Assembly: GCF_022606355.1 (NCBI RefSeq)
Contig: NZ_JAHHZQ010000001.1
Coordinates: forward strand, 372,001 to 436,000
Length of the DNA stretch: 64,000 nt
DNA from: Leifsonia shinshuensis
Lineage (GTDB): Bacteria > Actinomycetota > Actinomycetes > Actinomycetales > Microbacteriaceae
Direction of reading: 5' to 3'
Positions 1 through 64,000 of this stretch are shown here, piece by piece. Numbering within the stretch: the first letter of the stretch is position 1; each line of letters opens with the position of its first letter. The notes under the pieces were generated by a model. That model saw only the letters and a list, made by a program, of their open reading frames with translations. It ran no database searches and had not been told where the DNA came from. The position numbers and the translations under genes were made by a program.

Positions 1-115
1 GGTGGACGCCGCCGGCTGGTTCCCGATCGAGACGGCCCGCACGAAACTGGCGAAAGGGCAGCGGCCCATTCTGGATGCGCTGCTGCGCCGTCTGAATGAC
101 ATCCAAGATCGGTAG
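1..115 (+). CDS. NUDIX hydrolase, C-terminal end (partial)
   Basis: The window opens inside a reading frame (phase starting at base 2) that ends with TAG at 113-115. The visible 37 residues contain GWFPIETARTKLAKGQRPIL, which looks like the C-terminal helix of MutT/NUDIX pyrophosphohydrolases, where a hydrophobic 'xWF' segment precedes an alanine/leucine-rich helix. The catalytic NUDIX box lies upstream of the window, so neither substrate nor activity can be judged. The stop lies 61 bases before the likely start of the next gene. Family assignment rests on this short tail only. Confidence 0.5.
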   Translation, partial: VDAAGWFPIETARTKLAKGQRPILDALLRRLNDIQDR

Positions 116-176
116 CGCGCAGAGACCCCGCTCGGACGTATCGTTGGCTGCACGTGCCGGGACGAAGGAGGAGCAG

Positions 177-566
177 GTGGCGACGAAGAAGAAGGCTGAG
201 AAAGAGGCCGAGAAGGCCCTGATCACCGCGCGGGCCGCGGTCGACGAGGCCCAGCGCCTGGTCAAGAAGCTCGACAAGAAGACCCGCAAAGAGGCGGACG
301 ACCTGGCCGCAGCGCTCGAACAGGCTGCGAAGGACGCGAAGAAGGCCGTGCAGCGCGCGCGGAAGACCGCGGAGCAGGCGGCGAAGGATGCCAAGCAGAA
401 GGCGCAGACCGCCAGGGAGAAGGCGCGCACCGCGGCCTCCGTGCCTGCCGCGAGCACCGGCATCCCGACCTTCCGCGATCTGCGCGACCGGGCGAAGGCG
501 CAGGGCATCCAGGGCTACTCGCGGATGAACAAGGCGCAGCTCCTGCACGCTCTCGGCGAGGGGTAG
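177..566 (+). CDS. Lys/Ala-rich coiled-coil protein with C-terminal Rho_N-like domain
   Basis: A 129-residue protein. I chose GTG 177 because AAGGAGG lies about 5 nt upstream; an in-frame ATG at 96 would overlap the preceding gene and lacks a ribosome binding site. Residues 1 to about 90 are an almost uninterrupted Ala/Lys/Glu/Arg-rich helix, predicted coiled coil, with a positively charged histone-H1-like composition. The last ~35 residues (FRDLRDRAKAQGIQGYSRMN onward) match the Rho N-terminal/SAP-like fold, which binds nucleic acid. No membrane segment or signal peptide is present. The likely role is a small nucleic-acid-binding protein; the specific function is unknown. It sits alone, 63 bp upstream of the Pls-type synthetase start. 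Confidence 0.75.
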   Translation: MATKKKAEKEAEKALITARAAVDEAQRLVKKLDKKTRKEADDLAAALEQAAKDAKKAVQRARKTAEQAAKDAKQKAQTAREKARTAASVPAASTGIPTFRDLRDRAKAQGIQGYSRMNKAQLLHALGEG

Positions 567-595
567 GGAGTGACACCCGACGACGGCGTGTTCAC

Positions 596-622
596 CGGCC
601 GGTAACCGGCCGCTCCTACGGT
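596..622 (+). promoter_or_regulatory. Palindrome plus leaderless-type -10 box before the Pls-type synthetase
   Basis: Bases 596-612 form a palindrome with 8-bp arms CGGCCGGT and ACCGGCCG around a single A. Immediately downstream, TACGGT (617-622) fits the actinobacterial -10 pattern TAnnnT and is followed by exactly 7 nt before the GTG at 630, the spacing typical of leaderless transcripts. The palindrome would therefore lie between the -10 and -35 positions, a usual place for a repressor operator. No Shine-Dalgarno sequence precedes the GTG, which agrees with leaderless expression. The regulator is not identified. Confidence 0.45.
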
Positions 623-629
623 TGCGGCC

Positions 630-3600
630 GTGACAGACACCTCCGCGCGGCCGGCGATCCTCTCGGCGCTGGCCGCGGCGCCCCCACCGCGAACCCTGAT
701 CGACATCCTCCGCGAGCAGGCGGTGCGCAACCCTCAGGGCTCGGCGATCGAGGACGCCACGGGCGCGCTCAGCTATCGCGAACTCCTCGCGCGCGTCGTC
801 GCGACCGCTGCGCGCTTGCACGAGGCGGGCGTGCGCCGCGGCGACCGGGTCGGCGTGCGGATGACCTCCGGCAGCCGCGAGCTCTACCTCGCGATCCTCG
901 GCGTGCTCGCCGCGGGCGCCGCCTACGTGCCCGTCGACGCGGACGACCCGCAGGAGCGCGCCGACCTGGTCTTCGGCGAGGCCGGCGTGCGGGGCGTCAT
1001 CACCGACGACGGCTATCTCCCCGCCGCCTCGGCCGACGCGGTGCCCGTCGACGCGGTGGTCGCGGACGGGCCGCCCGCCGTGCCGCACGCCGTGCAGGCG
1101 GGCGATCCGCACCCGAGCACGTCGAGCCTGCCGCTGATCGAGCCTCCGACGCCGGAGGACGACGCCTGGATCATCTTCACGTCCGGCTCGACGGGGACGC
1201 CCAAGGGCGTCGCCGTGCGTCACCGGTCCGCGGCCGCCTTCGTCGACGCAGAGGCGCGCCTGTTCCTGCAGGAAGAACCCATCGGACCGGGCGATCGCGT
1301 GCTGGCCGGGCTCTCGGTCGCTTTCGACGCCTCCTGCGAGGAGATGTGGCTCGCCTGGGGCCACGGCGCGTGCCTGGTGCCGGCGCCCCGCTCGCTCGTG
1401 CGCACCGGCATGGACCTCGGCCCGTGGCTCGCCGCCCGCCGGATCTCGGTCGTGTCGACGGTCCCCACGCTCGCCGCCCTCTGGCCGACCGACGCGCTCG
1501 ACACGGTCCGGCTGCTGATCTTCGGCGGTGAGGCGTGTCCGCCCGAACTGGTCAACCGGCTCGCCGTGGAGGGCAGAGAGGTCTGGAACACCTACGGCCC
1601 CACCGAGGCGACCGTCGTGGCCTGCGCGAGCCTGCTCACGGCCGGCGAGCCCGTGCGGATCGGCCTTCCGCTCGACGGCTGGGACCTCGCCGTCGTCGGG
1701 CAGGACGGCTTACCGGTCGCCGACGGCGAGAGCGGGGAGCTCATCATCGGCGGTGTCGGCCTCGCCCGCTACCTCGACCCGGCGAAGGACGCCGAGAAGT
1801 ACGCGCCGTTGCCCTCGCTCGGCTGGGAGCGCGCGTATCGCAGCGGTGACCTCGTGCGGTTCGACCCGGCAGGGCTCTTCTACCTCGGCCGCGCCGACGA
1901 CCAGGTGAAGGTCGGCGGCCGGCGCATCGAGCTCGGCGAGGTGGAGGCCGCACTGCAGCAGTTGCCCGGCGTCTCCGGTGCGGCCGCGGCCGTGCGCAAG
2001 ACCGCAGCGGGCAACGACGTGCTGGTCGGCTACCTCGCCGTGCCGGAGCGTTCGCTCTTCGACCGCCGCGCCGCACTCGAGGAGCTGCGCGCCGAGCTGC
2101 CCGCCGCGCTGGTGCCGCTGTTGGCCGTCGTCGACGACCTCCCCGTGCGAACCTCCGGCAAGGTCGACAGGGCGGCGCTGCCGTGGCCGCTCGACGCCGA
2201 CGCCGACGACACCCCCGACCTCGACCCGGTCTCCGAAGCGCTCGCCGTCGACTGGAAGAGCGTCCTCGGCCTGCCGGTGGGCGGGCTCGACGACAACTTC
2301 TTCGACCTCGGCGGAGGATCCTTGGCCGCGGCCCAGCTGGTCTCCCTGGTACGCAGACGCCACCCCGACATCACGGTCGCCGACATCTACGCGCACCCCC
2401 GTTTCGGAGCGCTCGCCGCTGCTCTGGCCGAGAGCTCGCCATCGGCATCCGCCGCCTCCACGCACGTCGTGCCGCCGACCCCGCGACGGATGCAGGTGCT
2501 GCAGACGCTGCTCGGCGTCCCGCTCTTCATCCTCAACGGGATCCGCTGGCTGCTCTACCTGCTGACCGCCGCCGCGGTGCTCCGGCCGTTCGGCGGTTTC
2601 GACTTCCTGCCCGCGGTGAACGCGGTCTGGCTCATCGTCGGGCTGCTCGTCTTCGTCACGCCGTGGGGGCGGATGGCGATCGCCGTGGCCGCCGCGCGCC
2701 TCCTCCTGATCGGCGTGAAAGCAGGCGACTACCCGCGCGGCGGCGGCGTGCACCTGCGCCTGTGGCTCGCCGAACAGGTCGCCCACCAGATCGGTGCGGC
2801 GAGCCTGGCCGGTGCGCCGTGGATCAGCTACTACGCCCGCGCGCTCGGAGCGACCGTCGACCGCGGGGTCGACCTGCACGCACTGCCACCCGTCACCGGG
2901 ATGCTGCGCATCGGCGCCGGCGCCTCCATCGAGCCGGAGGTCGACCTGTCCGGGTACTGGATCGACGGCGACCTGGTACGCATCGGCGAGATCCGGATCG
3001 GCGCAGGCAGCTCTGTCGGCGCTCGCAGCTCGCTGATGCCGGGGGCGAAGATCGGTCGCGACGCGACCGTCGCACCGGGCTCGGCGGTCTTCGGCCGGGT
3101 TCCCGCAGGACAGAACTGGGCCGGATCGCCCGCCGTGCGGGTCGGCAAGGCGCGCGACTGGTGGCCCGCAGCGCGGCCGCAGCGCCGCACGCGCTGGGTC
3201 GCCGCCTACGCCGCGGCGTCCTTGGTCGTCTCCCTCGTGCCGGTGGTCGCCCTGGCGATCGGCGGTCTGGTGGTGGCGGCCTTCACGCGCGGCGCGGCCC
3301 ACCTGTCCGACGCCGTTCCGGGAGCGCTGGCTGCCGTCGTGCCCGCCACGCTCGCCTCCGGCATCGTTCTGGCCGGACTCGTCGTGGTGCTGGTCCGACT
3401 CCTCGGCCTCGGCATCCACGAGGGTGTGTACCCGGTGCGCAGCAGGACCGGCTGGCAGGTCTGGTCGACGGAGCGCCTGCTCGACATGGCGCGCACCGTT
3501 CTGTTCCCGCTGTACTCGAGCCTGTTCACCCCTATCTGGCTGCGGATGCTCGGCGCCCGTGTCGGCCGTGACGTCGAGGCCTCCACTGTGCTGCTGCTGC

Positions 3601-4604
3601 CGGCGATGACCAAGATCCGTGACGGCGCGTTCCTGGCCGACGACACGCTCGTGGCGTCGTACGAGCTCGGCGGCGGCTACGTCCGGGTGGCGGAGGCCGA
3701 GATCGGCACCAGGGCCTTCCTCGGCAACTCCGGCATGGCAGGAGGCGGCAACAGGGTGCCGCGCGACGGGCTGGTCGCCGTGCTTTCGGTGGCACCCCGC
3801 AAGGCGAAGGCCGGGTCGTCCTGGCTCGGTTCGCCGCCGGTGAAGCTGCGCAGGCGCGCTCAGGACGCCGACCTCTCGCGCACGTTCGAGCCGCCCGCCG
3901 CCTTGCGCGTCGCTCGCACGGCGTGGGAGCTGCTGCGCATCGTCCCGGTGTTCGTCACGTGTGCGATCGGGCTGGCGGTTCTCCTGGTGCTGGGGGCGCT
4001 CTCGGAGAGCCTGGGAGTCGTCTGGGCGATCGTGCTGAGCGGGCCGGTCCTCCTCGCCGCGGGCGCGGTGGCGGCGACGGTCAGCACCGCGGCCAAGTGG
4101 ATCCTGCTCGGCAGACTGAAGCCGGGCGAGCATCCGCTCTGGTCGTCGTTCATCTGGCGCAGCGAGGTCTCGGACACCTTCACCGAGATGGTGGCAGCCC
4201 CCTGGTTCGCCTGGTCGGCGGCCGGTACCCCCGCCCTGGTGTGGTGGCTGCGCAGTCTCGGCGCCCGCATCGGCAGCGGTGTGTGGATCGACAGCTACTG
4301 GCTGCCGGAAGCCGATCTGGTCGAGCTGGGCGACGCATCCACGGTCAACCGGGGCTGCGTCGTGCAGACGCACCTGTTCCATGATCGAATCATGAGCATG
4401 GACGAGGTGATCATCGAGCGCGGCGGGACACTGGGGCCGCACAGCGTCATCCTCCCCGCCGCAGCGATCGGCGCCGATGCGACCGTCGGACCGGCATCCC
4501 TGGTGATGCGAGGCGAGACCGTTCCCGACCGGAGCCGCTGGAGCGGCAACCCGATCGGTCCGTGGCGAGACGTGACGGTGCGCGAGTACCGTGCGGTGCG
4601 ATGA
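630..4604 (+). CDS. Pls/PosA-family NRPS-like poly(amino acid) synthetase
   Basis: A 1,324-residue protein, close to the length of epsilon-poly-L-lysine synthetase (about 1,320). An adenylation domain (about 15-520) has A3 TSGSTGTPKGV near 183, A5 NTYGPTE near 320, A8 GRADDQVKVGGRRIELGE near 420, and the A10 lysine in RTSGKVDR near 511. A carrier domain follows with DNFFDLGGGSLAA (phosphopantetheine serine near 565). The rest is membrane segments alternating with three left-handed beta-helix (hexapeptide-like) regions at about 790-830, 990-1075 and 1210-1315. There is no classical condensation or thioesterase domain. This architecture is that of Pls, in which the C-terminal tandem domains form isopeptide bonds iteratively at the membrane. 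By hand the specificity residues read D-A-E-S-I-G-T-V-V-K, suggesting lysine or a similar cationic amino acid. The product is not proven. The gene overlaps the next by 4 nt. Confidence 0.9.
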   Translation: MTDTSARPAILSALAAAPPPRTLIDILREQAVRNPQGSAIEDATGALSYRELLARVVATAARLHEAGVRRGDRVGVRMTSGSRELYLAILGVLAAGAAYVPVDADDPQERADLVFGEAGVRGVITDDGYLPAASADAVPVDAVVADGPPAVPHAVQAGDPHPSTSSLPLIEPPTPEDDAWIIFTSGSTGTPKGVAVRHRSAAAFVDAEARLFLQEEPIGPGDRVLAGLSVAFDASCEEMWLAWGHGACLVPAPRSLVRTGMDLGPWLAARRISVVSTVPTLAALWPTDALDTVRLLIFGGEACPPELVNRLAVEGREVWNTYGPTEATVVACASLLTAGEPVRIGLPLDGWDLAVVGQDGLPVADGESGELIIGGVGLARYLDPAKDAEKYAPLPSLGWERAYRSGDLVRFDPAGLFYLGRADDQVKVGGRRIELGEVEAALQQLPGVSGAAAAVRKTAAGNDVLVGYLAVPERSLFDRRAALEELRAELPAALVPLLAVVDDLPVRTSGKVDRAALPWPLDADADDTPDLDPVSEALAVDWKSVLGLPVGGLDDNFFDLGGGSLAAAQLVSLVRRRHPDITVADIYAHPRFGALAAALAESSPSASAASTHVVPPTPRRMQVLQTLLGVPLFILNGIRWLLYLLTAAAVLRPFGGFDFLPAVNAVWLIVGLLVFVTPWGRMAIAVAAARLLLIGVKAGDYPRGGGVHLRLWLAEQVAHQIGAASLAGAPWISYYARALGATVDRGVDLHALPPVTGMLRIGAGASIEPEVDLSGYWIDGDLVRIGEIRIGAGSSVGARSSLMPGAKIGRDATVAPGSAVFGRVPAGQNWAGSPAVRVGKARDWWPAARPQRRTRWVAAYAAASLVVSLVPVVALAIGGLVVAAFTRGAAHLSDAVPGALAAVVPATLASGIVLAGLVVVLVRLLGLGIHEGVYPVRSRTGWQVWSTERLLDMARTVLFPLYSSLFTPIWLRMLGARVGRDVEASTVLLLPAMTKIRDGAFLADDTLVASYELGGGYVRVAEAEIGTRAFLGNSGMAGGGNRVPRDGLVAVLSVAPRKAKAGSSWLGSPPVKLRRRAQDADLSRTFEPPAALRVARTAWELLRIVPVFVTCAIGLAVLLVLGALSESLGVVWAIVLSGPVLLAAGAVAATVSTAAKWILLGRLKPGEHPLWSSFIWRSEVSDTFTEMVAAPWFAWSAAGTPALVWWLRSLGARIGSGVWIDSYWLPEADLVELGDASTVNRGCVVQTHLFHDRIMSMDEVIIERGGTLGPHSVILPAAAIGADATVGPASLVMRGETVPDRSRWSGNPIGPWRDVTVREYRAVR

Positions 4605-5932
4605 CAACGGCTCCCACCAGCGCAGACGCCGCTCCCACCGCGTCGCACGCCTACCTTCCGCGCTCTGGCACGGACGACTTCTCCGTGATCTCCTACGATC
4701 TCGACCTCGGGTACAAGGTCGCCACCAACCGGCTCGACGCCACCGCCGTGATCCGGGGTCGGGCCAACGTCGCGCTCTCGGCCATCTCGCTCGACCTGGT
4801 GCACCTGCGCGCCAAGCGCGTCCGGCTCGACGGCGACAAGCGCACCCGGTTCACGCAGTCGCCCACGCACGTGCGGGTGAAGCCGGCCAGGCCCATCCCG
4901 GCCGGGGGCGAGTTCACGGTCGAGATCGCCTACGACGGCTCCCCCGTCCCGCGGCGCACCCGCTGGGGCACCCTGGGCTGGGAGGAACTGAGCGACGGCG
5001 TCATCGTCGCATCTCAGCCGTCGGGCGCGCCCACGTGGTTCCCGTGCAACGACCGGCCCTCCGACAAGGCCGCCTACCGCATCACGATCACGACCGAGCA
5101 GCCGTACACGGTGCTCGCGACCGGCGAGCTCGTGGAGCACACCGTCAGCGGAGGACGCGGCACCTGGACGTTCGAGCGCACCGAACCGACCGCGACCTAC
5201 CTCGCCGCGGTGCAGATCGGCCGCTATGTGCTGGAGCCGCGCCGCAGTGACGGTGTCGAGTGGGTGATCGCCTACCCGCCCGCGCTGGCGCGACGCGTGC
5301 TGGCGGACTTCGCGCCGGTCGGCCGGATGATCGAGTGCTTCCAGGAGCGCTTCGGCCCCTACCCGTTCCCGTCGTACACCGTCGTCGTCACCGAGGACCC
5401 GCTGGAGATCCCCCTCGAGTCGCAGGGCATGGCGACGTTCGGCGCCTCCCACGTCGACGGCCGTGGAGGCTCGGAGCGCCTGATCGCGCACGAGCTCGCC
5501 CACCAGTGGTTCGGCAACAGTGTGGGCGTGGCCTCGTGGACCGACATCTGGCTGAACGAGGGCTTCGCCTGCTACGCCGAGTGGATCTGGTCCGAGTTCT
5601 CGGGCGGCGCGACGGCGAACACGCTCGCGCGCACCCACCACGCCGGCCTGCGCCTCAAGCCGAAAGACCTGGTGCTCGCCGACCCCGGCGTCGACCACAT
5701 GTTCGACGACCGCGTCTACAAGCGCGGAGCCTGCCTCCTGCACGCGCTGCGCCGCCGGCTGGGAGACGACCGGTTCTTCGCGCTGCTGCGCGGCTGGTCG
5801 GCCGCGCGTCGCTACGGGACGGCGTCGTCGGCAGACTTCGAGGCGTTCGCGGCGGGGTATTCGAACGAGCCGCTCGAGACGTTCTTCGACGCCTGGCTGC
5901 GAGAGACGCGGTTGCCGGCGTTGGGGTTGTAG
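4601..5932 (+). CDS. M1-family zinc aminopeptidase
   Basis: A 443-residue M1 metallopeptidase. The zinc motif HELAH (297-301) with the third ligand glutamate in NEGF (E320) is intact, and an ESQGMATFG segment occupies the place of the GAMEN exopeptidase loop. The N-terminal half is the beta-sandwich typical of M1 enzymes. It is shorter than full-length PepN (about 850) because the C-terminal HEAT-like domain is missing. The start is ATG 4601, whose last two bases plus A form the TGA of the synthetase gene (ATGA), so translation is coupled. No signal peptide is visible. Known epsilon-polylysine-degrading enzymes are zinc aminopeptidases, so trimming or degrading the polymer is a reasonable inference; ordinary peptide turnover remains possible. 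Confidence 0.88.
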   Translation: MTTAPTSADAAPTASHAYLPRSGTDDFSVISYDLDLGYKVATNRLDATAVIRGRANVALSAISLDLVHLRAKRVRLDGDKRTRFTQSPTHVRVKPARPIPAGGEFTVEIAYDGSPVPRRTRWGTLGWEELSDGVIVASQPSGAPTWFPCNDRPSDKAAYRITITTEQPYTVLATGELVEHTVSGGRGTWTFERTEPTATYLAAVQIGRYVLEPRRSDGVEWVIAYPPALARRVLADFAPVGRMIECFQERFGPYPFPSYTVVVTEDPLEIPLESQGMATFGASHVDGRGGSERLIAHELAHQWFGNSVGVASWTDIWLNEGFACYAEWIWSEFSGGATANTLARTHHAGLRLKPKDLVLADPGVDHMFDDRVYKRGACLLHALRRRLGDDRFFALLRGWSAARRYGTASSADFEAFAAGYSNEPLETFFDAWLRETRLPALGL

Positions 5933-5949
5933 GGAGGCGAGCGTTCAGC

Positions 5950-6444
5950 TCACACCTGACGGTCCTCCGGTCGCCGCTCCTCACCCGTGATGCCGTCGAT
6001 ACGCGGCGCAGCGTGCGAGGGCTCGGCCGGCGCGTCGGCACGGCGGGGCGGGAGCCCGTTTGCGTGGTCCGGCGTCGCACCGGTCTCCACGCGGTTGCCG
6101 TGGCGATCCGTCTCGACATCCGGGTCCACGCGGTCGGCGCGCGCGAGCTTGTGCTCCTGCTCTGCCCGTGCCTCGGCGGCGGCGCGCTCGCGCTCGTCGG
6201 CCTCCCGCCGCAGCCGCTCGGCGTCGACTTCGGCCTGCTTCGCATCCGCTGCGGCGCGGGCGGAGTTCGCCTCCCGTTCGCGCGCGGCCAGCTCGGCCCG
6301 CGCCGCGTCCTCTCGCAGGTCGGCGGCGCGTCGCCGGTCGGCCTCCTGCTTGCGTCGCCGCCCCACCGTGGCGGCGACGATGATGATCGCGATGACGACC
6401 ACCACGATCACGACGATCAGGACGATCCATCCGATTGTGTTCAT
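5950..6444 (-). CDS. Single-pass membrane protein with charged coiled coil
   Basis: A 164-residue protein starting at ATG 6444. Residues 5-27 are a very hydrophobic Val/Ile-rich transmembrane segment followed directly by RRRK, so the bulk should be cytoplasmic by the positive-inside rule. Residues 30-115 are an alanine/arginine/glutamate-rich helix, predicted coiled coil, and the last 50 residues are Pro/Arg-rich and probably disordered. No catalytic motif is visible and I do not recognise a named family. It is convergent with the aminopeptidase gene, with stops 17 bp apart and no obvious terminator between them. Confidence 0.65.
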   Translation of the reverse strand: MNTIGWIVLIVVIVVVVIAIIIVAATVGRRRKQEADRRRAADLREDAARAELAAREREANSARAAADAKQAEVDAERLRREADERERAAAEARAEQEHKLARADRVDPDVETDRHGNRVETGATPDHANGLPPRRADAPAEPSHAAPRIDGITGEERRPEDRQV

Positions 6445-6644
6445 GTCCGGGCACCGTACGCCGTCGAGGGCATCCCGGCAGGGCCTTGCGCTCGGGGCCC
6501 GGAGGTGCAGTGCGGGGAACCGTCAGCGGCGCGAAGCACGCGGCGCCGGCCGTGGATGCGGCGCACAGACGTTGTCGCTCACGCTGGCGGACTCCTCAGC
6601 ATCGACTCGACGCCGCATCCGCGAAGTCGACATCGCAGTGACGG

Positions 6645-6905
6645 CTATCTGCGGCCCCGCAGCCGCACGTAGTACCAGACTCCGGCCCCGGCCCAGGCTG
6701 CCAGGACGGCCCAGCCCACGCAGAGAACGATCGGCCAGGGCCCTCGCGTCCCTCCGAAGAGCGGGCTGATCAGTGCGACGACGCCGAACATCACTGACAG
6801 CACGCCGTAGAGGATCGCGTTGGTCCTGGCCCGGCGGAGCGAACCGGCGATGACCCACCAGGGTCGATCCGCGCCGCGCACGGTCTCCTCGCGAACTCCG
6901 CTCAC
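6645..6905 (-). CDS. Small two-TM membrane protein, unknown function
   Basis: From GTG 6905 this encodes 86 residues; GGGGAG about 7 nt upstream supports this start over an upstream GTG at 6953 that would add 16 unlikely residues. Two hydrophobic segments (NAILYGVLSVMFGVVALISP and the PWPIVLCVGWAVLAAW stretch) are separated by a short glycine-rich turn, and the protein ends in RLRGRR. It resembles the many small integral membrane proteins of actinobacteria and carries no diagnostic motif. The 200 bp between it and the previous gene hold nothing recognisable. Confidence 0.6.
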   Translation of the reverse strand: MSGVREETVRGADRPWWVIAGSLRRARTNAILYGVLSVMFGVVALISPLFGGTRGPWPIVLCVGWAVLAAWAGAGVWYYVRLRGRR

Positions 6906-6990
6906 TTCTCCGCTCCCCCCGGTCGGACGGCACGCCTCAACCTCGACGCACACTCGGTTCCAGGCCTCGCCGCGAAAGCAGAGGGCCTTG

Positions 6991-7064
6991 TAGGGCGAGC
7001 GGGACTTGAACCCGCGACCAACGGATTATGAGTCCGCAGCTCTAACCGGCTGAGCTATCGCCCC
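6991..7064 (-). tRNA. tRNA with CAT anticodon (tRNA-Ile2 or elongator tRNA-Met)
   Basis: Read on the minus strand the cloverleaf starts GGGGCGA-TA-GCTC and has anticodon loop CTCATAA, T-arm GCGGG-TTCAAGT-CCCGC, acceptor 3' half TCGCCCT and discriminator A. The first acceptor pair is G-U. It is not the initiator tRNA, which has an unpaired first position and three G-C pairs in the anticodon stem. The GACTCATAATC anticodon arm and the TTGGTCGC...TTCAAGTCC segment are close to what I recall of E. coli ileX, so lysidine-modified tRNA-Ile2 is my preference, but elongator tRNA-Met shares the anticodon. CCA is not encoded. Confidence 0.9.
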
Positions 7065-7080
7065 GTGCGCTCTCCCCTGA

Positions 7081-8334
7081 TCACTCCGGGGTGGGCACGC
7101 CGGGGGCCGCCGCCGTCTCCGGGTCGGCCACCGGCTCTCCACGATACAGGCTCTCGAACGTGCTGATCGTGGTCTGGATGTCGTGCGTCGCGACGATGCG
7201 CAGCGACGCGTTCTTGAGGACGTCGAGCTCCTCCTGCGGGAGGGTGAGCACGCTCTCGAGCTTGTCGGCCAGGTCTTGAGCGTCTCCGGGCCGGAACAGG
7301 TGGCCGTTCTCGCCGTCGTGCACCAGGTGCGGCAGCGCCATCGCGTCGGCTGCCACCACGGGGAGGGCGGATGCCATGGCCTCCATCGTCGCGATCGACT
7401 GGAGCTCGGCGATCGACGGCATCGCGAACACGGTCGCCCGTGTGTACGCCTGGCGCAGCTCCTCGTCGGTCACGTAGCCGAGGAAGTTCACCCGGTCGGC
7501 GATGCCGAGGGTCTCGGCCAGGGTCTGCAGGTTCTTGAACTGGTCGCCGCCGCCGACGATGTCGAGCTTCGCGTCCAGCTCCGTCGGCAGCAGCTTGACC
7601 GCATTGAGCAGCACGTCGATCTGCTTCTCGCCGGTGACCCGGCCGACGAACAGGATGTGATTGCCGCTGCGCGGCGTGAAGTCTGGCGTGTAGTTGTGCG
7701 CGTCGATCCCGCACGAGATCGCGTGCACGTTGCGCAGGCCGGTGGCCGTCTCCAGGAACTCCGCTGCGCGACGCGTCGGCGTCGTGATCGCCTCTGCGCG
7801 GTCGAAGCTCTTGCGGGCGTCCCGCCACGCGATTCGCACGAACGTGCGGTGCAGGAACCTCGGCAGGCGCGTGAACTCGATGATGTTCTCCGGCATCACG
7901 TGATTCGTCGCGATGATGCGGATACCGCGCTTCTGCGCTTCGTACGCCAGGCCGCGACCCACGACGATGTGCGACTGGAAGTGCACGACATCCGGCTTCA
8001 CCTCGTCGAGCACGCGTCGCGCGTTCGCCTTGCTCATCCACGGGAGGGCGAACCGCAGCCAGTCGTGCGGGTACCACCGCCAGCTGCGCAGGCGGTGGGC
8101 CGTCATCTTCTGGCCCTCGTGCTCCTCGATCCAGGTGCCGTGGCGACGGCTCGCGGCGGGCGCGATGATGTGCAGGTCGTGGCCGCGCTCGACGAGGCCG
8201 GCGGCGAGGCGCTCGGCGAACCGGGCCGCGCCGTTCACGTCGGGCGGGAACGTGTCGCAGCCCATGAGGATGGTCATCGGCCTGTGGTCGGCCGGGGCGG
8301 GCGGGATGTTGTGCGTTCCGCTCGTATCAGGCAC
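7081..8334 (-). CDS. GT4-family glycosyltransferase
   Basis: A 417-residue cytosolic retaining glycosyltransferase with GT-B fold. The N-terminal Rossmann domain starts at about residue 20 (MTILMGCDTFPPDVNGAARF) with the glycine-rich acceptor loop seen in GT4 mannosyl/glucosyltransferases. The C-terminal domain has ILFVGRVTGEKQ, the usual start of the donor-binding half, and the nucleotide-sugar region ends near VVAADAMALPHLV. GTG 8334 is preceded by GAGGGA at 8 nt; ATG 8277 (residue 20) is an alternative without a ribosome binding site. Related actinobacterial enzymes act on phosphatidylinositol mannosides or other envelope glycolipids, but the substrate cannot be told here. Confidence 0.85.
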   Translation of the reverse strand: MPDTSGTHNIPPAPADHRPMTILMGCDTFPPDVNGAARFAERLAAGLVERGHDLHIIAPAASRRHGTWIEEHEGQKMTAHRLRSWRWYPHDWLRFALPWMSKANARRVLDEVKPDVVHFQSHIVVGRGLAYEAQKRGIRIIATNHVMPENIIEFTRLPRFLHRTFVRIAWRDARKSFDRAEAITTPTRRAAEFLETATGLRNVHAISCGIDAHNYTPDFTPRSGNHILFVGRVTGEKQIDVLLNAVKLLPTELDAKLDIVGGGDQFKNLQTLAETLGIADRVNFLGYVTDEELRQAYTRATVFAMPSIAELQSIATMEAMASALPVVAADAMALPHLVHDGENGHLFRPGDAQDLADKLESVLTLPQEELDVLKNASLRIVATHDIQTTISTFESLYRGEPVADPETAAAPGVPTPE

Positions 8335-8423
8335 GTGGTGAGTCCCTCACGGTCGTTGGCCGGGATGATCGCCCCGGCGACGGTCTGAGTGCGCCGGACG
8401 GGTCGGACCGGCGATTCATCGGC

Positions 8424-9389
8424 TTAGTCTAGGCCGGATTCCCGGACGGAGTCCGCAAGCTGCTCGGTGAGCGGCGAGTCGACGTGCGACTGCGGGTGGT
8501 GCTTCGCCAGCTGGAAGACGCCGAGAATGGCGACCGCCCCGGTGATCGCGAAGCCCGCCATCGCCCACCACGGCGCGCCCGCCGCCTCGTTGAGCACCAC
8601 GATGCCGATGGTCACCGCGACGAGCGGGTCGATCACGGTGAGACCGGCGATGACGAGGTCGGGAGGCCCGGACGAGTAGGCGTTCTGCACGAAGTACGCG
8701 CCGAGGATCGCTGCCGCGAGCAGAGCGATGATGCACAGCACCAGGAGCCAGTCCCACTCCTGGTTGGAGATGCGGTCGATGGCGACCTTGGCGAGCGTCG
8801 CGACGAAGCCGTAGAGCACGCCGGCGCCGACGATGTAGATGATCGCCTTGAACTTGTGCCTGAGGAACCAGAACGCCAGACCGAAGATGATGAGCACGAC
8901 CGCCAGGATGATCAGGATCACGACGAGCGCCTGCGTCGTCACCGGTTGGTCGCGCGCGAAGATGGCCGCGATCACCACGAACGCGCCGACGCCGCCCACG
9001 CACAGGCAGACGGCGATCACCGACTGCCGATTGAGTCTGACGCCGCTCACCCGGGCGTTGAGAACGCTGGTGATCACGAGCCCGACCACACCGAGGGGCT
9101 GCACCAGGATGATCGGCGACAGTTTGAGGCTGACGAGTTGGAAGACGATGGCCAGGCCGAGCAGCAGCGTGCCGATGACCCAGGAGGGCCGGGCGAGCAG
9201 CAGACCGAGCTGGCGCAGATTCAGTCCGTCTTTCGCGTCCTGAGTCTGCGCTTCGACCTTCGCGACGCCGTGGTGCTGCAGCTGCGCACCGATCGACAGG
9301 AACACGGCACCGACGAGTGCGACCGGGATGCCCAGGAGCTGACTGGGCTGATAGGCCAGCTCGAGCGCATCCATCAGTTCCGTACCCAC
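8424..9389 (-). CDS. DMT/NIPA-like multi-spanning membrane transporter
   Basis: A 321-residue integral membrane protein with about nine to ten hydrophobic helices in two similar halves. The start region (LLGIPVALVGAVFLSIGAQL) and the internal PIILVQPLGVVGLVITSVLN segment are typical of the EamA/NIPA-like drug/metabolite transporter group, where a proline-containing helix recurs in each half. A cytoplasmic loop containing AKVEAQTQDAKDG separates helices 1 and 2. The substrate is unknown. The start is GTG 9389, with ATG six codons in as an alternative. It is divergent from peptide deformylase with only 40 bp between starts. Confidence 0.8.
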   Translation of the reverse strand: MGTELMDALELAYQPSQLLGIPVALVGAVFLSIGAQLQHHGVAKVEAQTQDAKDGLNLRQLGLLLARPSWVIGTLLLGLAIVFQLVSLKLSPIILVQPLGVVGLVITSVLNARVSGVRLNRQSVIAVCLCVGGVGAFVVIAAIFARDQPVTTQALVVILIILAVVLIIFGLAFWFLRHKFKAIIYIVGAGVLYGFVATLAKVAIDRISNQEWDWLLVLCIIALLAAAILGAYFVQNAYSSGPPDLVIAGLTVIDPLVAVTIGIVVLNEAAGAPWWAMAGFAITGAVAILGVFQLAKHHPQSHVDSPLTEQLADSVRESGLD

Positions 9390-9429
9390 GCCACGACCCT
9401 ACCGAACATGATCCCGATAGTCTTGCCGA

Positions 9430-9996
9430 ATGGCCGTCCTTCCGATCCGGATCACCGGAGACCCCGTCTTGCACACGCGCGCCGCGGAGGTGACGGCGTT
9501 CGACGACGAGCTGCGCACGCTCGTCGACGACATGTTCGAGACGATGGACGATGCGCCGGGAGTCGGACTCGCCGGGCCGCAGGTCGGCGTGCCGCTGCGC
9601 CTGTTCGTCTACGGCTGGACGGACGACGATGACGTGGAGCACCGGGGCGTGGCGATCAACCCGGTGCTGTGGCTCAGCCCGCTGGAGGTCGGCGAGCCGG
9701 ACGAGGACTCCGAGTCGGAGGGCTGCCTGTCGTTCCCGGGTGAGCGGTTCCCGCTCCGCCGTGCCGAGCGGGTGATCCTCGAGGCGGTCGACCTGGAGGG
9801 CGCGCCGTTCACCGTGCACGCCGGCGGCTGGCTGGCACGCATCTTCCAGCACGAATACGACCACCTCGACGGAGTGCTCTACGTCGACCGCCTCGACCAC
9901 CCGTACGGCAAGCAGGCGCTGAAGGTGCAGCGCAAGAACTCCTGGGGGGTCCCCGGTCTGAGCTGGCTGCCCGGCCGCGACCACCTGGAGGACTGA
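9430..9996 (+). CDS. def: Peptide deformylase
   Basis: A 188-residue enzyme that removes the formyl group from nascent N-terminal methionine. All three catalytic motifs are present: GVGLAGPQVG (44-53), EGCLS (metal ligand C99) and HEYDH (H141, E142, H145). The protein lacks extensions and is of usual length. ATG 9430 has no ribosome binding site; TAGTCT ends 6 nt before it, consistent with a leaderless transcript. It is convergent with the degenerate kinase gene, stops 17 bp apart. This is probably one of several def paralogues, as is common in actinobacteria. Confidence 0.95.
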   Translation: MAVLPIRITGDPVLHTRAAEVTAFDDELRTLVDDMFETMDDAPGVGLAGPQVGVPLRLFVYGWTDDDDVEHRGVAINPVLWLSPLEVGEPDEDSESEGCLSFPGERFPLRRAERVILEAVDLEGAPFTVHAGGWLARIFQHEYDHLDGVLYVDRLDHPYGKQALKVQRKNSWGVPGLSWLPGRDHLED

Positions 9997-10012
9997 CCGG
10001 CCGCTGTCCGCT

Positions 10013-10888
10013 CTACCGCAGCGGCACGCCGTGCACGCCGTTGTGGTGGCGGAGCGCGGGGAACACCACCGACAGCGAGAAGCCGACCCCCGGAACGCTT
10101 CGCGCGTCCATCACACCGCCGTACAATGCGACGCGGTCGCGCAGCTCGTTGAGGTCGGGGCCTTCGACGAACTCGGTGACGGCACGCAGGTCGTCGTCCG
10201 CGCTGTAGGCCGTCGCCTTGTCCACGCCGTCGCGATCGAGGCCCGCCCGACGCGCTGCGGCGCGGATGCCGTCGTCCTCGACGGTGACATGGAGGCCGTC
10301 GGCGGTCCAGGCGAATCCGACGGTCGCGCGTGTGCCGGGGCCGCCGTGGTCGAGGGCGTTGCCGAGGCTGGTCTGCAGGATCCGGAACACCACGAGCTCG
10401 GCGCCCTGGCGCAGCTCGTACCGCTTCCCGGTCTCGGTGGAGGTCACCTCGAGTCCCGCCTCCCGCATCACCCGGAACAGGTCGCCTGCGGAGTGGAGGC
10501 TGGGCGCCGGTGCGGAGTCGCGCACGCCATCGGCCGCGGCGTTCTGGAGCCGGCGCAGGTCCGCCAGGGCATCGCGTGCGGACGTCTCCAGCGCCGCCGC
10601 CGACCGGGTCGCGGTCTCCGGGTCGGTGCCCGCCGCGTAGCGCATCCCCTCGGCCTGCGACACCACCCTGGACACGGACGCGACCGCCACATCGCCCAGT
10701 TCGACGATGATGCGGAAGCGGCCGGCCTGTTCGGCCACCTCGAGCTCGCGGTCGATCCTGTCCCACTCGCGCTCTTCGCGCGCGTCCTGCGCGCGGCGGC
10801 GGCGGGCGCGCTCCACGAACCAGAGCGCCGCGAACACGACGGCCGCCGCGAGGAACACGACGGCGAGGGTCATCGCGAGGGGTGTCAT
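10013..10888 (-). CDS. Degenerate histidine kinase-like membrane protein (no phospho-acceptor His)
   Basis: A 291-residue protein with one N-terminal transmembrane helix (4-25), a charged linker, then a dimerisation/ATPase layout like NarL-type kinases. Where the two other kinases in this window have LHDVLAHS and MHDVVAHS, this one reads LGDVAVAS, so glycine 65 replaces the phosphorylated histidine. The N-box asparagine is kept (LGNALDHG), but the G1 box is broken (DDGIRAA instead of DxGxG). The surrounding VSQAEGMRY...ALADLRRL helices remain kinase-like. It is therefore probably a pseudokinase, perhaps a partner or inhibitor of the upstream two-component system. ATG 10888 has GGAAGGA 5 nt upstream. 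It lies 84 bp downstream of the SHOCT gene. Confidence 0.75.
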   Translation of the reverse strand: MTPLAMTLAVVFLAAAVVFAALWFVERARRRRAQDAREEREWDRIDRELEVAEQAGRFRIIVELGDVAVASVSRVVSQAEGMRYAAGTDPETATRSAAALETSARDALADLRRLQNAAADGVRDSAPAPSLHSAGDLFRVMREAGLEVTSTETGKRYELRQGAELVVFRILQTSLGNALDHGGPGTRATVGFAWTADGLHVTVEDDGIRAAARRAGLDRDGVDKATAYSADDDLRAVTEFVEGPDLNELRDRVALYGGVMDARSVPGVGFSLSVVFPALRHHNGVHGVPLR

Positions 10889-10972
10889 GCTGGTCCTTCC
10901 GGGGGCCGACGGTCGCGGCCCGGACGATCATATCCGGGCCGCGCTGCGCCGCGAGGTGCGGCCTCCCGTCCG

Positions 10973-11284
10973 TCAGGCGCTGTCGCCGCGATTGGCGCGC
11001 AGCACCTCCAGCCGGGCGCGGTACTCCTTCTCGTCGATGTCGCCGTTGGCATATCGCTCGGCGAGGGTCTGCTCGGCCGCGCGGGTGCCGGAGTGCGGAC
11101 CCCAGCCGTACCCTCCGCGGGCTGCGGCAGCGCGGCGCCAGCGGCGGCCCGCGAGACCGAAGATCAGGAAGAAGACCCCGATCCAGAACAGCGGGATCAG
11201 GAACCACCACCAGCCGAACCAGGGGCCGCTTCCCCAGGCGACGACGGCGCAGGGTGCGGCGGCGACGGCGAGCGTACTGAACAT
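10973..11284 (-). CDS. SHOCT-domain membrane protein
   Basis: A 103-residue protein. A tryptophan-rich hydrophobic region (18-46, WFGWWWFLIPLFWIGVFFLI) spans the membrane, followed by RRWRRAAAA. The C-terminal ~30 residues (LAERYANGDIDEKEYRARLE) are the SHOCT motif, a short oligomerisation helix often found at the ends of membrane proteins beside two-component systems. It follows the response regulator gene by 128 bp, and that gap holds the palindrome at 11385-11400, so it may have its own regulated promoter. Its role is unknown; association with the neighbouring kinases is inferred from position. Confidence 0.8.
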   Translation of the reverse strand: MFSTLAVAAAPCAVVAWGSGPWFGWWWFLIPLFWIGVFFLIFGLAGRRWRRAAAARGGYGWGPHSGTRAAEQTLAERYANGDIDEKEYRARLEVLRANRGDSA

Positions 11285-11384
11285 GGTGCATCCAATCGGT
11301 GAGCTGTCCGCGGCTTTCGCGGAACCACTCTCAGCCTCGCCGGATCGGCCGGCCGGCGAATCCGCCGGCGGGAGACACCTGCCC

Positions 11385-11400
11385 TACTCCCCCGGGAGCA
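11385..11400. promoter_or_regulatory. Candidate operator, copy 1 (TACTCCCCCGGGAGCA)
   Basis: This 16-bp near-palindrome lies between the response regulator gene and the SHOCT gene, about 100 bp upstream of the latter's start. It matches copy 2 at 13390-13405 in 15 of 16 positions. A shared inverted repeat upstream of both transcription units suggests a site for the locally encoded response regulator; this is inference. Confidence 0.45.
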
Positions 11401-11412
11401 CCAGGCCGGCGG

Positions 11413-12075
11413 TCAGTGCCGGCCGGGCTGCACCAGCCCGGTCTCGTAGGCCACCACCACGAGGTGCACCCGGTCTCGCGCCGCCAGCTTGGTCATGATC
11501 CGCGAGACGTGCGTCTTGGCGGTGAGCGGGCTGAGGAACAGGCGTTCGCCGATCTCGGCATTGGTGAGGCCGTGGCCGACCAGGGCCAGCACTTCGCGCT
11601 CACGGTCGGTCAACTCTCGCAACGCCTCCGGATCGGGTGCCGGTCGGAGGCCGCCGGCCACCCGCTCGATGAGGCGCCGGGTGGCACCGGGCGAGAGCAG
11701 TGCGTCACCCGCTGCGACCACCCGGACGGCGCGCAGAAGTTCGACCGGCTCGGTGTCCTTGACCAGGAAGCCGCTCGCGCCGGAGACGATGGCCTGCGCG
11801 ACGTATTCGTCGAGCTCGAACGTCGTCACCATCACGATGCGCGTCCCCGAGAGCTCCGGGTCGGAGGCGAGCTCGCCCGTCGCCCACAGCCCGTCTCCGT
11901 CCGGCATCCGGATGTCCATGAGCACGACGTCGGGACGGGTGCGCCGGGCGAGCTCCACCGCCTCGCGGCCCGTGGCGGCCTCGCCGACCACCTCCAGATC
12001 GTCCTCCGCCTCCAGCAGCGCGCGGAAACCCGCCCGCACGAGATGCTGGTCGTCGGCCAGCAGCACGCGGATCAT
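11413..12075 (-). CDS. NarL/FixJ-family response regulator
   Basis: A 220-residue regulator. The receiver domain (1-120) carries the acidic pair D8-D9, the phospho-acceptor D54 in VVLMDIRMP, and the conserved threonine and lysine (VTT, VKD). A LuxR-type helix-turn-helix follows (about 150-215) with LTDREREVLALVGHGLTNAE and LFLSPLTAKTHVSRIMTKL. The ATG overlaps the TGA of the upstream kinase gene (ATGA, 12072-12075), so the pair is translated together. The likely targets include the two palindromes at 11385 and 13390. The stimulus is unknown. Confidence 0.93.
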   Translation of the reverse strand: MIRVLLADDQHLVRAGFRALLEAEDDLEVVGEAATGREAVELARRTRPDVVLMDIRMPDGDGLWATGELASDPELSGTRIVMVTTFELDEYVAQAIVSGASGFLVKDTEPVELLRAVRVVAAGDALLSPGATRRLIERVAGGLRPAPDPEALRELTDREREVLALVGHGLTNAEIGERLFLSPLTAKTHVSRIMTKLAARDRVHLVVVAYETGLVQPGRH

Positions 12076-13331
12076 GCGCTCTCCGTCCTCGAGCGCGGGA
12101 TCCGCGCCTCGACCGTGAGGCCGCCGCCCGTGCTCTCGCGGGTATCGAACCGTCCGCCGAGCAGCTCTGCGCGCTCGCGCATGCCGACCATGCCCTTGCC
12201 TCCGTCGACCGGCGTCCGCGTGCTGTCGACGCCCGGGATGCCGCGGCCGTCGTCGGCGATCGTCAGCACGTAGTCGCCACCGGCCTCCTGCAGCGAGATC
12301 GATACCGTCGTGGCCTGCGCGTGCCGGCCGATGTTGGTCAGCGACTCCTGGACGATCCGGTAGAGCGCGAGCTGGGTCGCGGCCGACGGGACCGACGTGA
12401 GCCCGTCTTCGTAGCGCACGTCCAGACCCGCACGGCGGTACGTCTCGACCAGTACGGGCACGCGTGCGAGATCCGGCTCGGGCGCGCGCGCCGCCGGGTA
12501 GCCCTCCGTGCGCAGGAAGCCCAGGACGCCGCGCACCTCTTCGAGGGCCTGGCTGCTCACCGATTTGATCGCCTCCAGGCTCTCCCTCGCCTTCTCCGGG
12601 CGGCTGTCGAACAGGTGGAGGCCGACCCCCGCCTGCACGCTGATCTGCGACAGCGAGTGGGCGAGGACGTCGTGCAGTTCCCGCGCGATGCGGAGGCGCT
12701 CGGCTTCCGCGGCCGCTTCACGCCGCGCCGCGACCTGCCGCGAGACCTCGCGGTAGCGCTCCCGACGGCCGCGGATGGCTTCGCCGACACCGACGAGCAG
12801 CGTCAGGACGAGGGCGATGATGAGGGGGCGGATGACCGCCTCCGGACGTCCCACCAGCAGGTAGGCGCCGAGGGGCCCCACGACGGCGATTCCCGCCACG
12901 GTCCACCAGGCCCAGACCCGCGCCGAGCGCACCACGGCGCCGACGACGGCGAAGGCGAGCGGAACGGCCGCGAGCGGAGGCCCGGTCGTCAGGGCGATCG
13001 CCGGGATGCAGAGCGCTGCCACGGCGACCACGACCGCCCCGGGGTGTGTGCGGCCGAGGAGCAGGAGGAACGAGGACGCCAGGGCGACGAGGACGGCGGC
13101 GAGTGTCCACAGGTCTCCCGCGGAGGAATGCACGGCGATGAAGACGCCGGGAACCTGCACGAGCACCGACAGCACCACCGGGAACCAGATCGCCCCGGGC
13201 GGTCGGCGCCGCCCGCCCCAGCCGGGCGCCCAGCCGCTCCCCGGCCCGGCGCCGTGCCCGGCGTCATGGCCGATGCCCTGGCCGGCGCCCTGCCCTGGCG
13301 GGTGGGAGTCGGCGGGCGGGTTCCAGGGCAT
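12072..13331 (-). CDS. NarL-type sensor histidine kinase
   Basis: A 419-residue kinase. The first ~45 residues are Gly/His/Pro-rich (GAGQGIGHDAGHGAGPGSGW), unusual and possibly metal-binding or simply disordered. Five or six membrane helices follow (about 48-190) with almost no extracytoplasmic loop, pointing to sensing within the membrane. The HisKA_3 motif ELHDVLAHS (phospho-acceptor His near 219) and the HATPase motifs (N-box QESLTNIGRHA, G1 DDGRGI, GKGMVGMRERA) are intact. The ATG at 13331 has only AAGGA directly against it, so the exact start is uncertain. It is co-translated with the response regulator. Confidence 0.9.
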   Translation of the reverse strand: MPWNPPADSHPPGQGAGQGIGHDAGHGAGPGSGWAPGWGGRRRPPGAIWFPVVLSVLVQVPGVFIAVHSSAGDLWTLAAVLVALASSFLLLLGRTHPGAVVVAVAALCIPAIALTTGPPLAAVPLAFAVVGAVVRSARVWAWWTVAGIAVVGPLGAYLLVGRPEAVIRPLIIALVLTLLVGVGEAIRGRRERYREVSRQVAARREAAAEAERLRIARELHDVLAHSLSQISVQAGVGLHLFDSRPEKARESLEAIKSVSSQALEEVRGVLGFLRTEGYPAARAPEPDLARVPVLVETYRRAGLDVRYEDGLTSVPSAATQLALYRIVQESLTNIGRHAQATTVSISLQEAGGDYVLTIADDGRGIPGVDSTRTPVDGGKGMVGMRERAELLGGRFDTRESTGGGLTVEARIPRSRTESA

Positions 13332-13389
13332 TCCTTCATGCTAATCAGCCCACACCGCTCGTGCCGTGCCCCTGCGGGAGTCTGTCGGC

Positions 13390-13405
13390 TACTCCCCCGG
13401 GAGTA
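13390..13405. promoter_or_regulatory. Candidate operator, copy 2 (TACTCCCCCGGGAGTA)
   Basis: A 16-bp imperfect palindrome 59 bp upstream of the kinase start. Arms TACTCC and GGAGTA are fully complementary in the outer positions. A half-site GGGAGT occurs 10-17 bp nearer the gene (13374-13380). Its near-identity to the site at 11385 suggests autoregulation of the two-component operon. Confidence 0.45.
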
Positions 13406-13426
13406 CGCAGCCCGTCCTCGGTTCGC

Positions 13427-13600
13427 TCACGGGCTGCGGCACGTTCGCGGAGCTGCGCTCACAGCGGCGCGACGCCGGGGAGGGGAAGGAACCGACAACG
13501 CTCCGGGGCCCAGCGCCGGTCGCAGCGCATGCAGTGGATGGACGCGGCGACGCTCCGCAGATAGGCCGCGCGCCTCCGACTCCACATCGACAGACGCCAT
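13427..13600 (-). CDS. Possible small ORF (57 aa) upstream of the kinase operon, doubtful
   Basis: Within the 363-bp stretch between the kinase start and the next gene, an ATG at 13600 is preceded by GGAGG at 5 nt and reads 57 codons to TGA. The product is arginine/proline/alanine-rich with no helix, motif or hydrophobic segment I recognise. The good ribosome binding site is the only support; composition in GC-rich DNA gives many such frames. The rest of this stretch holds the palindrome at 13390 and otherwise nothing evident. Confidence 0.2.
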   Translation of the reverse strand: MASVDVESEARGLSAERRRVHPLHALRPALGPGALSVPSPPRRRAAVSAAPRTCRSP

Positions 13601-13694
13601 GACGACCTCCGGTGGTCGACCGCCCCGCCGTTCGCGGAGCGAGCCACCAGAGGAGACACGGTCCCTCGGAGATCGCTAACGCCTGGGATACACC

Positions 13695-13898
13695 TCACGG
13701 GTTGTGCTGGGCGTCGAAGATCTCGCCGTCGTCGCCGTCCGGGCGCCCGAACAGCGGCCCGAACGCGGGACCGCCGAAGCTCGTCAACCCGGCTTCGCGC
13801 TCCAGCGATGCGCGTCGCTCCGCGTCGTCGTTCTCGTACTCCTCAACCGGCTCGTCGGCCTCTTCGGGCTCTCGGTTCTCCGGTTCCCTGTCAGTCAT
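13695..13898 (-). CDS. Small acidic hypothetical protein (67 aa)
   Basis: A 67-residue, strongly acidic protein: a Glu/Pro/Asp-rich N-terminus (EPENREPEEADEPVEEYEND) followed by a mixed segment with SFGGPAFGPLFGRPDGDDGE. No membrane helix or cysteine. ATG 13898 is preceded by TATCAT (13905-13910) at 6 nt, fitting a leaderless -10 box, and just upstream is the 10-bp palindrome TTCACGTGAA (13917-13926). Frame, start context and strong charge bias argue it is a real gene; function is unknown. Confidence 0.6.
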   Translation of the reverse strand: MTDREPENREPEEADEPVEEYENDDAERRASLEREAGLTSFGGPAFGPLFGRPDGDDGEIFDAQHNP

Positions 13899-13925
13899 GG
13901 CCGAATGATACTCAGTTTCACGTGA

Positions 13926-14654
13926 ACGGGAGATGTATTCCGCGAACTGCATGCGACCGGTGCTGCCGGCGCGGCGCCTCACCCCCGTTCTCTCGACGGT
14001 CTGCGCGGCGTCGCTGCGCTCACCGTCGCCGGCTATCACGCTCCGCTGGTGGTCCCCCGCGATCTCCTCCGTGTACGTCGAACGTCGAATCTCAACAGCC
14101 CGCTCTGGTCGCTCACCTGGGAGGTCTGGTTCTCGCTGCTGATGCCGCTCATGTTCGTCCTCATCCGGCTCACCCGGGCGAACCGGTGCTCCCCCTCGCT
14201 GATCGCACCCGCCGGGTGGGGACCGCTCGCGGCGTTCGCCTACCTGCTCAGCTTCGTCGGCGTGCTGACGATCGTCGCCCTCGCCTTCGCGAGCCCCGCC
14301 CGACGGCCGCTGGAGGCACGCCCCGTGCAATGGGTGGGCAAGCGCTCGTTCAGCCTCTACCTCGTGCACGAGCCGATCCTCGTCGCCGCCGCGCTGCTGG
14401 TCGGCGTCTCGGGGTGGTGGCCGTGGGTCCCGATCGCCGTCGCTCTCGTGCCCGCCATCCTGCTCGTGGCCGCGCTGTTCTACCGGGTCGTGGAACAGCC
14501 GTCGATCGGGCTGTCGCGACGCGTCGGTCGACTCCTCGCCGCGCTGGGCGCACGCGCGAGAAATCTCGGCGGGAAACAGAAAGGCCCGGACGCTTTCGCG
14601 TCCGGGCCTCGAATGCTCCCCGACTTGGACTCGAACCAAGAACCTGCCGGTTAA
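13926..14654 (+). pseudogene. Acyltransferase family 3 (OafA-type) remnant
   Basis: An open frame without a usable start codon carries pieces of a membrane acyltransferase-3. RSLDGLRGVAALTVAGYH near 13986-14040 is the family's N-terminal signature including the catalytic histidine. It jumps directly to NSPLWSLTWEVWFSLLMPL (about 14094), normally some 100 residues further on, and then, after another loss of several helices, to WVGKRSFSLYLVHEPILV (about 14332). It then runs through the tRNA-Asn terminator and stops inside the tRNA gene. Intact members are about 350-400 residues; here fewer than 200 recognisable residues remain. Missing start, two internal deletions and a run-on end mark it as a decayed gene. 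Confidence 0.8.
14574..14609 (-). terminator. Rho-independent terminator of tRNA-Asn
   Basis: A perfect 12-bp stem (AGGCCCGGACGC / GCGTCCGGGCCT, 14582-14609) with a 4-nt loop is followed on the minus strand by TTCTGTTT, a fair U-rich tail. It lies just downstream of the tRNA gene and is the clearest intrinsic terminator in the window. Confidence 0.85.
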
Positions 14655-14688
14655 CAGCCGGCTGCTCTGCCAATTGAGCTATCGAGGA
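14616..14688 (-). tRNA. tRNA-Asn (GTT)
   Basis: The minus strand gives acceptor TCCTCGA paired with TCGGGGA (one T-G pair), D-arm GCTCAATTGGCAGAGC, anticodon loop CTGTTAA (anticodon GTT), T-arm CTTGG-TTCGAGT-CCAAG and discriminator G, as expected for tRNA-Asn. CCA is not encoded. A strong terminator follows at once. The acyltransferase remnant on the opposite strand runs into it, but no integrase or attachment duplication is visible. Confidence 0.97.
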
Positions 14689-14766
14689 ATGCTTGATCAG
14701 CGAAGCTACTCTAGCAAGACTTCGACCACCGAGAGAAATCGGCCGGGCATCCCGCGCGCGTCGCTG

Positions 14767-15768
14767 TCAGTAGCCCGCCGCCGGGTCCACCCGACCCACG
14801 AACGCGCCCGTATCGAGGAACGCACGCACGTTCGCACCGATACGCTCGGCGAGCAGCGGAGCGATCATCTCGGAGGTGTCGGCCTGGTGCGGCGTGATCA
14901 GGCACGCCTCCTCGTCCCAGAGGGGGTGCCCATCCGGCAGCGGCTCCGGGTCCGTGACGTCGATGCCGGCTCCGGCTATCGCGCCGGTTCGGAGCGCACG
15001 CAGCAGCGCGTCGGTGTCGACGAGGCCGCCGCGGGCGACGTTCACCAGGTAGGCCGTCGACTTCATCGCCGCGAACTCGGCATCCGAGAACAAGTGACGG
15101 GTCCCTCCGGTCAGCGCCGCCGCGACCACGACCACATCGGCGTCGGGGAGGACGTCGAGGAGCCGGTCGGTCGTCACCGTGCGCTCCGCGCCCTCGACCG
15201 GGTCCGGCGACCGGCGCACGATCGTCACCCTCACGCCGAACGGCGCCAGCAGCACCATGAGTTCGAGGGCGATCCCTCCCGCTCCGACGATCACGACATC
15301 GCGCCCGTAGAGCGAACGGCCCTCCTCGACCGTCGCCCACGACCTCGCGCGCACGCGCTTCGGGATCACCCGCATCAGCGCGAGCGCAAGCACGAGCGCG
15401 TGCTCGGCGACCGGCTGGGCGTACGCGCCCTTCGCGCTCGTCCACACCAGGCCGCGGCGGTCCTCCGAGGCGATGATCCGGGAGAACGCGTCGACGCCGG
15501 CGAACGGCAGCTGCACCCAGCCGATGCCGGGATGCGCCGCCAGGATCGGAGGGAACGCCGCAGCGTCCTTGTTGGAGAGCCACACCACGCCGCGCGTGCG
15601 GTCGGAGAGCGGCTCCACCGTTCCGCCCGCTGCCTCCACCGCCTCGACGAACGACGGCTCCGCGGTCGGCAGCACGGCGATGGGGCCGGGTTCCGGCCTG
15701 TCCTGCGGGGCGAGTGGCGCGCTGTCGGGCGCCAGGACGGCTCGATGCTGAGGGGGGCGGTCTGCCAT
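14767..15768 (-). CDS. D-isomer-specific 2-hydroxyacid dehydrogenase
   Basis: A 333-residue NAD(P)-dependent oxidoreductase. The first ~35 residues are a Pro/Ala-rich extension not typical of the family. The substrate domain reaches to about 130, the Rossmann nucleotide-binding motif is VVIVGAGGIALELM (about 165), NVARGGLVDTDALLRAL carries the conserved arginine region, and PHQADT near 300 holds the catalytic histidine. Relatives reduce glyoxylate, hydroxypyruvate or phenylpyruvate; the substrate is unknown. ATG 15768 has AGGAGG at 6 nt. It lies 95 bp downstream of the peptide transporter operon, separated by the 14-bp repeats. Confidence 0.88.
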   Translation of the reverse strand: MADRPPQHRAVLAPDSAPLAPQDRPEPGPIAVLPTAEPSFVEAVEAAGGTVEPLSDRTRGVVWLSNKDAAAFPPILAAHPGIGWVQLPFAGVDAFSRIIASEDRRGLVWTSAKGAYAQPVAEHALVLALALMRVIPKRVRARSWATVEEGRSLYGRDVVIVGAGGIALELMVLLAPFGVRVTIVRRSPDPVEGAERTVTTDRLLDVLPDADVVVVAAALTGGTRHLFSDAEFAAMKSTAYLVNVARGGLVDTDALLRALRTGAIAGAGIDVTDPEPLPDGHPLWDEEACLITPHQADTSEMIAPLLAERIGANVRAFLDTGAFVGRVDPAAGY

Positions 15769-15781
15769 GGTGGTCCTCCTG

Positions 15782-15823
15782 GAGGTCGGCGGTGCGAGGT
15801 CGGCGGTGCGAGGTCGGCGGTGC
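15782..15823. repeat. Three tandem 14-bp repeats
   Basis: The unit GAGGTCGGCGGTGC occurs three times back to back, followed by a broken fourth start (GACGTCGGA). It lies in the 95-bp gap upstream of the dehydrogenase gene, 14 bp before its ribosome binding site. There are no spacers, so it is a simple tandem repeat, probably from replication slippage; on the minus strand it adds C-rich sequence to the leader. Confidence 0.85.
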
Positions 15824-15863
15824 GACGTCGGATCGTCTCCGGGATCCGACGACGCCGGACGGG

Positions 15864-16709
15864 TCAGCTCGCGCGCTGCGGGCGGCGTTCGGTACGCCGC
15901 TGAGGCGGTTTCAGAGCGTCCGCAAGGCCGCGGACGAACGGGTGGGACGGATCGGCGAGCACCTCTTCGATCGGCCCGTAGCCGACGGGACGCCCGCCTT
16001 GCAGCACGATCGACACGTCGGTCGCGCGACGCAGCACGGCGAGATCGTGGCTCACGATGACGGCGGTGAACCCGGCGTGCTCGCGCAAACGGGCCAGCAG
16101 GTCGATGACCGCGTCGCGCACGGTCGCGTCGATGCCCGCCGTCGGCTCGTCGACCACCAGCACCTGCGGGCCGAGGACGAGCGCCTTGGCAAGCGCGACG
16201 CGCTGCCGCTGCCCCGCGCTCAGCTCGTAGGGGTACTTGGTGAGGACGCTGAGCGGCAGGTGCACCGTGTCGAGCATCAACGCGGCCCGCTCCCCCGCGG
16301 CCCGGCGACTGTAGTGGTGATCCCGTTCGAAGATCGGCAGGGAGACGTTGTCCTGCACCGACAGCGTCGGCTCCAGGGTGGCCGCGCCCTCCTGCGGCAG
16401 GTAGCCCACGTGGAAGGTCACCTCGGCCAGGTCACGCTTGCGGGCGTGCCGGAGCGAATGGCCGAGAACGGTGGCGTCCCCGCCGCTGATCCGCGGGCCC
16501 GGCTCGCCCGAACGGAGGGGAAGCCCCCGCCCGGCGAGCACCGACGCCAGCGTGCTCTTGCCCGAACCCGTCTCGCCCAGCACCCCGATCGACTGCCCGG
16601 CCTCCAAGCGGAAGCTGATCCCGCGCAGGGCGACGCACGACTGGCTCGTCCCGCGCGCAGGGTATTCGACGGACAGGTCGCTGACGAGGATGGCGGGATC
16701 GGGACTCAC
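15864..16709 (-). CDS. ABC transporter ATP-binding protein (third ATPase of the peptide transporter operon)
   Basis: A 281-residue ATPase starting at GTG 16709, 10 bp after the stop of the fused ATPase gene. Walker A GETGSGKST (about 46-54), signature LSAGQRQR, Walker B VLVVDEPTAGID and the switch histidine in VSHD are all present, so it should be active. The signature has alanine for the first glycine. The usual OppD/OppF C-terminal extension is short: it ends soon after PSHPFVRGLADALK. It shares no membrane subunit of its own and probably belongs to the same transporter or replaces one half in some conditions. Confidence 0.87.
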   Translation of the reverse strand: MSPDPAILVSDLSVEYPARGTSQSCVALRGISFRLEAGQSIGVLGETGSGKSTLASVLAGRGLPLRSGEPGPRISGGDATVLGHSLRHARKRDLAEVTFHVGYLPQEGAATLEPTLSVQDNVSLPIFERDHHYSRRAAGERAALMLDTVHLPLSVLTKYPYELSAGQRQRVALAKALVLGPQVLVVDEPTAGIDATVRDAVIDLLARLREHAGFTAVIVSHDLAVLRRATDVSIVLQGGRPVGYGPIEEVLADPSHPFVRGLADALKPPQRRTERRPQRAS

Positions 16710-16719
16710 ATGTTCGACA

Positions 16720-18408
16720 TTAGGCGCTCTGCTCCTGCAAGGCGCGCAGGGCTTCCCGCCGGTCGGCCTGTTCGACCGGATCCGGTACGGGAAGGGACGC
16801 GAGCAGCCGCTGCGTGTACGTCTCCTTCGGGTTGCCGAGCACCTCGGCTCCCGTGCCCTCCTCGACGAGCCGCCCGCGATGGAGCACCGCGATGCGATCG
16901 GCGAGGAGGTCGACGACCGCGAGGTCGTGGCTGATGAACAGTGCGGCGAAGCCGAACTCCCTCTGCAGATCCGAGAACAGCTCCAGCACGCGCGCCTGCA
17001 CGGACACATCGAGCGCGGAAGTCGGCTCGTCGGCGATCAGCAGCGTCGGCTCGAGGGCGAGCGCGCGGGCGAGACTCGCTCGCTGCCGCTGACCGCCCGA
17101 CAGCTCGTGCGGGTACCGATCGCCGTACGTGCGCGGCAGCTGCACGGCCTCCAGGAGCTCGTCGACGCGCCCGCGGGCCTCCGCCGGCGACGACGCCTTG
17201 CCGTGCACGACCAGCGGCTCCGCGACGCAGTCGGCGATGGTCAGCAGTGGGTTGAAGCTCGACGCCGGGTCTTGGAAGACGAACCCGAGATCGCTGCGCA
17301 CCTTGCGGAACTGCCGCTCGCGGACGCCGTTCATCTCGATGCCGAGAACCTTCAGCGAGCCGTCGGTGACCTTGCCGAGTCCGGCGATGGCGCGGCCGAT
17401 CGTCGTCTTGCCCGAACCGGACTCGCCCACGAGGCCCAGCACCTCTCCCGGGCGGATGTCGAAGCTCACGCCGTCGACCGCGACGAAGCCGGGACGGCCG
17501 AGGCGGCCAGGGTACTGGATCCGCAGGTCGCGCGCCGAGACCACGGGCGCCTCCTGCGGACGCTCGGCCCGCGCGATCGCACGGTCCTGGGTCGCGATCG
17601 CGCCCTGCCCGATCCGCGGGACGGAGGCCAGCAGCTTGCGCGTGTACTCGGCCTGCGGCGCCGAGAACAGCGTGCGCGCGTCGGCCTCCTCCACGACCTT
17701 GCCCTGGTACATGACCGCCACCCGATCGGCGAGATCGGCGACCACGCCCATGTTGTGGGTGATCAGCACGATCGCAGCGCCGAACTCATCGCGGCACCGG
17801 CGCAACAGGTCGAGGATCTCGGCCTGCACCGTCACGTCCAGCGCGGTCGTCGGCTCGTCCGCGACGATCAGGCCGGGGTTCAGGACCAGCGCCATGGCGA
17901 TGACGATGCGCTGCTTCTGCCCTCCCGAGAACTGGTGAGGGTAGTACTTGACGCGCTTCTCCGGCTCGGGGATGCCGACCCGGCGGAGGATGTCGATCGC
18001 CTTCGCCTGCGCCTGCTTCTTGGACAGCTTCCCGTGGGCCCGCAGGCCTTCGGCGATCTGCCAGCCGACCTGGTAGACGGGGTTCAGCGACGTGGAGGGC
18101 TCCTGGAAGACCATGGCGACGTCGGTGCCGCGGACCTCCCGCAGCTCGCGCTTGCTCAGCGTCACGATGTCCGATTCCGTGCTGCCGTCCCTGCTGCGCA
18201 GCACCACGGCGCCGGACGCAGTCGCGGTCTCGGGCAGGAGGCCGAGGATCGTCTTCGCGGTGACGGTCTTGCCGGAGCCGGACTCGCCGACGATCGCGAG
18301 CACCTCGCCGGGTGAGACCCGCAGGCTCACATCGTCGACGGCCTTCACCGCGCCGGCGTCGGTGGCGAACGTCACGGACAGATTGTCGATGGTGACGACG
18401 TCGCTCAT
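16720..18408 (-). CDS. Fused dipeptide/oligopeptide ABC transporter ATPase (DppD-DppF type)
   Basis: A 562-residue protein with two complete ABC ATPase modules. The first has Walker A GESGSGKT (about 36-43), FSGGQKQR and VADEPTTALD; the second has GESGSGKT near 310, LSGGQRQR and IADEPTSALD. The two modules are joined by the oligopeptide-type linker (YTRKLLASVPRIGQG), and the same TQRLLASLPVPDP motif ends the second. Together they would power uptake through the two permeases upstream. ATG 18408 overlaps the TGA of the permease gene (ATGA). Fusion of the two ATPases into one chain is common in actinobacteria. Confidence 0.93.
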   Translation of the reverse strand: MSDVVTIDNLSVTFATDAGAVKAVDDVSLRVSPGEVLAIVGESGSGKTVTAKTILGLLPETATASGAVVLRSRDGSTESDIVTLSKRELREVRGTDVAMVFQEPSTSLNPVYQVGWQIAEGLRAHGKLSKKQAQAKAIDILRRVGIPEPEKRVKYYPHQFSGGQKQRIVIAMALVLNPGLIVADEPTTALDVTVQAEILDLLRRCRDEFGAAIVLITHNMGVVADLADRVAVMYQGKVVEEADARTLFSAPQAEYTRKLLASVPRIGQGAIATQDRAIARAERPQEAPVVSARDLRIQYPGRLGRPGFVAVDGVSFDIRPGEVLGLVGESGSGKTTIGRAIAGLGKVTDGSLKVLGIEMNGVRERQFRKVRSDLGFVFQDPASSFNPLLTIADCVAEPLVVHGKASSPAEARGRVDELLEAVQLPRTYGDRYPHELSGGQRQRASLARALALEPTLLIADEPTSALDVSVQARVLELFSDLQREFGFAALFISHDLAVVDLLADRIAVLHRGRLVEEGTGAEVLGNPKETYTQRLLASLPVPDPVEQADRREALRALQEQSA

Positions 18409-19478
18409 GGCTTGACCTCGATTCCGTGCTCGTCGAACGACTCTCCGCCTTCGAGACCGTCGATGCCGCCGGGGCCCGCCTCGAGGGGGCCGCCGGGGAC
18501 GACGGAGGTCTCGGCGACCAGGCCCGATGCCTCTGCGGCGCGGCGACGGCCGCGCAGACGCGGGTCGGCCAGGTCGTTGAGGCTCTCGCCGACCAGGGTG
18601 ATTCCGAGCACCACCAGCACGATCGCGAGACCGGGGTAGATGGAGGTCCACCAGATCCCGCTCGTCACGTCCGACAGCGCCTTGTTGAGGTCGTAGCCCC
18701 ACTCGGCGGCGGCGGTCGGCTCGATGCCGAAGCCGAGGAAGCCCAGCGCGGCGAGTGTCAGGATGGCGTCCGACGAGTTCAGCGTGAAGATCAGCGGAAG
18801 CGTGCGGGTCGAGTTGCGGTACACGTGACGGAACATGATCCGCCCGTTGCTCGCCCCGACCACCTTGGCCGATTCGACGTAGGCCTCCGCCTTGATCCGG
18901 ACGACCTCCGAGCGGATGACCCGGAAGTACTGCGGGATGTAGACGACGGTGATCGAGATCGCCGCCGCCAGGATGCCGCCCCAGAGGCTGGACTGCCCGC
19001 CCGAGATCACGATCGCCATCACGATGGCCAGGAGCAGGGACGGGAACGCGTAGATCGCGTCGGCGATCACGACGAGCACCCGGTCGACCCAGCCGCCGAA
19101 GTAGCCCGAGACCAGGCCGAGGACGACACCGGCGAAGATCGACAGGATCACGGCGACGACGATCACCAGGATCGCGGTCTGCGCTCCCCAGATCACGCGG
19201 GAGAAGACGTCGTAGCCACCGACGGTCGTGCCCCAGATGTGTGCGGGACTCGGCGGCTGCTGAGAGCCGAACTGGCCGTGCGCGTCCTTCAACTGCGCGA
19301 AGCCGTACGGGGCGATGAGCGGCGCGAAGATCGCCGTCAGGATGAAGATGCCGGTGAGCACGAGTCCCACGATGAGCATCCCGCGTTGCAGTCCGACGGA
19401 CTGCCGCAGCTGATGCACGACGGGGAGCCTGCTCCAGATGGCCCGCTTGGGAGCGGTGCCGGACGTGCCCGAGGCCAT
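18405..19478 (-). CDS. Peptide ABC transporter permease (OppC/DppC type)
   Basis: A 357-residue permease with six membrane helices and the N-terminal OppC_N segment (LQRGMLIVGLVLTGIFIL). The EAA-like cytoplasmic loop reads EAYVESAKVVGASNGRIMFR (about 212-231), which contacts the ATPase. Residues 315 onward form an extra acidic/glycine-rich tail. It starts one base after the stop of the other permease gene (TGACATG) and overlaps the ATPase start by 4 nt, so the operon is tightly coupled. Confidence 0.93.
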   Translation of the reverse strand: MASGTSGTAPKRAIWSRLPVVHQLRQSVGLQRGMLIVGLVLTGIFILTAIFAPLIAPYGFAQLKDAHGQFGSQQPPSPAHIWGTTVGGYDVFSRVIWGAQTAILVIVVAVILSIFAGVVLGLVSGYFGGWVDRVLVVIADAIYAFPSLLLAIVMAIVISGGQSSLWGGILAAAISITVVYIPQYFRVIRSEVVRIKAEAYVESAKVVGASNGRIMFRHVYRNSTRTLPLIFTLNSSDAILTLAALGFLGFGIEPTAAAEWGYDLNKALSDVTSGIWWTSIYPGLAIVLVVLGITLVGESLNDLADPRLRGRRRAAEASGLVAETSVVPGGPLEAGPGGIDGLEGGESFDEHGIEVKP

Positions 19479-19479
19479 G

Positions 19480-20577
19480 TCAATACCTCACTCTCGGGTC
19501 GATGAGCGCCGCGATGATGTCGACGATGAAGTTCGTGAGCGCGACGATGACGGCGAGCAGCACGACCATGCCCTGCACGGCGACGAAGTCACGTGCCTGC
19601 AGGTAGTGCGACAGCTGGAAGCCGAGACCCTTCCATTCGAAGGTCGTCTCGGTCAGGATCGCGCCGCCGAGCAGCAGGGCGATCTGAAGGCCCATGACCG
19701 TGATGATCGGGATGAGCGCCGGGCGGTACGCGTGCTTGCGCACCAGCCGGCTCTCGCTCACACCGCGCGAGCGGGCGGCGTCCACGTAGTCGGTGGAGAG
19801 CGTGCCGATCACGTTCGTACGCACCAGGCGCAGGAAGATGCCCGCGGTCAGCAGACCCAGGGTCACGGCCGGCAGCACGGCGTGCAGGAGCACGTCGCCG
19901 ACGACGGCGGGATCGCCGGTCTGGAACGCGTCGATGAGGTAGATGCCGGTCTTGTTGGGCAGCGTCTGCATCTCGATCTCCGAGCTGGTGGACGCGCGAC
20001 CGGCGACGGGGAGCACGTTCAGCCAGATCGAGAACACGAGCTTCAGCACCATGCCGACGAAGAACACCGGAGTGGCGTAGCAGAGGATCGCGAAGATGCG
20101 CAGCGAGGCGTCGCCCCACCGGTCGCGGAAGTACGCCGCGAGAAGTCCGAGCGGGATGCCGACGATGAACGCGACGATGAGCGCGTAGAACGCCAGCTCG
20201 AGGGTCGCCGCGCCATAGGTGAGCAGCACCTGCGTCACCGCCTGATGGTCGGTGAAGGTCGTGCCGAAGTCGCCGCGGAGGATCTGCCCGAGGTACTCGA
20301 AGTACTGCACGAGCAGCGGCCGGTCGTACCCGGCCTCGTGGATGCGCTGCTGCAGCTGCGCGGGAGGCAGCTTGCCGCCGAGCGCCGCCGTGATGGGGTC
20401 GCCCGTGGACCGCATCAGGAAGAAGACGACTGTGACGAGGATGAAGATCGTCGGGATGATGAGGAGGGCGCGGATCAGGATGTAACGACCGAGGCCGCCT
20501 CCCGAGCGTCGACGCGCCGTGGTTCGTTCTGGGCCGGACGCCGTTGGCGCCGCCTGGCCGCTGACCGTCGCTGTCAT
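19480..20577 (-). CDS. Peptide ABC transporter permease (OppB/DppB type)
   Basis: A 365-residue permease starting at ATG 20577 (a TTG nine bases upstream is less likely). An N-terminal cytoplasmic Ser/Thr/Arg-rich stretch of about 25 residues precedes RYILIRALLIIPTIFILVTV, the standard first helix of DppB. Six helices are visible, with the EAA loop STDYVDAARSRGVSESRLVR near 255-275. It pairs with the OppC-type permease to form the channel. The 78 bp to the binding-protein gene contain a modest inverted repeat (GGGCGGC / GCCGCCC region) that may reduce read-through. Confidence 0.93.
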   Translation of the reverse strand: MTATVSGQAAPTASGPERTTARRRSGGGLGRYILIRALLIIPTIFILVTVVFFLMRSTGDPITAALGGKLPPAQLQQRIHEAGYDRPLLVQYFEYLGQILRGDFGTTFTDHQAVTQVLLTYGAATLELAFYALIVAFIVGIPLGLLAAYFRDRWGDASLRIFAILCYATPVFFVGMVLKLVFSIWLNVLPVAGRASTSSEIEMQTLPNKTGIYLIDAFQTGDPAVVGDVLLHAVLPAVTLGLLTAGIFLRLVRTNVIGTLSTDYVDAARSRGVSESRLVRKHAYRPALIPIITVMGLQIALLLGGAILTETTFEWKGLGFQLSHYLQARDFVAVQGMVVLLAVIVALTNFIVDIIAALIDPRVRY

Positions 20578-20655
20578 GGAAGCCAATCGTGGGTGGTTCG
20601 TGGGTGGGGGCGGCCCGCAGATGCGAGCCGCCCCCGTTCGGCCGTGAGGTGCGGC

Positions 20656-22290
20656 CTAGCTCTTCGACAGAGCCGCGTAGCGGAACTTGAACGACGGGTC
20701 GAGCGTCTTGTCGGCGCCCGAGACGTTCTTGCCCACGACGGCGACCTGGGAGCCCTGAAGCAGCGGCAGGGTGGACAGGTCCGCACCCACCTTCGCCTGG
20801 ATCTCCTCGATGAGCTTGGTGCGCTCGGTCGGGTCGGTGGTACCCAGCTGCTGGGTGATCAGCTGCTGGACCTCGGGGTTGTCGTAGTGGTTCGCGAGGA
20901 AGTTGTCCTTGCTGAAGAACGGCGACAGGTAGTTGTCCGCGTCGGAGTAGTCCGGGAACCAGCCCAGCTGGTACGCCGGGTAGAGGTCCTTCACGCGGTC
21001 CTTGGAGTACTGCACCCACTCGGTCGACTGCAGGTTGACCTTGAACAGTCCGCCGTTCTCGAGCTGCTCCTTGACGAGTGCGTACTCGTCGCCGGAGGAC
21101 GGGCCGTAGTGGTCCGGGTTGTACTGCAGGTTCAGCGCGATCGGCGTGGTCACGCCCGCCGCCTGGAGGACGGCCTTCGCCTTGTCGAGGCTCGGGCCCC
21201 CGTTGCCGTCGCCGTAGAGGTCCTTGAGGACGGTGGTGGCGCCGGTCAGGCCCTGCGGGACGAAGGAGTAGACCGGGGTGTAGGTGTCCTTGTAGACCTG
21301 CTTGGCGATGGTCGCGCGGTCGACGAGGTCGGCAGCGGCCTGGCGCACGGCGAGGGCCTTCTTGGCGTCGGCCTCCGGAGTGGTGGCGCCGTACGGCTGG
21401 GTGTTGAAGTTCCACACGATGTAGCGGAGCTCACCGCCCGGGCCCTTGACGACCTTGACGTTCTTGTCGGTGCCGAGGCTCTGGACGTCGGTCGCCGACA
21501 GGCTGCGGAACGCCACGTCGATGGCGCCCTTCTGGATGTCGAGCTTGAGGTTCGACGACTCCGCGTAGTACTTGACGTTGACCTTGTCCGTGGCCGGCTT
21601 GCCCAGCAGGCCCTGGTAGTTCGGGTTCGCCTTGTACGCGATGAGGTTGTTGAAGTCGTAGCTCGTGATGTCGTACTGCCCGGCGAACGGGTGACCCTTG
21701 ACGATGGTGTTGTCCGGGGTGACCTTGTCGGCGGAGAAGACCTGGTGGTCGACGATCGGGCCGGCCGGGCTCGAGAGCACCTGCGCGAAGGTCTGGTCGT
21801 TCGGCACCTTGAGCTTGAACACTGCTGTGGTCTTGTCCGGGGTGCTCACGCTGTCGAGGTTGCCCAGGAGCGACGCGGGGCCGTTCGGGTCGTTGATCTT
21901 CAGCTGACGGTCGAAGGTGAACTTGACGTCCTCGGAGGTCAGCGCGTGACCGTTCGCGAACTTCAGATTCGGCTTCAGCTTCACGGTGTACTCGGTCGGC
22001 GACGTGAACGCAGCGCTCTCGGCGATGTCCGGCTTCACGTCCGGGCTGCCGTAGGGCGAGTTCATCAGGAACGGGTAGACCTGGTTCATCACGGCGAACG
22101 AGCCGTTGTCGTACGACCCTGCCGGGTCGATCGACGTGATCTTGTCCGTCGTGCCGATGGTCAGCGTGCCGCCGCTGGAGCCGCCGGAGCTGTTGTTGCT
22201 CCCCGAGCAGCCCGCGAGCACCAGCGCCGCGGCCGCGAAGGCCGCTGAGACGGCGAGCAGGCGCCGTCCGCCGATGTGAACGGATCTCAT
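20656..22290 (-). CDS. Peptide ABC transporter substrate-binding lipoprotein (family 5)
   Basis: A 544-residue solute-binding protein. A lipoprotein signal (RRLLAVSAAFAAAALVLAGC, lipobox cysteine near 28) is followed by a Ser/Gly/Asn linker, so it is anchored on the outer face of the membrane. The mature part is of the SBP_bac_5 type (GTLTIGTTDKITSIDPAGSY; TSEDVKFTFDR). Family members bind di- or oligopeptides, nickel or glycosides; with the OppBCDF-like partners, peptides are most likely. ATG 22290 has a GAAGAGG sequence about 9 nt upstream. The 256 bp upstream should hold the operon promoter, but I see no convincing boxes. Confidence 0.92.
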   Translation of the reverse strand: MRSVHIGGRRLLAVSAAFAAAALVLAGCSGSNNSSGGSSGGTLTIGTTDKITSIDPAGSYDNGSFAVMNQVYPFLMNSPYGSPDVKPDIAESAAFTSPTEYTVKLKPNLKFANGHALTSEDVKFTFDRQLKINDPNGPASLLGNLDSVSTPDKTTAVFKLKVPNDQTFAQVLSSPAGPIVDHQVFSADKVTPDNTIVKGHPFAGQYDITSYDFNNLIAYKANPNYQGLLGKPATDKVNVKYYAESSNLKLDIQKGAIDVAFRSLSATDVQSLGTDKNVKVVKGPGGELRYIVWNFNTQPYGATTPEADAKKALAVRQAAADLVDRATIAKQVYKDTYTPVYSFVPQGLTGATTVLKDLYGDGNGGPSLDKAKAVLQAAGVTTPIALNLQYNPDHYGPSSGDEYALVKEQLENGGLFKVNLQSTEWVQYSKDRVKDLYPAYQLGWFPDYSDADNYLSPFFSKDNFLANHYDNPEVQQLITQQLGTTDPTERTKLIEEIQAKVGADLSTLPLLQGSQVAVVGKNVSGADKTLDPSFKFRYAALSKS

Positions 22291-22546
22291 ATCCGATTAC
22301 CTCTTCCTTGGTGGGATCACTGAGACGGCCGAGCGCACGCGAGCGCCTCGTCGCCGAATCGCGTTGCCACAGTCCTAGCATGAATGCCGCGTGGAGTGCG
22401 CATCCTGCCGCGGATCGCGGCGCAATCTTTACATCGACGCAACAATATCGCGCGCATTCGTGCAGGATGACGCGGATTCCGTCGTCGGGGTGCACCGGTG
22501 CCTTATGCCGCCCGGCCGGACTGGCCCACCGTCGCCCGCCGGCGGA

Positions 22547-24430
22547 CTACTCGCCGCGCAGCCGCATCCGCTCCTGGTCGATCGACGACAGCGCCACCTG
22601 CAACGACCGTCGAAGATCCGCGTTCTGCGGGTCGGTGCGCGCCAGACGGGAGGTCAGCTCGGCCTTCTCGCGCAGGAGGTCGCGGTCGATCAGGCCGTCG
22701 AGGATCGAGCGCGCGTATCGACCGGCGTCGGAACCGGCCTGCGGCAGCGCGGCCACCGCCAGCGCGTTCACGGTCGGCTCGTACGCCGGCGGCACCTCCG
22801 CGAGGATGCGATCCACCCATCCCGGGTCGGCGAACGAGGGCAGCTGGCTGGCGATCGCGTCGCGCACGACCGCGTGCGTCGGGTTGACGAACGGCACCTG
22901 CACAGCGCGCGCCGCCCGCTCTGCACCGACCTCCGCGGGCAGCTGGAGCAGCACCATCAGGCTCTCCCGCTCCGTGCGCTGCGTCGGGTCGGTCGGGTCG
23001 ACAGGCGCCGGCGCAGGCTGGGCCGTGCCCTGCTCGCCGGCGGGGCCCGGCGACGGGGACTGCTGGGGCGCCGCGGACGCGCCCCGACCGCCCGAGTCGC
23101 CGCGCTGCCCGCGCTGGGCCGACCGGACGGCGCGCAGCGCGTCGTCGAGGTCGGCGCCGGAGAGCCGCGCCAGCTCGCGCGTGTAGCCGTTCTGCGAGGC
23201 GGGGTCGCGGATCGTCGCGACGATCGGCGCGCCCGCGCGGAGCGCCGACGAACGGCCCTCCACCGTGTCGAGGTCGAAACGCTCCACGACCTGCCGGATC
23301 ATGAACTCGAACATCGGCTTGCGGTTGTCGATCATGCGGCGGACCGCGTCATCGCCACCCGCCAGCCGCAGGTCGCAGGGGTCGAGACCATCCGGACCGA
23401 CGGCGACATAGGTCTGCGCGGAGAAGCGCTGCTCCTCTCCGAAGGCGCGTGCCGCCGCCTTCTGGCCGGCCGCGTCGGGGTCGAAGGTGAAGATGACGGA
23501 CCCGCTGCTGCTGTCGTCGCCCATCACCCGTCGGATCACCTTGATGTGATCGACGCCGAACGCCGTTCCACAGGTTGCGACCGCTGTCGTGATCCCGGCC
23601 AGGTGACAGGCCATCACGTCGGTGTACCCCTCCACCACGACGACTTCGTCTCGACGCGAGATGTCGCGCTTGGCGAGGTCGAGGCCGTACAGCACCTGGG
23701 TCTTCTTGTAGACGGCGGTCTCGGGAGTGTTGAGGTACTTCGGGCCGTTGTCGTCATCGAGCAGCCGGCGCGCGCCGAACCCGATCGTCTGGCCGGTGAT
23801 GTCGCGGATGGGCCAGACCAGCCGGCCGCGGAACCGGTCGTAGACGCCTCGATCACGCTGCGAGACGAGCCCGGCGGCGAGCAGCTCGTCCGGCGTGAAG
23901 CCCTTGGTGCGCAGGTGGTTGGTGAGCTCGTCCCAGCTCTTCGGGGCGAAACCCACACCGAAGTGCGAGGCGGCCGCCGCGTCGAAGCCGCGCTCCCCGA
24001 GGAAGCGCCGGCCGGGGTCGGCGTCGGGAGCGGCGAGGCGCTCGCGGAAGAACTCCTCCGCCGCGTTGTTGGCGGCGAGGATGCGGGCGCGGTTGCCGCT
24101 CGACTCGCTCGGGCCTCCCCCGCCCTCCTCGTAGTGCAGCTGATAGCCGATGCGGCCGGCGAGCCGCTCGACGGCCTCGGTGAACGAGACATGGTCGAGC
24201 TTGACGAGGAACGCGTACACGTCGCCGCCCTCGCCGCAGCCGAAGCAGTGGTACCGCCCGACGCCCGGACGCACGTTGAAACTCGGGCTCTTCTCGTCGT
24301 GGAACGGGCAGAGCCCCTTGAGAGAGCCGACGCCGCCCGGCTTCAGACTGACGTAGTCGCCGATGATGTCGGCGATGTTGGTGCGGGCCTTGACCTCGTC
24401 GATGTCACTCTGTCGTATCCGGCCGGCCAT
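22547..24430 (-). CDS. dnaG: DNA primase
   Basis: A 627-residue primase that lays RNA primers for replication. The N-terminal CHC2 zinc finger is visible (CPFH at about 41-44 and CFGC at about 62-65), followed by the catalytic core with VVEGYTDVM and FDPDAAGQ of the TOPRIM domain. The last ~200 residues contain a Gly/Pro/Gln-rich linker (near 450-480) and the helicase-interaction domain. ATG 24430 fits the family start (MAGRIRQSDIDEVKARTNI). It belongs to a block with dgt and dusB in the usual actinobacterial order. Confidence 0.97.
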   Translation of the reverse strand: MAGRIRQSDIDEVKARTNIADIIGDYVSLKPGGVGSLKGLCPFHDEKSPSFNVRPGVGRYHCFGCGEGGDVYAFLVKLDHVSFTEAVERLAGRIGYQLHYEEGGGGPSESSGNRARILAANNAAEEFFRERLAAPDADPGRRFLGERGFDAAAASHFGVGFAPKSWDELTNHLRTKGFTPDELLAAGLVSQRDRGVYDRFRGRLVWPIRDITGQTIGFGARRLLDDDNGPKYLNTPETAVYKKTQVLYGLDLAKRDISRRDEVVVVEGYTDVMACHLAGITTAVATCGTAFGVDHIKVIRRVMGDDSSSGSVIFTFDPDAAGQKAAARAFGEEQRFSAQTYVAVGPDGLDPCDLRLAGGDDAVRRMIDNRKPMFEFMIRQVVERFDLDTVEGRSSALRAGAPIVATIRDPASQNGYTRELARLSGADLDDALRAVRSAQRGQRGDSGGRGASAAPQQSPSPGPAGEQGTAQPAPAPVDPTDPTQRTERESLMVLLQLPAEVGAERAARAVQVPFVNPTHAVVRDAIASQLPSFADPGWVDRILAEVPPAYEPTVNALAVAALPQAGSDAGRYARSILDGLIDRDLLREKAELTSRLARTDPQNADLRRSLQVALSSIDQERMRLRGE

Positions 24431-24476
24431 GATCCGATTCTAGTGATCGGGTACGACCTTCCGGCGCGGGACGCCG

Positions 24477-25517
24477 CTACTCCCGCGGGGGGCGCCGGCG
24501 CCGCGTGTTCTGGGCGATCTCGATGATCGCGCAGAAGACCTCGATCGTGACCCGCAGCAGCAGCACGGCGAGGATGGCCGCGACGAGCGTCACCAGCACG
24601 CCCAGCAGGAAGATGAACGCTCCGCCCGGGGAGTCGGCGGCGATCGCGATGCCGAGGCTGTTCGCGAAGCCCACCACGATCCCGAGGCCGATCAGCACCA
24701 GGCCGACGACGTACACCGGGCCGGCGAGCTTGCGTGTCACATAGCTCGTGAAGGTGAAATCGAACAGCGACGAGAAGAAGCGCGAGTCGTCGAGACGGTC
24801 GGCCAGGTCGTTCATGCTGCGACCCTGCCGCCCGGCCGTCTCGCCGTCGGGGCCGGCCGCTGCGGTGCCCTCGGTGGGCGGGGAGGCCTCGGCCGGTCCA
24901 CCTGCGGCGGCCGGCGACGTGCCAGCAGCCGGCGACGTCGTGTCTGCGCGCGCCGCGGGGGCCAGCACGTCCTCGTCCGCCGCCTGGAGCGGGATCGTCT
25001 GCGCGGGAACGGGAGCGTCCTCGTCCGCGAGCTGGTCGGCGACCGCGGTATCGGTGGGTGCGAGCACCTCGGTCTCCCCCGTCGGCTCCCGGTAGAAGTC
25101 TGTGGCCGATGGCAGGACCGCCGTCTCGGTCTCCGGCGGCTCCGGGGCGCGCTCGTCAGGATTCTGCGAGCTCGCGACCGGTTCCGCCGGCGAAGCGGAG
25201 GTGTCCGCAGCGGCGGGCGCGGCGGCCTTTCCGAGCATGGCGTCGAGAATCTCGGGCGCCTCGCCGTTCGGCGAGATCGGTGGCGTGGCCGTCGAGCGCT
25301 TGCGCGCGGACGGCGTGCGCTTGACCGGGTTCTCCGCGTCCTCCGGCTTCTTCGCGGCAGGAGTGCGGCGCGCGGTGGTCCGCTTGGGGGCCGGCACGGT
25401 CGGCGACCCCGGAGCTGCTGTGCCCTCCGAAGTGGGCAGAGAACCGGCCTCCTGGGGAGCGGCCTCCTGGCCCGCTGCGGGCCTGTCGCCGTTCGACGGT
25501 GGCTGTGCGCTGGTCAT
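24477..25517 (-). CDS. DUF4282 membrane protein with long disordered N-terminus
   Basis: From ATG 25517, which has GGAGGG at 6 nt, this encodes 346 residues. About 230 residues are Ala/Pro/Glu/Thr-rich and low-complexity, with a basic patch (KRTTARRTPAAKK). The C-terminal ~110 residues hold DUF4282: FFSSLFDFTFTSYVTRKLAG followed by two membrane helices and an RNTRRRR-type basic end. The function of DUF4282 is not known. It is 46 bp downstream of dnaG's start side, on the same strand and upstream of it in transcription, so co-transcription with dnaG is likely. Confidence 0.8.
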   Translation of the reverse strand: MTSAQPPSNGDRPAAGQEAAPQEAGSLPTSEGTAAPGSPTVPAPKRTTARRTPAAKKPEDAENPVKRTPSARKRSTATPPISPNGEAPEILDAMLGKAAAPAAADTSASPAEPVASSQNPDERAPEPPETETAVLPSATDFYREPTGETEVLAPTDTAVADQLADEDAPVPAQTIPLQAADEDVLAPAARADTTSPAAGTSPAAAGGPAEASPPTEGTAAAGPDGETAGRQGRSMNDLADRLDDSRFFSSLFDFTFTSYVTRKLAGPVYVVGLVLIGLGIVVGFANSLGIAIAADSPGGAFIFLLGVLVTLVAAILAVLLLRVTIEVFCAIIEIAQNTRRRRPPRE

Positions 25518-25593
25518 TCGTTTCCCTCCGATGCCGTGCCTCAAGCATTCTGCACCCGGGCCGCCGTTTCAAGCCTGCGCGCGGCGCGCCGGG

Positions 25594-26892
25594 TCAGTGC
25601 TGCACGAGCCTTTCGTACCAGCTCAGCGCCGACTGGTCGGTCAGGCTGGCGACCTGGTCGACCACCACCCGCTTGCGCTCGCGGTCGCCCGCCGCCTGAT
25701 GCCAGTCCTCCTGGAACCCGGGGTCGAGCTCCTGCGGCCCGCGCGCGAGCAGGATGTCGGCGAGGGTGGTGAGGATCTGGCGCTGCTGCGCGTAGATGGG
25801 CTGACGGGTGTTGCGAGACATCACGAAGGTCGCGACGATGCCCTTGAGCACGGCGATCTCGGCGCGGATCGCGTCGGGCACGACGACATCCGCGCCGAAC
25901 CGGCGCAACTCGACGCCGCCGGCCGTCAGCTTGGTCTCGTGCACCGCGGCGTGCGCGAAGCGGCCGATCAGCTGGCTGGTGAGGTTCTTGAGATGAGCTT
26001 GCGCCCGTCTGCTGCCGTTCCAGCCCTCGAGCCAGATGTCGAGGCTGTCCAGGCGGTCGAACGCGGCGATCAGCTCGTCGTGGCTGAACTCGCCGCCCAC
26101 CCACTCGTACATCGAGCGGACGAGGTCGTCATGGTCCACGCGGCTGCTCAGCGCCGCGACGTCGATGTAGCCGTTGACGACGGCGTCCTCGAAGTCGTGC
26201 ACCGAGTACGCGATGTCGTCCGACAGATCCATCACCTGGGCTTCGATGCAGCGCGTGCGGTCGGGAGCGCCGTCGCGCATCCACTCGAAGACGGCGTGAT
26301 CGTCGGCGTAGAAGCCGAACTTGGCACGCCCGCTGGGGTCCGCCACCGCGTTCGATTCCGGCCAGGGGTACTTGCAGCTGGCGTCGAGGCTCGCTCGCGT
26401 CAGGTTGAGGCCGTAGGCACGGCCGTCGCGCCCGAAGACCTTCGGCTCGAGGCGGGTCAGCAGGCGCAGGGTCTGCGCGTTGCCCTCGAAACCTCCGATG
26501 TCTTCGGCCCACGAATTGAGGGCGCGCTCGCCGTTGTGGCCGAACGGCGGGTGGCCGATGTCGTGCGCGAGGCACGCGGTGTCGACGATGTCGGGGTCGA
26601 GGCCGAGGCTCGTGGCGAGCTCGCGGCCGACCTGGGCGACCTCCAGGGAGTGGGTGAGCCGGTTGCGGGCGAAGTCGAGCCCTGCGGTCGGGCTGAGCAC
26701 CTGCGTCTTGGCGGCCAGCCGCCGCAGAGCGCTCGAGTGCAGCAACCGCGCGCGGTCGCGCGCGAAGTCGCTCCGCCTGCTCGAGTGGTGCTCGGGGAGC
26801 CAGCGCTCGGCGTCCCGTTCGCTGTATCCGTCGGCCGGGACGTCAGCGCCGGCGATCGGCGTCACGGTCGAACGTGCCGCGTTATCCGCCAC
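25594..26892 (-). CDS. dgt: dGTP triphosphohydrolase-like HD-domain protein
   Basis: A 432-residue HD-superfamily enzyme. RNRLTHSLEVAQVGRELA supplies the first metal histidine, AHDIGHPPFGHNGE the HD pair and following helix, and DIAYSVHDFEDAV the later conserved aspartate. Members hydrolyse dNTPs to nucleoside and triphosphate and so limit dNTP pools. GTG 26892 lies within the end of dusB, overlapping by 11 nt, which implies translational coupling. The start is supported by the family N-terminus (DAERWLPEHHSSRRSDFARD). Substrate preference among dNTPs cannot be read from sequence. Confidence 0.92.
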   Translation of the reverse strand: MADNAARSTVTPIAGADVPADGYSERDAERWLPEHHSSRRSDFARDRARLLHSSALRRLAAKTQVLSPTAGLDFARNRLTHSLEVAQVGRELATSLGLDPDIVDTACLAHDIGHPPFGHNGERALNSWAEDIGGFEGNAQTLRLLTRLEPKVFGRDGRAYGLNLTRASLDASCKYPWPESNAVADPSGRAKFGFYADDHAVFEWMRDGAPDRTRCIEAQVMDLSDDIAYSVHDFEDAVVNGYIDVAALSSRVDHDDLVRSMYEWVGGEFSHDELIAAFDRLDSLDIWLEGWNGSRRAQAHLKNLTSQLIGRFAHAAVHETKLTAGGVELRRFGADVVVPDAIRAEIAVLKGIVATFVMSRNTRQPIYAQQRQILTTLADILLARGPQELDPGFQEDWHQAAGDRERKRVVVDQVASLTDQSALSWYERLVQH

Positions 26893-28111
26893 TGTTGTGC
26901 ACCTCCGCCTCTGCGACCTCCGCCCGGGCGCTGCCGGCGAGCTCCCTGCTGTCGAGCCAGCCCTCGGGGAGCGCCGGCCGCTTCGGAGAGCCGGCACGGC
27001 CGCGCTGGCCTTCCGCGGCCTCACCCGGATACTCCTGGCTCCAGTCGAGGGTGGCGAGCAGGTCATCCAGGTGGGCGAGGGTGTCGACGGTCGCCAGGCT
27101 CGCGCGCAGGTCGCCGCCGACCGGATAGCCCTTGAAGTACCAGGCGACGTGCTTGCGGATGTCGCGGCAGCCGCGCTCCTCGCTCTCGAAGAACTCCACC
27201 AGCAGCTCCGCGTGGCGGCGGAAGGTCGCCGCCACCTGGCCGAGCGTCGGGTGCGCCTGCGCGAGCGCGGCCTCCTCGGCGCTGAGCTCACCGGAGCGCG
27301 CACGGAACGCGGCGGCGAGGTCGCCGAACAGCCAGGGCCGGCCGAGGCAGCCGCGACCGACCACCACGCCGTCGCACCCGGTCTCGTCGACCATGCGGAT
27401 CGCATCGGCCGCCGACCAGATGTCGCCGTTGCCGAGGACCGGCGTGCCGGAGATCGTCTCTTTGAGCTTGGCGATCGCCGACCAGTCGGCGTGGCCCGAG
27501 TAGAACTCCGCCGCGGTGCGGGCGTGAAGCGCGATCGACGCCACCCCCGCGCCCTCCGCCGCCTTGCCGGCCTCGAGGTAGGTGAGGTGGTCGCCGTCGA
27601 TGCCCTTGCGCATCTTGACGGTCAACGGGATATCGCCGGCGGCCGCGACGGCGCCCTCCACGATCTCGCGGAAGTGGTTCAGCTTCCACGGCAGCGCCGC
27701 TCCGCCGCCCTTGCGGGTCACCTTGGGCACCGGGCAGCCGAAGTTGAGGTCGATGTGGTCGGCGCGGTCTTCGGCGACGAGCATCGTGACCGCCTCGCGG
27801 ACGGTCTTCGGGTCGACGCCGTACAGCTGGATGCTGCGCGGGGTCTCCGACTCGTGGTGCGTGATGAGGCGGAGCGACTCCGGCGTGCGTTCCACCAGCG
27901 CCCTCGAGGTGATCATCTCGCTCACGTAGAGACCGGCGCCGAATTCGCGGCAGAGTCGGCGGAAGGCGGTGTTGGTGATCCCCGCCATAGGCGCGAGGAC
28001 GACCGGAACGTCGAGCGCCAGCGGGCCGATGGCCAAGCGGGAGCTCGGATCGGCATGCCGAGGGCTCGTCTCCGTGCGGGAGGCTAGGGTTGCGGTAGTA
28101 GACATCTGCAT
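26882..28111 (-). CDS. dusB: tRNA-dihydrouridine synthase (DusB family)
   Basis: A 409-residue flavoenzyme that reduces uridines in tRNA. The TIM barrel begins with VVLAPMAGITNTAFRRLCRE; the catalytic cysteine is in NFGCPVPKVTRKGGG; LTVKMRKG and LHARTAAEFYSG are FMN/RNA-contact segments; VVVGRGCLGRPWLF is the phosphate-binding end. The last ~45 residues form a Gly/Arg/Pro/Glu-rich tail beyond the normal family end. ATG 28111 has GGGAG at 5-6 nt. It is divergent from the ybaK-like gene with 27 bp between starts, so the promoters overlap. Confidence 0.94.
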   Translation of the reverse strand: MQMSTTATLASRTETSPRHADPSSRLAIGPLALDVPVVLAPMAGITNTAFRRLCREFGAGLYVSEMITSRALVERTPESLRLITHHESETPRSIQLYGVDPKTVREAVTMLVAEDRADHIDLNFGCPVPKVTRKGGGAALPWKLNHFREIVEGAVAAAGDIPLTVKMRKGIDGDHLTYLEAGKAAEGAGVASIALHARTAAEFYSGHADWSAIAKLKETISGTPVLGNGDIWSAADAIRMVDETGCDGVVVGRGCLGRPWLFGDLAAAFRARSGELSAEEAALAQAHPTLGQVAATFRRHAELLVEFFESEERGCRDIRKHVAWYFKGYPVGGDLRASLATVDTLAHLDDLLATLDWSQEYPGEAAEGQRGRAGSPKRPALPEGWLDSRELAGSARAEVAEAEVHNSGG

Positions 28112-28138
28112 CGATTCTCCCAGAAAGCGTGCTGATAC

Positions 28139-28636
28139 ATGGCCGAGAGCCCGGAAGTCGTGGAACCCCGCGCCGGACGGCGACGTGTGGAGGACGATGC
28201 CGTGGCCCGCGGCATACCGGTCCGCATCGTCGAGCGACCGGCCGCCCGCAGCCTCGAGGAGGCGGCGGAGCTGCTGGGCATCGAGCCGGCCGACATCGTC
28301 AAGACGCTCGTGGTCAAGCGCAGCGACGACACGTTCGTCTTCGCGCTCGTCCCCGGTGGCCGCAAGATCTCGTGGCCCAAGTTGCGTGCCCTCCTGCACG
28401 TCAACAAGCTGCAGCTTCCGGACGCCTCGGTGGCGCTCGCCGCGACCGGATACGAGCGCGGCACCATCACCCCGTTCGGCAGCACCACCGCGTGGCCCGT
28501 GATCGCCGACGAGACCGTGGCCGGCCGCACCGTCTCGATGGGAGCCGGCGAGCACGGCTACTCGCTCTTCGTCGACGCCGATGCCCTGCTGGCCGGCTTC
28601 GACGCCACCGTCGCCGACATCACCGACCCCGAGTAG
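28139..28636 (+). CDS. YbaK/EbsC-family aminoacyl-tRNA deacylase
   Basis: A 165-residue protein of the YbaK/ProX editing fold. Characteristic segments are SLEEAAELLGIEPADIVKTL, the lysine-containing TLVVK strand, the GGRKISWPKLRALL helix and GYERGTITPFG with the conserved glycine-rich loop. Relatives free mischarged Cys- or Ala-tRNAPro in trans. Residues 1-25 are a charged extension. The gene stands alone between dusB and the small ORF/frnE-like pair, with which it is convergent (48 bp between stops). Which tRNA it edits is not determinable. Confidence 0.9.
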   Translation: MAESPEVVEPRAGRRRVEDDAVARGIPVRIVERPAARSLEEAAELLGIEPADIVKTLVVKRSDDTFVFALVPGGRKISWPKLRALLHVNKLQLPDASVALAATGYERGTITPFGSTTAWPVIADETVAGRTVSMGAGEHGYSLFVDADALLAGFDATVADITDPE

Positions 28637-28683
28637 CCCGCTCCGCGGTCGAGACGGCGCATTCTCCGCCGCCTCGCGGTGGG

Positions 28684-28839
28684 CTACGGAAGCGGGACGG
28701 CGCAGGAGTCGCCGTCGCACGCGGCGGCGGACGGGTCTCCCAGGAGCGCGAGCGACGGGCGCGGAGCGGCCGCGACGGCCTCGACCGCGATCGGCATCGC
28801 CGCGTCCGCGACCTGCTCCTCGTGGGGCGCGGCGCTCAT
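28684..28839 (-). CDS. Small protein (51 aa) with C-terminal CDGDSC motif, coupled to the DsbA-family gene
   Basis: ATG 28839 overlaps the TGA of the DsbA-family gene (ATGA), and the frame reads 51 codons to TAG. The product is Ala-rich, with PRPSLALLGDPSAAACDGDSC followed by AVPLP at the end. The two cysteines spaced by four residues after an aspartate-rich turn could form a disulfide or bind a metal. Translational coupling to a thiol oxidoreductase gene and the cysteine pair argue it is real and perhaps a substrate or accessory of that enzyme. I do not recognise a named family. Confidence 0.5.
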   Translation of the reverse strand: MSAAPHEEQVADAAMPIAVEAVAAAPRPSLALLGDPSAAACDGDSCAVPLP

Positions 28840-29546
28840 GCGCGGGCCTCGGCCGTGGCGGACTCGTCGGCGGCGGCGCGCTCGGTCCAGACCTGCTCGA
28901 GCGCCTGCGCGAAGGTGGCGGACTCCTGGGCGCCGGAGACGCCGTAGCGGCCGTCGATCACGAAGAACGGGACTCCGTTGATACCGAACTCGGCGGCCGT
29001 GCGCTGATCGTCGCGCACGGCGGCGAGGTACTCACCGGACTCCATCGCCTCGACTGCGGCGTCGCGGTCGAGCCCGACCTCCGCGGCCAGGTCGGCCAGA
29101 TCGTCGACGCGGCCGACGTGGCCGCCCTCCACGAAGTACGCCCGGAACAGCCGCTCGGCCAATTCGAGCTGCTTGCCGTTCGCCTTCGCGAAGTGCAGGA
29201 GCTCGTGCGCCTTCACCGTGTTCGTGTGCTGCAACGAGCCGAAGTCGTAGTCCAGCCCCACGGAGGACGCGATCCCGGTGACGCGGTCCAGCATCTGGTG
29301 AACCTGCTCGGCGGGGATGCCCTTGTGGCCGGCGAGGAAGTCGACCTCCGTGCCGTCGAAGTCGACGGGGGTGTCGGGCGACAGCTCGAAGGAGTGGTAC
29401 TCGACCTCCACGGCGCGACCGTCGCCGGCCTCCGCGAAGAGGGTGCTCCCGCCTTCGAAACGGCGTTTGCCGATGTAGCACCACGGGCACGCGATGTCGG
29501 ACCAGATGTCGATCTTGATGGGTTCGCTCACAACAGGGGTCAACAT
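28836..29546 (-). CDS. DsbA-family (FrnE-like) thiol oxidoreductase
   Basis: A 236-residue cytosolic thioredoxin-fold protein. The active site CPWC follows the first strand (IDIWSDIACPWCYIGKRRFE), and the cis-proline loop is GINGVPFFVIDGRYG near 195-208. No signal peptide. FrnE-type proteins act as disulfide oxidoreductases or in polyketide pathways; in actinobacteria most are of unknown role. Alternative start GTG 29534 would remove four residues. It lies 15 bp downstream of uppS on the same strand and is coupled to the 51-aa ORF. Confidence 0.9.
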   Translation of the reverse strand: MLTPVVSEPIKIDIWSDIACPWCYIGKRRFEGGSTLFAEAGDGRAVEVEYHSFELSPDTPVDFDGTEVDFLAGHKGIPAEQVHQMLDRVTGIASSVGLDYDFGSLQHTNTVKAHELLHFAKANGKQLELAERLFRAYFVEGGHVGRVDDLADLAAEVGLDRDAAVEAMESGEYLAAVRDDQRTAAEFGINGVPFFVIDGRYGVSGAQESATFAQALEQVWTERAAADESATAEARA

Positions 29547-29561
29547 CGTGCAGCGCTGCAG

Positions 29562-30362
29562 TTATTCCGGTGTGTCCACGGCACCGCCGAACCGCCGGTT
29601 CCGCCGAGCGAAGATGTCGATCGCGTTCCACAGGTCGGTGCGCGAGAAGTCCGGCCACAGCGTGTCGAGGAACACCATCTCGGCGTACGCGCTCTGCCAC
29701 AGGAGGAAGTTGCTCGTGCGCTGCTCACCCGAGCTGCGCACGAACAGGTCCACGTCGGGCATGTCCGGGAGGTACAGGTGGCGCTGGATGGTCTTCTCCC
29801 CCACCGCGGACGGCTTCAGCCGACCGGCCGCGACCTCCTCGGCGATCGAGCGCACCGCGTCCGCGATCTCGGTGCGACCGCCGTAGTTGACGCACATCGT
29901 CAGCGTCAGCACATCGTTGCCCGCAGTCATCCGCTCCGCGAACTGCAGCTCCTTGATCACCGACGACCACAGCCGGGGCTTGCGGCCGGCCCACCGCACG
30001 CGCACACCCCACTCGTTGAGCTGGTCGCGCCGGCGGTGCAGGACCTCCCGGTTGAATCCCATGAGGAAGCGCACCTCGTCGGGTGAACGCTTCCAGTTCT
30101 CGGTGGAGAACGCGTAGACGCTCAGATGCTTGACCCCGACCTGGATCGCGCCAGCCACGACGTCGAGGAGGGAGGCCTCCCCGGCCCGGTGACCCTCGAT
30201 GCGCGTGAGCCCCTGGCGGTTCGCCCATCGGCCGTTGCCATCCATCACGATCGCGACGTGCTCGGGGACAGCGCCGGACGGGAACGCCGGCGGGTGGATG
30301 CCGGTCCAGTCGAGCGGCCGGTACGCGACCGCGTCCCGGTGGGTGTAGGGCTTGGGGCTCAT
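29562..30362 (-). CDS. uppS: Isoprenyl (undecaprenyl/decaprenyl) diphosphate synthase
   Basis: A 266-residue cis-prenyltransferase supplying the lipid carrier for cell-wall synthesis. The catalytic aspartate is D41 in [29 protein letters not shown] and the C-terminal [16 protein letters not shown] motifs are all present. Length is normal, with an N-terminal extension of about 30 residues common in actinobacteria. ATG 30362 overlaps the TGA of recO (ATGA), the typical actinobacterial arrangement. Product chain length cannot be read reliably. Confidence 0.96.
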
Positions 30363-31099
30363 CCACTCGCCTTCTGGTCGTGCTGAACGTGCTGCAGGGA
30401 GCGCAGTCCGCGCTCCAGATGCCACTGGGTGTAGGCGGCGACGAGACCGTTCGCCTTCGACCGGGTGCCCTCGTCCGACGCGTCGGCCGTCTCCCAGTCG
30501 CCGGTGAGCAGGGCACCGAGCAGCGCGATCGTCGCCGAGTCGATCCGCGGCGCGCCCTGCGGTGCGCAGTCGTCGCACACCACGCCTCCGAGCTGCACCA
30601 CGACGTGCGCGTGGGGGCCGGTCGCGCCGCAGCGCGAGCAGTCGAGGAAGCTCGGCGCCCAGCCGGCCAGCGACAGCGCACGCAGCAGGTAGGAGTCCAG
30701 CGTGAGCTGCGGGCCGTGCTCGTGTCGCGAGAGCGACCGCAGGGCGCCGACCAGCAGGAGGTACTGCTGCAGCGATGCCTCCGCGTCGGTCAGCCGGTCG
30801 GCCGCCTCGACCATCGCGTTCGCGGCGGTGTAGCTCGCGTAGTCGTCGGCGATGAGCGCGCCATAGGCGCCGATCGTCTCGGCCTGCGTCACGACGTCGA
30901 GCGAACGCCCCTCGTAGAGCTGGACGTCGGCGACCATGAACGGCTCCAGCCGCGACCCGAACTTGGAGGCCGTGCGCCGCACCCCCTTGGCGACGGCACG
31001 GATCTTGCCGTGCTGCCTGCTGAGCATCGTGACGATCCGGTCGGCCTCGCCCAGCTTGTGGGTTCGAAGCACGACGACTTCATCACGGTAGACAGGCAC
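30359..31099 (-). CDS. recO: DNA repair protein RecO
   Basis: A 246-residue recombination mediator that loads RecA with RecR. The OB-fold N-terminus reads [20 protein letters not shown], followed by [16 protein letters not shown]; the zinc-binding part has CSRCG near 155 and CDDC near 175. I chose GTG 31099 because it matches the family N-terminus; GGAGG lies just 2-3 nt before it, and an in-frame ATG at 31120 is the alternative. It is divergent from the TRIC-family gene with 70 bp between starts, and coupled to uppS. Confidence 0.94.
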
Positions 31100-31169
31100 C
31101 CCTCCAGTATCGCGCGTCATCCGCCCCACCATGCTCAGGTGGACGCCTCCGTCGTGATACAAGTGACGG

Positions 31170-31931
31170 GTGACCTCCGCCGCCTTCACGATCCCCCTCT
31201 GGGGCGACCTGGTCGCCGTCGGCGTTGGCAGCCTCCAGGGCGCGATGTTCGCGTCGGGGTTCCGCGACCGCCGGCTCGACCTGCTCGGGGTCGCCATCAT
31301 CGGCGTGGCGACCGGCGTCGGCGGCGGACTCCTGCGCGATCTGCTGCTCAATGTGACCCCGGTCGCGCTGCAGTCGAACTGGTATCTTCCGGCGACGGTC
31401 GTCGCCGCTCTGGTCGGGATGCTGCTGGTGCGGCTCTTCCGCCGGCTCGACCCGATCATCACCTTCCTCGACGCGCTGACGATCGGGTTGTTCGGCGCCA
31501 TCGGTGCCACCAAGGCGCTGGCGCTCGGGCTTCCGGAGGTGCCGGCCGTGTTCGTCGGAGTCGTCTCGGCCGTCGGCGGTTCGATCCTGCGCGACATGCT
31601 GCTGAACCTCCCGATCGCGCTCATGCACGTCGGTTCGCTCTACGCGGTCGCTGCCGGGGCCGGCACGATCGTCCTGGTCCTGCTGGTCGACTTCGGCACG
31701 CCGTTCACGATCGCCGCCATCGTGTGCGTGTTCGTCACCCTGCTGATCCGGCTGCTCGCCGTGCGGTTCGGCTGGAGCCTGCCGGAGCAGCGCGAGCTGG
31801 GACGACTGCGCACGCCCCGCTGGATGGCGTTCGGGTTCGGGAGGCGGCCGAGCGCCGAGCACACCAACGAACGCACCGACACGGGCGCGATCCCCCGGTA
31901 CCGCATCGACCGACCCGACGACTCGGACTAG
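31170..31931 (+). CDS. TRIC/UPF0126-family membrane protein
   Basis: A 253-residue protein with seven membrane helices arranged as two repeats of the UPF0126 (YadS/TRIC) domain; the hallmark [13 protein letters not shown] in the first half and [15 protein letters not shown] in the second are conserved. Bacterial TRIC homologues form trimeric monovalent-cation channels. The last ~50 residues are a charged cytoplasmic tail. The start is GTG 31170 with no clear ribosome binding site. It is convergent with leuA; the 125-bp gap contains a long perfect inverted repeat. Confidence 0.88.
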
Positions 31932-31979
31932 AAGCGTCGTCGCCAACTCCGGAGACCCGGGGCGACACACCGCCCGAAA

Positions 31980-32034
31980 GTCCGGAACTCCGGAGATCAG
32001 GGCCGTGATGGCCCGGATCTCCGGAGTTCCGGAC
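31980..32034. terminator. Long perfect inverted repeat between convergent genes (possible bidirectional terminator)
   Basis: Arms of 19 bp (31980-31998 and 32016-32034) are exactly complementary; inside them GGGCC/GGCCC adds five more pairs around a GTGAT loop, with one A-G mismatch between. The arm itself contains the palindrome CTCCGGAG, and another copy of AACTCCGGAGA lies at 31945. There is no U-tract, so it is not a classical intrinsic terminator, but position between two convergent stops suggests a bidirectional one. A repeat-family element is an alternative. Confidence 0.6.
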
Positions 32035-32056
32035 AGGGGGCGGACGGCAGGCGGGG

Positions 32057-33943
<1,887 letters not shown>

Positions 33944-33969
33944 AGAAACCACGGTACCACGCCAGGCGT

Positions 33970-36606
33970 TCACCCGCGGCCCACCGCCAGCGCTGCCGCC
34001 TGCCGCACCGAGAGGTCGGGCAGGTATGCGCGCACGAGGCCCACGCCGATGGCCGGCAGTGCGACCGGGTCGGGGTAGGCCATGATCAGGGGGTGCAGCT
34101 CGGGCTGGAACTTCTGCTTGAACTTGAGCAGCGAGCGGAACCCGTAGACCGGCTCCAGAGAGGTGCTGAGGTAGCCGAGCACCCGGTCCATGCCGCTCTT
34201 GGCGTCGTCCGCCGTGCCGGCCGTGTGCGCGAGAGGAGCCGCCGAGAGGCTCATGAACTCGATCCCGTCCTCTTTCATGCGCGTCGCGGCCTCGGCGATC
34301 AGGAACTCCATGACGCCGTTGATGCTGCCGGGGCGTCGGCGCATGAAGTCGAGCGTCCACCCGACGACGTGGCCGTCGCGGTAGCTCGGCAGCCACGAGG
34401 TCACGCCCTCGACCCGGCCCGCCTCGTCCACGGCGAGCATGAGTCGCACGGCCGGGTCGTGCAGCTCGTCGAGCCCGCCGAGGGTGAAGCCCATCTCGGG
34501 AAGGTCCTTCTCTGCGACCCACTGCTCCGAGATGTCGGACAGCTGCACCGCGGTGCTCAGCGGCAGGGCGGCGAAGGTCGTCCACTCCGCGCGGATGCCC
34601 GCGCGCTGGGCGCGGTTGATCGAGCTGCGCACGTCCTGCCACTTCTTGCCGGTGGTCGCCCACTGCTGCGGCCGGATCACCGTCTCCTCCGCCACCGTCA
34701 TCGTCGACCAGCCCATCCGGTCGAAGAGCGGCTGGTACTCGGCGTCCACACTGTAGAAGACCGGGATCCAGCCGCTGTCGTCGCAGAAGCGGGCGAAGCG
34801 CTCGATCATGCCGTCGTGCTCCGCCTGCGGCGCCCCGAAGGGCGCGCCGGTCGTGAGGGCGACGCGGCCGACGACCCGGTAGGCCACCGCTCCCCCGCTC
34901 GCGGAGTCGAACCAGTAGCTGTTGCCCGGCCAGGTGGTCATGAACGAGATCGCGTCACCGCCGCCGCGCTCGAGGAGCCCGCGCACCCGGCCGGCGTCGC
35001 CGCTCGACCGGCGCCACGCGCCGCGCCCGAACATGAAAGGCACGGCGGCGAGGATCGCGACCAGCCAGAACACGGTCCCGATGTTGTGGTAGACGATCGT
35101 GGCCAGCGGGGTCGTCGGCAGGTACTGCACGGGCTCGCGACGCAGGAAGCTCACCGGGATGAACCGTTCGAGCACATCGTTGAGGAGGTCGCTGGCATCG
35201 ATCGGCCGGGTGAAGCCGGTGTCCTTCTGCAGCCAGCCGACCAGCACGTACAGCGCGATCAGCCCGACGCCCGTCAGCACCACCGTCAGCACGTAGCGGC
35301 GAATGGAGCGGGCCGTGGCGAGCACGGTGAAATGCCGCCGGTAGACGACGAGGAGCACCGCCATCACCGCGGGCACGAGCGCCGACAGCGCGAGGATCAG
35401 CGTCACCTCCCAGTAGCGCGGCGAGACCGTCGGGCGCGGGTCGGCGAACGGGAGGATCCCGAAGTAGAGGGCGGACAGCACGGCGAGCAGCGCGTTCACC
35501 GCGACCGCGAGCCAGACCGCGAACCGGCGCCCGCGCAGCAGGCCGTACGCCGCGACCAGGAGAGCCAGGAGCGGCAGCACCGAGATCAGCACCGGGCCGA
35601 GGCCGTTGATCCGTTCCAGGGTGAGGTCGTGCACGCAACTGCGCGTGACGGCGAACGCCTGGCACCGCTCCAGCACGCTGCCTCGATCGGGCACGTCGCT
35701 GGAGAACAGCAGGCCGATCGGCGACAGCATCCCGTAGCGCGACTGGGTGAGCAGGCCGATCACCGGGCCGAGCGCCGTGATCGTCACGGCCGACGCGAGC
35801 AGCACCCTGACCTCGTGATGGGAGCTGCGACGCCAGCCGGCCAGACGCACGTGCGGCCGCAACAGCACGCCGAGCCCGAGGCCGGCGAGGACGGCGAGCA
35901 GGCGATAGAGGTCGGACGGCAGGCCGGAGTAGAGCACGTACATGATCGCCACGAGCAGCGTGATCACCCGGATGCGGCGACGCCACAGCGTGCCGGCGAA
36001 GGCGCTGGCCGTCATGATCGTCCCCGCGATCCCCGTGAACACGTCGAGGGCCACCAGGTGATGCACGTTGCGCGACCACATCTCGCCGGTCTGCGAGCCG
36101 AGCAGCTGGATCCCGATTCCCGCGCCGATGCCGATGGCGGAGGTCGCCACGAACGCGAGGGCGGTGCGCCACGTGCCCATCAGCCGCTCCGCGGCGCCCA
36201 CCAGCACCACCGAGAGCACGAGCACGACGATCAGCTCGGCGAGGTTGTCCGTGAAGAGCACGGCCGTGACCGGCGACCACCAGTGCCCGTCCAGCAGCTG
36301 ATCGGGACCCGCGCCGAGCCAGACCCGCAGCGGCCGGTGCGGGCCGTGGATCGGCCCGGTCGCCAGTGCCAGAACGAGGATGAGCGCTGTGAGACCGGTC
36401 GTGAACGGGTGACCGGCGACGAGCCGGCCGATGCGCTGCAGGGTGCCCCGCAGCCCCGCGGCGGGCTCGGACGGCTGGCGCGGGGGCACAGGAGCGCCCG
36501 GCTCCGGCGCGGAGGGCTGCCCCTCCGGCGCGGATTCCGGGCCCGTCGCCTGCTCCATGGGCGCTCCCCCCATCGGCGTCCCTCCCGCGGTCACAGCATC
36601 GTTCAC
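33970..36606 (-). CDS. Rhomboid-like membrane domain fused to DUF2156 (lipid aminoacyltransferase candidate)
   Basis: An 878-residue protein from GTG 36606, overlapping the esterase stop by 4 nt (GTGA). After a Pro/Gly-rich start, helices from about 65 resemble a rhomboid fold (GHWWSPVTAVLFT; AAERLMGTWRTALAF), but no catalytic Ser (GxSx) is seen where expected. More helices extend to about 540. The C-terminal ~310 residues are the DUF2156/MprF synthetase fold (WPGNSYWFDSASGGAVAYRV; WQDVRSSINRAQRAGI; GVMEFLIAEAATRMKEDGIE; FKQKFQPE). MprF-type enzymes transfer an amino acid from tRNA to phosphatidylglycerol or diacylglycerol. The amino acid is unknown. This would reduce net negative surface charge. 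Confidence 0.82.
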   Translation of the reverse strand: MNDAVTAGGTPMGGAPMEQATGPESAPEGQPSAPEPGAPVPPRQPSEPAAGLRGTLQRIGRLVAGHPFTTGLTALILVLALATGPIHGPHRPLRVWLGAGPDQLLDGHWWSPVTAVLFTDNLAELIVVLVLSVVLVGAAERLMGTWRTALAFVATSAIGIGAGIGIQLLGSQTGEMWSRNVHHLVALDVFTGIAGTIMTASAFAGTLWRRRIRVITLLVAIMYVLYSGLPSDLYRLLAVLAGLGLGVLLRPHVRLAGWRRSSHHEVRVLLASAVTITALGPVIGLLTQSRYGMLSPIGLLFSSDVPDRGSVLERCQAFAVTRSCVHDLTLERINGLGPVLISVLPLLALLVAAYGLLRGRRFAVWLAVAVNALLAVLSALYFGILPFADPRPTVSPRYWEVTLILALSALVPAVMAVLLVVYRRHFTVLATARSIRRYVLTVVLTGVGLIALYVLVGWLQKDTGFTRPIDASDLLNDVLERFIPVSFLRREPVQYLPTTPLATIVYHNIGTVFWLVAILAAVPFMFGRGAWRRSSGDAGRVRGLLERGGGDAISFMTTWPGNSYWFDSASGGAVAYRVVGRVALTTGAPFGAPQAEHDGMIERFARFCDDSGWIPVFYSVDAEYQPLFDRMGWSTMTVAEETVIRPQQWATTGKKWQDVRSSINRAQRAGIRAEWTTFAALPLSTAVQLSDISEQWVAEKDLPEMGFTLGGLDELHDPAVRLMLAVDEAGRVEGVTSWLPSYRDGHVVGWTLDFMRRRPGSINGVMEFLIAEAATRMKEDGIEFMSLSAAPLAHTAGTADDAKSGMDRVLGYLSTSLEPVYGFRSLLKFKQKFQPELHPLIMAYPDPVALPAIGVGLVRAYLPDLSVRQAAALAVGRG

Positions 36607-37883
36607 GGAGCCAGCCCCATCTGCGCGGCCACCGCGGGGAAGCCGTTCGTGAGTGTGTAGCGCACCGTGTTCCAATCATGGGCCGTGCCCGGCGAGATCA
36701 GGAGCTCGCTGCGGATCCCCGCTGCGAGCGCATCGGCGTGCAGCGTCTTCGCGAATGCAGTGTACTTGGCGTCGTTCTGCCCGGCGCCGAACACGATCAG
36801 CGAGTCGGCGTACGGTGCGTGCGCCCTCATCGCGGCGCCCAGTTGGGCGTCGGCGAACGCCGAGGCCGAACCTCCGAATCCGGTGGAGATCGTGAGCGCC
36901 TCGTTGCCGAGCGTCGGCCCGAGCTCGCTGGAGGAGGCGAGGGCCGATCCGAACAGGTCTGGACGCTCGGTCGCGAACTGCGCGGCGCACGTCGCGCCCT
37001 GCGAGTATCCGAAGACGCCCCACGCGGCCGGATCGCTGCTCACCCGAAGGTGCGAGGTGATCCAGTCGCGCACGTCTTTCAGCAGATAGGTCGCGGAGTT
37101 CCCGTACGCCCGGGAGTCGATGCACATCGGGTTGCGGCCGGGACCCCCGAGCTGGTCGGGCGCCACGACGATCGGCGCGTAGCCGTTGTGCTTGGCGGCG
37201 AAGGCGTCGAGGTAGGCGCCGATGCGGCCGGCGGTGAACATGTCGGCCGGCGCGCCCGGCTGTCCCGACAGCGCGTAGAGCACCGGCAGGGCCGGGGGGT
37301 TCGGGCCGAGCGCGGCGGGCGGGAGGTAGACGACGGCCTTGCGCGCGGGGAACCCGCTGACCGTAGCCGGGATGCGGACCGTGCCGATCTCGCCCTTCGT
37401 CGGCGGGTCCGCCTGCGTCGTGGAGGACGACCATGCTGTGCCCGCGATGACCTCACCGCGCTCGGCGTGGAGGTCGAGCGCCTTGTACGGGATGACCCCG
37501 AGGGCGTCGTTGAGGTTGCGGTACTCGCCGAAGTCGACGTTCACCCCGGCGAAGGCCGTGAGGAGGAACACCGGGATGCTCACCCCGGCGACGACCTTGC
37601 GCCACCAGCGCGACCGGAAGAAGTTCGCGACCGCGAGCGCGATGCCGCCGACGCCGAGCGCCACCCACATCGTGGTCACGGGCGTGAGCCCGACACCGAA
37701 GATGTTCATGACGTCGTCGGTCAGCCACACCAGGAACCAACCGAGGAGCGCGCCGCCGACGAACGCGAGCGCACCGGCGAGCGCCCGGCGCCAGGTGGGC
37801 CGCACGATCAGGTAGAGGGCGAGGAGCGCTGCGATGACGTCGACGGTGATGAGGAAAGGAGGCTTGTCGATCCTCAGGGTCAT
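36603..37883 (-). CDS. Membrane-anchored alpha/beta-hydrolase esterase
   Basis: A 426-residue protein. Four membrane helices lie in the first ~125 residues, and the C-terminal ~280 residues are an esterase-D/antigen-85-like alpha/beta hydrolase, probably facing outward. The nucleophile is S294 in GYSQGA, the histidine is in PGTAHDW near 400, and LPVLYALSGQPGAP precedes the oxyanion region. The stop overlaps the start of the DUF2156 gene. In several bacteria a serine esterase beside an aminoacyl-lipid synthase removes the amino acid again, so this is a candidate aminoacyl-lipid hydrolase; that is inference from context. Confidence 0.82.
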   Translation of the reverse strand: MTLRIDKPPFLITVDVIAALLALYLIVRPTWRRALAGALAFVGGALLGWFLVWLTDDVMNIFGVGLTPVTTMWVALGVGGIALAVANFFRSRWWRKVVAGVSIPVFLLTAFAGVNVDFGEYRNLNDALGVIPYKALDLHAERGEVIAGTAWSSSTTQADPPTKGEIGTVRIPATVSGFPARKAVVYLPPAALGPNPPALPVLYALSGQPGAPADMFTAGRIGAYLDAFAAKHNGYAPIVVAPDQLGGPGRNPMCIDSRAYGNSATYLLKDVRDWITSHLRVSSDPAAWGVFGYSQGATCAAQFATERPDLFGSALASSSELGPTLGNEALTISTGFGGSASAFADAQLGAAMRAHAPYADSLIVFGAGQNDAKYTAFAKTLHADALAAGIRSELLISPGTAHDWNTVRYTLTNGFPAVAAQMGLAP

Positions 37884-38015
37884 GAGCCAGTTCAGGGTGG
37901 TTCCTCTCGGCGGAGCAGCGCGGCGGCAGAGTCGGCTGCCGTCGGTTCTTCAGTATCGGGCACTCAGCCTGCGGAAAGCTGAGGCTTGATGAGCGTTCAG
38001 GAAACTTGGAGGCCG

Positions 38016-39455
38016 TCAGTCGACAGCGAGCGCCTCCACCGGGGAGACCCGGGTGGCCCGCCGGCTCGGAGCGACGGACGCGCCGACCGCCAGCACGGCC
38101 GCGGCGAGCACGATCGCCCCGATGAACAGCCACGGCACGGCGGGGGCGACCAGCCCGGCTCCTGGGAGTTGCCCGAGCAGGGTCTGGGCGCCGATCCACC
38201 CGTAGAGGGTGCCGAGCACCAGCCCGCAGAGGACCGCCGCGACGACCAGCTGACCGCTCTCGGCGAGGATCATCCTGCGCACCTGCGACGCGCTGAGACC
38301 GAGCGCGCGCAGCAGCCCGAGCTCCCTGCGCCGCTGCAGCACAGCGAGCGACAGGCTGTTCACGACGCCGACCGCTGCGATCACCGCCGAGAACCCGACG
38401 AGCGCGCTGAACACGAGCATCGTGGCCGTGAGGACGCTCTCGGTGCCCTGGTAGAGCTCCGGTTCCTTCGCGGCGGCCGCGCGCATGATCACGAGCCAGG
38501 TCTGCGTGGCGACGACGAACATGGTGATCAGCGTGACGCCGATGACGAGGCCGATCGCCGTCCGCGAACTCCGTTCCGGGTTGCGCAGCGCGTTGGCGGC
38601 TGCGAGCCGGGTGGCTGCGCCCCGACCCAGGAGCAGCCCGATTCCACGGAGAACGGCCGGGAGGAACAGCGGCGCCGCCACGATCACTCCGGTGAACGAC
38701 ACCAGTCCGCCGACCATCGCGACCAGCACGCCGTACCGGCCGAAGTCGGCCAGCGCCGCGTCACCGGAGCGCGCGAAGAGACCGAGGCCGAGCGCCAGCC
38801 CGAAGCCGAGCAGCGCGGCCCCCGGCACGATCAGCAGCAGGGACGCCGCGATCCTTCCTTTGCTGCGCAGTCCGCTCGAGGGGCGTTCCTCCGCAGCGCC
38901 CAGGGCCTCGACCGGTGCCACACCCAGCACCCGCCTGCTGCCGATCCAGGAGGCCAGCCAGGTCGTGAGGACCACCACGACCGGCGGTGCCAGCAGCGAC
39001 GGTGTGAGCACCGGATACAGCGTGTCGGGGAGCACGCCGGTCCACACGAACGCGCGCACCGCGACGAAGGCGAGCACGACGGCCACCACGCCGCCGGCGG
39101 CCGCTCCGATCACGCCGACCGTGAGGCCCTCCCCCGCCACCGACCGGCGCTGCGCGCGCGCGGTCGAGCCGAGGAGACGCAGGAGCGCGATCGTGCGGGT
39201 GCGTCCGGCGATGACCGTCGCGAAGGTGTTCGTCGTGACGATCGCGCCCACGAACACGGCGATCACGAAGAACACGCCGGCGACCAGAGCCAGCGCGAAC
39301 TGCGCGGAGCCGTGCGAGCCGACCTCCGTCGTCGAGATGAACGCTCCCAGGACGTTCGTGCAGGCCAGCAGCGCGACCCCGAAGGCGGCGCTCAGCGCGG
39401 CGACCAGGATGCTCGCCCTGTGGTCTCTGGCGTTGGCGCGGAAGGCCCGGATCAC
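38016..39455 (-). CDS. FtsX/MacB-like ABC transporter permease
   Basis: A 479-residue permease with about eight helices and two FtsX domains, about 55-170 (ALVAGVFFVIAVFVGAIVTT...TRTIALLRLLGSTARAQRR) and 335-470 (VFSALVGFSAVIAAVGVVNS...RRRELGLLRALGLSASQVRR). The RELGLLRALG motif is the coupling helix to the ATPase. Large MacB-type periplasmic domains are absent, as in many Gram-positive exporters of antimicrobial peptides or lipids. It ends with RVSPVEALAVD, a common terminal motif. The start overlaps the ATPase stop by 4 nt. Substrate unknown. Confidence 0.9.
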   Translation of the reverse strand: MIRAFRANARDHRASILVAALSAAFGVALLACTNVLGAFISTTEVGSHGSAQFALALVAGVFFVIAVFVGAIVTTNTFATVIAGRTRTIALLRLLGSTARAQRRSVAGEGLTVGVIGAAAGGVVAVVLAFVAVRAFVWTGVLPDTLYPVLTPSLLAPPVVVVLTTWLASWIGSRRVLGVAPVEALGAAEERPSSGLRSKGRIAASLLLIVPGAALLGFGLALGLGLFARSGDAALADFGRYGVLVAMVGGLVSFTGVIVAAPLFLPAVLRGIGLLLGRGAATRLAAANALRNPERSSRTAIGLVIGVTLITMFVVATQTWLVIMRAAAAKEPELYQGTESVLTATMLVFSALVGFSAVIAAVGVVNSLSLAVLQRRRELGLLRALGLSASQVRRMILAESGQLVVAAVLCGLVLGTLYGWIGAQTLLGQLPGAGLVAPAVPWLFIGAIVLAAAVLAVGASVAPSRRATRVSPVEALAVD

Positions 39456-40204
39456 GCGCGCGCCTCCATCCCGAGCATGAACGCGGAGATCTCCTCCGCG
39501 CTCGACCGCTCGCGCTCCGCGATCACGCGGCCGTCGGCGAGGAACACGATGCGGTCGGCGTAGCTCGCCGCCACCGGATCATGGGTGACCATGGCGATGC
39601 TCTGGCCGTGCAGCCGGGAGGCCTCCTGCAGCACGCCGAGCACCTCTCGCCCGGTGCGCGAGTCGAGGTTGCCGGTGGGCTCGTCGGCGAAGATCAGGTC
39701 GGGTCTCGTCGCGAGCGCCCGCACGATCGCAACGCGCTGCTGCTGGCCGCCCGAGAGCTCGTGCGGGCGGTGGGTCAGCCGATCCTGCAGCCCGAGCGAC
39801 TCGATGAGGGAGTCCGTCCACTCGCGCTGCACGAGCGTGGGCTTGCGGCCGTCGATCTCGAACGGCAGCAGGATGTTGGCGCGCACATCGAGGGTCGGCA
39901 CGAGGTTGAACGACTGGAAGACGAACCCCACGCGCCGGCGGCGCAGCACCGTCAGCTCGGCGTCGCCCATCCCGCTGATCTCGGTGTCGCCCAGGAAGAC
40001 CTGACCGCTGGACACCGAGTCCAGCCCGGCCATGACGTGCATGAGGGTCGACTTGCCCGAGCCGCTCGGCCCCATCACCGCGGTGAACCGGCCGGCCGGG
40101 ATCCCCACGGTGACGTGATCGAGGGCGATGACCCGGTTCGGCCCGGATCCGTAGGTCTTCGTCGCAGCGTCCACGCGCGCGACCATGCTGGAAGGATTGT
40201 CCAT
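39452..40204 (-). CDS. MacB/LolD-type ABC transporter ATPase
   Basis: A 250-residue ATPase. Walker A GPSGSGKST (about 46-54), Q-loop FVFQSFNLVPTLDVRANI, signature LSGGQQQRVAI, Walker B LIFADEPTGNLDSRTG and the switch MVTHDP are intact and typical of the family that drives mechanotransmission exporters. ATG 40204 is the first codon of the family start (SSMVARVDAATKTYG). It is co-translated with the permease through ATGA. A two-component system follows immediately upstream on the same strand, and such pairs often control these exporters. Confidence 0.94.
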   Translation of the reverse strand: MDNPSSMVARVDAATKTYGSGPNRVIALDHVTVGIPAGRFTAVMGPSGSGKSTLMHVMAGLDSVSSGQVFLGDTEISGMGDAELTVLRRRRVGFVFQSFNLVPTLDVRANILLPFEIDGRKPTLVQREWTDSLIESLGLQDRLTHRPHELSGGQQQRVAIVRALATRPDLIFADEPTGNLDSRTGREVLGVLQEASRLHGQSIAMVTHDPVAASYADRIVFLADGRVIAERERSSAEEISAFMLGMEARA

Positions 40205-40313
40205 ACCTTCACGCTAGGAAGCCGCCGGGCGCAGCGGATCCGGCTGCGGGGTCATCCGCCGTCCGCCCACAGGATGATTCACCGGGTGATGAACGGGTGA
40301 TCCCGGACGCGGG

Positions 40314-41003
40314 TCAGTCGGCGTCGCCGCCAGCGGGCGTCGTGAGCCCGTGCTCGAAGGCGTAGACGACCATCTGCACACGATCGCGCAGCCCGAGCTT
40401 CGACAGGATCCTGCTGATGTGCGTCTTCACCGTCGCCTCGCTCAGATACTCCGAGCCGGCGATCTCGGAGTTGCTGAGTCCGCGCGCAGCCAGCGCGAAG
40501 ATCTCGCGCTCCCTGCCGGTCAGCGACGTGAACTCCGTGGGCTCCTGCGTGGAGCGCTGGCTGTCGGAGAAGTACTCGAACAGCTCCCTGGTCGCGCCCG
40601 CCGCGATGACGGCGCTACCGGCGTGCACCGTGCGGATGGCGGCGAGGAGGAACTCGGGTTCCGCGTCCTTGAGCACGAACCCGCTGGCCCCGCCGCGAAT
40701 GGCCCGCGCCGCCGCTTCGTCGAGGTCGAACGTGGTCAGCACGATGATGCGGGCGGGAGTCCGCCCCTCGCGCTCCGCCTCCTCGACGATCCGGCTCGTG
40801 GCGGCGATGCCGTCCATGACCGGCATCCGGATGTCCATGAGCACGACGTCGGGCCGTGCCTCACGCACGAGCTCCACGCCCTCCCGCCCGTCGGAGGCCT
40901 CGCCCGCGAACTCGAGATCGGGCTGCGACCCGACCAGCATGCGGATCCCGGCACGGAACAGCGCCTGGTCGTCGACCAGCGCGACACGGATCGGGGCGCT
41001 CAC
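40314..41003 (-). CDS. NarL/FixJ-family response regulator (second system)
   Basis: A 229-residue regulator from GTG 41003. Receiver residues D11-D12, phospho-acceptor D57 (VVLMDIRMP), LTT and LKD are present. The LuxR-type domain near 165-220 has LTGREREIFALAARGLSNSE and YLSEATVKTHISRILSKL. The start overlaps the kinase stop by 4 nt (GTGA). The next genes downstream, 110 bp away, encode the MacB-type exporter, so regulation of that exporter is a reasonable guess. Confidence 0.93.
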   Translation of the reverse strand: MSAPIRVALVDDQALFRAGIRMLVGSQPDLEFAGEASDGREGVELVREARPDVVLMDIRMPVMDGIAATSRIVEEAEREGRTPARIIVLTTFDLDEAAARAIRGGASGFVLKDAEPEFLLAAIRTVHAGSAVIAAGATRELFEYFSDSQRSTQEPTEFTSLTGREREIFALAARGLSNSEIAGSEYLSEATVKTHISRILSKLGLRDRVQMVVYAFEHGLTTPAGGDAD

Positions 41004-42874
41004 GCGCGTACTCCGGCGACCACGGGCAGGAAGGCCTCCACGAGGAAGCCGTCGGCCGCCGGCCCGGCCGTGAGCGAGCCCCCCGCCAGCACCGCACGCT
41101 CGCGCATGCCGGGGAGGCCGTGCCCGATGCGTGGCAGGGAGCCGGTCGTCGTCTGTTCCTGTGGTGGTGTCTTCATGCTGTTCCTCACGGTGATGGCGAT
41201 GCCGGGTGCTCCGTCGGCGCGGCCGGCCTGGGCCAGCACGACGGTGACCGGTCTGCTGGTGTCTCCGTGCCGGAGCGCGTTGGTGAGCGCCTCCTGCACG
41301 ATGCGGTACGCGGCGATCTGCTGCGCGGAGCCCAGGCCGTCGAGCTGCCCTCGACGTTCCATGGTCACCGGCAGGCCGGCGGCGCGCACCTGCTCGACGG
41401 TGTGGTCGACATCGGCGAGCGACGGTTGGGGGCCCTCGGGCTGGCTCTGCCGCAGCTCCGCGAGCAGCACCCGCACGTCGACCAGAGCCGACCGCGCTGT
41501 CGCGGCGATGGTCTCCAGCGCCGTGTCGACCGCGTCCGGGTCGGCGTGGCGTGCATACCGTGCCCCGTCGGCCTGCGCGATGACCACGGCCAGCGAATGC
41601 GCGACGACGTCGTGCATGTCGCGGGCGATGCGCGTGCGCTCCTGCTCGACGACCACGACCTCCTCGGCCCGGTTGCGGTCGAGCTCCGCCGCGATCTGCG
41701 CGTGCCGGGAGGCCCGCGCGTTGCGCCACGTGCGCACGAGGAGGCCGAGCACCCACGACAGCCCGAGGACCGTGACGCTCACGACGAAGAGGAACGCGAA
41801 CTGCAGCGCGAGGCCGGTGAGCTGCGTCGACAGCAGGTCGAAGTAGCCCTGGGCCAGGGCGGAGGTCAGCGACAGGTACAGGGAGGCGACCAGGGCTCCG
41901 ATGCCCGCCGAGATGAGCCCCGCGTAGCGCACCACCCGATCGCCGTAGAGCGCAGTGGCGTAGAGCACGATCAGCACGGCGATGTCGCTGACCAGGATGT
42001 TGTGCCCCGTCGTCATCTGCAGGACGGCGGCCAGCCACGCGATCGCCAGCGACACGGCAGGCGACATCCGGCGCAGCGCGACCGCCACGGCGAAGACGAT
42101 CAGCACGAGGAAGGTCGACCGCCCGCTGGCGTCGGGCATCAGGCTGGAGGCGAAGTCCGCGATGAGGCAGAAGAAGATGTAGGCGACCGCGCCGCCGATG
42201 TCGAACGTCAGCTGCGGCCGGGTCAGCCGGCGCACGAGGCCGGGTTCGTCGTCGCCCGCGGTGGCCGGAGCGCCACCCGAGGAGGCGAGCCAGACCAGCA
42301 CGGAGGGCGCCGAGCTCGAGCGGGCCGACGACGCCGAAGCCACCCGCTGCCGGGCCACCAGGAAGCCGAGCAGCCAGGCGGTCGCGAACACCACACCCAG
42401 CAGGAGGCTCATCATCAGGAACCCCACCCCCTGGCTCGTGTAGTAGCCGCCGATGACGGGCCCGAACTGCGGGAACTTCACCTCGCCGCGCACCGTGAGG
42501 AGGTAGGCCTCGGCGGGTGCCCAGAGGATCGCGGAGGCGAAGGCGAACCAGCGCGAGACCCTGCCCCCGTGCGACGAGATCCCGAAGATCGCGATCACGA
42601 CCGCCGTCGTGGCGAGCACCCGGTGCGGCAAGGGAAGCGACATGCCCTCGGTGAGCTCGGCGATGACCGCGAGCCAGGCGATCTCGAGGGCGACCACGGG
42701 CAGCACGCGCGAGAGGGCGACGGCGGCGCAGTACAGCAGCGACGCGAGCGCTCCGGCCAGATCGAACGAGAGGCCGGTCAGCAGCCACAGCCCGAAGAGC
42801 AGCACGGCGACAGCGGGCTCCAGCACCCACCGGTGCGGTGCGAGCGCGCTCAGGAGCCGCGTGCGATCCGACAT
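41000..42874 (-). CDS. Sensor histidine kinase with two membrane-helix clusters
   Basis: A 624-residue kinase from ATG 42874. The sensor part has two clusters of membrane helices (about 15-190 and 235-370) separated by a Ser/Ala-rich, acidic cytoplasmic linker (ASSGGAPATAGDDE), which suggests internal duplication. HisKA_3 is intact (RDMHDVVAHSLAVVIAQADG, His near 420), as are the ATPase motifs (N-box QEALTNALRHG, GHGLPGMRERA). The DxGxG G1 box is weak: IAITVRNS stands where D-G is expected, and an MKTPPQEQTTTG insert follows, so ATP binding may be unusual. The substitution resembles that in other family members with degenerate G1. Confidence 0.9.
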   Translation of the reverse strand: MSDRTRLLSALAPHRWVLEPAVAVLLFGLWLLTGLSFDLAGALASLLYCAAVALSRVLPVVALEIAWLAVIAELTEGMSLPLPHRVLATTAVVIAIFGISSHGGRVSRWFAFASAILWAPAEAYLLTVRGEVKFPQFGPVIGGYYTSQGVGFLMMSLLLGVVFATAWLLGFLVARQRVASASSARSSSAPSVLVWLASSGGAPATAGDDEPGLVRRLTRPQLTFDIGGAVAYIFFCLIADFASSLMPDASGRSTFLVLIVFAVAVALRRMSPAVSLAIAWLAAVLQMTTGHNILVSDIAVLIVLYATALYGDRVVRYAGLISAGIGALVASLYLSLTSALAQGYFDLLSTQLTGLALQFAFLFVVSVTVLGLSWVLGLLVRTWRNARASRHAQIAAELDRNRAEEVVVVEQERTRIARDMHDVVAHSLAVVIAQADGARYARHADPDAVDTALETIAATARSALVDVRVLLAELRQSQPEGPQPSLADVDHTVEQVRAAGLPVTMERRGQLDGLGSAQQIAAYRIVQEALTNALRHGDTSRPVTVVLAQAGRADGAPGIAITVRNSMKTPPQEQTTTGSLPRIGHGLPGMRERAVLAGGSLTAGPAADGFLVEAFLPVVAGVRA

Positions 42875-42967
42875 ATCTCTACGGTACGGGTACGTGCCGG
42901 TCCGTTCCGCATTCGGCGGAGCCAATCATCCTTGCGATGTACGGCATCCTGCCGAGCTGCGACGGCC

Positions 42968-43861
42968 TCAGAACCCGAGGCGGCCGAGCTGCTTGGGGTC
43001 GCGCTGCCAGTCTTTCGCGACCTTCACCCGGAGCGAGAGGAACACCTTGCGCCCGAGCAGCTGCTCGATCGGCTTCCTGGCCTCCACCCCGACATCGCGG
43101 ATGCGCGAGCCGCCCTTGCCGATCACGATGGCCTTCTGGCTGTCGCGCTCCACGAACAGGTTCGCGTAGACCTCCACGAGGTCTTTGTCGTCGCGCTCGA
43201 CGATGTCGTCGATCGTCACCGCCAGAGAGTGCGGCAGCTCGTCCTCGACGCCCTCGAGCACCGCCTCGCGGATGTACTCGGCGATCCGCTCCTCCAGCCC
43301 CTCGTCGGTGACCGCGTCCTCGGGGTAGAGCGGGCCGGGCGACTCCGGGAGCAGCTTGAGCAGCTCGCTCGTGAGCGTGTCCAGCTGGATGCGGCTCGTC
43401 GCCGAGATCGGGATGATCGCCTCCCACTCGCGCAGGGCGGAGACCGCGAGCAGCTGCTCCGCGACCTGCGTCTTGCCCGCCGCGTCGATCTTGGTGACGA
43501 TCGCGACCTTCTTCGCGTTCGGGTAGTCGTCGAGCTGGTCGTTGATGAACCGATCGCCCGGCCCGATCTTCTCGTCGGCCGGCACGCAGAAGCCGATCAC
43601 ATCGACGTCGCCGAGCGTCGACTGGACGAGGGTGTTCAGCCGCTCGCCGAGCAGCGTGCGCGGCCGGTGGATGCCCGGCGTGTCGACCAGCACGAGCTGG
43701 CCGCCGCGCTGGTGGACGATGCCGCGGATGGCGCGACGCGTCGTCTGCGGCTTGGAACTCGTGATCGCCACCTTCTCGCCGACCAGGGCGTTGGTGAGCG
43801 TCGACTTCCCCACGTTGGGGCGGCCTACGAACGAGACGAATCCGGCGTGATAGTCGCTCAT
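42968..43861 (-). CDS. era: GTPase Era
   Basis: A 297-residue GTPase needed for 30S maturation. G1 GRPNVGKST (13-21), G2 region QTTRRAIRG, G3 DTPG, G4 TKID are present, and the KH domain carries VIGKGGSRIRDVG near 245-257 for binding the 16S 3' end. ATG 43861 overlaps the TGA of the CNNM gene (ATGA). Gene order ybeY-CNNM-era is conserved in actinobacteria. Confidence 0.97.
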   Translation of the reverse strand: MSDYHAGFVSFVGRPNVGKSTLTNALVGEKVAITSSKPQTTRRAIRGIVHQRGGQLVLVDTPGIHRPRTLLGERLNTLVQSTLGDVDVIGFCVPADEKIGPGDRFINDQLDDYPNAKKVAIVTKIDAAGKTQVAEQLLAVSALREWEAIIPISATSRIQLDTLTSELLKLLPESPGPLYPEDAVTDEGLEERIAEYIREAVLEGVEDELPHSLAVTIDDIVERDDKDLVEVYANLFVERDSQKAIVIGKGGSRIRDVGVEARKPIEQLLGRKVFLSLRVKVAKDWQRDPKQLGRLGF

Positions 43862-45216
43862 CTGCGTGCCTCCTTGTGTTTGAGCTGCGCCGGCGGGTGC
43901 TGCGCAGCCGTGCTCTGCCGGCCGTCGTGCCGGGTCGGCTGGACGTCCGGCTCCGGGAGCAACGCGGTGTCGGGCTCCACCAGCACGGTGCTGACGTGCT
44001 TGTGGCGGCCGTCGATGCGGTCGACGGTGAACCGGAGGCCGTGCACGGCGACCGTGGAGCCCACCTCCGGCAGGCGCCCCAGCGCCTTCGCGACCAGGCC
44101 GCCGACACTGTCGACGTCTTCGTCCTCGATCTCGAGGTCGAACAGCTCGCCGAGGTCGTCGATGCCCAGCCGGGTCGCGACCCTGCGACGGCCTCCACCG
44201 AGCTCCTGCACCAGCGCGACCTCGTGGTCGTACTCGTCCGAGATGTCGCCGATCAGCTCCTCGATCAGATCTTCGAGCGTGACCAGGCCGGCGATCCCGC
44301 CATACTCGTCGACCACCATGGCGAGGTGGTTCTTCTCGCCCTGCATCTGCCGCAGGAGCGCATCGGCCTTCTGCGACTCCGGCACGAACAGGGCAGGTCG
44401 CGCCAGCTCGCCCACGGTGAGGGTGTCGGAGTCGAGCGCGCTCTCGAAGCTCAGCTTGGCGACGTCCTTCAGGTAGAGCACCCCGGCGACCTCGTCGGGG
44501 TCGCCGTCGATGACGGGCATGCGCGAGACGCCGGTCGAGAAGAACAGCCCCATCGCGGTGCCGAGCCCCGCCGAGATGTCCACGGTGATCATGTCGGTGC
44601 GGGGCACCATCACCTCGCGCACGACGGTGTCGCTGAACTCGAAGATCGAGTGGATCAGCTCGCGGTCGTCCTCCTCGAGGACGTCGAACTCGGTCGCCTC
44701 GTCCACGATGCTGAGCAGCTGCTCCTCGCTCGTCACCGGCGCCGAGCGGGAACGGGAGGGGGTCACCCGGTTGCCCAGTGCGACCAGACCGCCAGGGATC
44801 GGCCCGAGGACGACCCGGATACCGCGCACGAGCGGCGCGGTGAGCCGCAGCAGCGCCGTCGAGTTCGCCCTCCCCACGCTGCGCGGGCTCGCCCCCACCA
44901 GCACGAACGACACGCCCGTCATGATGGCCGCCGACAGGATCAGCGAGATCCACCACTCCTCGAAGATCTGCTCGAACGCGAGGGTCACGAGCACGGCAGC
45001 GGTGGTCTCCGCGATGATCCGGCTGAAATTGATCGCGTTGAAGTACGCCCCGGGATCTTCGGCGATCGACGCCAGCGACTTCTTCGCGCGTGACGTCTCG
45101 GCGAGATCCGCGATGTCGCCGCGCGACTGCACGGCGAGAGCCGAGTCGACCGCGGCCATCAGACCACCGAACGCCACCAGCAGGAAGGCGACGACGAAGA
45201 ACAGGGTCGCGAGCAT
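43858..45216 (-). CDS. CNNM/CorC (hemolysin-like) CBS-domain membrane protein
   Basis: A 452-residue protein. The DUF21 transmembrane domain covers about 1-180 with FGGLMAAVDSALAV at the first helix and EEWWISLILSAAI midway. Two CBS domains follow (about 205-330; VREVMVPRTDMITVD and VDEYGGIAGLVTLEDLIEEL), then a CorC_HlyC domain to about 415 and a basic disordered tail. CNNM proteins export or regulate Mg2+; 'hemolysin' is a historical label. ATG 45216 is 6 bp after ybeY's stop. It is coupled to era. Confidence 0.92.
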   Translation of the reverse strand: MLATLFFVVAFLLVAFGGLMAAVDSALAVQSRGDIADLAETSRAKKSLASIAEDPGAYFNAINFSRIIAETTAAVLVTLAFEQIFEEWWISLILSAAIMTGVSFVLVGASPRSVGRANSTALLRLTAPLVRGIRVVLGPIPGGLVALGNRVTPSRSRSAPVTSEEQLLSIVDEATEFDVLEEDDRELIHSIFEFSDTVVREVMVPRTDMITVDISAGLGTAMGLFFSTGVSRMPVIDGDPDEVAGVLYLKDVAKLSFESALDSDTLTVGELARPALFVPESQKADALLRQMQGEKNHLAMVVDEYGGIAGLVTLEDLIEELIGDISDEYDHEVALVQELGGGRRRVATRLGIDDLGELFDLEIEDEDVDSVGGLVAKALGRLPEVGSTVAVHGLRFTVDRIDGRHKHVSTVLVEPDTALLPEPDVQPTRHDGRQSTAAQHPPAQLKHKEARR

Positions 45217-45221
45217 GGCGC

Positions 45222-45683
45222 CTAGCGCTGTCGGTCGTAGCGCGAGAAGCCGACGAGGATGTCGCGCTGGATGCCGAACATCTCGCGCTCCTCGGCAGGC
45301 TCCGCGTGGTCGAAGCCCAGCAAGTGGAGGATGCCGTGCGTGGTCAGCAGCAGCAGCTCGTCCATCAGGGTGTGACCGGCGGTCTCCGCCTGCACCTGCG
45401 CCACCTGGGGGCACAGCACGACGTCGCCGAGCAGCCCGGCGGGCGCCGGCTCCTCCTCGGTTCCCGGCCGCAGCTCGTCCATCGGGAAGCTGAGGACGTC
45501 GGTGGGGCCCGGCTCGTCCATCCACTGCACGTGCAGCTGCTCCATCGCCGCCTCGTCCACCAAGACGATCGCGAGCTCGGCGTCCGGGTGCACGTGCATG
45601 ATGTCGAGCGCGTAACCGGCGAGCCGCTGGAGGGCGGACTCGTCCACCTCGATGGACGACTCGTTGTTGATCTCGATGCTCAT
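45222..45683 (-). CDS. ybeY: Endoribonuclease YbeY
   Basis: A 153-residue zinc endoribonuclease of rRNA maturation and quality control. [11 protein letters not shown] (116-126) supplies the three zinc histidines, and [11 protein letters not shown] is the conserved substrate-side strand. Length is normal. ATG 45683 overlaps the stop of phoH (ATGA at 45680-45683), the usual operon order. Confidence 0.97.
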
Positions 45684-46804
45684 CGTGCGGGACCCTGTCG
45701 TTTCGGGAGGTGGTCGCGGGGGGTGCCGGCGCGGCGCTCCGCGCGGTTGGCGAACTCGCGTGCCTCGTCGCGCTCATACTGCCTGGCCTGCTGGCGGGCG
45801 TCGTACTCGGTGTACGCGTCGACGATGCGGGCGACGAGGGTGTGGCGCACGACGTCCTCGCTGGTCAGCCGCGCGAAGTGGATGTCGTCGATGTCCTTCA
45901 GCACGCGGGTGATCAGCCGGAGCCCGCTCGCCGCGTTGGGCAGATCGATCTGGGTGATGTCGCCGGTGACGACCATCTTGGAGTTGAACCCCAGCCGCGT
46001 GAGGAACATCTTCATCTGCTCCGGCGTCGTGTTCTGCGCCTCGTCGAGGATGATGAACGAGTCGTTGAGCGTGCGCCCGCGCATGTAGGCGAGCGGCGCG
46101 ACCTCAATGGTGCCCGCGGCCAGCAGCTTGGGCACCAGGTCGGGGTCGAGCATCTCGTTCAGCGCGTCGTACAGCGGCCGGAGGTACGGGTCGATCTTGT
46201 CGGTGAGGGTGCCGGGCAGATAGCCGAGCCGCTCGCCGGCCTCCACGGCGGGGCGCGTCAGGATGATCCTGCTGACCTCTTTGCGCTGGAGCGCCTGCAC
46301 GGCCTTCGCCATAGCGAGGTAGGTCTTGCCCGTTCCCGCCGGGCCGATGCCGAACACGATCGTGTTGTGGTCGATGGCGTCGACGTACTGGCTCTGGCCG
46401 AGGGTCTTCGGCCGGATGCTCTTGCCGCGCGCGGTCAGGATGGCCTGGCTCAGCACGTCGGACGGGCTGAGGCCCAGGTCGCTGCGCATCATCCGCGCCG
46501 AACTCGCGACCTCTGCCGGGCCGATGTCCTGGCCGTTGCGCACCATCTGCAGCAGCTCCTCGAGCAGCGCCCGGGCGGCCGCGACCTGGGTCGCGTCACC
46601 CGTCAGGCCGATCTCGTTGCCGCGCACGTGCACGTCGACCAGCGGATACTGGCGCTCCAGCGTGGTCAGCAGTCGGTCCTGCGGTCCGAGCAGTCGGACC
46701 ATCTGGATTCCGTCGACGCTCAGCCGCGCCTCGGCCGAGCCGGCAGGTTCTACCGGGCCGGACGCGTCCGCCGGCGGGGTCGGCGTCGGTTCACTCGTCG
46801 CCAA
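45680..46804 (-). CDS. PhoH-family ATPase
   Basis: A 374-residue protein. Walker [13 protein letters not shown] lies near 150, Walker [16 protein letters not shown] near 255, and an N-terminal KH-like region ([19 protein letters not shown]) suggests RNA binding. The last ~35 residues are Arg/Gln-rich. I assign TTG 46804 as start: it is in frame, has AAGGA about 5 nt upstream and lies inside the end of the HIT gene; the only other option would cut the Pro-rich N-terminus. PhoH-like proteins work with YbeY in RNA metabolism. Confidence 0.9.
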
Positions 46805-47165
46805 GGCTTCCTTCCTCGAGCCCGCCCGCGGGCGAGCCCAGAATGTGGGCGTGGACGTGGAACACGGTCTGTCCCGCCCCCGCACCGGTGTTGAAGACCA
46901 GTCGGAAATCGCCGTCGGCGTGCTCGTCGGCGAGCTGCTTGGCAGTCGCCACCAGCTCGGCCAGCAGGTCGGGATCGCCCGCGGCGAGCTCCACGACGTC
47001 GCGGTAGCGCTCCGTCTTGGGCACCACGAGCAGATGCACCGGCGCCTTCGGCGCGATGTCGCGGAACGCGATGATCCGCTCGCTGTCGAACACGACGTCG
47101 GCCGGGATCTCGCCCGCGATGATGCGCGAGAAGATCGAACGCTCCCCTGTCTCCATGACATCCAT
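46791..47165 (-). CDS. HIT-family nucleotide-binding protein
   Basis: A 124-residue histidine-triad protein; the active site is HVHAH at about 103-107, preceded by FNTGAGAGQTVFH. Members hydrolyse nucleoside phosphoramidates or act as AMP-lysine hydrolases. The start is ATG 47165, with ATG 47156 (better-spaced AGGAT upstream) as an alternative. It overlaps phoH by 14 nt and is 30 bp downstream of rsmE. Confidence 0.94.
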   Translation of the reverse strand: MDVMETGERSIFSRIIAGEIPADVVFDSERIIAFRDIAPKAPVHLLVVPKTERYRDVVELAAGDPDLLAELVATAKQLADEHADGDFRLVFNTGAGAGQTVFHVHAHILGSPAGGLEEGSLGDE

Positions 47166-47195
47166 CCTATTCGTCAGGTCGGCGGCCGTCGCGGG

Positions 47196-47924
47196 CTACC
47201 AGCGCCCGAGCGCGGCGTTGAGGACCGCCAGCGCGGCCGGGCCGGCCGTGGAGGTGCGAAGCACGGTGTCGCCGAGGCGGACGATCTCGCCGCCCGCCGC
47301 GCGGAAGGCGTCCAGCTCCTGCGGCGCGATCCCGCCCTCCGGTCCCACCACGAGCGCCAGCGGCCGGCCGTCCGGCCGGACCGACGTCAGCGGGGTGGTC
47401 GCACCCGGCTCCAGCACCAGCAGCCGCTGCGTCGCCGCCAGCGCGGCCACCTGCTTCGTCGACGACAGGTCGCCGACCTCCGGCGTCCAGGCCCGGATGG
47501 ACTGCTTGCTCGCCTCGCGCACGATCGCCGCCCAGCGGTCGCGGCCCTTCGCGACCTTCGCGCCCTCCCAGCGCGACACCGACCGGGAGGCCGCCCACGG
47601 CACCACCGCGTCGACGCCGAGCTCCGTGGCCGCCTGCACCGCCAGTTCGTCGCGGTCGCCCTTGGCGAGCGCCTGTACGAGCGTGATCCCGGGTTCGGCG
47701 CGCGGAACCCTCTCGACGGTCTCCACGTCGATCGTGAGCTCGGTGTTCGTGGCGACCAGGACCTCGCCGGAGGCGACCAGCCCGCGCCCGTTGCCGATCA
47801 GCACGCTCTCGCCGGGCCGGGTGCGGTTGACCGTCGACGCGTGCTTGGCCTCCGCGCCGGCCAGCGTCAGGCGCGCACCCACCTCGACCTCGGCGAGGTC
47901 TTCGCGCAGATACAGGGAGCTCAT
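47196..47924 (-). CDS. rsmE: 16S rRNA m3U1498 methyltransferase
   Basis: A 242-residue SPOUT-class enzyme. The N-terminal PUA-like domain includes HASTVNRTRPGESVLIGNG; the C-terminal knot has LALVVGPEGGIAPQEL and RLGDTVLRTSTAGPAALAV, which bind S-adenosylmethionine. It methylates U1498 of 16S rRNA. It lies 16 bp downstream of dnaJ, in the same operon direction. Confidence 0.96.
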   Translation of the reverse strand: MSSLYLREDLAEVEVGARLTLAGAEAKHASTVNRTRPGESVLIGNGRGLVASGEVLVATNTELTIDVETVERVPRAEPGITLVQALAKGDRDELAVQAATELGVDAVVPWAASRSVSRWEGAKVAKGRDRWAAIVREASKQSIRAWTPEVGDLSSTKQVAALAATQRLLVLEPGATTPLTSVRPDGRPLALVVGPEGGIAPQELDAFRAAGGEIVRLGDTVLRTSTAGPAALAVLNAALGRW

Positions 47925-47940
47925 CGGTGGCGCCGGGCGC

Positions 47941-49053
47941 TCAGAGGTTGAGGAACCGGTCGCGGAGCTTCGCGAACAGCCCCTGCTGGAACCGCGCGAG
48001 CGACGGCTCCCCGCTGTGGTGGGTCGCCGCGAACTTCTTGATCAGTTCCTTCTCTTTGTGGTCGAGCTTCGTGGGCGTCACGACCTGGATGCCGACCCGG
48101 AGGTCGCCGCGCCCGCTGCCGCGCAGGTGCGTGATGCCGCGGTCTTTGACCGAGACGATGTCTGCGCTCTGGGTGCCGGGCTTCAGCTCGAGGCGGATGT
48201 CGCCGTCGAGCGCCTTCACCGTGGCCGTGGTGCCGAGGATGGCATCGGCCATCGACACCTCCAGGGTGCACAGCAGGTCGTCGCCGTCGCGGCTGAACAC
48301 GTCGTGGTGCTTCACCTTGATCTCGAGGTAGAGGTCGCCGTTGGGGCCGCCGGCGGGGCCGGCCTCGCCCGAGCCGGGCATCTGCAGGCGCAGTCCCGTG
48401 TCGACGCCGGCGGGGATGTCGACGGGAACGGTGCGGCGGGCGCGGACCCGTCCCTGCCCCTGGCAGGTCACGCAGGGCGTGGCGATGACCGTGCCGTAGC
48501 CGCGGCAGCTGCCGCACGGGCTGGAGGTCATCACGTTTCCGAGCAGGGACCGCACCGACCGCTGGATGCTGCCCGTGCCGTGGCAGATGTCGCAGGTCAC
48601 GGGAGCGGTGCCGGGCTGGCAGCAGGAACCGTTGCAGGTCTCGCAGACGACGGCCGTGTCGACCTCCAGGTCGCGGTGCGTGCCGAAGACGACCTCGTCG
48701 AGGTCGACCTCCACGCGCAGCAGCGCGTCCTGGCCGCGCTCACGGCGCGACCGCGGACCGCGCGTGGCGCCGCCGCCCCCGCCGAAGAACGTCTCGAAGA
48801 TGTCGCCGAAGCCCGCGAAGTCGCCGGGCGCTCCCCCGCCGAAACCGGTCGAACCGCCCAGGTCGTACTGCTGGCGCTGCTGCGGGTCGCTGAGCACGTC
48901 GTAGGCGTGCGTGACGAGCTTGAAGCGCTCCTGCGCCTCACTGCTCGGGTTGACGTCGGGGTGCAGCTCGCGTGCGAGCCGGCGGTACGCCTTCTTGATC
49001 TCGTCAGGGGTGGCGTTGCGATCAACGCCGAGTACTTCGTAGTGGTCGGCCAA
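47941..49053 (-). CDS. dnaJ: Chaperone protein DnaJ (HrcA-linked paralogue)
   Basis: A 370-residue type I J-protein. The J domain has HPD at 31-33; a short Gly/Phe-rich stretch follows ([19 protein letters not shown]); the zinc-binding region has four CxxCxGxG-like motifs ([32 protein letters not shown]), the first lacking the final glycines. It stimulates DnaK. Actinobacteria usually have a second dnaJ beside dnaK-grpE; this one, downstream of hrcA, is the heat-regulated DnaJ2 type. The gap to hrcA is 48 bp. Confidence 0.95.
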
Positions 49054-49101
49054 AGTGAGGCTGTTCCTTCTGTTCGTCGCGTCGTGTTCGTCAGGTTGGT
49101 G

Positions 49102-50118
49102 TCAGTCGCCGAGGAGGCGGGAGAGGTAGCGTGCCACGGCACGGACCGCGGCCATGTTGCCCGAATAGTCCATGCGGAGAGGTCCGAGGAGACCGACGCG
49201 TGCGACATCCGAGCCCGAGCTGTAGGTGCTCGACATCACGGAGGTCTCGGTCAGCCCCACGACCGGGTTCTCGCGCCCGATGCTCACGGCGACGCCGTGC
49301 TGGTCGAGCGCCATCTCGTCGAAGAGCCGCAGCAGGACCACCTGCTCCTCGATGGCCTCGAGCACCGGCGTGATCGAACCCGGGAAGTCGGTCTCCGTGC
49401 GGGCCAGGTTCGCCGCGCCGGCCATCACCAGCTTGTCCTGCCGGTTGGCGGCGATCTGATCGAGGAGCGCACCGGCCACCGGGGCCACCAGCGTCCTGGT
49501 GCGGTCGGTCAGGTGCTCGGGGAGCTCGCGCAGGCGGGCGGCGGCGTCGATGAGCGAGAGGCCCGCCGCCGCACCGTTGATGGCGCCCCGGATCTCGGCG
49601 ATCTCGGTGTCGCCGAGCTCCTCCGGCAGCTCGATCACGCGCTGCTCGACCGCGCCGGAGTCGGTGATGAGCACGCTGAGGAGCCGGTGGGGTGCGAGCG
49701 AGACCAGCTCGATGTGCCGGATCCGCGATCGCGCCACCGACGGGTACTGCACGAGAGCGACCTGGTTGGTCAGCTGCGACAGCAGCCGCACGGTGCGCGA
49801 CAGCACGTCGTCCACGTCGACCGACTGCCCGAGGAACGTCTCGATCGCGGTGCGCTGCGCCGCCGACAGCGGGCGTGCCTCGGCGAGGTGGTCGACGAAC
49901 AGCCGATAGCCCTTGTCGGTGGGGACCCGCCCGGAGGACGTATGCGGCGCGGCGATCAGCTGCTCCTCCTCGAGGAGTGCCATGTCGTTGCGGATCGTCG
50001 CGGCGGACACACCGAACGAGTGGCGCTCCACGATGCTCTTGGAGCCGACCGGCTCGCGCGAGGCGACATAGTCCTGCACGATGACGCGGAGCACTTCGAG
50101 ACTGCGTTCCGAGACCAC
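49102..50118 (-). CDS. hrcA: Heat-inducible transcription repressor HrcA
   Basis: A 338-residue repressor. I chose GTG 50118, which has AGGAGG at 8 nt, over an upstream in-frame start that would add 35 residues and include the CIRCE site. The winged helix (SKSIVERHSFGVSAATIRND) binds the operator; the GAF-like dimer domain follows (TPVLEAIEEQVVLLRLFDEM; IGRENPVVGLTETSVMSSTY). It represses its own operon with dnaJ, and needs the chaperonin for activity in other bacteria. Confidence 0.96.
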   Translation of the reverse strand: MVSERSLEVLRVIVQDYVASREPVGSKSIVERHSFGVSAATIRNDMALLEEEQLIAAPHTSSGRVPTDKGYRLFVDHLAEARPLSAAQRTAIETFLGQSVDVDDVLSRTVRLLSQLTNQVALVQYPSVARSRIRHIELVSLAPHRLLSVLITDSGAVEQRVIELPEELGDTEIAEIRGAINGAAAGLSLIDAAARLRELPEHLTDRTRTLVAPVAGALLDQIAANRQDKLVMAGAANLARTETDFPGSITPVLEAIEEQVVLLRLFDEMALDQHGVAVSIGRENPVVGLTETSVMSSTYSSGSDVARVGLLGPLRMDYSGNMAAVRAVARYLSRLLGD

Positions 50119-50192
50119 GCCAACCGCCTCCTGTCGTCGCTGGGGCTCGAGGTTCGAGCGTACGGATCGAGCACGGGAAGGTCTCCGAGCGG

Positions 50193-50224
50193 CTGGCACT
50201 CGGAGATCCTGAGTGCTAATCATA
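50193..50224 (-). promoter_or_regulatory. CIRCE operator with adjoining -10 box of the hrcA-dnaJ operon
   Basis: On the minus strand the arms are TTAGCACTC (50211-50219) and GAGTGCCAG (50193-50201) with a 9-nt spacer. The consensus is TTAGCACTC-N9-GAGTGCTAA; the second arm deviates at its last three positions. TATGAT (50219-50224), a near-perfect -10 box, overlaps the operator's first base, so HrcA binding would cover the promoter start region. No good -35 box is seen 16-18 bp upstream. The hrcA start lies 75 bp downstream. Confidence 0.9.
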
Positions 50225-50345
50225 ACGCGTCCCCGTCACAGAACGGGCAACGCGCGACACCGATGATTTACGCCGCGCCTCCGCAGTTGTACTGTGTGCG
50301 CACCGGCTCGGATACGCCCGCAGCCGACCACGAAAGGGTTTCCTC

Positions 50346-50870
50346 ATGACAGACCCGACCCAGCCTCCCGCCGACGGCGACAACGGCGTTCCCCCGCAGC
50401 AGCCGTACAGCGCTCCCTCCGGCCAACCCACCGGCCAGCCCACCGGCCAACCCGCCGGCCAGCCCGCCGGGGCCGTCCCTCCCCAGCAGGCGTACGCGTC
50501 GGCACCGGCCGCTCCCCTCGACCCCGCCCAGGACAAGCAGTGGGCTTCGTTCGCCCACCTGGGCGGCATCCTCTGGTTCCTTCCCTCGCTGATCATCTGG
50601 CTCGTCTTCAAAGACCGGGGAGCGCTCACCAACCAGGAGGCCAAGGAGGCGCTCAACTGGCAGATCACCTGGATCATCGCGTGGGCCGTCTCGCAGATTC
50701 TCGGCGTGATCATCGGCTCCTTCACGCTGGGGATCGGCTTCCTGCTGTTCAGCCTCCTCATCCCGTGGGCGCTGTACATCGTGAACCTGGTCTTCTCGAT
50801 CCTCGGATTCGTGAAGGTCAACAGCGGCGGCAGCTACCGCTACCCGATCAACTTCCGGTTCATCAAATAG
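50346..50870 (+). CDS. DUF4870-domain membrane protein A
   Basis: A 174-residue protein. About 65 residues of Pro/Gln/Gly-rich sequence include four near-repeats of GQPTGQPAGQ, then DUF4870: KQWASFAHLGGILWFLPSL, FKDRGALTNQEAKEALNWQI and a last pair of hydrophobic segments ending NSGGSYRYPINFRFIK. Three or four membrane helices. The function of DUF4870 is unknown. ATG 50346 has AAGGG about 8 nt upstream. A paralogue follows 98 bp later. Confidence 0.85.
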   Translation: MTDPTQPPADGDNGVPPQQPYSAPSGQPTGQPTGQPAGQPAGAVPPQQAYASAPAAPLDPAQDKQWASFAHLGGILWFLPSLIIWLVFKDRGALTNQEAKEALNWQITWIIAWAVSQILGVIIGSFTLGIGFLLFSLLIPWALYIVNLVFSILGFVKVNSGGSYRYPINFRFIK

Positions 50871-50968
50871 TCGACAGAAATCGGGCAATGGCTCTCGGCT
50901 GCTTCTCAGGAACGGCCTCCGACCTCTAGGCTGGGACCCGTCATTACCCCATTGGAGGAGACAACACC

Positions 50969-51352
50969 ATGTCCGCAACGCCCCCACCCCCGCCGCCCCA
51001 GCAGCCGTACGGAGGTCAGGCGCAGTCGCTGAGCCCGGCCGACGAGAAGCTCTGGGCCACCCTGATCCACATCGGCGGCATCCTGTTCAACTGGATCCCC
51101 GCCCTGGTCGGGTACCTCGTGCTCAAGGACCGCGGCCCGTTCATCCGGTCGCACACGGCCACCGCGCTGAACTTCCAGATCACGCTGTTCATCGGCTACG
51201 TCGTCGGCTGGATCCTCAGCATCGTCGGCATCGGGCTGATCATCCTGCTCGCGGTCTGGGTGCTCAACATCGTGTTCAGCATCATCGCGGCGATCAAGGC
51301 CAACCAGGGGCAGTTCTACACCTACCCGATCGCCATCAAGTTCGTGAGCTGA
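50969..51352 (+). CDS. DUF4870-domain membrane protein B
   Basis: A 127-residue paralogue of the preceding protein: EKLWATLIHIGGILFNWIP, LKDRGPFIRSHTATALNFQI and FYTYPIAIKFVS align to its partner. The Pro-rich N-terminus is reduced to ~15 residues. ATG 50969 has GGAGGAG at about 9 nt. The pair may arise from tandem duplication and could form a mixed complex. It is convergent with hemW, with 20 bp between stops. Confidence 0.87.
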   Translation: MSATPPPPPPQQPYGGQAQSLSPADEKLWATLIHIGGILFNWIPALVGYLVLKDRGPFIRSHTATALNFQITLFIGYVVGWILSIVGIGLIILLAVWVLNIVFSIIAAIKANQGQFYTYPIAIKFVS

Positions 51353-51372
51353 GACCGACCCCGGTCACTCGA

Positions 51373-52602
51373 TCACTCCTCGGCGAGCAGCCGTCGTACG
51401 ACGGCGTCCGCCAGCAGCCGCCCTCGCAGGGTCAGCACCACCGATCCGGCGAGGGCGGCTTTCGCGTCCACCAGGCCATCGGCGATGAGACCGGCGACCG
51501 CGCGACGCCCGGGAGCCTCCAGCTCGTCGACGGCCACGCCCTCGCGGATCCGGGTGAGCAGCAGCACCCGCTCGACACGCCGCGTCTCGGCGTCGAGGGT
51601 CTCCCGGCCGGCCGCGGGCGACTCCCCCGCCAGCACCCGCTGCGCGTAGGCGGCCGGATGCTTCACGTTCCACCAGCGCACCCCGCCGACGTGGCTGTGC
51701 GCGCCGGGACCGACGCCCCACCAGTCGTGCCCGAGCCAGTACGCCAGGTTGTGCCGGGAGCGGTGAGCGTCGTCGGCCGCCCAGTTGCTGACCTCGTACC
51801 AGCCGTAGCCCGCTGCGGTGAGCCGCGCGTCGGCCAGCTCGTACATGTCGGCCTCGAGGTCGTCGTCGGGCTCCGCCACGGCGCCGGAGCGGATCTGGCG
51901 CGCCAGCTTGGTGCCGGGCTCGACGATCAGCGCGTACGCCGAGATGTGGTCGGGCTCGCAGGCCAGAGCCGTGTCGAGCGAGCGCGACCAGTCGTCGAGG
52001 GTCTCGCCCGGCGTGCCGTAGATCAGGTCGAGGCTCACCTGGAGGCCGGTCTCCCGGGCCCAGCGCACGACGAGCGGGATGCGCTCGGGGTCGTGCGTGC
52101 GTTCCAGAGTCGCCAGCACGCTCGGCACGGCCGACTGCATCCCGAACGACACGCGCGTGAACCCCGCATCGGCGAGCCGCCGCAGGTCGTCGGCGTCGAC
52201 CGAGTCGGGGTTGGCCTCCGTGGTCACCTCGGCGCCGTCCGCGATGCCCCACGCCCCGCGCACGGCCGCGAGCATCGCCCCCAGGTCGTCCGGCGGGAGC
52301 AGCGTCGGCGTGCCTCCCCCGAAGAAGACGGTCGACACCTCCCGTTCCGGCACCCCGCTGCGCTCGAGCGACTCGGCGGCGAACGCGACCTCACGGACCG
52401 CGTGACCGGCGTACTCGGACTGCGAGACGCCACGCAGCTCGGTGGCGGTGTAGGTGTTGAAGTCGCAGTACCCGCAGCGCACCCGGCAGAACGGAACGTG
52501 CAGGTACACCCCGAAGTCGCGCTCGCCGGCCCCGACGGCTGCAGAGCCGGGCAGCACGCCGTCGGCCGGGGCCGGATCGCCCAGCGGGAGGGCCCCCGGC
52601 AT
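51373..52602 (-). CDS. hemW: Radical SAM heme chaperone HemW
   Basis: A 409-residue radical SAM protein. The cluster motif is C39-x3-C43-x2-C46 (FCRVRCGYCD), followed by TVFFGGGTPTLL and the HemW_C domain. The additional cysteine found after the CxxxCxxC in coproporphyrinogen oxidase HemN is not seen here (FNTYT), agreeing with HemW rather than HemN. It is thought to insert heme into respiratory proteins. ATG 52602 shares its A with the TGA of the DUF1990 gene (TGATG), a coupled start. Confidence 0.93.
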   Translation of the reverse strand: MPGALPLGDPAPADGVLPGSAAVGAGERDFGVYLHVPFCRVRCGYCDFNTYTATELRGVSQSEYAGHAVREVAFAAESLERSGVPEREVSTVFFGGGTPTLLPPDDLGAMLAAVRGAWGIADGAEVTTEANPDSVDADDLRRLADAGFTRVSFGMQSAVPSVLATLERTHDPERIPLVVRWARETGLQVSLDLIYGTPGETLDDWSRSLDTALACEPDHISAYALIVEPGTKLARQIRSGAVAEPDDDLEADMYELADARLTAAGYGWYEVSNWAADDAHRSRHNLAYWLGHDWWGVGPGAHSHVGGVRWWNVKHPAAYAQRVLAGESPAAGRETLDAETRRVERVLLLTRIREGVAVDELEAPGRRAVAGLIADGLVDAKAALAGSVVLTLRGRLLADAVVRRLLAEE

Positions 52603-53249
52603 CAGGCCGACCGCGCGGGCAGCAGCGAACGCAGGTAGCGCTTGGTGTACGAGGTCTGGGCGGCGCGCAGCACCGGGTAGCCCAGCCGGTAGAAGCCGTT
52701 GGAGGGCCGCGAGAACGCGCGCACGACGAACCAGACGGTTCCGTCGTCGCGCAGCTCGACGAGGAAGGCCTCCTCGCCGCTCTCCGGATGCCCCTTGAGC
52801 GTGCCGTAGGCGAAGCCGCGACGGTGCGGCTCGTCGATGACGTAGACGACCCTGCAGGGCGCCGACACTTTGAAGGGGCCGAACGGGATCTTCAGCACGG
52901 CGGTCATCCCGTTGCGGATGAACGGGGTGCCGTCGTCGGCGAACACGTCCTCCTCGACCCGGTGCTCGCGCATGCCGCGCGGCGTGCCGTCGTCGTCGAA
53001 CTCGATGCCCTCGTACTGGACGCCGGTGCCCTCTTCGACCTGGGTGACGCGGATGCCGCTGCCGCGCTGCACACCCCACGTCATCAGTGCGGCCGAAGCG
53101 GCCTCGAACCGCTCCTCACCGCTGCCCAGCCGCACCTTCCGCTCCAGCGGCCGATAGCCCTTCGGCGGGTAGTACAGCAGGTCGGCGGCCTGCGTACCGC
53201 CGACGGACCCGTACGTGACGGGCTGGTCGGTGAAGCTGGTGCGGCGCAT
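52602..53249 (-). CDS. DUF1990 protein
   Basis: A 215-residue soluble protein from ATG 53249, which has GGAGG at 9 nt; the ATG three codons upstream abuts that site and is unlikely. Signature segments are YYPPKGYRPLERKVRLGSGE, WGVQRGSGIRV and VVYVIDEPHRRGFAYGTLKGHPESGEEAF, typical of DUF1990 (a START-like fold in some models). Function is unknown. It is coupled to hemW and lies downstream of lepA in the same direction. Confidence 0.85.
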   Translation of the reverse strand: MRRTSFTDQPVTYGSVGGTQAADLLYYPPKGYRPLERKVRLGSGEERFEAASAALMTWGVQRGSGIRVTQVEEGTGVQYEGIEFDDDGTPRGMREHRVEEDVFADDGTPFIRNGMTAVLKIPFGPFKVSAPCRVVYVIDEPHRRGFAYGTLKGHPESGEEAFLVELRDDGTVWFVVRAFSRPSNGFYRLGYPVLRAAQTSYTKRYLRSLLPARSA

Positions 53250-53307
53250 GGGAACCATCCTCCGTCAATCCGAGGCCGAGCGCGAACCGGCCGCCCGCGC
53301 TGCCGCC

Positions 53308-53369
53308 GCCGAGACGTGAGCAGACGCGGGAATCCGGCGGTCGGTTGCGGCGATTACTCACGTTTCGGC
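53308..53369. repeat. Imperfect inverted repeat downstream of lepA
   Basis: Arms GCCGAGACGTGAG (53308-53320) and CTCACGTTTCGGC (53357-53369) match in 12 of 13 positions around a 36-nt loop. It lies 20 bp beyond the lepA stop and could act as a weak terminator. No U-tract is present. Confidence 0.4.
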
Positions 53370-53389
53370 GGGCCGGGCGGGGCGGGTGG

Positions 53390-55240
53390 CTACTTCTTGT
53401 CCTTCTTCTCCGTATCGCCGGAGAGCGCCGCGATGAAGGCCTCCTGGGGGACCTCGACGCGGCCGACCATCTTCATGCGCTTCTTGCCCTCCTTCTGCTT
53501 CTCGAGGAGCTTGCGCTTGCGGGTGATGTCGCCGCCGTAGCACTTGGCGAGGACGTCCTTGCGCATCGCGCGGATGTTCTCGCGCGCGATGATCCGGGCG
53601 CCGATCGCGGCCTGGATGGGGACCTCGAACTGCTGACGCGGGATGAGCTCGCGCAGCCGGCCGGCCATCATCGTGCCGTAGGCGTAGGCCTTGTCGCGGT
53701 GCACGATCGCGCTGAACGCGTCGACAGTCTCACCCTGGAGGAGGATGTCCACCTTCACCAGGTCGGCCTCCTGCTCGCCGAACGGCTCGTAGTCCAGCGA
53801 CGCATAGCCGGCCGTCTTGCTCTTCAGCTGGTCGAAGAAGTCGAAGACGATCTCGCCGAGCGGCATCGTGTAGCGGATCTCGACGCGGTCCTCACCGAGG
53901 TACTCCATGCCGAGCAGGGTGCCGCGCCGGCCCTGGCAGAGCTCCATGATGACGCCGACGTAGTCCTTCGGCGCGAGGATGGCCGCCTTGACGACCGGCT
54001 CCTCCACCCTGTCGATCTTGCCGCCGGGGAACTCGCTCGGGTTGGTGACAGTGACGACCTTCTTGTCCTCGGTGGTGACCTCGTAGATCACACTCGGCGC
54101 GGTGGTGATCAGGTCGAGGCCGAACTCGCGCTCCAGGCGCTCGGTGACGATCTCCAGGTGGAGGAGGCCGAGGAAGCCGCAGCGGAACCCGAAGCCGAGC
54201 GCCACCGACGTCTCCGGCTCGTAGACGAGCGCGGCGTCGGAGAGCTTGAGCTTGTCGAGCGCCTCGCGCAGTTCGGGGTAGTCGCTGCCGTCGATCGGGT
54301 ACAGGCCCGAGAACACCATCGGCTTCGGCTCGGTGTAACCGGCGAGGGCGTTGGTCGCGGGCTTCACAGCCGTGGTCACGGTGTCGCCGACCTTCGACTG
54401 GCGGACGTCCTTCACGCCGGTGATGAGATAGCCGACCTCGCCGACGCCCAGCCCCTTCGACGGGGTCGGCTCGGGCGCGGACACGCCGATCTCGAGGATC
54501 TCGTGGGTGGCCTTGGTCGACATCATCTGGATGCGCTCGCGCGGGCCCAGCTTGCCGTCCACCATGCGGACGTAGGTGACCACGCCGCGGTAGCTGTCGT
54601 AGACCGAGTCGAAGATCATCGCCCGGGCCGGAGCGTCCGCCACACCCACGGGAGCGGGGATCTCCTGCACGACCCGGTCGAGCAGAGCCTCAACCCCCAT
54701 GCCCGTCTTGCCGGAGACGCGCAGCACGTCCTCCGGGCGGCCTCCGATGAGGCTCGCGAGCTCGGCAGCGTACTTGTCGGGGTCGGCCGCCGGGAGGTCG
54801 ATCTTGTTGAGCACGGGGATGATCGTGAGGTCGTTCTCCAGCGCCAGATACAGGTTCGCCAGCGTCTGGGCCTCGATGCCCTGCGCGGCGTCGACGAGCA
54901 GGATCGCGCCCTCGCACGCGGCCAGCGAACGCGACACCTCGTAGGTGAAGTCCACGTGGCCGGGCGTGTCGATCATGTTGAGCGCGAAAGCGTCGCCGTC
55001 GAGCGCCCACGGCATCCGGACGGCCTGGCTCTTGATCGTGATGCCGCGCTCGCGCTCGATGTCCATGCGGTCGAGGTACTGCGCGCGCATGTCCCGGTCG
55101 GAGACCACTCCGGTGATCTGCAGCATCCGGTCGGCCAGCGTCGACTTGCCGTGGTCGATGTGCGCGATGATGCAGAAGTTGCGGATGGAGGCCGGGTCGG
55201 TCGCGGCGGGCTCGAGGGGCTTCAGGGCTCGTGGTGACAT
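53390..55240 (-). CDS. lepA: Elongation factor 4 (LepA)
   Basis: A 616-residue translational GTPase. G1 AHIDHGKST near 27-35, G3 DTPGHVDF, G4 NKID; domains II, III and V like EF-G ([31 protein letters not shown]) and the unique C-terminal domain ([20 protein letters not shown], which contacts the P-site tRNA). Length is normal. I chose ATG 55240 to match the family; the open frame extends further upstream without a good start. It acts on ribosomes during initiation and stress. Confidence 0.97.
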
Positions 55241-55320
55241 TGTGGGCTCATTCTCCCATGAACGCCCCGCCGCGCTCGAACAGCCCGTACCCGCGAACGC
55301 GCCGATCGGGCGGGGGCGGG

Positions 55321-56541
55321 CTACTGGAAACGGTCGCCGCGCTCGACGACGTGCGGGGCGCCGTCCTGCCAGCGGTAGACCTCGGTGCCGTCGATGAAGA
55401 CCCGCTCGGCGCGCGAGTTGACGTCCAGCGGGTCGCCCGACCACACCACGACGTCGCCGTCGCGCCCGGGCTCGAGTGCACCGACGCGGTCGTCGAGGCC
55501 GAGGAACGACGCCGGGTTCACCGTGAGCGCCTCCAGCGCCGTCTCGCGCGGCAGGCCCTCCTTCACGGCGAGGGACGCCTGGTGGACCAGGAAGTTGATC
55601 GGCACCACCGGGTGGTCGGTCGTGATCGCGACGCGCACCCCCGCCGCGGCGATCAGCGCGAGATTGCCGATGGCGCGGTCGCGCAGCTCGACTTTGGAGC
55701 GCGAGGTGAACATCGGACCGAAGATCACCGGGATGTCGCGCTCGGCCAGCACGTCGGCGATCTTGTGCGCCTCGGTGCCGTGGTTGACGACGAGCTTGTA
55801 GCCGAACTCGTCCGCCAGGCGGATGGCCGTCGCGATGTCGTCGTGGCGGTGGGTGTGCTGGTCCCAGACGAGCTCGCCGGCGAGCACTCGCGCGAGCGTC
55901 TCCTTGGTCAGGTCGCGCGAGAACGTCTTGCCGTCGCGCTCGGCCTCGGCGCGGGCGGCGGCATAGTTCTGGGCGTCGACGAACGCCTCGCGGATGATCA
56001 TGGCCACGCCGAGGCGGGTGCTCGGCGTCTGGTTCTTGCCGCCGTAGACGCGCTTCGGGTTCTCACCCAGCGCCGACTTGACGCTCACGGCCTCCTTGAT
56101 CACCTGCTCGTCGATCGTGCGGCCGCCCCAGCTCTTGATCGCGACGGTCTGCCCGCCGATCGGGTTGCCGGATCCCGGCTTGACGACGATGGCGGTCACG
56201 CCGCCGGCGAGGGCGTCCCTGAAGCCCTCGTCGTCGATGTTCACGGCGTCGATCGCGCGGACGGCCGCCGTGTTCGGCGTGGTCATCTCGTTGGTGTCGT
56301 CGCCGGCCGGACCGTTCGCCTCCTCGTGGATGCCGACATGGCCATGGGCCTCCACGAACCCGGGGAGCACCCACTTGCCGCTCGCATCGAAGGTCTCGAC
56401 CCCCTCCGGCACGGTGACCTCGGACGACGGACCGACCGCGCTGATCCGGCCGTCTTCGACGACGACCGTGCCGTTCTCGATCGGATCCCCGACGACGGGG
56501 ACGACATACGCGTTGACGATGGCGATGCTCGATGCGGTCAT
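55321..56541 (-). CDS. Amidohydrolase family protein (imidazolonepropionase-like)
   Basis: A 406-residue metal-dependent hydrolase. The N-terminal beta-sandwich ([16 protein letters not shown]) and [20 protein letters not shown] with the metal-binding HxH are typical; [15 protein letters not shown] and TTDHPVV supply further metal ligands; [16 protein letters not shown]...GRDGDVVVW is the standard end. Substrate is unknown; relatives hydrolyse cyclic amides or dipeptides. ATG 56541. It is divergent from the epimerase gene with 87 bp between starts. Confidence 0.9.
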
Positions 56542-56628
56542 AGGGTCGAGCCTACGCTCGCCGTCACAGCGGTCGTCCAGAGCACCGACCGTGGGAATGC
56601 GGGGCCGGGCGTCGTGTTGACTGGAGGT

Positions 56629-57516
56629 ATGAGCATTCTCCTGACCGGCGCGACCGGCTACATCGGATCCTCCGTCCTCCCCCGCCTCCTCGACGAGGGG
56701 CACGCTGTGACCGCGCTGGTGCGCGACGAGTCGAAGGCGCAGCGCGTGCGCGACGCCGGCGCCGCCGCTGTCGTGGGCGACGCCACCGACAGTGCACTTG
56801 TCGCCCGGCTCGCGCGCGAGAGCGACGGTGTCATCCACCTCGCTTCCGGTCACGACGTCGACCCGGTCTTCATCGCGGCCGTGCTCGACGGGCTCGCCCG
56901 CAGCGGCAAGCCGTTCGTGCACACCGGCGGGATCTGGACGTACGGGTCGAACCCCGACATCGCGGAGGACTCCCCCGCTGCGCCTCCCGCCATCACGGCG
57001 TGGCGCGCCGCCAACGAGGCGCTCGTTCTCGGCGCGACCGGCGTGCGCGGCTCGTTGGTCGTGCCGTCGATCGTCTACGGGCACGGGAAGGGTCTGGCCC
57101 GCGTGATCGTCGACGCCCCGCGCGGCTCGGGCGTCTCCCCCGCGCTGCGGCTCATCGGCGACGGCTCGCAGCACTGGGCGACCGTGCACGTGGACGACGT
57201 CGCGGCGCTCTATGTGCTGGCGCTCGAGAACGGCGCGGCCGGCGAGGTGTACATCGCCGCGGGCGGCGCGAACCCGACCGTTCGCGAGCTCGGCGAACTC
57301 GCTGCGCACGCGGCCGACGTTGCCGGCGGCGTGGAAGCGGAGAGCGCGGAGCAGACCTCGGCGCGGCTCGGCGCCGGCCTCGCGGAGGCGCTGCTGCTCG
57401 ACCAGCAGGCCCGCGGGACCAAGGCGCGCATCGACCTGGGCTGGGAGCCGAACGGCCCGACGCTCGCGGACGAGATCGCCTCGGGCAGCTACGCACCGGA
57501 GCTGGCGCGGAACTGA
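56629..57516 (+). CDS. NAD-dependent epimerase/dehydratase (extended SDR)
   Basis: A 295-residue Rossmann-fold protein. The cofactor motif GATGYIGS lies at 7-14, and VIHLAS near 66 is the fourth-strand motif. The usual catalytic YxxxK is not clearly present: WRAANEALVL stands near the expected place, so it may bind NAD(P) for an unusual reaction or serve as a regulator, as in atypical extended SDRs. ATG 56629 has GGAGG only 1-2 nt upstream, so the start could differ slightly. Function unknown. Confidence 0.82.
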   Translation: MSILLTGATGYIGSSVLPRLLDEGHAVTALVRDESKAQRVRDAGAAAVVGDATDSALVARLARESDGVIHLASGHDVDPVFIAAVLDGLARSGKPFVHTGGIWTYGSNPDIAEDSPAAPPAITAWRAANEALVLGATGVRGSLVVPSIVYGHGKGLARVIVDAPRGSGVSPALRLIGDGSQHWATVHVDDVAALYVLALENGAAGEVYIAAGGANPTVRELGELAAHAADVAGGVEAESAEQTSARLGAGLAEALLLDQQARGTKARIDLGWEPNGPTLADEIASGSYAPELARN

Positions 57517-57609
57517 CCGGGGACCGATCAGGGGCGACCTCGCGCATCCGTGTGCCGCCCTCGCCACGCGTCGCGGCTTCGTCGAGCCCGGCTCCCGTTC
57601 GCGCGCGTT

Positions 57610-57638
57610 TTGGCGCGGAGGCCGCCCGCTGCTAAAGT
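57610..57638 (+). promoter_or_regulatory. Promoter of rpsT
   Basis: TTGGCG (57610-57615), a 17-bp spacer and TAAAGT (57633-57638) match -35 and -10 boxes well. The start of transcription would leave a leader of about 97 nt before rpsT, which contains the hairpin GTTCGT/ACGAAC (57660-57675) that could take part in S20 autocontrol. Confidence 0.65.
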
Positions 57639-57741
57639 TGTTTGTTGGCTTGCGTGTGGGTTCGTCCGCACGAACGCCGCGAGGCGCCCTCTCTCGCTGA
57701 GCGGCACATCCGATACCCACTTCGAACGAAAGTAACCATCC

Positions 57742-58002
57742 GTGGCAAACATCAAGTCGCAGATCAAGCGCAACAAGACCAACAAGAAGGCGCAGGAGCG
57801 CAACAAGGCGGTCAAGAGCGAGCTGAAGACGGCCATCCGCGCCACTCGCGAGGCTGTCGTCGCCGGCGACAAGGAGAAGGCGACCGCGGCGCTGCGTCTC
57901 GCCGCCAAGAAGATCGACAAGGCCGCCAGCAAGGGCGTCATCCACAAGAACCAGGCGGCGAACCGCAAGTCGGCCATCGCCAAGCAGGTCGCCGCTCTCT
58001 GA
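57742..58002 (+). CDS. rpsT: 30S ribosomal protein S20
   Basis: An 86-residue, very basic, all-helical ribosomal protein ([20 protein letters not shown] at the start, [18 protein letters not shown] near the end). The start is GTG 57742 with only a weak GAAAG upstream, consistent with the non-AUG start often seen for rpsT. It is monocistronic between the promoter above and the hairpin below. Confidence 0.97.
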
Positions 58003-58038
58003 GCAGCGGCCGCTCGCGGGACCTGTCCCGCGCCGCGA

Positions 58039-58076
58039 CGAACCCCCGCCCCGTGAACCACGGGAGCGGGGGTTCG
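58039..58076 (+). terminator. Strong hairpin after rpsT
   Basis: An 11-bp stem (CGAACCCCCGC / GCGGGGGTTCG) continues, past one bulged A, into six more pairs (CCCGTG / CACGGG) with a 3-nt loop. No U-tract follows, which is common for actinobacterial terminators. It lies 36 bp beyond the rpsT stop. Confidence 0.75.
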
Positions 58077-58091
58077 CTGCATCGGGGCGAC

Positions 58092-58648
58092 GTGGGCACA
58101 CTGGTCAGGTACGGCTCGGTATCGGTGGACGGCTTCATCGCGGGCGACAAAGATCAGCCCGGGCCACTGTTCGACTGGCTGACCAGCGGCGACGTCCCGC
58201 TGGACGACGGCGGCGTCCTGGCCGTGTCACAGGCGTCGTGTGACTACACCGCCCGATCGGGGCGACCGTCACGTCTTCGACCCGACCGACGGCTGGGAGG
58301 GCGTTCCTCCGGGCGGGGTCGACCGCGTCGTGGTCGTGACGCACCGGCCTCGGCCCGAGGGATGGAACGCCGAGGCGCCCTTCCACTTCGTCGGAAGCGT
58401 GGAGGCCGCCGTGGCGACCGCGGGAGCTCGCGGGTGACCGCCTCGTCGAGGTCGCCGCGGGAGACGTCGGCGGCCCGGTGTTCGCGGCAGGGCTGGTCGA
58501 CGAGGTGCGAATGGACGTCGCACCCGTCGTGCTCGGCTCGGGCAGACGCTATTTCGGGTCGGTAGAAGCGCCGCGGGTGCTGGACGGCCCGGGCGAGGTG
58601 GTCCAGGGCGAACGGGTCCTCCACCTGAGGTATCGGGTGCAGCGCTGA
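58092..58648 (+). pseudogene. Dihydrofolate reductase/RibD_C-like protein, frameshifted
   Basis: Three frames must be joined. From GTG 58092: VRYGSVSVDGFIAGDKDQPG to about 58260. Then a second frame (from about 58260 to 58430): HVFDPTDGWEGVPPGGVDRV and VVVTHRPRPEGW. Then a third frame to TGA 58646-58648: LAGDRLVEVAAGD, VFAAGLVDEVRMDVAPVVLG. These are the N-terminal strand, the VTHRP strand and the C-terminal LVDE...PVxLGxG motif of the family. About 30 residues around the usual ARTxxFGRxTYE motif are also missing at the first break. Two frameshifts and a deletion make it a pseudogene. Confidence 0.82.
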
Positions 58649-58740
58649 GGCTGTCACGCGCTCCACGTGGGGGCGCGGCACAGAGCCGGAGGGTTGCGGG
58701 CTCTGCGCTCGGGTGCCGGCGCTCGGAGCGGTCGCCCGCG

Positions 58741-59106
58741 GGTCCCGCGCCGTGGTGGCGCCCGCCGCCGCCGGCAGCCGGTCCCGCGCCGAGGTGGCGG
58801 CGCTCGAAGTCGCCGCCAGCCGGTCCCGCGCTGAGGTGGTGGCGCTCGAAGTTGCCGCACGCCGGTCCCGCACTGAGGGGGCGCCCGAAACCGCCACACG
58901 CCGGTCCCGCGCCGGGCGGCGGCGCCCGAAGTTGCCGCACGCCGGTCCCGCACTGAGGGGGCGCCCGAAACCGCCACACGCCGGTCCCGCGCCGGGTGGC
59001 GGCGCCCGAAACCGCCACACGCCGGTCCCGCGCCGAGGTGACGGCGCTCGAAGTCGCCGCACGCCGGTCCCGCGCCGAGGTGGCGGCGCTCGGCGCCGTC
59101 GCCCGC
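58741..59106. repeat. Degenerate minisatellite, nine units of 39-42 bp
   Basis: The anchor GGTCCCGC recurs at 58741, 58780, 58822, 58864, 58903, 58944, 58983, 59024 and 59066, giving unit lengths 39, 42, 42, 39, 41, 39, 41, 42 and about 41. Two unit types alternate in the middle (one with GCACTGAGGGGGCGCCCGAA, one with GCGCCGGGTGGCGGCGCC). Units are contiguous with no spacers, so it is not CRISPR. Because 41-bp units break frame, it is probably noncoding, although 42-bp units spell 14-residue repeats on either strand. It fills most of the 664-bp gap between the pseudogene and holA; I see nothing else in that gap. Confidence 0.85.
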
Positions 59107-59312
59107 GGTCTCCATGTTGAGTTGGCACTAGAAGTCGCCGCCCGCAAGTCCCTGCCGGAGTGGCTGTGCTCGACGCCGGCACCCGCGTGTCCCGCGCTAA
59201 CGCGGCCCTCGGCGCCGTTCGCCGTGTGTCCGGCCCTCAGGCGGCGCCCGACGCCACTACCGCGTCAAAGCGCAGCAGCAGCGCGGCGGCTCAGCCGCCC
59301 GTCCTGCTGCGC

Positions 59313-60365
59313 TCACGCGCGGCCGCGCGTGCTGACGATGCGGATCATCCGTTCGAGGGCGTAGACCGGGTCGCGGCCGCCGCCTTTCACGTTGGCGTCG
59401 GTTTCGGCGAGCACCTCGATGCAGCGGCCGAGACCGTCTTCCGTCCAGCCGGACAGATCGCGGCGGGCACGGTCGACTTGCCAGGGCGCCAGGCCGAACT
59501 GCTGGGCGAGCTGCCCGGATCCGCCCCTGGCACCGGAGATCTTCGCCATCGTGCGGAGCTTGCTGGCGAATGCCGCCACCATCGGGACAGGATCGGCACC
59601 GGACGCGAGGGCGTGCCGCATCGTCACCAGCGCCTCGCCGTGACGGCCCGCGATGGCCGCGTCGGCGACCTGGAACGCGTTCGTCTCGACCCGGCCCCCG
59701 TAATACTTGTCGACGGTCGCCTCGGTGATCTGCTCCGCCGAATCGGAGAGCAGCTGCTGACACGCCGCGGCGAGCTCGGCGAGGTCGTCCGTGAACGCGG
59801 AGGTGAGCGACCGCAAAGCCCCGGGCGAGATCTTGCGACCCGCGGCGGCGAACTCCGCCTGAGCGAAGTCGTACTTCTCGGTGTCCTTCTTGAGTTCGGC
59901 GCAGACGACCTCGATGCCTCCGCCCGTGCCCGCGCGGATGGCGTCGAGCAGCTTCTTGCCGCGAACGCCACCGGCGTGGCGCAGCACCACGACGGTGCCC
60001 TCGGCCGGGGCGGCGAGGTAGTCGAGCATGTCGGCCAGGAAGCCGTCACCGGTCTTCTCGACCGCATCGACCCGGATGAGGCGCGGCTCGCCGAACAGGG
60101 AGGGGCTCGCGAGCGTGAGCAGCTCGCCCGGGGCGTAGTCGGCGGCGGACACGTCGCTGATCTCGAGACTCGGGTCGTCCTGCTTGAGGAGGTCGCGCAG
60201 CATCCGCGTGGCGCGATCGGCGAGGAAGCCCTCCGTGCCCGACACCAGGACGACCGGCGCGGGCCGGATCTGGTTCCAGGCCAGCTGAGGGATCGCGCTC
60301 TTCGGGCCGCTCGCGCCCGCGCGGCCTCGAGAGCCACCGCCCCTGCTGTTGCTTCGTGTCGCCAC
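59313..60365 (-). CDS. holA: DNA polymerase III subunit delta
   Basis: A 350-residue clamp-loader subunit. After a Ser/Arg/Gly-rich start it has APVVLVSGTEGFLADRATR, ASPSLFGEPRLIRVDAVEKT (AAA+-like domain I), and the C-terminal FASKLRTMAKISGARGGSGQ region of the collar domain. GTG 60365 has GAGGAGGAAC just upstream. It follows comEC in the usual comEA-comEC-holA order, but here the comEC frame runs deep into it. Confidence 0.94.
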   Translation of the reverse strand: MATRSNSRGGGSRGRAGASGPKSAIPQLAWNQIRPAPVVLVSGTEGFLADRATRMLRDLLKQDDPSLEISDVSAADYAPGELLTLASPSLFGEPRLIRVDAVEKTGDGFLADMLDYLAAPAEGTVVVLRHAGGVRGKKLLDAIRAGTGGGIEVVCAELKKDTEKYDFAQAEFAAAGRKISPGALRSLTSAFTDDLAELAAACQQLLSDSAEQITEATVDKYYGGRVETNAFQVADAAIAGRHGEALVTMRHALASGADPVPMVAAFASKLRTMAKISGARGGSGQLAQQFGLAPWQVDRARRDLSGWTEDGLGRCIEVLAETDANVKGGGRDPVYALERMIRIVSTRGRA

Positions 60366-62851
60366 GTTCCTCCTCGTCCGTATCCAGGATAGGGGCGACC
60401 ACCGGCACTCTCCGCGCCGGGACTTCTCTCACCCGTGCCCTCCTCGTCCGTCCCCTCCTCGACCGTCCCTTCTTCGTCCGGGCGTTCCGTCCAGAGCGCC
60501 GGACCGCCCGGCGCCGACGACACCAGCAGCATGCCCGACCGGTCGGTGCGCGCCGCGACCGTGCCCGACTCCCGCAGCAACGACAGCGCCCTCGCGGTCG
60601 GGTGGCCGTAGCCGTTGTCGTCTCCGACGGAGACCAGACCGAGACGCGCGCGCAGCTTCTGGTAGAAGAGGGCGCTCTGGTCGGCCGAACCGTGGTGGGA
60701 GACCTTCACGACATCCACCGGCCCAATCGAACCCGATGCCTGCAGGGCATCCTGCTCACCCGCTCCGAGGTCGCCGAGGAACAGCGCGCTGAGCCCACGC
60801 CCCTCCGTGCGGACGACAAGGCTGCCCGGATTGCCGCTCAGCTGAGTTCCGCCCGGCACCGCGGCCGGGGGCCAGACGATCTGCCAGGGCGTGCTGCCGA
60901 GCACTCCGGACATCCCCGCCCTCCCGGTCTCGATGCCGATGCCGGCGGTTCTGAGCCGTTCGAGGTAGCGCTCGTCGGCCGGACGGTCCGGCTGGCCGAC
61001 GATCGCCCGAGCGGTGCGACCGAGCACCGCGGCGACCCCGCCTGCGTGGTCCGCGTCGAAGTGCGTGAGCAGCACCCAGTCGAGGCGGTCGACGCCGAGC
61101 ATCTCCAGGCAGCGCGCGAGCGGCTCCGGCTTGCGCCCCACGTCGATGAGAGCGACGTGGTCGCCGTCCCGCAGCAGGAGCGCGTCTCCCTGGCCGACAT
61201 CGCAGGCCGCGATGCGCCAGTCCCCCGGCATGCTCACGGCTCGACCGACTTCGCTCCCGCCCAGTGCGCCGGCATAGAGCGTGGCACCGCCGACGAGGGC
61301 GATCGTCGCCGACGACGCGAGCACCCGCGGCAGACGACGGCGGACGGTCAGGAGCGCGACCGCCACGAGAGTGAGCGCGCACAACAGCACTCCCAGAACG
61401 CCGTCCGGCCACGGCAGGGCGGCACCGGGCAGGTCCGCCGCGAACCGGGCGACCAGTGCGATCCAAGCCGATGGCAGCCAGGCCAGCCAGACCAGGAGCT
61501 GTCCGAGCGCGGGCGCCCAGGGCAGCAGCAGGCAGGCGATGCACCCGAGGACCGTCGCGACCGGAGCGGCCGGCTCGGCGACGAGGTTGGCCGGGACGCC
61601 GAAGAGCGGAAGGGTCGGCGTCAGCAGGATAAGCACCGGCTGACAGGCGAGCTGCGCCGACAGCGGAACCGCGAGCGCGAGGGCGATGCCACGTGGCAGC
61701 CACTGCGACAGAGCGGCCGTCAGCGGTCGCGCGAGCAGCAGTAGTCCCGCGGTCGCGAGAGCGGACAGAGCGAAGCCGTAGTCGCGGGCGAGCCACGGAT
61801 CGTGCACGAGCAGGACCACCACGGCCAGGGCCAGGGCCGGCAATCCATCCGCGACACGGCCGCGCGCCAGCCCCAGGAGGACGACCGTCGCCATGGCCGC
61901 GGCGCGGAGCACGCTGGCCCCCGGACCCACGAGTGCCACGAACGCCGCGAGCGCGGCGGCAGCGGCGACGATGCGAGTCCGACGCCCGAGACCGACGGTT
62001 CGCGCGAGCAGGAACACCAGGCCGGTGACGAGCGCGCAGTTCGCGCCGGACACAGCCGTGAGATGGCTGAGGGCCGAGACCTTCATCGCTTCGTCGAGGC
62101 CGGGGCCGACCGCGGTCTCGTCGCCGATCGCGAGACCGGGCAGCAGGTCGCCGCCGTCGCCCGGCGTTGAGGACGCAGCCCGCGCGAACGCGTCGCGCAC
62201 GGGCGCCGCCCAGGCGAGCCAGGGCGGCGGCGCGTCCCGGACGACGGGAGCCTGGGGCGCGCGAAGGCGGTAGCTGGTCTTCTCCCCCGGCTCGTTGACG
62301 AGCACCGATGCCTGGGCCGTGATGACGGCGCCGAGCGCGTAGGAGCGCGCGGACCGGGCATCGCCCGGCACGACGATCGAGACGGGTACGCCGCCACCGA
62401 CGAGAGTGCGAGGGTCGCCTCGTCCCGCCATCTGTGGGCGGGCTCCCGCGGGGCCGGGCACCACGGTCGTCCCGCGCAGCCGCCAGTGCTCGACACCGTC
62501 GAAGCCTGCCGCCGACCGCTGGGGCGCGCTCTCGACACGCACCGCGACCTCCACACGATGCTTCTGCTTCGCCGCGGTCTCGAGCACCGGATCAGTGCGC
62601 TGCGGTGCCTGCGCTCCGACGGCGACAGCACCGAGCGCCACCGCAGCGAGAGCGACGGCGGCGGCGGCGAGGCGGCGGGAGCGGCGCGCGCCTCGCTCGT
62701 GGCGTCCGGCCGCTGCTGCCACGACCAGGGCGGTCGTCGCGAGCACGCCCGCGCACACCGCGACGACCGGCATCGCGCCGCTCACGCCGATCCCGACTCC
62801 ACAGCAGACCCACAGTGCGACGGCGGGGATGACGAGACGCAGGTCGGGCAT
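59624..62851 (-). CDS. comEC: ComEC/Rec2-family DNA uptake channel protein (C-terminal end abnormal)
   Basis: The open frame is 1,075 codons. Residues 1-800 are a complete ComEC: N-terminal helices and DUF4131-type domain, the competence domain (LSHLTAVSGANCALVTG near 250) with many helices, and a metallo-beta-lactamase-like domain (CDVGQGDALLL, LLTHFDADHAGG, VSHHGSADQS). About residue 800 lies a run of three 15-bp repeats encoding DEEGTVEEGTDEEGTGE; from residue 828 the frame overlaps holA out of phase for about 740 nt and turns Arg/Ser/Pro-rich. In another frame a TGA occurs at 60429-60431 right after the repeats, so slippage in the repeats probably removed the normal stop. ATG 62851 shares its A with the comEA TGA. 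Confidence 0.88.
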   Translation of the reverse strand: MPDLRLVIPAVALWVCCGVGIGVSGAMPVVAVCAGVLATTALVVAAAAGRHERGARRSRRLAAAAVALAAVALGAVAVGAQAPQRTDPVLETAAKQKHRVEVAVRVESAPQRSAAGFDGVEHWRLRGTTVVPGPAGARPQMAGRGDPRTLVGGGVPVSIVVPGDARSARSYALGAVITAQASVLVNEPGEKTSYRLRAPQAPVVRDAPPPWLAWAAPVRDAFARAASSTPGDGGDLLPGLAIGDETAVGPGLDEAMKVSALSHLTAVSGANCALVTGLVFLLARTVGLGRRTRIVAAAAALAAFVALVGPGASVLRAAAMATVVLLGLARGRVADGLPALALAVVVLLVHDPWLARDYGFALSALATAGLLLLARPLTAALSQWLPRGIALALAVPLSAQLACQPVLILLTPTLPLFGVPANLVAEPAAPVATVLGCIACLLLPWAPALGQLLVWLAWLPSAWIALVARFAADLPGAALPWPDGVLGVLLCALTLVAVALLTVRRRLPRVLASSATIALVGGATLYAGALGGSEVGRAVSMPGDWRIAACDVGQGDALLLRDGDHVALIDVGRKPEPLARCLEMLGVDRLDWVLLTHFDADHAGGVAAVLGRTARAIVGQPDRPADERYLERLRTAGIGIETGRAGMSGVLGSTPWQIVWPPAAVPGGTQLSGNPGSLVVRTEGRGLSALFLGDLGAGEQDALQASGSIGPVDVVKVSHHGSADQSALFYQKLRARLGLVSVGDDNGYGHPTARALSLLRESGTVAARTDRSGMLLVSSAPGGPALWTERPDEEGTVEEGTDEEGTGERSPGAESAGGRPYPGYGRGGTWRHEATAGAVALEAARARAARRARSLSWPGTRSGPRRSSWCRARRASSPIAPRGCCATSSSRTTRVSRSATCPPPTTPRASCSRSRAPPCSASRASSGSMRSRRPVTASWPTCSTTSPPRPRAPSWCCATPVAFAARSCSTPSARARAEASRSSAPNSRRTPRSTTSLRRSSPPRVARSRPGLCGRSPPRSRTTSPSSPRRVSSCSPIRRSRSPRRPSTSITGAGSRRTRSRSPTRPSRAVTARRW

Positions 62852-63492
62852 CAGACCGTCACCCGGTCCTTCAGCGCGTCGAACAGCTTCTCGCCCACAC
62901 CGGATACGCTCCGGAGGTCGGTCACGGCGGAGAACCCGCCGTGTGCCTCACGCCATTCGATGATGCGCTGGGCCAGCGCCGGCCCGATCCGTGGCAGCGT
63001 CTCGAGCTGTGCGGCGCTCGCCCTGTTCAGGTCGACCCGACCGCCGACGGCACCGGCCTCCGACGCCGCGCCATCGCCCGGTGCGGGAACCTCGCCGACC
63101 GCCGGCACCCGCAACTGCTCTCCGTCACGCAGGAACCGCGCGAGGTTCACGCCCGCCGGGTCCGCCGTCTCGGCGAAACCACCCGCTGCTTCGACCGCGT
63201 CGACGACGCGCGAACCGCCGGCGACCTTGATCAGGCCCGGCCGCGCGACCGCGCCGGAGACGTGCACGTACAGCTCATCACCCGCCGCCGCAGGCGGGGC
63301 TCCGGACGACGAGGCGCCCGGCACCGCGGACGTCGGCACGGCAGACGGAAGCGGCACGCTCCGTCCTCCGGTCATCCCCGACACCAGCGCGGCGACGACG
63401 AACGCGGCGATGAGCAGCACGGTCGCGGCACCGACGCCGACCCTCAGCCGGCGCGACGGTGCCCGGTCCGTCTCCCCCGCCCGATGTCGCAT
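62851..63492 (-). CDS. comEA: ComEA-family DNA-binding protein
   Basis: A 213-residue membrane-anchored protein. One N-terminal helix (19-41) is followed by a Ser/Pro/Ala linker, an SLBB domain (DELYVHVSGAVARPGLIKV...DGEQLRVPAV) and a C-terminal helix-hairpin-helix pair (VDLNRASAAQLETLPRIGPA; SVSGVGEKLFDALKDRV) that binds double-stranded DNA. It would pass DNA to ComEC. The stop overlaps the comEC start by one base (TGATG). Whether this organism is naturally competent is unknown. Confidence 0.94.
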   Translation of the reverse strand: MRHRAGETDRAPSRRLRVGVGAATVLLIAAFVVAALVSGMTGGRSVPLPSAVPTSAVPGASSSGAPPAAAGDELYVHVSGAVARPGLIKVAGGSRVVDAVEAAGGFAETADPAGVNLARFLRDGEQLRVPAVGEVPAPGDGAASEAGAVGGRVDLNRASAAQLETLPRIGPALAQRIIEWREAHGGFSAVTDLRSVSGVGEKLFDALKDRVTV

Positions 63493-63674
63493 GCCTCCAC
63501 GCTAGGAAGGAGCGTGAACCGCGATCAGGCGAACGCCGAATCCGTGGAGAACGCGGTTGGCGGCGGAGGTGGGGAGGACTCCAGCTCACGGCCACCGGCG
63601 GGGGTGAAAACCACCGTTGCCACGGACGGCCGTCAGGCACGGAATCGGCGGTGTCCGATGGTGCGACGCGGGGG

Positions 63675-64000
63675 CTAGGCGAGCTTCCTCAGCGCTTTCG
63701 TGGCTTCGCGACGTGCCAGCGGCAACGGGTGGGCGAGCAGCGTCTCCAGGGGACCGCGTGAACGTGGATCCCTGTGGCGGCCCAGGGCTTCGGCAGCGTG
63801 CGCGACCACGTCGTCGTCGTTCAGCAGCACGATGAGAAGAGGCACCGCGCGCGGGTCTTTCGATCGCCCGAAGAAGCGCAGCAACTGCTCACGATCCCGC
63901 CCGTACCGCGTGTCTCGCGCGAGGATCTCGATCTCGTCGAAGTATTTTTCGCCGGCAATCGCTCCCAGGGCGTTCCCGATCACCCAACGGACACCTCGAC
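63675..64000 (-). CDS. HEAT-repeat protein, C-terminal part (partial)
   Basis: The frame is open to the end of the window, so the N-terminus is missing. At least two HEAT-like repeats are visible (SKDPRAVPLLIVLLNDDDVV; HRDPRSRGPLETLLAHPLPL), each a pair of helices with the D-P-R turn, ending REATKALRKLA. WVIGNALGAIAGEKYFDEIE begins the visible part. HEAT repeats mediate protein contacts; no enzyme motif is visible. A GTG at 63983 is a possible internal start but the frame continues upstream. The 182 bp before comEA hold nothing evident. Confidence 0.8.
   Translation of the reverse strand, partial: RGVRWVIGNALGAIAGEKYFDEIEILARDTRYGRDREQLLRFFGRSKDPRAVPLLIVLLNDDDVVAHAAEALGRHRDPRSRGPLETLLAHPLPLARREATKALRKLA

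Follow-up and report, generated by a model that had tools for sequence, protein, structure and literature searches.

A pls-pldII type operon of Leifsonia shinshuensis with a putative phosphate-starvation switch

According to the consulted part of a recent work (PMC9606270), the purpose of polycationic homopoly(amino acid)s in bacteria is unclear, and when Jiang et al. examined a single coryneform pls gene in its native host, it was silent under a culture regime suited to Streptomyces (PMC8117764). A stretch of 64,000 nucleotides from Leifsonia shinshuensis (the window) holds such a gene joined to a peptidase gene: which polymer would this pair make, when, and what would the peptidase do? The locus is an operon of the described pls-pldII type for the synthesis and breakdown of epsilon-polylysine, an antimicrobial polymer of natural origin. 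Taken as a whole, we consider it likely that it is an epsilon-polylysine operon with a cytosolic M1 peptidase, placed under a PhoB-type switch that would act in phosphate starvation.

The synthetase and its predicted product

Two plus-strand open reading frames, with a GTG and an ATG start respectively, form the locus (Table 1). By its domain layout the product of the first, P0001, is a Pls/PosA-type cationic poly(amino acid) synthetase. Its adenylation domain was recognised by PF00501 and by TIGR01733 (351 bits for a cut-off of 317), and its terminal region by TIGR02353 (719.7 bits for a cut-off of 423.1, with 695 of 695 positions covered); searching the entire protein with Pfam gave neither a condensation nor a thioesterase family, and just one hexapeptide stretch. 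Residues 601-1324, modelled with AlphaFold at a mean pLDDT of 82.5, show three helix pairs with a beta-helix-like region after each, and the best PDB matches of this model, over partial length, are hexapeptide acyltransferases. Model and fold search together give six membrane helices between three acetyltransferase-like domains. S. albulus-like Pls proteins are of similar length (1304 aa for L051, 1308 aa for L053). The full Pls layout, the lack of condensation and thioesterase domains and the Pls-like length claimed in the earlier note are all confirmed.

Table 1. Coordinates of the features of the pls locus in the window
Feature	Position	Strand	Basis
PHO-box-like direct repeat GTTCACC-N4-GGTAACC, 11-bp period	590..607	+	
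Putative -10 element TACGGT (TANNNT), 9 nt past the box	617..622	+	phase counts
pls, predicted epsilon-poly-L-lysine synthetase, 1324 aa	630..4604	+	
Adenylation domain, residues 11-522	660..2195	+	
Carrier (thiolation) domain, residues 541-599	2250..2426	+	PF00550
Membrane helix pair 1, residues 619-692	2484..2705	+	AlphaFold model
C1 beta-helix-like region, residues 760-840	2907..3149	+	AlphaFold; PF00132 at 788-820; fold search
Membrane helix pair 2, residues 855-926	3192..3407	+	AlphaFold model
C2 beta-helix-like region, residues 986-1066	3585..3827	+	AlphaFold model
Membrane helix pair 3, residues 1104-1160	3939..4109	+	AlphaFold model
C3 beta-helix-like region, residues 1213-1311	4266..4562	+	AlphaFold model
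pldII homologue (443 aa), a zinc aminopeptidase of the two-domain M1 type with no signal peptide seen	4601..5932	+	

The best PDB match of P0001 is 7wew, a solved epsilon-polylysine synthetase adenylation domain (70% identity across 350 residues), and the ten pocket residues D233, A234, E237, S276, I297, G299, T321, V329, V330 and K511, which read DAESIGTVVK, are identical to those of 7wew at 10/10 positions. The same pocket was found in 216 of 225 aligned rows, among them 7wew and several copies of a single gene. Because of this identity, in P0001 and in those rows, the suggestion of a new polymer was abandoned, and the predicted product is epsilon-poly-L-lysine. In a FastTree of 106 rows, which held no C. 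variabile, PDAP, PDAB or PosA reference, S. albulus-like Pls proteins stand in the ingroup of P0001, and the second Pls copies, distant, were the chosen outgroup. The window protein groups there with its own genus and family, with no sign of a recent transfer of pls.

The idea of a new producer group did not hold either. Pls homologues in Microbacterium were listed by Jiang et al. in 2021 (PMC8117764, the only match that we found joining Microbacterium with polylysine), and S. coelicolor carrying a coryneform Pls produces epsilon-polylysine. By the description given there, the Corynebacterium variabile and other coryneform genes also lie in operons with a peptidase. In the same study no epsilon-polylysine was seen in C. 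variabile itself, so carrying pls does not amount to production; the word phosphate is absent from its main text.

The coupled M1 peptidase

The two frames share 4 bp, ATGA, in which the ATG of the second (4601-4603) lies on the TGA of the first (4602-4604). The frames, Pfam and TIGR02353 thus support the earlier claim that a Pls-type synthetase and an M1 aminopeptidase are coupled through ATGA, yet not its novelty: in the consulted part of PMC4361855, S. albulus pls and pldII form a single operon with a 4-bp overlap. The S. albulus pair shares with ours the domain layout, the lysine pocket, the overlap and the M1-type neighbour. At the S. albulus-like locus L051, overall identity is 52.5% between Pls and P0001, and the M1 protein is 43% identical to P0002, the product of our second frame.

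Full-length Pls was found in 25 of 28 same-genus genomes and an M1 gene adjoins it in 25/25, so that the pairing is not due to chance. The M1 gene also adjoins Pls in 113 of 116 fetched Microbacteriaceae loci, which rejects a chance neighbour; the three exceptions are second Pls copies of about 30% identity. Beyond the Streptomycetaceae clade as a whole, adjacency was observed in 60/62 named loci.

P0002 was assigned to M1 by PF17900 and PF01433, and its H297-E298-x-x-H301 motif and E320 are invariant across 38 aligned sequences. With the two-domain M1 enzyme of Deinococcus radiodurans (6a8z, 6ifg) it shares 28% identity and, almost from end to end, the fold (TM 0.87); both are short and have none of the C-terminal domains that long M1 enzymes carry. 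At the start of the P0002 sequence, inspected directly, we did not see any hydrophobic or RR N-terminus; residues 1-14 of its predicted structure fall below pLDDT 50. In contrast, an RR and hydrophobic N-terminal segment is present in 9/9 Streptomycetaceae-clade loci having an M1 neighbour, six called by threshold and three (L055, L061 and L080) by eye, the segment of L061 being present only with an upstream start. The survey covered 211 M1 genes with starts at or near the overlap, repeated copies included; for eight of them no start could be assessed. With the hydrophobicity threshold set at 1.6, the six loci and one artefact, L223, were flagged. The M1 protein of L049, which scores 1.3 and begins MRRVVALL... 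when read from its first start, could be counted either way.

Since P0002 shows no export signal of the S. albulus type, we call it a PldII homologue and not PldII. It would be located in the cytosol and may degrade the polymer. In the consulted part of PMC9223678, a CRISPRi study, repression of S. albulus pldII lowers tolerance to the strain's own polymer, and the gene is called pivotal for self-protection.

The promoter before pls

Upstream of pls stands a GTTCACC-type repeat with an 11-bp period, which is the sequence signature of the Pho regulon. The S. coelicolor PHO box consists of GTTCACC in 11-nt direct repeats (PMC4415409, consulted in part); our box agrees with this consensus at 12/14 positions. 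Motif, spacing and presence before the pstS gene of the own genome are thus those of the actinobacterial PHO box described there; unlike that box, as far as described, ours also precedes a polymer synthetase and its second unit is degenerate. The T, A and T of TANNNT are invariant in 16 aligned same-genus upstream sequences, and only 7 nt separate TACGGT from the start codon, so the transcript is probably leaderless.

Among 85 representatives, 29 have, on the gene's strand and with a gap of 4, a box of 11/14 or better, and no other gap in the range 0-12 gives more than 9; the opposite strand also gave a small excess at gap 4 (6/85 at 11/14 or better). Downstream of boxes of at least 10/14, TANNNT occurs in 19 representatives at +9 and in 8 at +20, and each of the remaining offsets in the range 0-24 gives at most one; as +20 lies one 11-bp unit beyond +9, the two peaks can count one -10 element twice. 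Of the 45 Microbacteriaceae representatives, 20 have the combined arrangement before pls, with its sharp 11-bp spacing and phase. At the loosest threshold it is absent in the other 25 and in all but one of 40 representatives from other families; no member of the Streptomyces clade has it. Whereas the L. shinshuensis pls has a box of at least 11/14 on the gene's strand, 13/13 Streptomycetaceae-clade representatives have none.

The sole perfect GTTYACC-N4-GTTYACC of the own genome lies upstream of pstS. Beside nine of the sites found with at most one mismatch, ten proteins were scanned; PstS and one TIGR03364 protein are the only plausible phosphorus genes, and five of the ten gave no family. 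We take TIGR03364 to be a phosphonate-linked family. For the genus, the pattern GTTCACCNNNNSKYHACC, shaped on the genus alignment, matches at 126 places, as against one for a reversed control. Of 26 genomes with pls, 23 have a match before it (G011, G013 and G022 do not), a count that is partly by construction because of the way the pattern was shaped; more informative are the contrast with the control and the genes beside the other places. Of 30 listed loci, 23 were examined, leaving out six pls loci and L234; 16 of them gave called frames, and ten proteins were scanned, nine of them chosen for an in-phase TANNNT. Five of these ten passed a curated cut-off (three TIGR03364, two phnC), four had a phosphonate-type best match below cut-off and L278 had no match; the -10 elements at the TIGR03364 and phnC sites are in the same 11-bp phase. 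The same motif is therefore found at phosphate-linked genes, pstS and TIGR03364 in the own genome and phnC and others in the genus.

In this family of soil bacteria the promoter thus looks like one carrying a phosphate-starvation switch, and at this locus a shortage of phosphate is the probable trigger of epsilon-polylysine synthesis. Of the earlier note's suggestions, growth at low phosphate is the one in line with the sequence. Among open-licence papers, no report was found of a pls gene with a Pho box.

Proposed mechanism, alternatives and role

In the model that we propose, the synthetase would activate L-lysine with ATP and load its own carrier domain, and lysines would then be joined through their side-chain amines in the membrane-anchored C1-C3 region to give epsilon-poly-L-lysine. 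The two-domain M1 peptidase, co-translated, would remain in the cytosol and degrade polymer inside the cell, for self-protection or recycling. An OmpR/PhoB-type phosphate regulator would bind the PHO box, which would stand in for a -35 element, and phosphate starvation would turn the operon on in this genus and in the other Microbacteriaceae lineages having the arrangement. The domains, the pocket identity, the conserved gene coupling, the lack of a visible signal peptide, the geometry of box and -10 element and the recurrence of the box at phosphate genes come from computation; the product and its export, polymer degradation by this M1 enzyme, its location, the identity of the regulator and the direction of regulation are what we infer.

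Direct-repeat sites of 10-11 bp are common to OmpR-family regulators, so the 11-bp repeat of the same epsilon-polylysine operon might be read by another member, for example an MtrA-like one, with a signal other than phosphate. The M. tuberculosis PhoP site also has 7-bp repeats with a 4-bp spacer, in the part of the source consulted, and a PhoB model finds many matches in the genome, none above its cut-off. The motif however recurs before pstS in the own genome and before TIGR03364 and phnC genes of the genus with -10 elements in phase, and we regard another regulator as unlikely. As for the enzyme, the synthetase family does hold makers of other polymers: PosA of Acinetobacter baumannii, a delta-poly-L-ornithine synthetase, is of the same family and architecture (PMC10522769, consulted in part), and three Microbacteriaceae second copies have another pocket, DFECLSVVTK. 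The pocket given for PosA, DMEHNGTVSK, nevertheless differs from that of P0001, which is the one of 7wew, making an ornithine, diaminobutyrate or other cationic polymer very improbable here.

The peptidase could instead set or shorten the polymer, which agrees with the translational coupling and the conserved adjacency; indeed, pldII CRISPRi in S. albulus gave polymer of more than 40 residues, with a peak at 44 in one strain (PMC9223678, consulted part). Against this, inactivation of Pld and PldII altered neither production nor degree of polymerisation according to the consulted part of a review (PMC8506220), and P0002, having no visible signal peptide, would not meet a secreted polymer; we find such trimming doubtful. 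These two S. albulus sources disagree on trimming. The polycation might also act mainly in or at the cell, neutralising or packing polyanions under phosphate stress, with the PldII homologue recycling it. The cytosolic-looking depolymerase, the phosphate-type promoter and the failure to find polymer in C. variabile cultures would all suit this non-antimicrobial role, but the Pls of Streptomyces is said to synthesise its product and excrete it (PMC8117764), and we hold such a role to be improbable.

Returning to the phosphate-controlled operon, we lean towards the view that Microbacteriaceae make epsilon-polylysine as a phosphate-starvation product: pls-pldII would belong to the Pho regulon together with pstS and phosphonate genes, the box would take the role of a -35 element, and the depolymerase would be cytosolic. 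A depolymerase with no export signal would shift the job of this enzyme from outside the cell to internal protection or recycling. A phosphate-type promoter at pls offers a concrete and cheap trigger as well as a physiological context, and may tell when and why the polymer is made. If this view is true, the polymer would serve phosphorus stress, by killing neighbours for their phosphate or by binding phosphate polyanions, and the 'silent' state of coryneform pls genes would come from growth with ample phosphate.

A gene pair of the pls-pldII type

The earlier note had described a synthetase coupled to an M1 aminopeptidase through an ATGA overlap, and indeed both open frames are present in the window (see the table) with ATGA as the shared stop and start. 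The carrier domain of such a synthetase requires a phosphopantetheinyl transferase, and the genome contains three candidates above the ACPS cut-off. The synthetase, P0001, combines A (AMP-binding) and carrier domains with the 695-position region of TIGR02353 ("Pls/PosA family non-ribosomal peptide synthetase"); in the profile scan this region scores 719.7 bits for a cut-off of 423.1, and the Pfam scan reported no condensation or thioesterase family. In the AlphaFold model of residues 601-1324 (39 sequences, mean pLDDT 82.5) long helices form three pairs, and a beta-helix-like region comes after every pair; the best PDB matches of this model are hexapeptide acyltransferases, covering parts of its length only. 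These features bear out the Pls layout claimed for the protein.

Features of the pls locus in the window
Feature	Position	Strand	Description
PHO-box-like repeat	590-607	+	GTTCACC-GGCC-GGTAACC, window sequence
Putative -10 element (TANNNT)	617-622	+	TACGGT, window sequence; pls start codon at 630
pls	630-4604	+	open frame, GTG start, 1324 aa
M1 peptidase gene	4601-5932	+	open frame, ATG start, 443 aa

A 156-aa Lys/Ala-rich frame without Pfam match (96-566, +) lies directly 5' of pls, and its end is also found there in many of 16 aligned same-genus sequences. Elsewhere in the genome (G000:C6:25833-38127), three NRPS-type A domains lie near a phosphopantetheinyl transferase candidate.

The partner, P0002, is a short M1 metallopeptidase (PF17900 and PF01433) in which the HEXXH residues (H297, E298, H301), E320, E273 and Y373 are invariant among 38 aligned sequences. 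Its model (mean pLDDT 93.9) matches a two-domain Deinococcus M1 enzyme almost end to end (TM 0.87, 28% identity). In S. albulus, pls and pldII form one operon with a 4 bp overlap (PMC4361855, excerpt), and PldII is described as an endo-type aminopeptidase located outside the membrane, the major enzyme degrading epsilon-polylysine (PMC9223678, excerpt). Since the window pair has the same overlap and an aminopeptidase partner, it is of the pls-pldII type.

When the A domain was compared with characterised Pls proteins, a check proposed in the earlier note, the best solved relative was the epsilon-poly-L-lysine synthase A domain 7wew (612 bits, 70.3% identity across 350 aligned residues). From this alignment, with pocket positions set by GrsA numbering, both proteins have DAESIGTVVK as their ten pocket residues, whereas the pocket of the ornithine user PosA is DMEHNGTVSK, Pls enzymes having Ala at position 2 (PMC10522769, excerpt). 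Among 225 aligned rows, 216, including 7wew and repeated gene copies, have DAESIGTVVK, three DAESVGTVVK, three DFECLSVVTK, two DAESIGTVIK and one has no residues there; this uniformity is partly selected because 80 named rows were picked by A-domain patterns, the family-sample rows being picked by the terminal region. The sequence predicts lysine as the substrate of P0001, and with a pocket identical to that of 7wew the suggestion of a new polymer is not upheld.

Distribution and linkage of the two genes

Full-length pls is found in 25 of the 28 genomes of the genus; it is broken in one and absent from two. In an even sample of Microbacteriaceae, 117 of 299 genomes passed the TIGR02353 cut-off, at 120 places, from which we fetched the 116 with an essentially complete terminal region and three of the four partial ones. 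A named-genome scan gave at least 591 relatives, 80 of which were kept. The tree of 106 synthetases (FastTree), with second copies chosen as the outgroup, largely mirrors host taxonomy: a clade of 18 rows is mainly Streptomycetaceae but includes two Micrococcaceae, a second of 84 rows (support 87) contains most other families, and L114 stands alone. The exceptions include two Streptomyces rows inside the 84-row clade and three Microbacteriaceae rows next to Brachybacterium and Occultella. The window synthetase groups with its own genus. The operon and its presence in Microbacterium have already been reported (PMC8117764, excerpt), so that the suggestion of a new producer group falls.

An M1 gene lies within 300 nt 3' of pls in 113 of the 116 Microbacteriaceae loci, its candidate start relative to the pls end being -4 in 65, -1 in 19 and neither in 29. 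The other three loci are second copies (~30% identity). Among the matches listed, M1 adjoins pls in 60 of 62 named loci outside the Streptomycetaceae clade, the exceptions being L100, cut by a contig end, and L128, and in 9 of 18 inside it, where L052 is cut inside pls. The Tsukamurella locus L128 (13447-15587), with M1 2.1 kb 3' of pls, is the sole uncut non-adjacent named locus outside that clade among these matches.

The second Pls/PosA-type synthetases (L205 2709-6929 (-), L209, L210) occur in 3 of the 117 positive genomes, have ~30% identity to P0001 and the pocket DFECLSVVTK, and lack an M1 neighbour; Phe at position 2 was reported for diaminopropionate/diaminobutyrate enzymes (PMC10522769, excerpt). 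Three open frames adjacent to the L205 copy have no NCBIfam match at E 1e-15. In the same-genus locus L221 (G026:C1:482000-491500), pls is broken by one in-frame stop and frame changes and the PHO box and M1 gene are kept, as if the depolymerase outlived the synthetase.

A candidate phosphate-type promoter

Upstream of pls, 16 aligned same-genus sequences share two invariant elements, GTTCACC and the three fixed bases of TANNNT. The PHO box consists of two 11-nt direct-repeat units, whose best-conserved motif in S. coelicolor is GTTCACC (PMC4415409, excerpt), and the box in the window has the same GTTCACC-N4 unit spacing. Among 85 representatives (<80% identity) out of 176 loci, we searched the gene's strand for GTTCACC-GTTCACC pairs with at least 11/14 matches: 29 representatives have one at gap 4, whereas no other gap between 0 and 12 yields more than 9 and the reversed template yields 1. 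Raising the threshold to 12/14 leaves 15 at gap 4, no more than 2 at any other gap and 0 for the reversed template. When the box has 10 or more matches, TANNNT follows exactly at +9 nt in 19 representatives and at +20, one extra repeat, in 8, and no other offset between 0 and 24 exceeds 1; lowering the box to 9 or more raises these counts to 21, 12 and a maximum of 3. The latter +9 arrangement is present in one Humibacillus and in 20 of the 45 Microbacteriaceae representatives; the 39 remaining representatives, among them all 13 Streptomycetaceae, lack it. Boxes without the +9 element occur elsewhere, for example in Occultella (14/14) and in two Rhodococcus loci (12/14).

In the 4.78 Mb genome, exact GTTCACCNNNNGNTNACC occurs at three places: at pls, 91 nt 5' of a TIGR03364 oxidoreductase, a family that we take to be phosphonate-linked, and overlapping a gene. 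One mismatch gives 28 places versus 5 for the reversed control. The only perfect GTTYACC-N4-GTTYACC starts 112 nt 5' of the pstS start codon (TIGR00975 above cut-off). Ten proteins beside nine places comprise PstS, TIGR03364, a tryptophan dioxygenase, an LCP transferase, CcsB and five without family. Across the genus, the fitted pattern gave 126 places versus 1 control, and the ten neighbour proteins scanned include three TIGR03364 and two phnC above cut-off and, below it, one PhnX-like and three aminoethylphosphonate-binding-like; one was unmatched. TANNNT stands at +31 in 13 of 23 genus loci examined and, as +31 equals 9 plus two repeats, pls and the other sites share a common phase. Two same-genus genomes without pls (L279, L303) each carry one PHO-type site ~280 nt 5' of a TIGR03364-like frame, judged by eye. 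No protein of the window's genome passed the PhoB profile cut-off. We read the pls promoter as a candidate Pho-regulon promoter in which the box would replace the -35 element.

Proposed role of the aminopeptidase and trigger of the operon

All nine M1 proteins of the Streptomycetaceae clade have an RR and hydrophobic, twin-arginine-signal-like N-terminus, three of them judged by eye and L061 needing an upstream start, whereas P0002 has none and its residues 1-14 are modelled with pLDDT <50. Of the other M1 proteins assessed, only L223, a misplaced-start artefact, passes the hydrophobicity threshold; L049 is ambiguous and eight M1 proteins have no assessable start. We infer that P0002 is cytosolic, a location with which trimming of a secreted polymer would be at odds. 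Each residue of epsilon-polylysine carries a free alpha-amine next to the scissile carbonyl, and an M1 enzyme whose S1 side is open could therefore cut anywhere in the chain. A two-domain M1 without a capping C-terminal domain, presumably leaving the S1 side open, could explain the term "endo-aminopeptidase".

The effect of PldII on chain length in S. albulus is disputed: a review states that inactivation of Pld and PldII left production and polymerisation degree unchanged (PMC8506220, excerpt), whereas CRISPRi repression of pldII gave polymer of >40 residues, final yield not being raised (PMC9223678, excerpt). In the latter study repression also lowered polymer tolerance, which was read as self-protection, a role compatible with both sources. 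Of the make-and-trim unit suggested in the earlier note, the making of epsilon-polylysine is predicted from the lysine pocket and the Pls family; trimming of secreted polymer is unlikely, given the probably cytosolic M1 and the conflicting S. albulus sources.

The open-licence literature searched yielded no description of a Pho box in front of pls, and neither did the excerpts of PMC9195005 and PMC10012588; the word "phosphate" is absent from the main text of PMC8117764. There, Jiang and colleagues grew C. variabile by the two-stage acid regime that serves for Streptomyces, obtained no polymer and suspected that a trigger was missing (PMC8117764, excerpt). We propose phosphate limitation as the trigger of pls in Microbacteriaceae. 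The gene pair itself is ordinary, being a known polymer operon; the useful lead lies in its candidate phosphate-type switch and in a depolymerase seemingly retained inside the cell.
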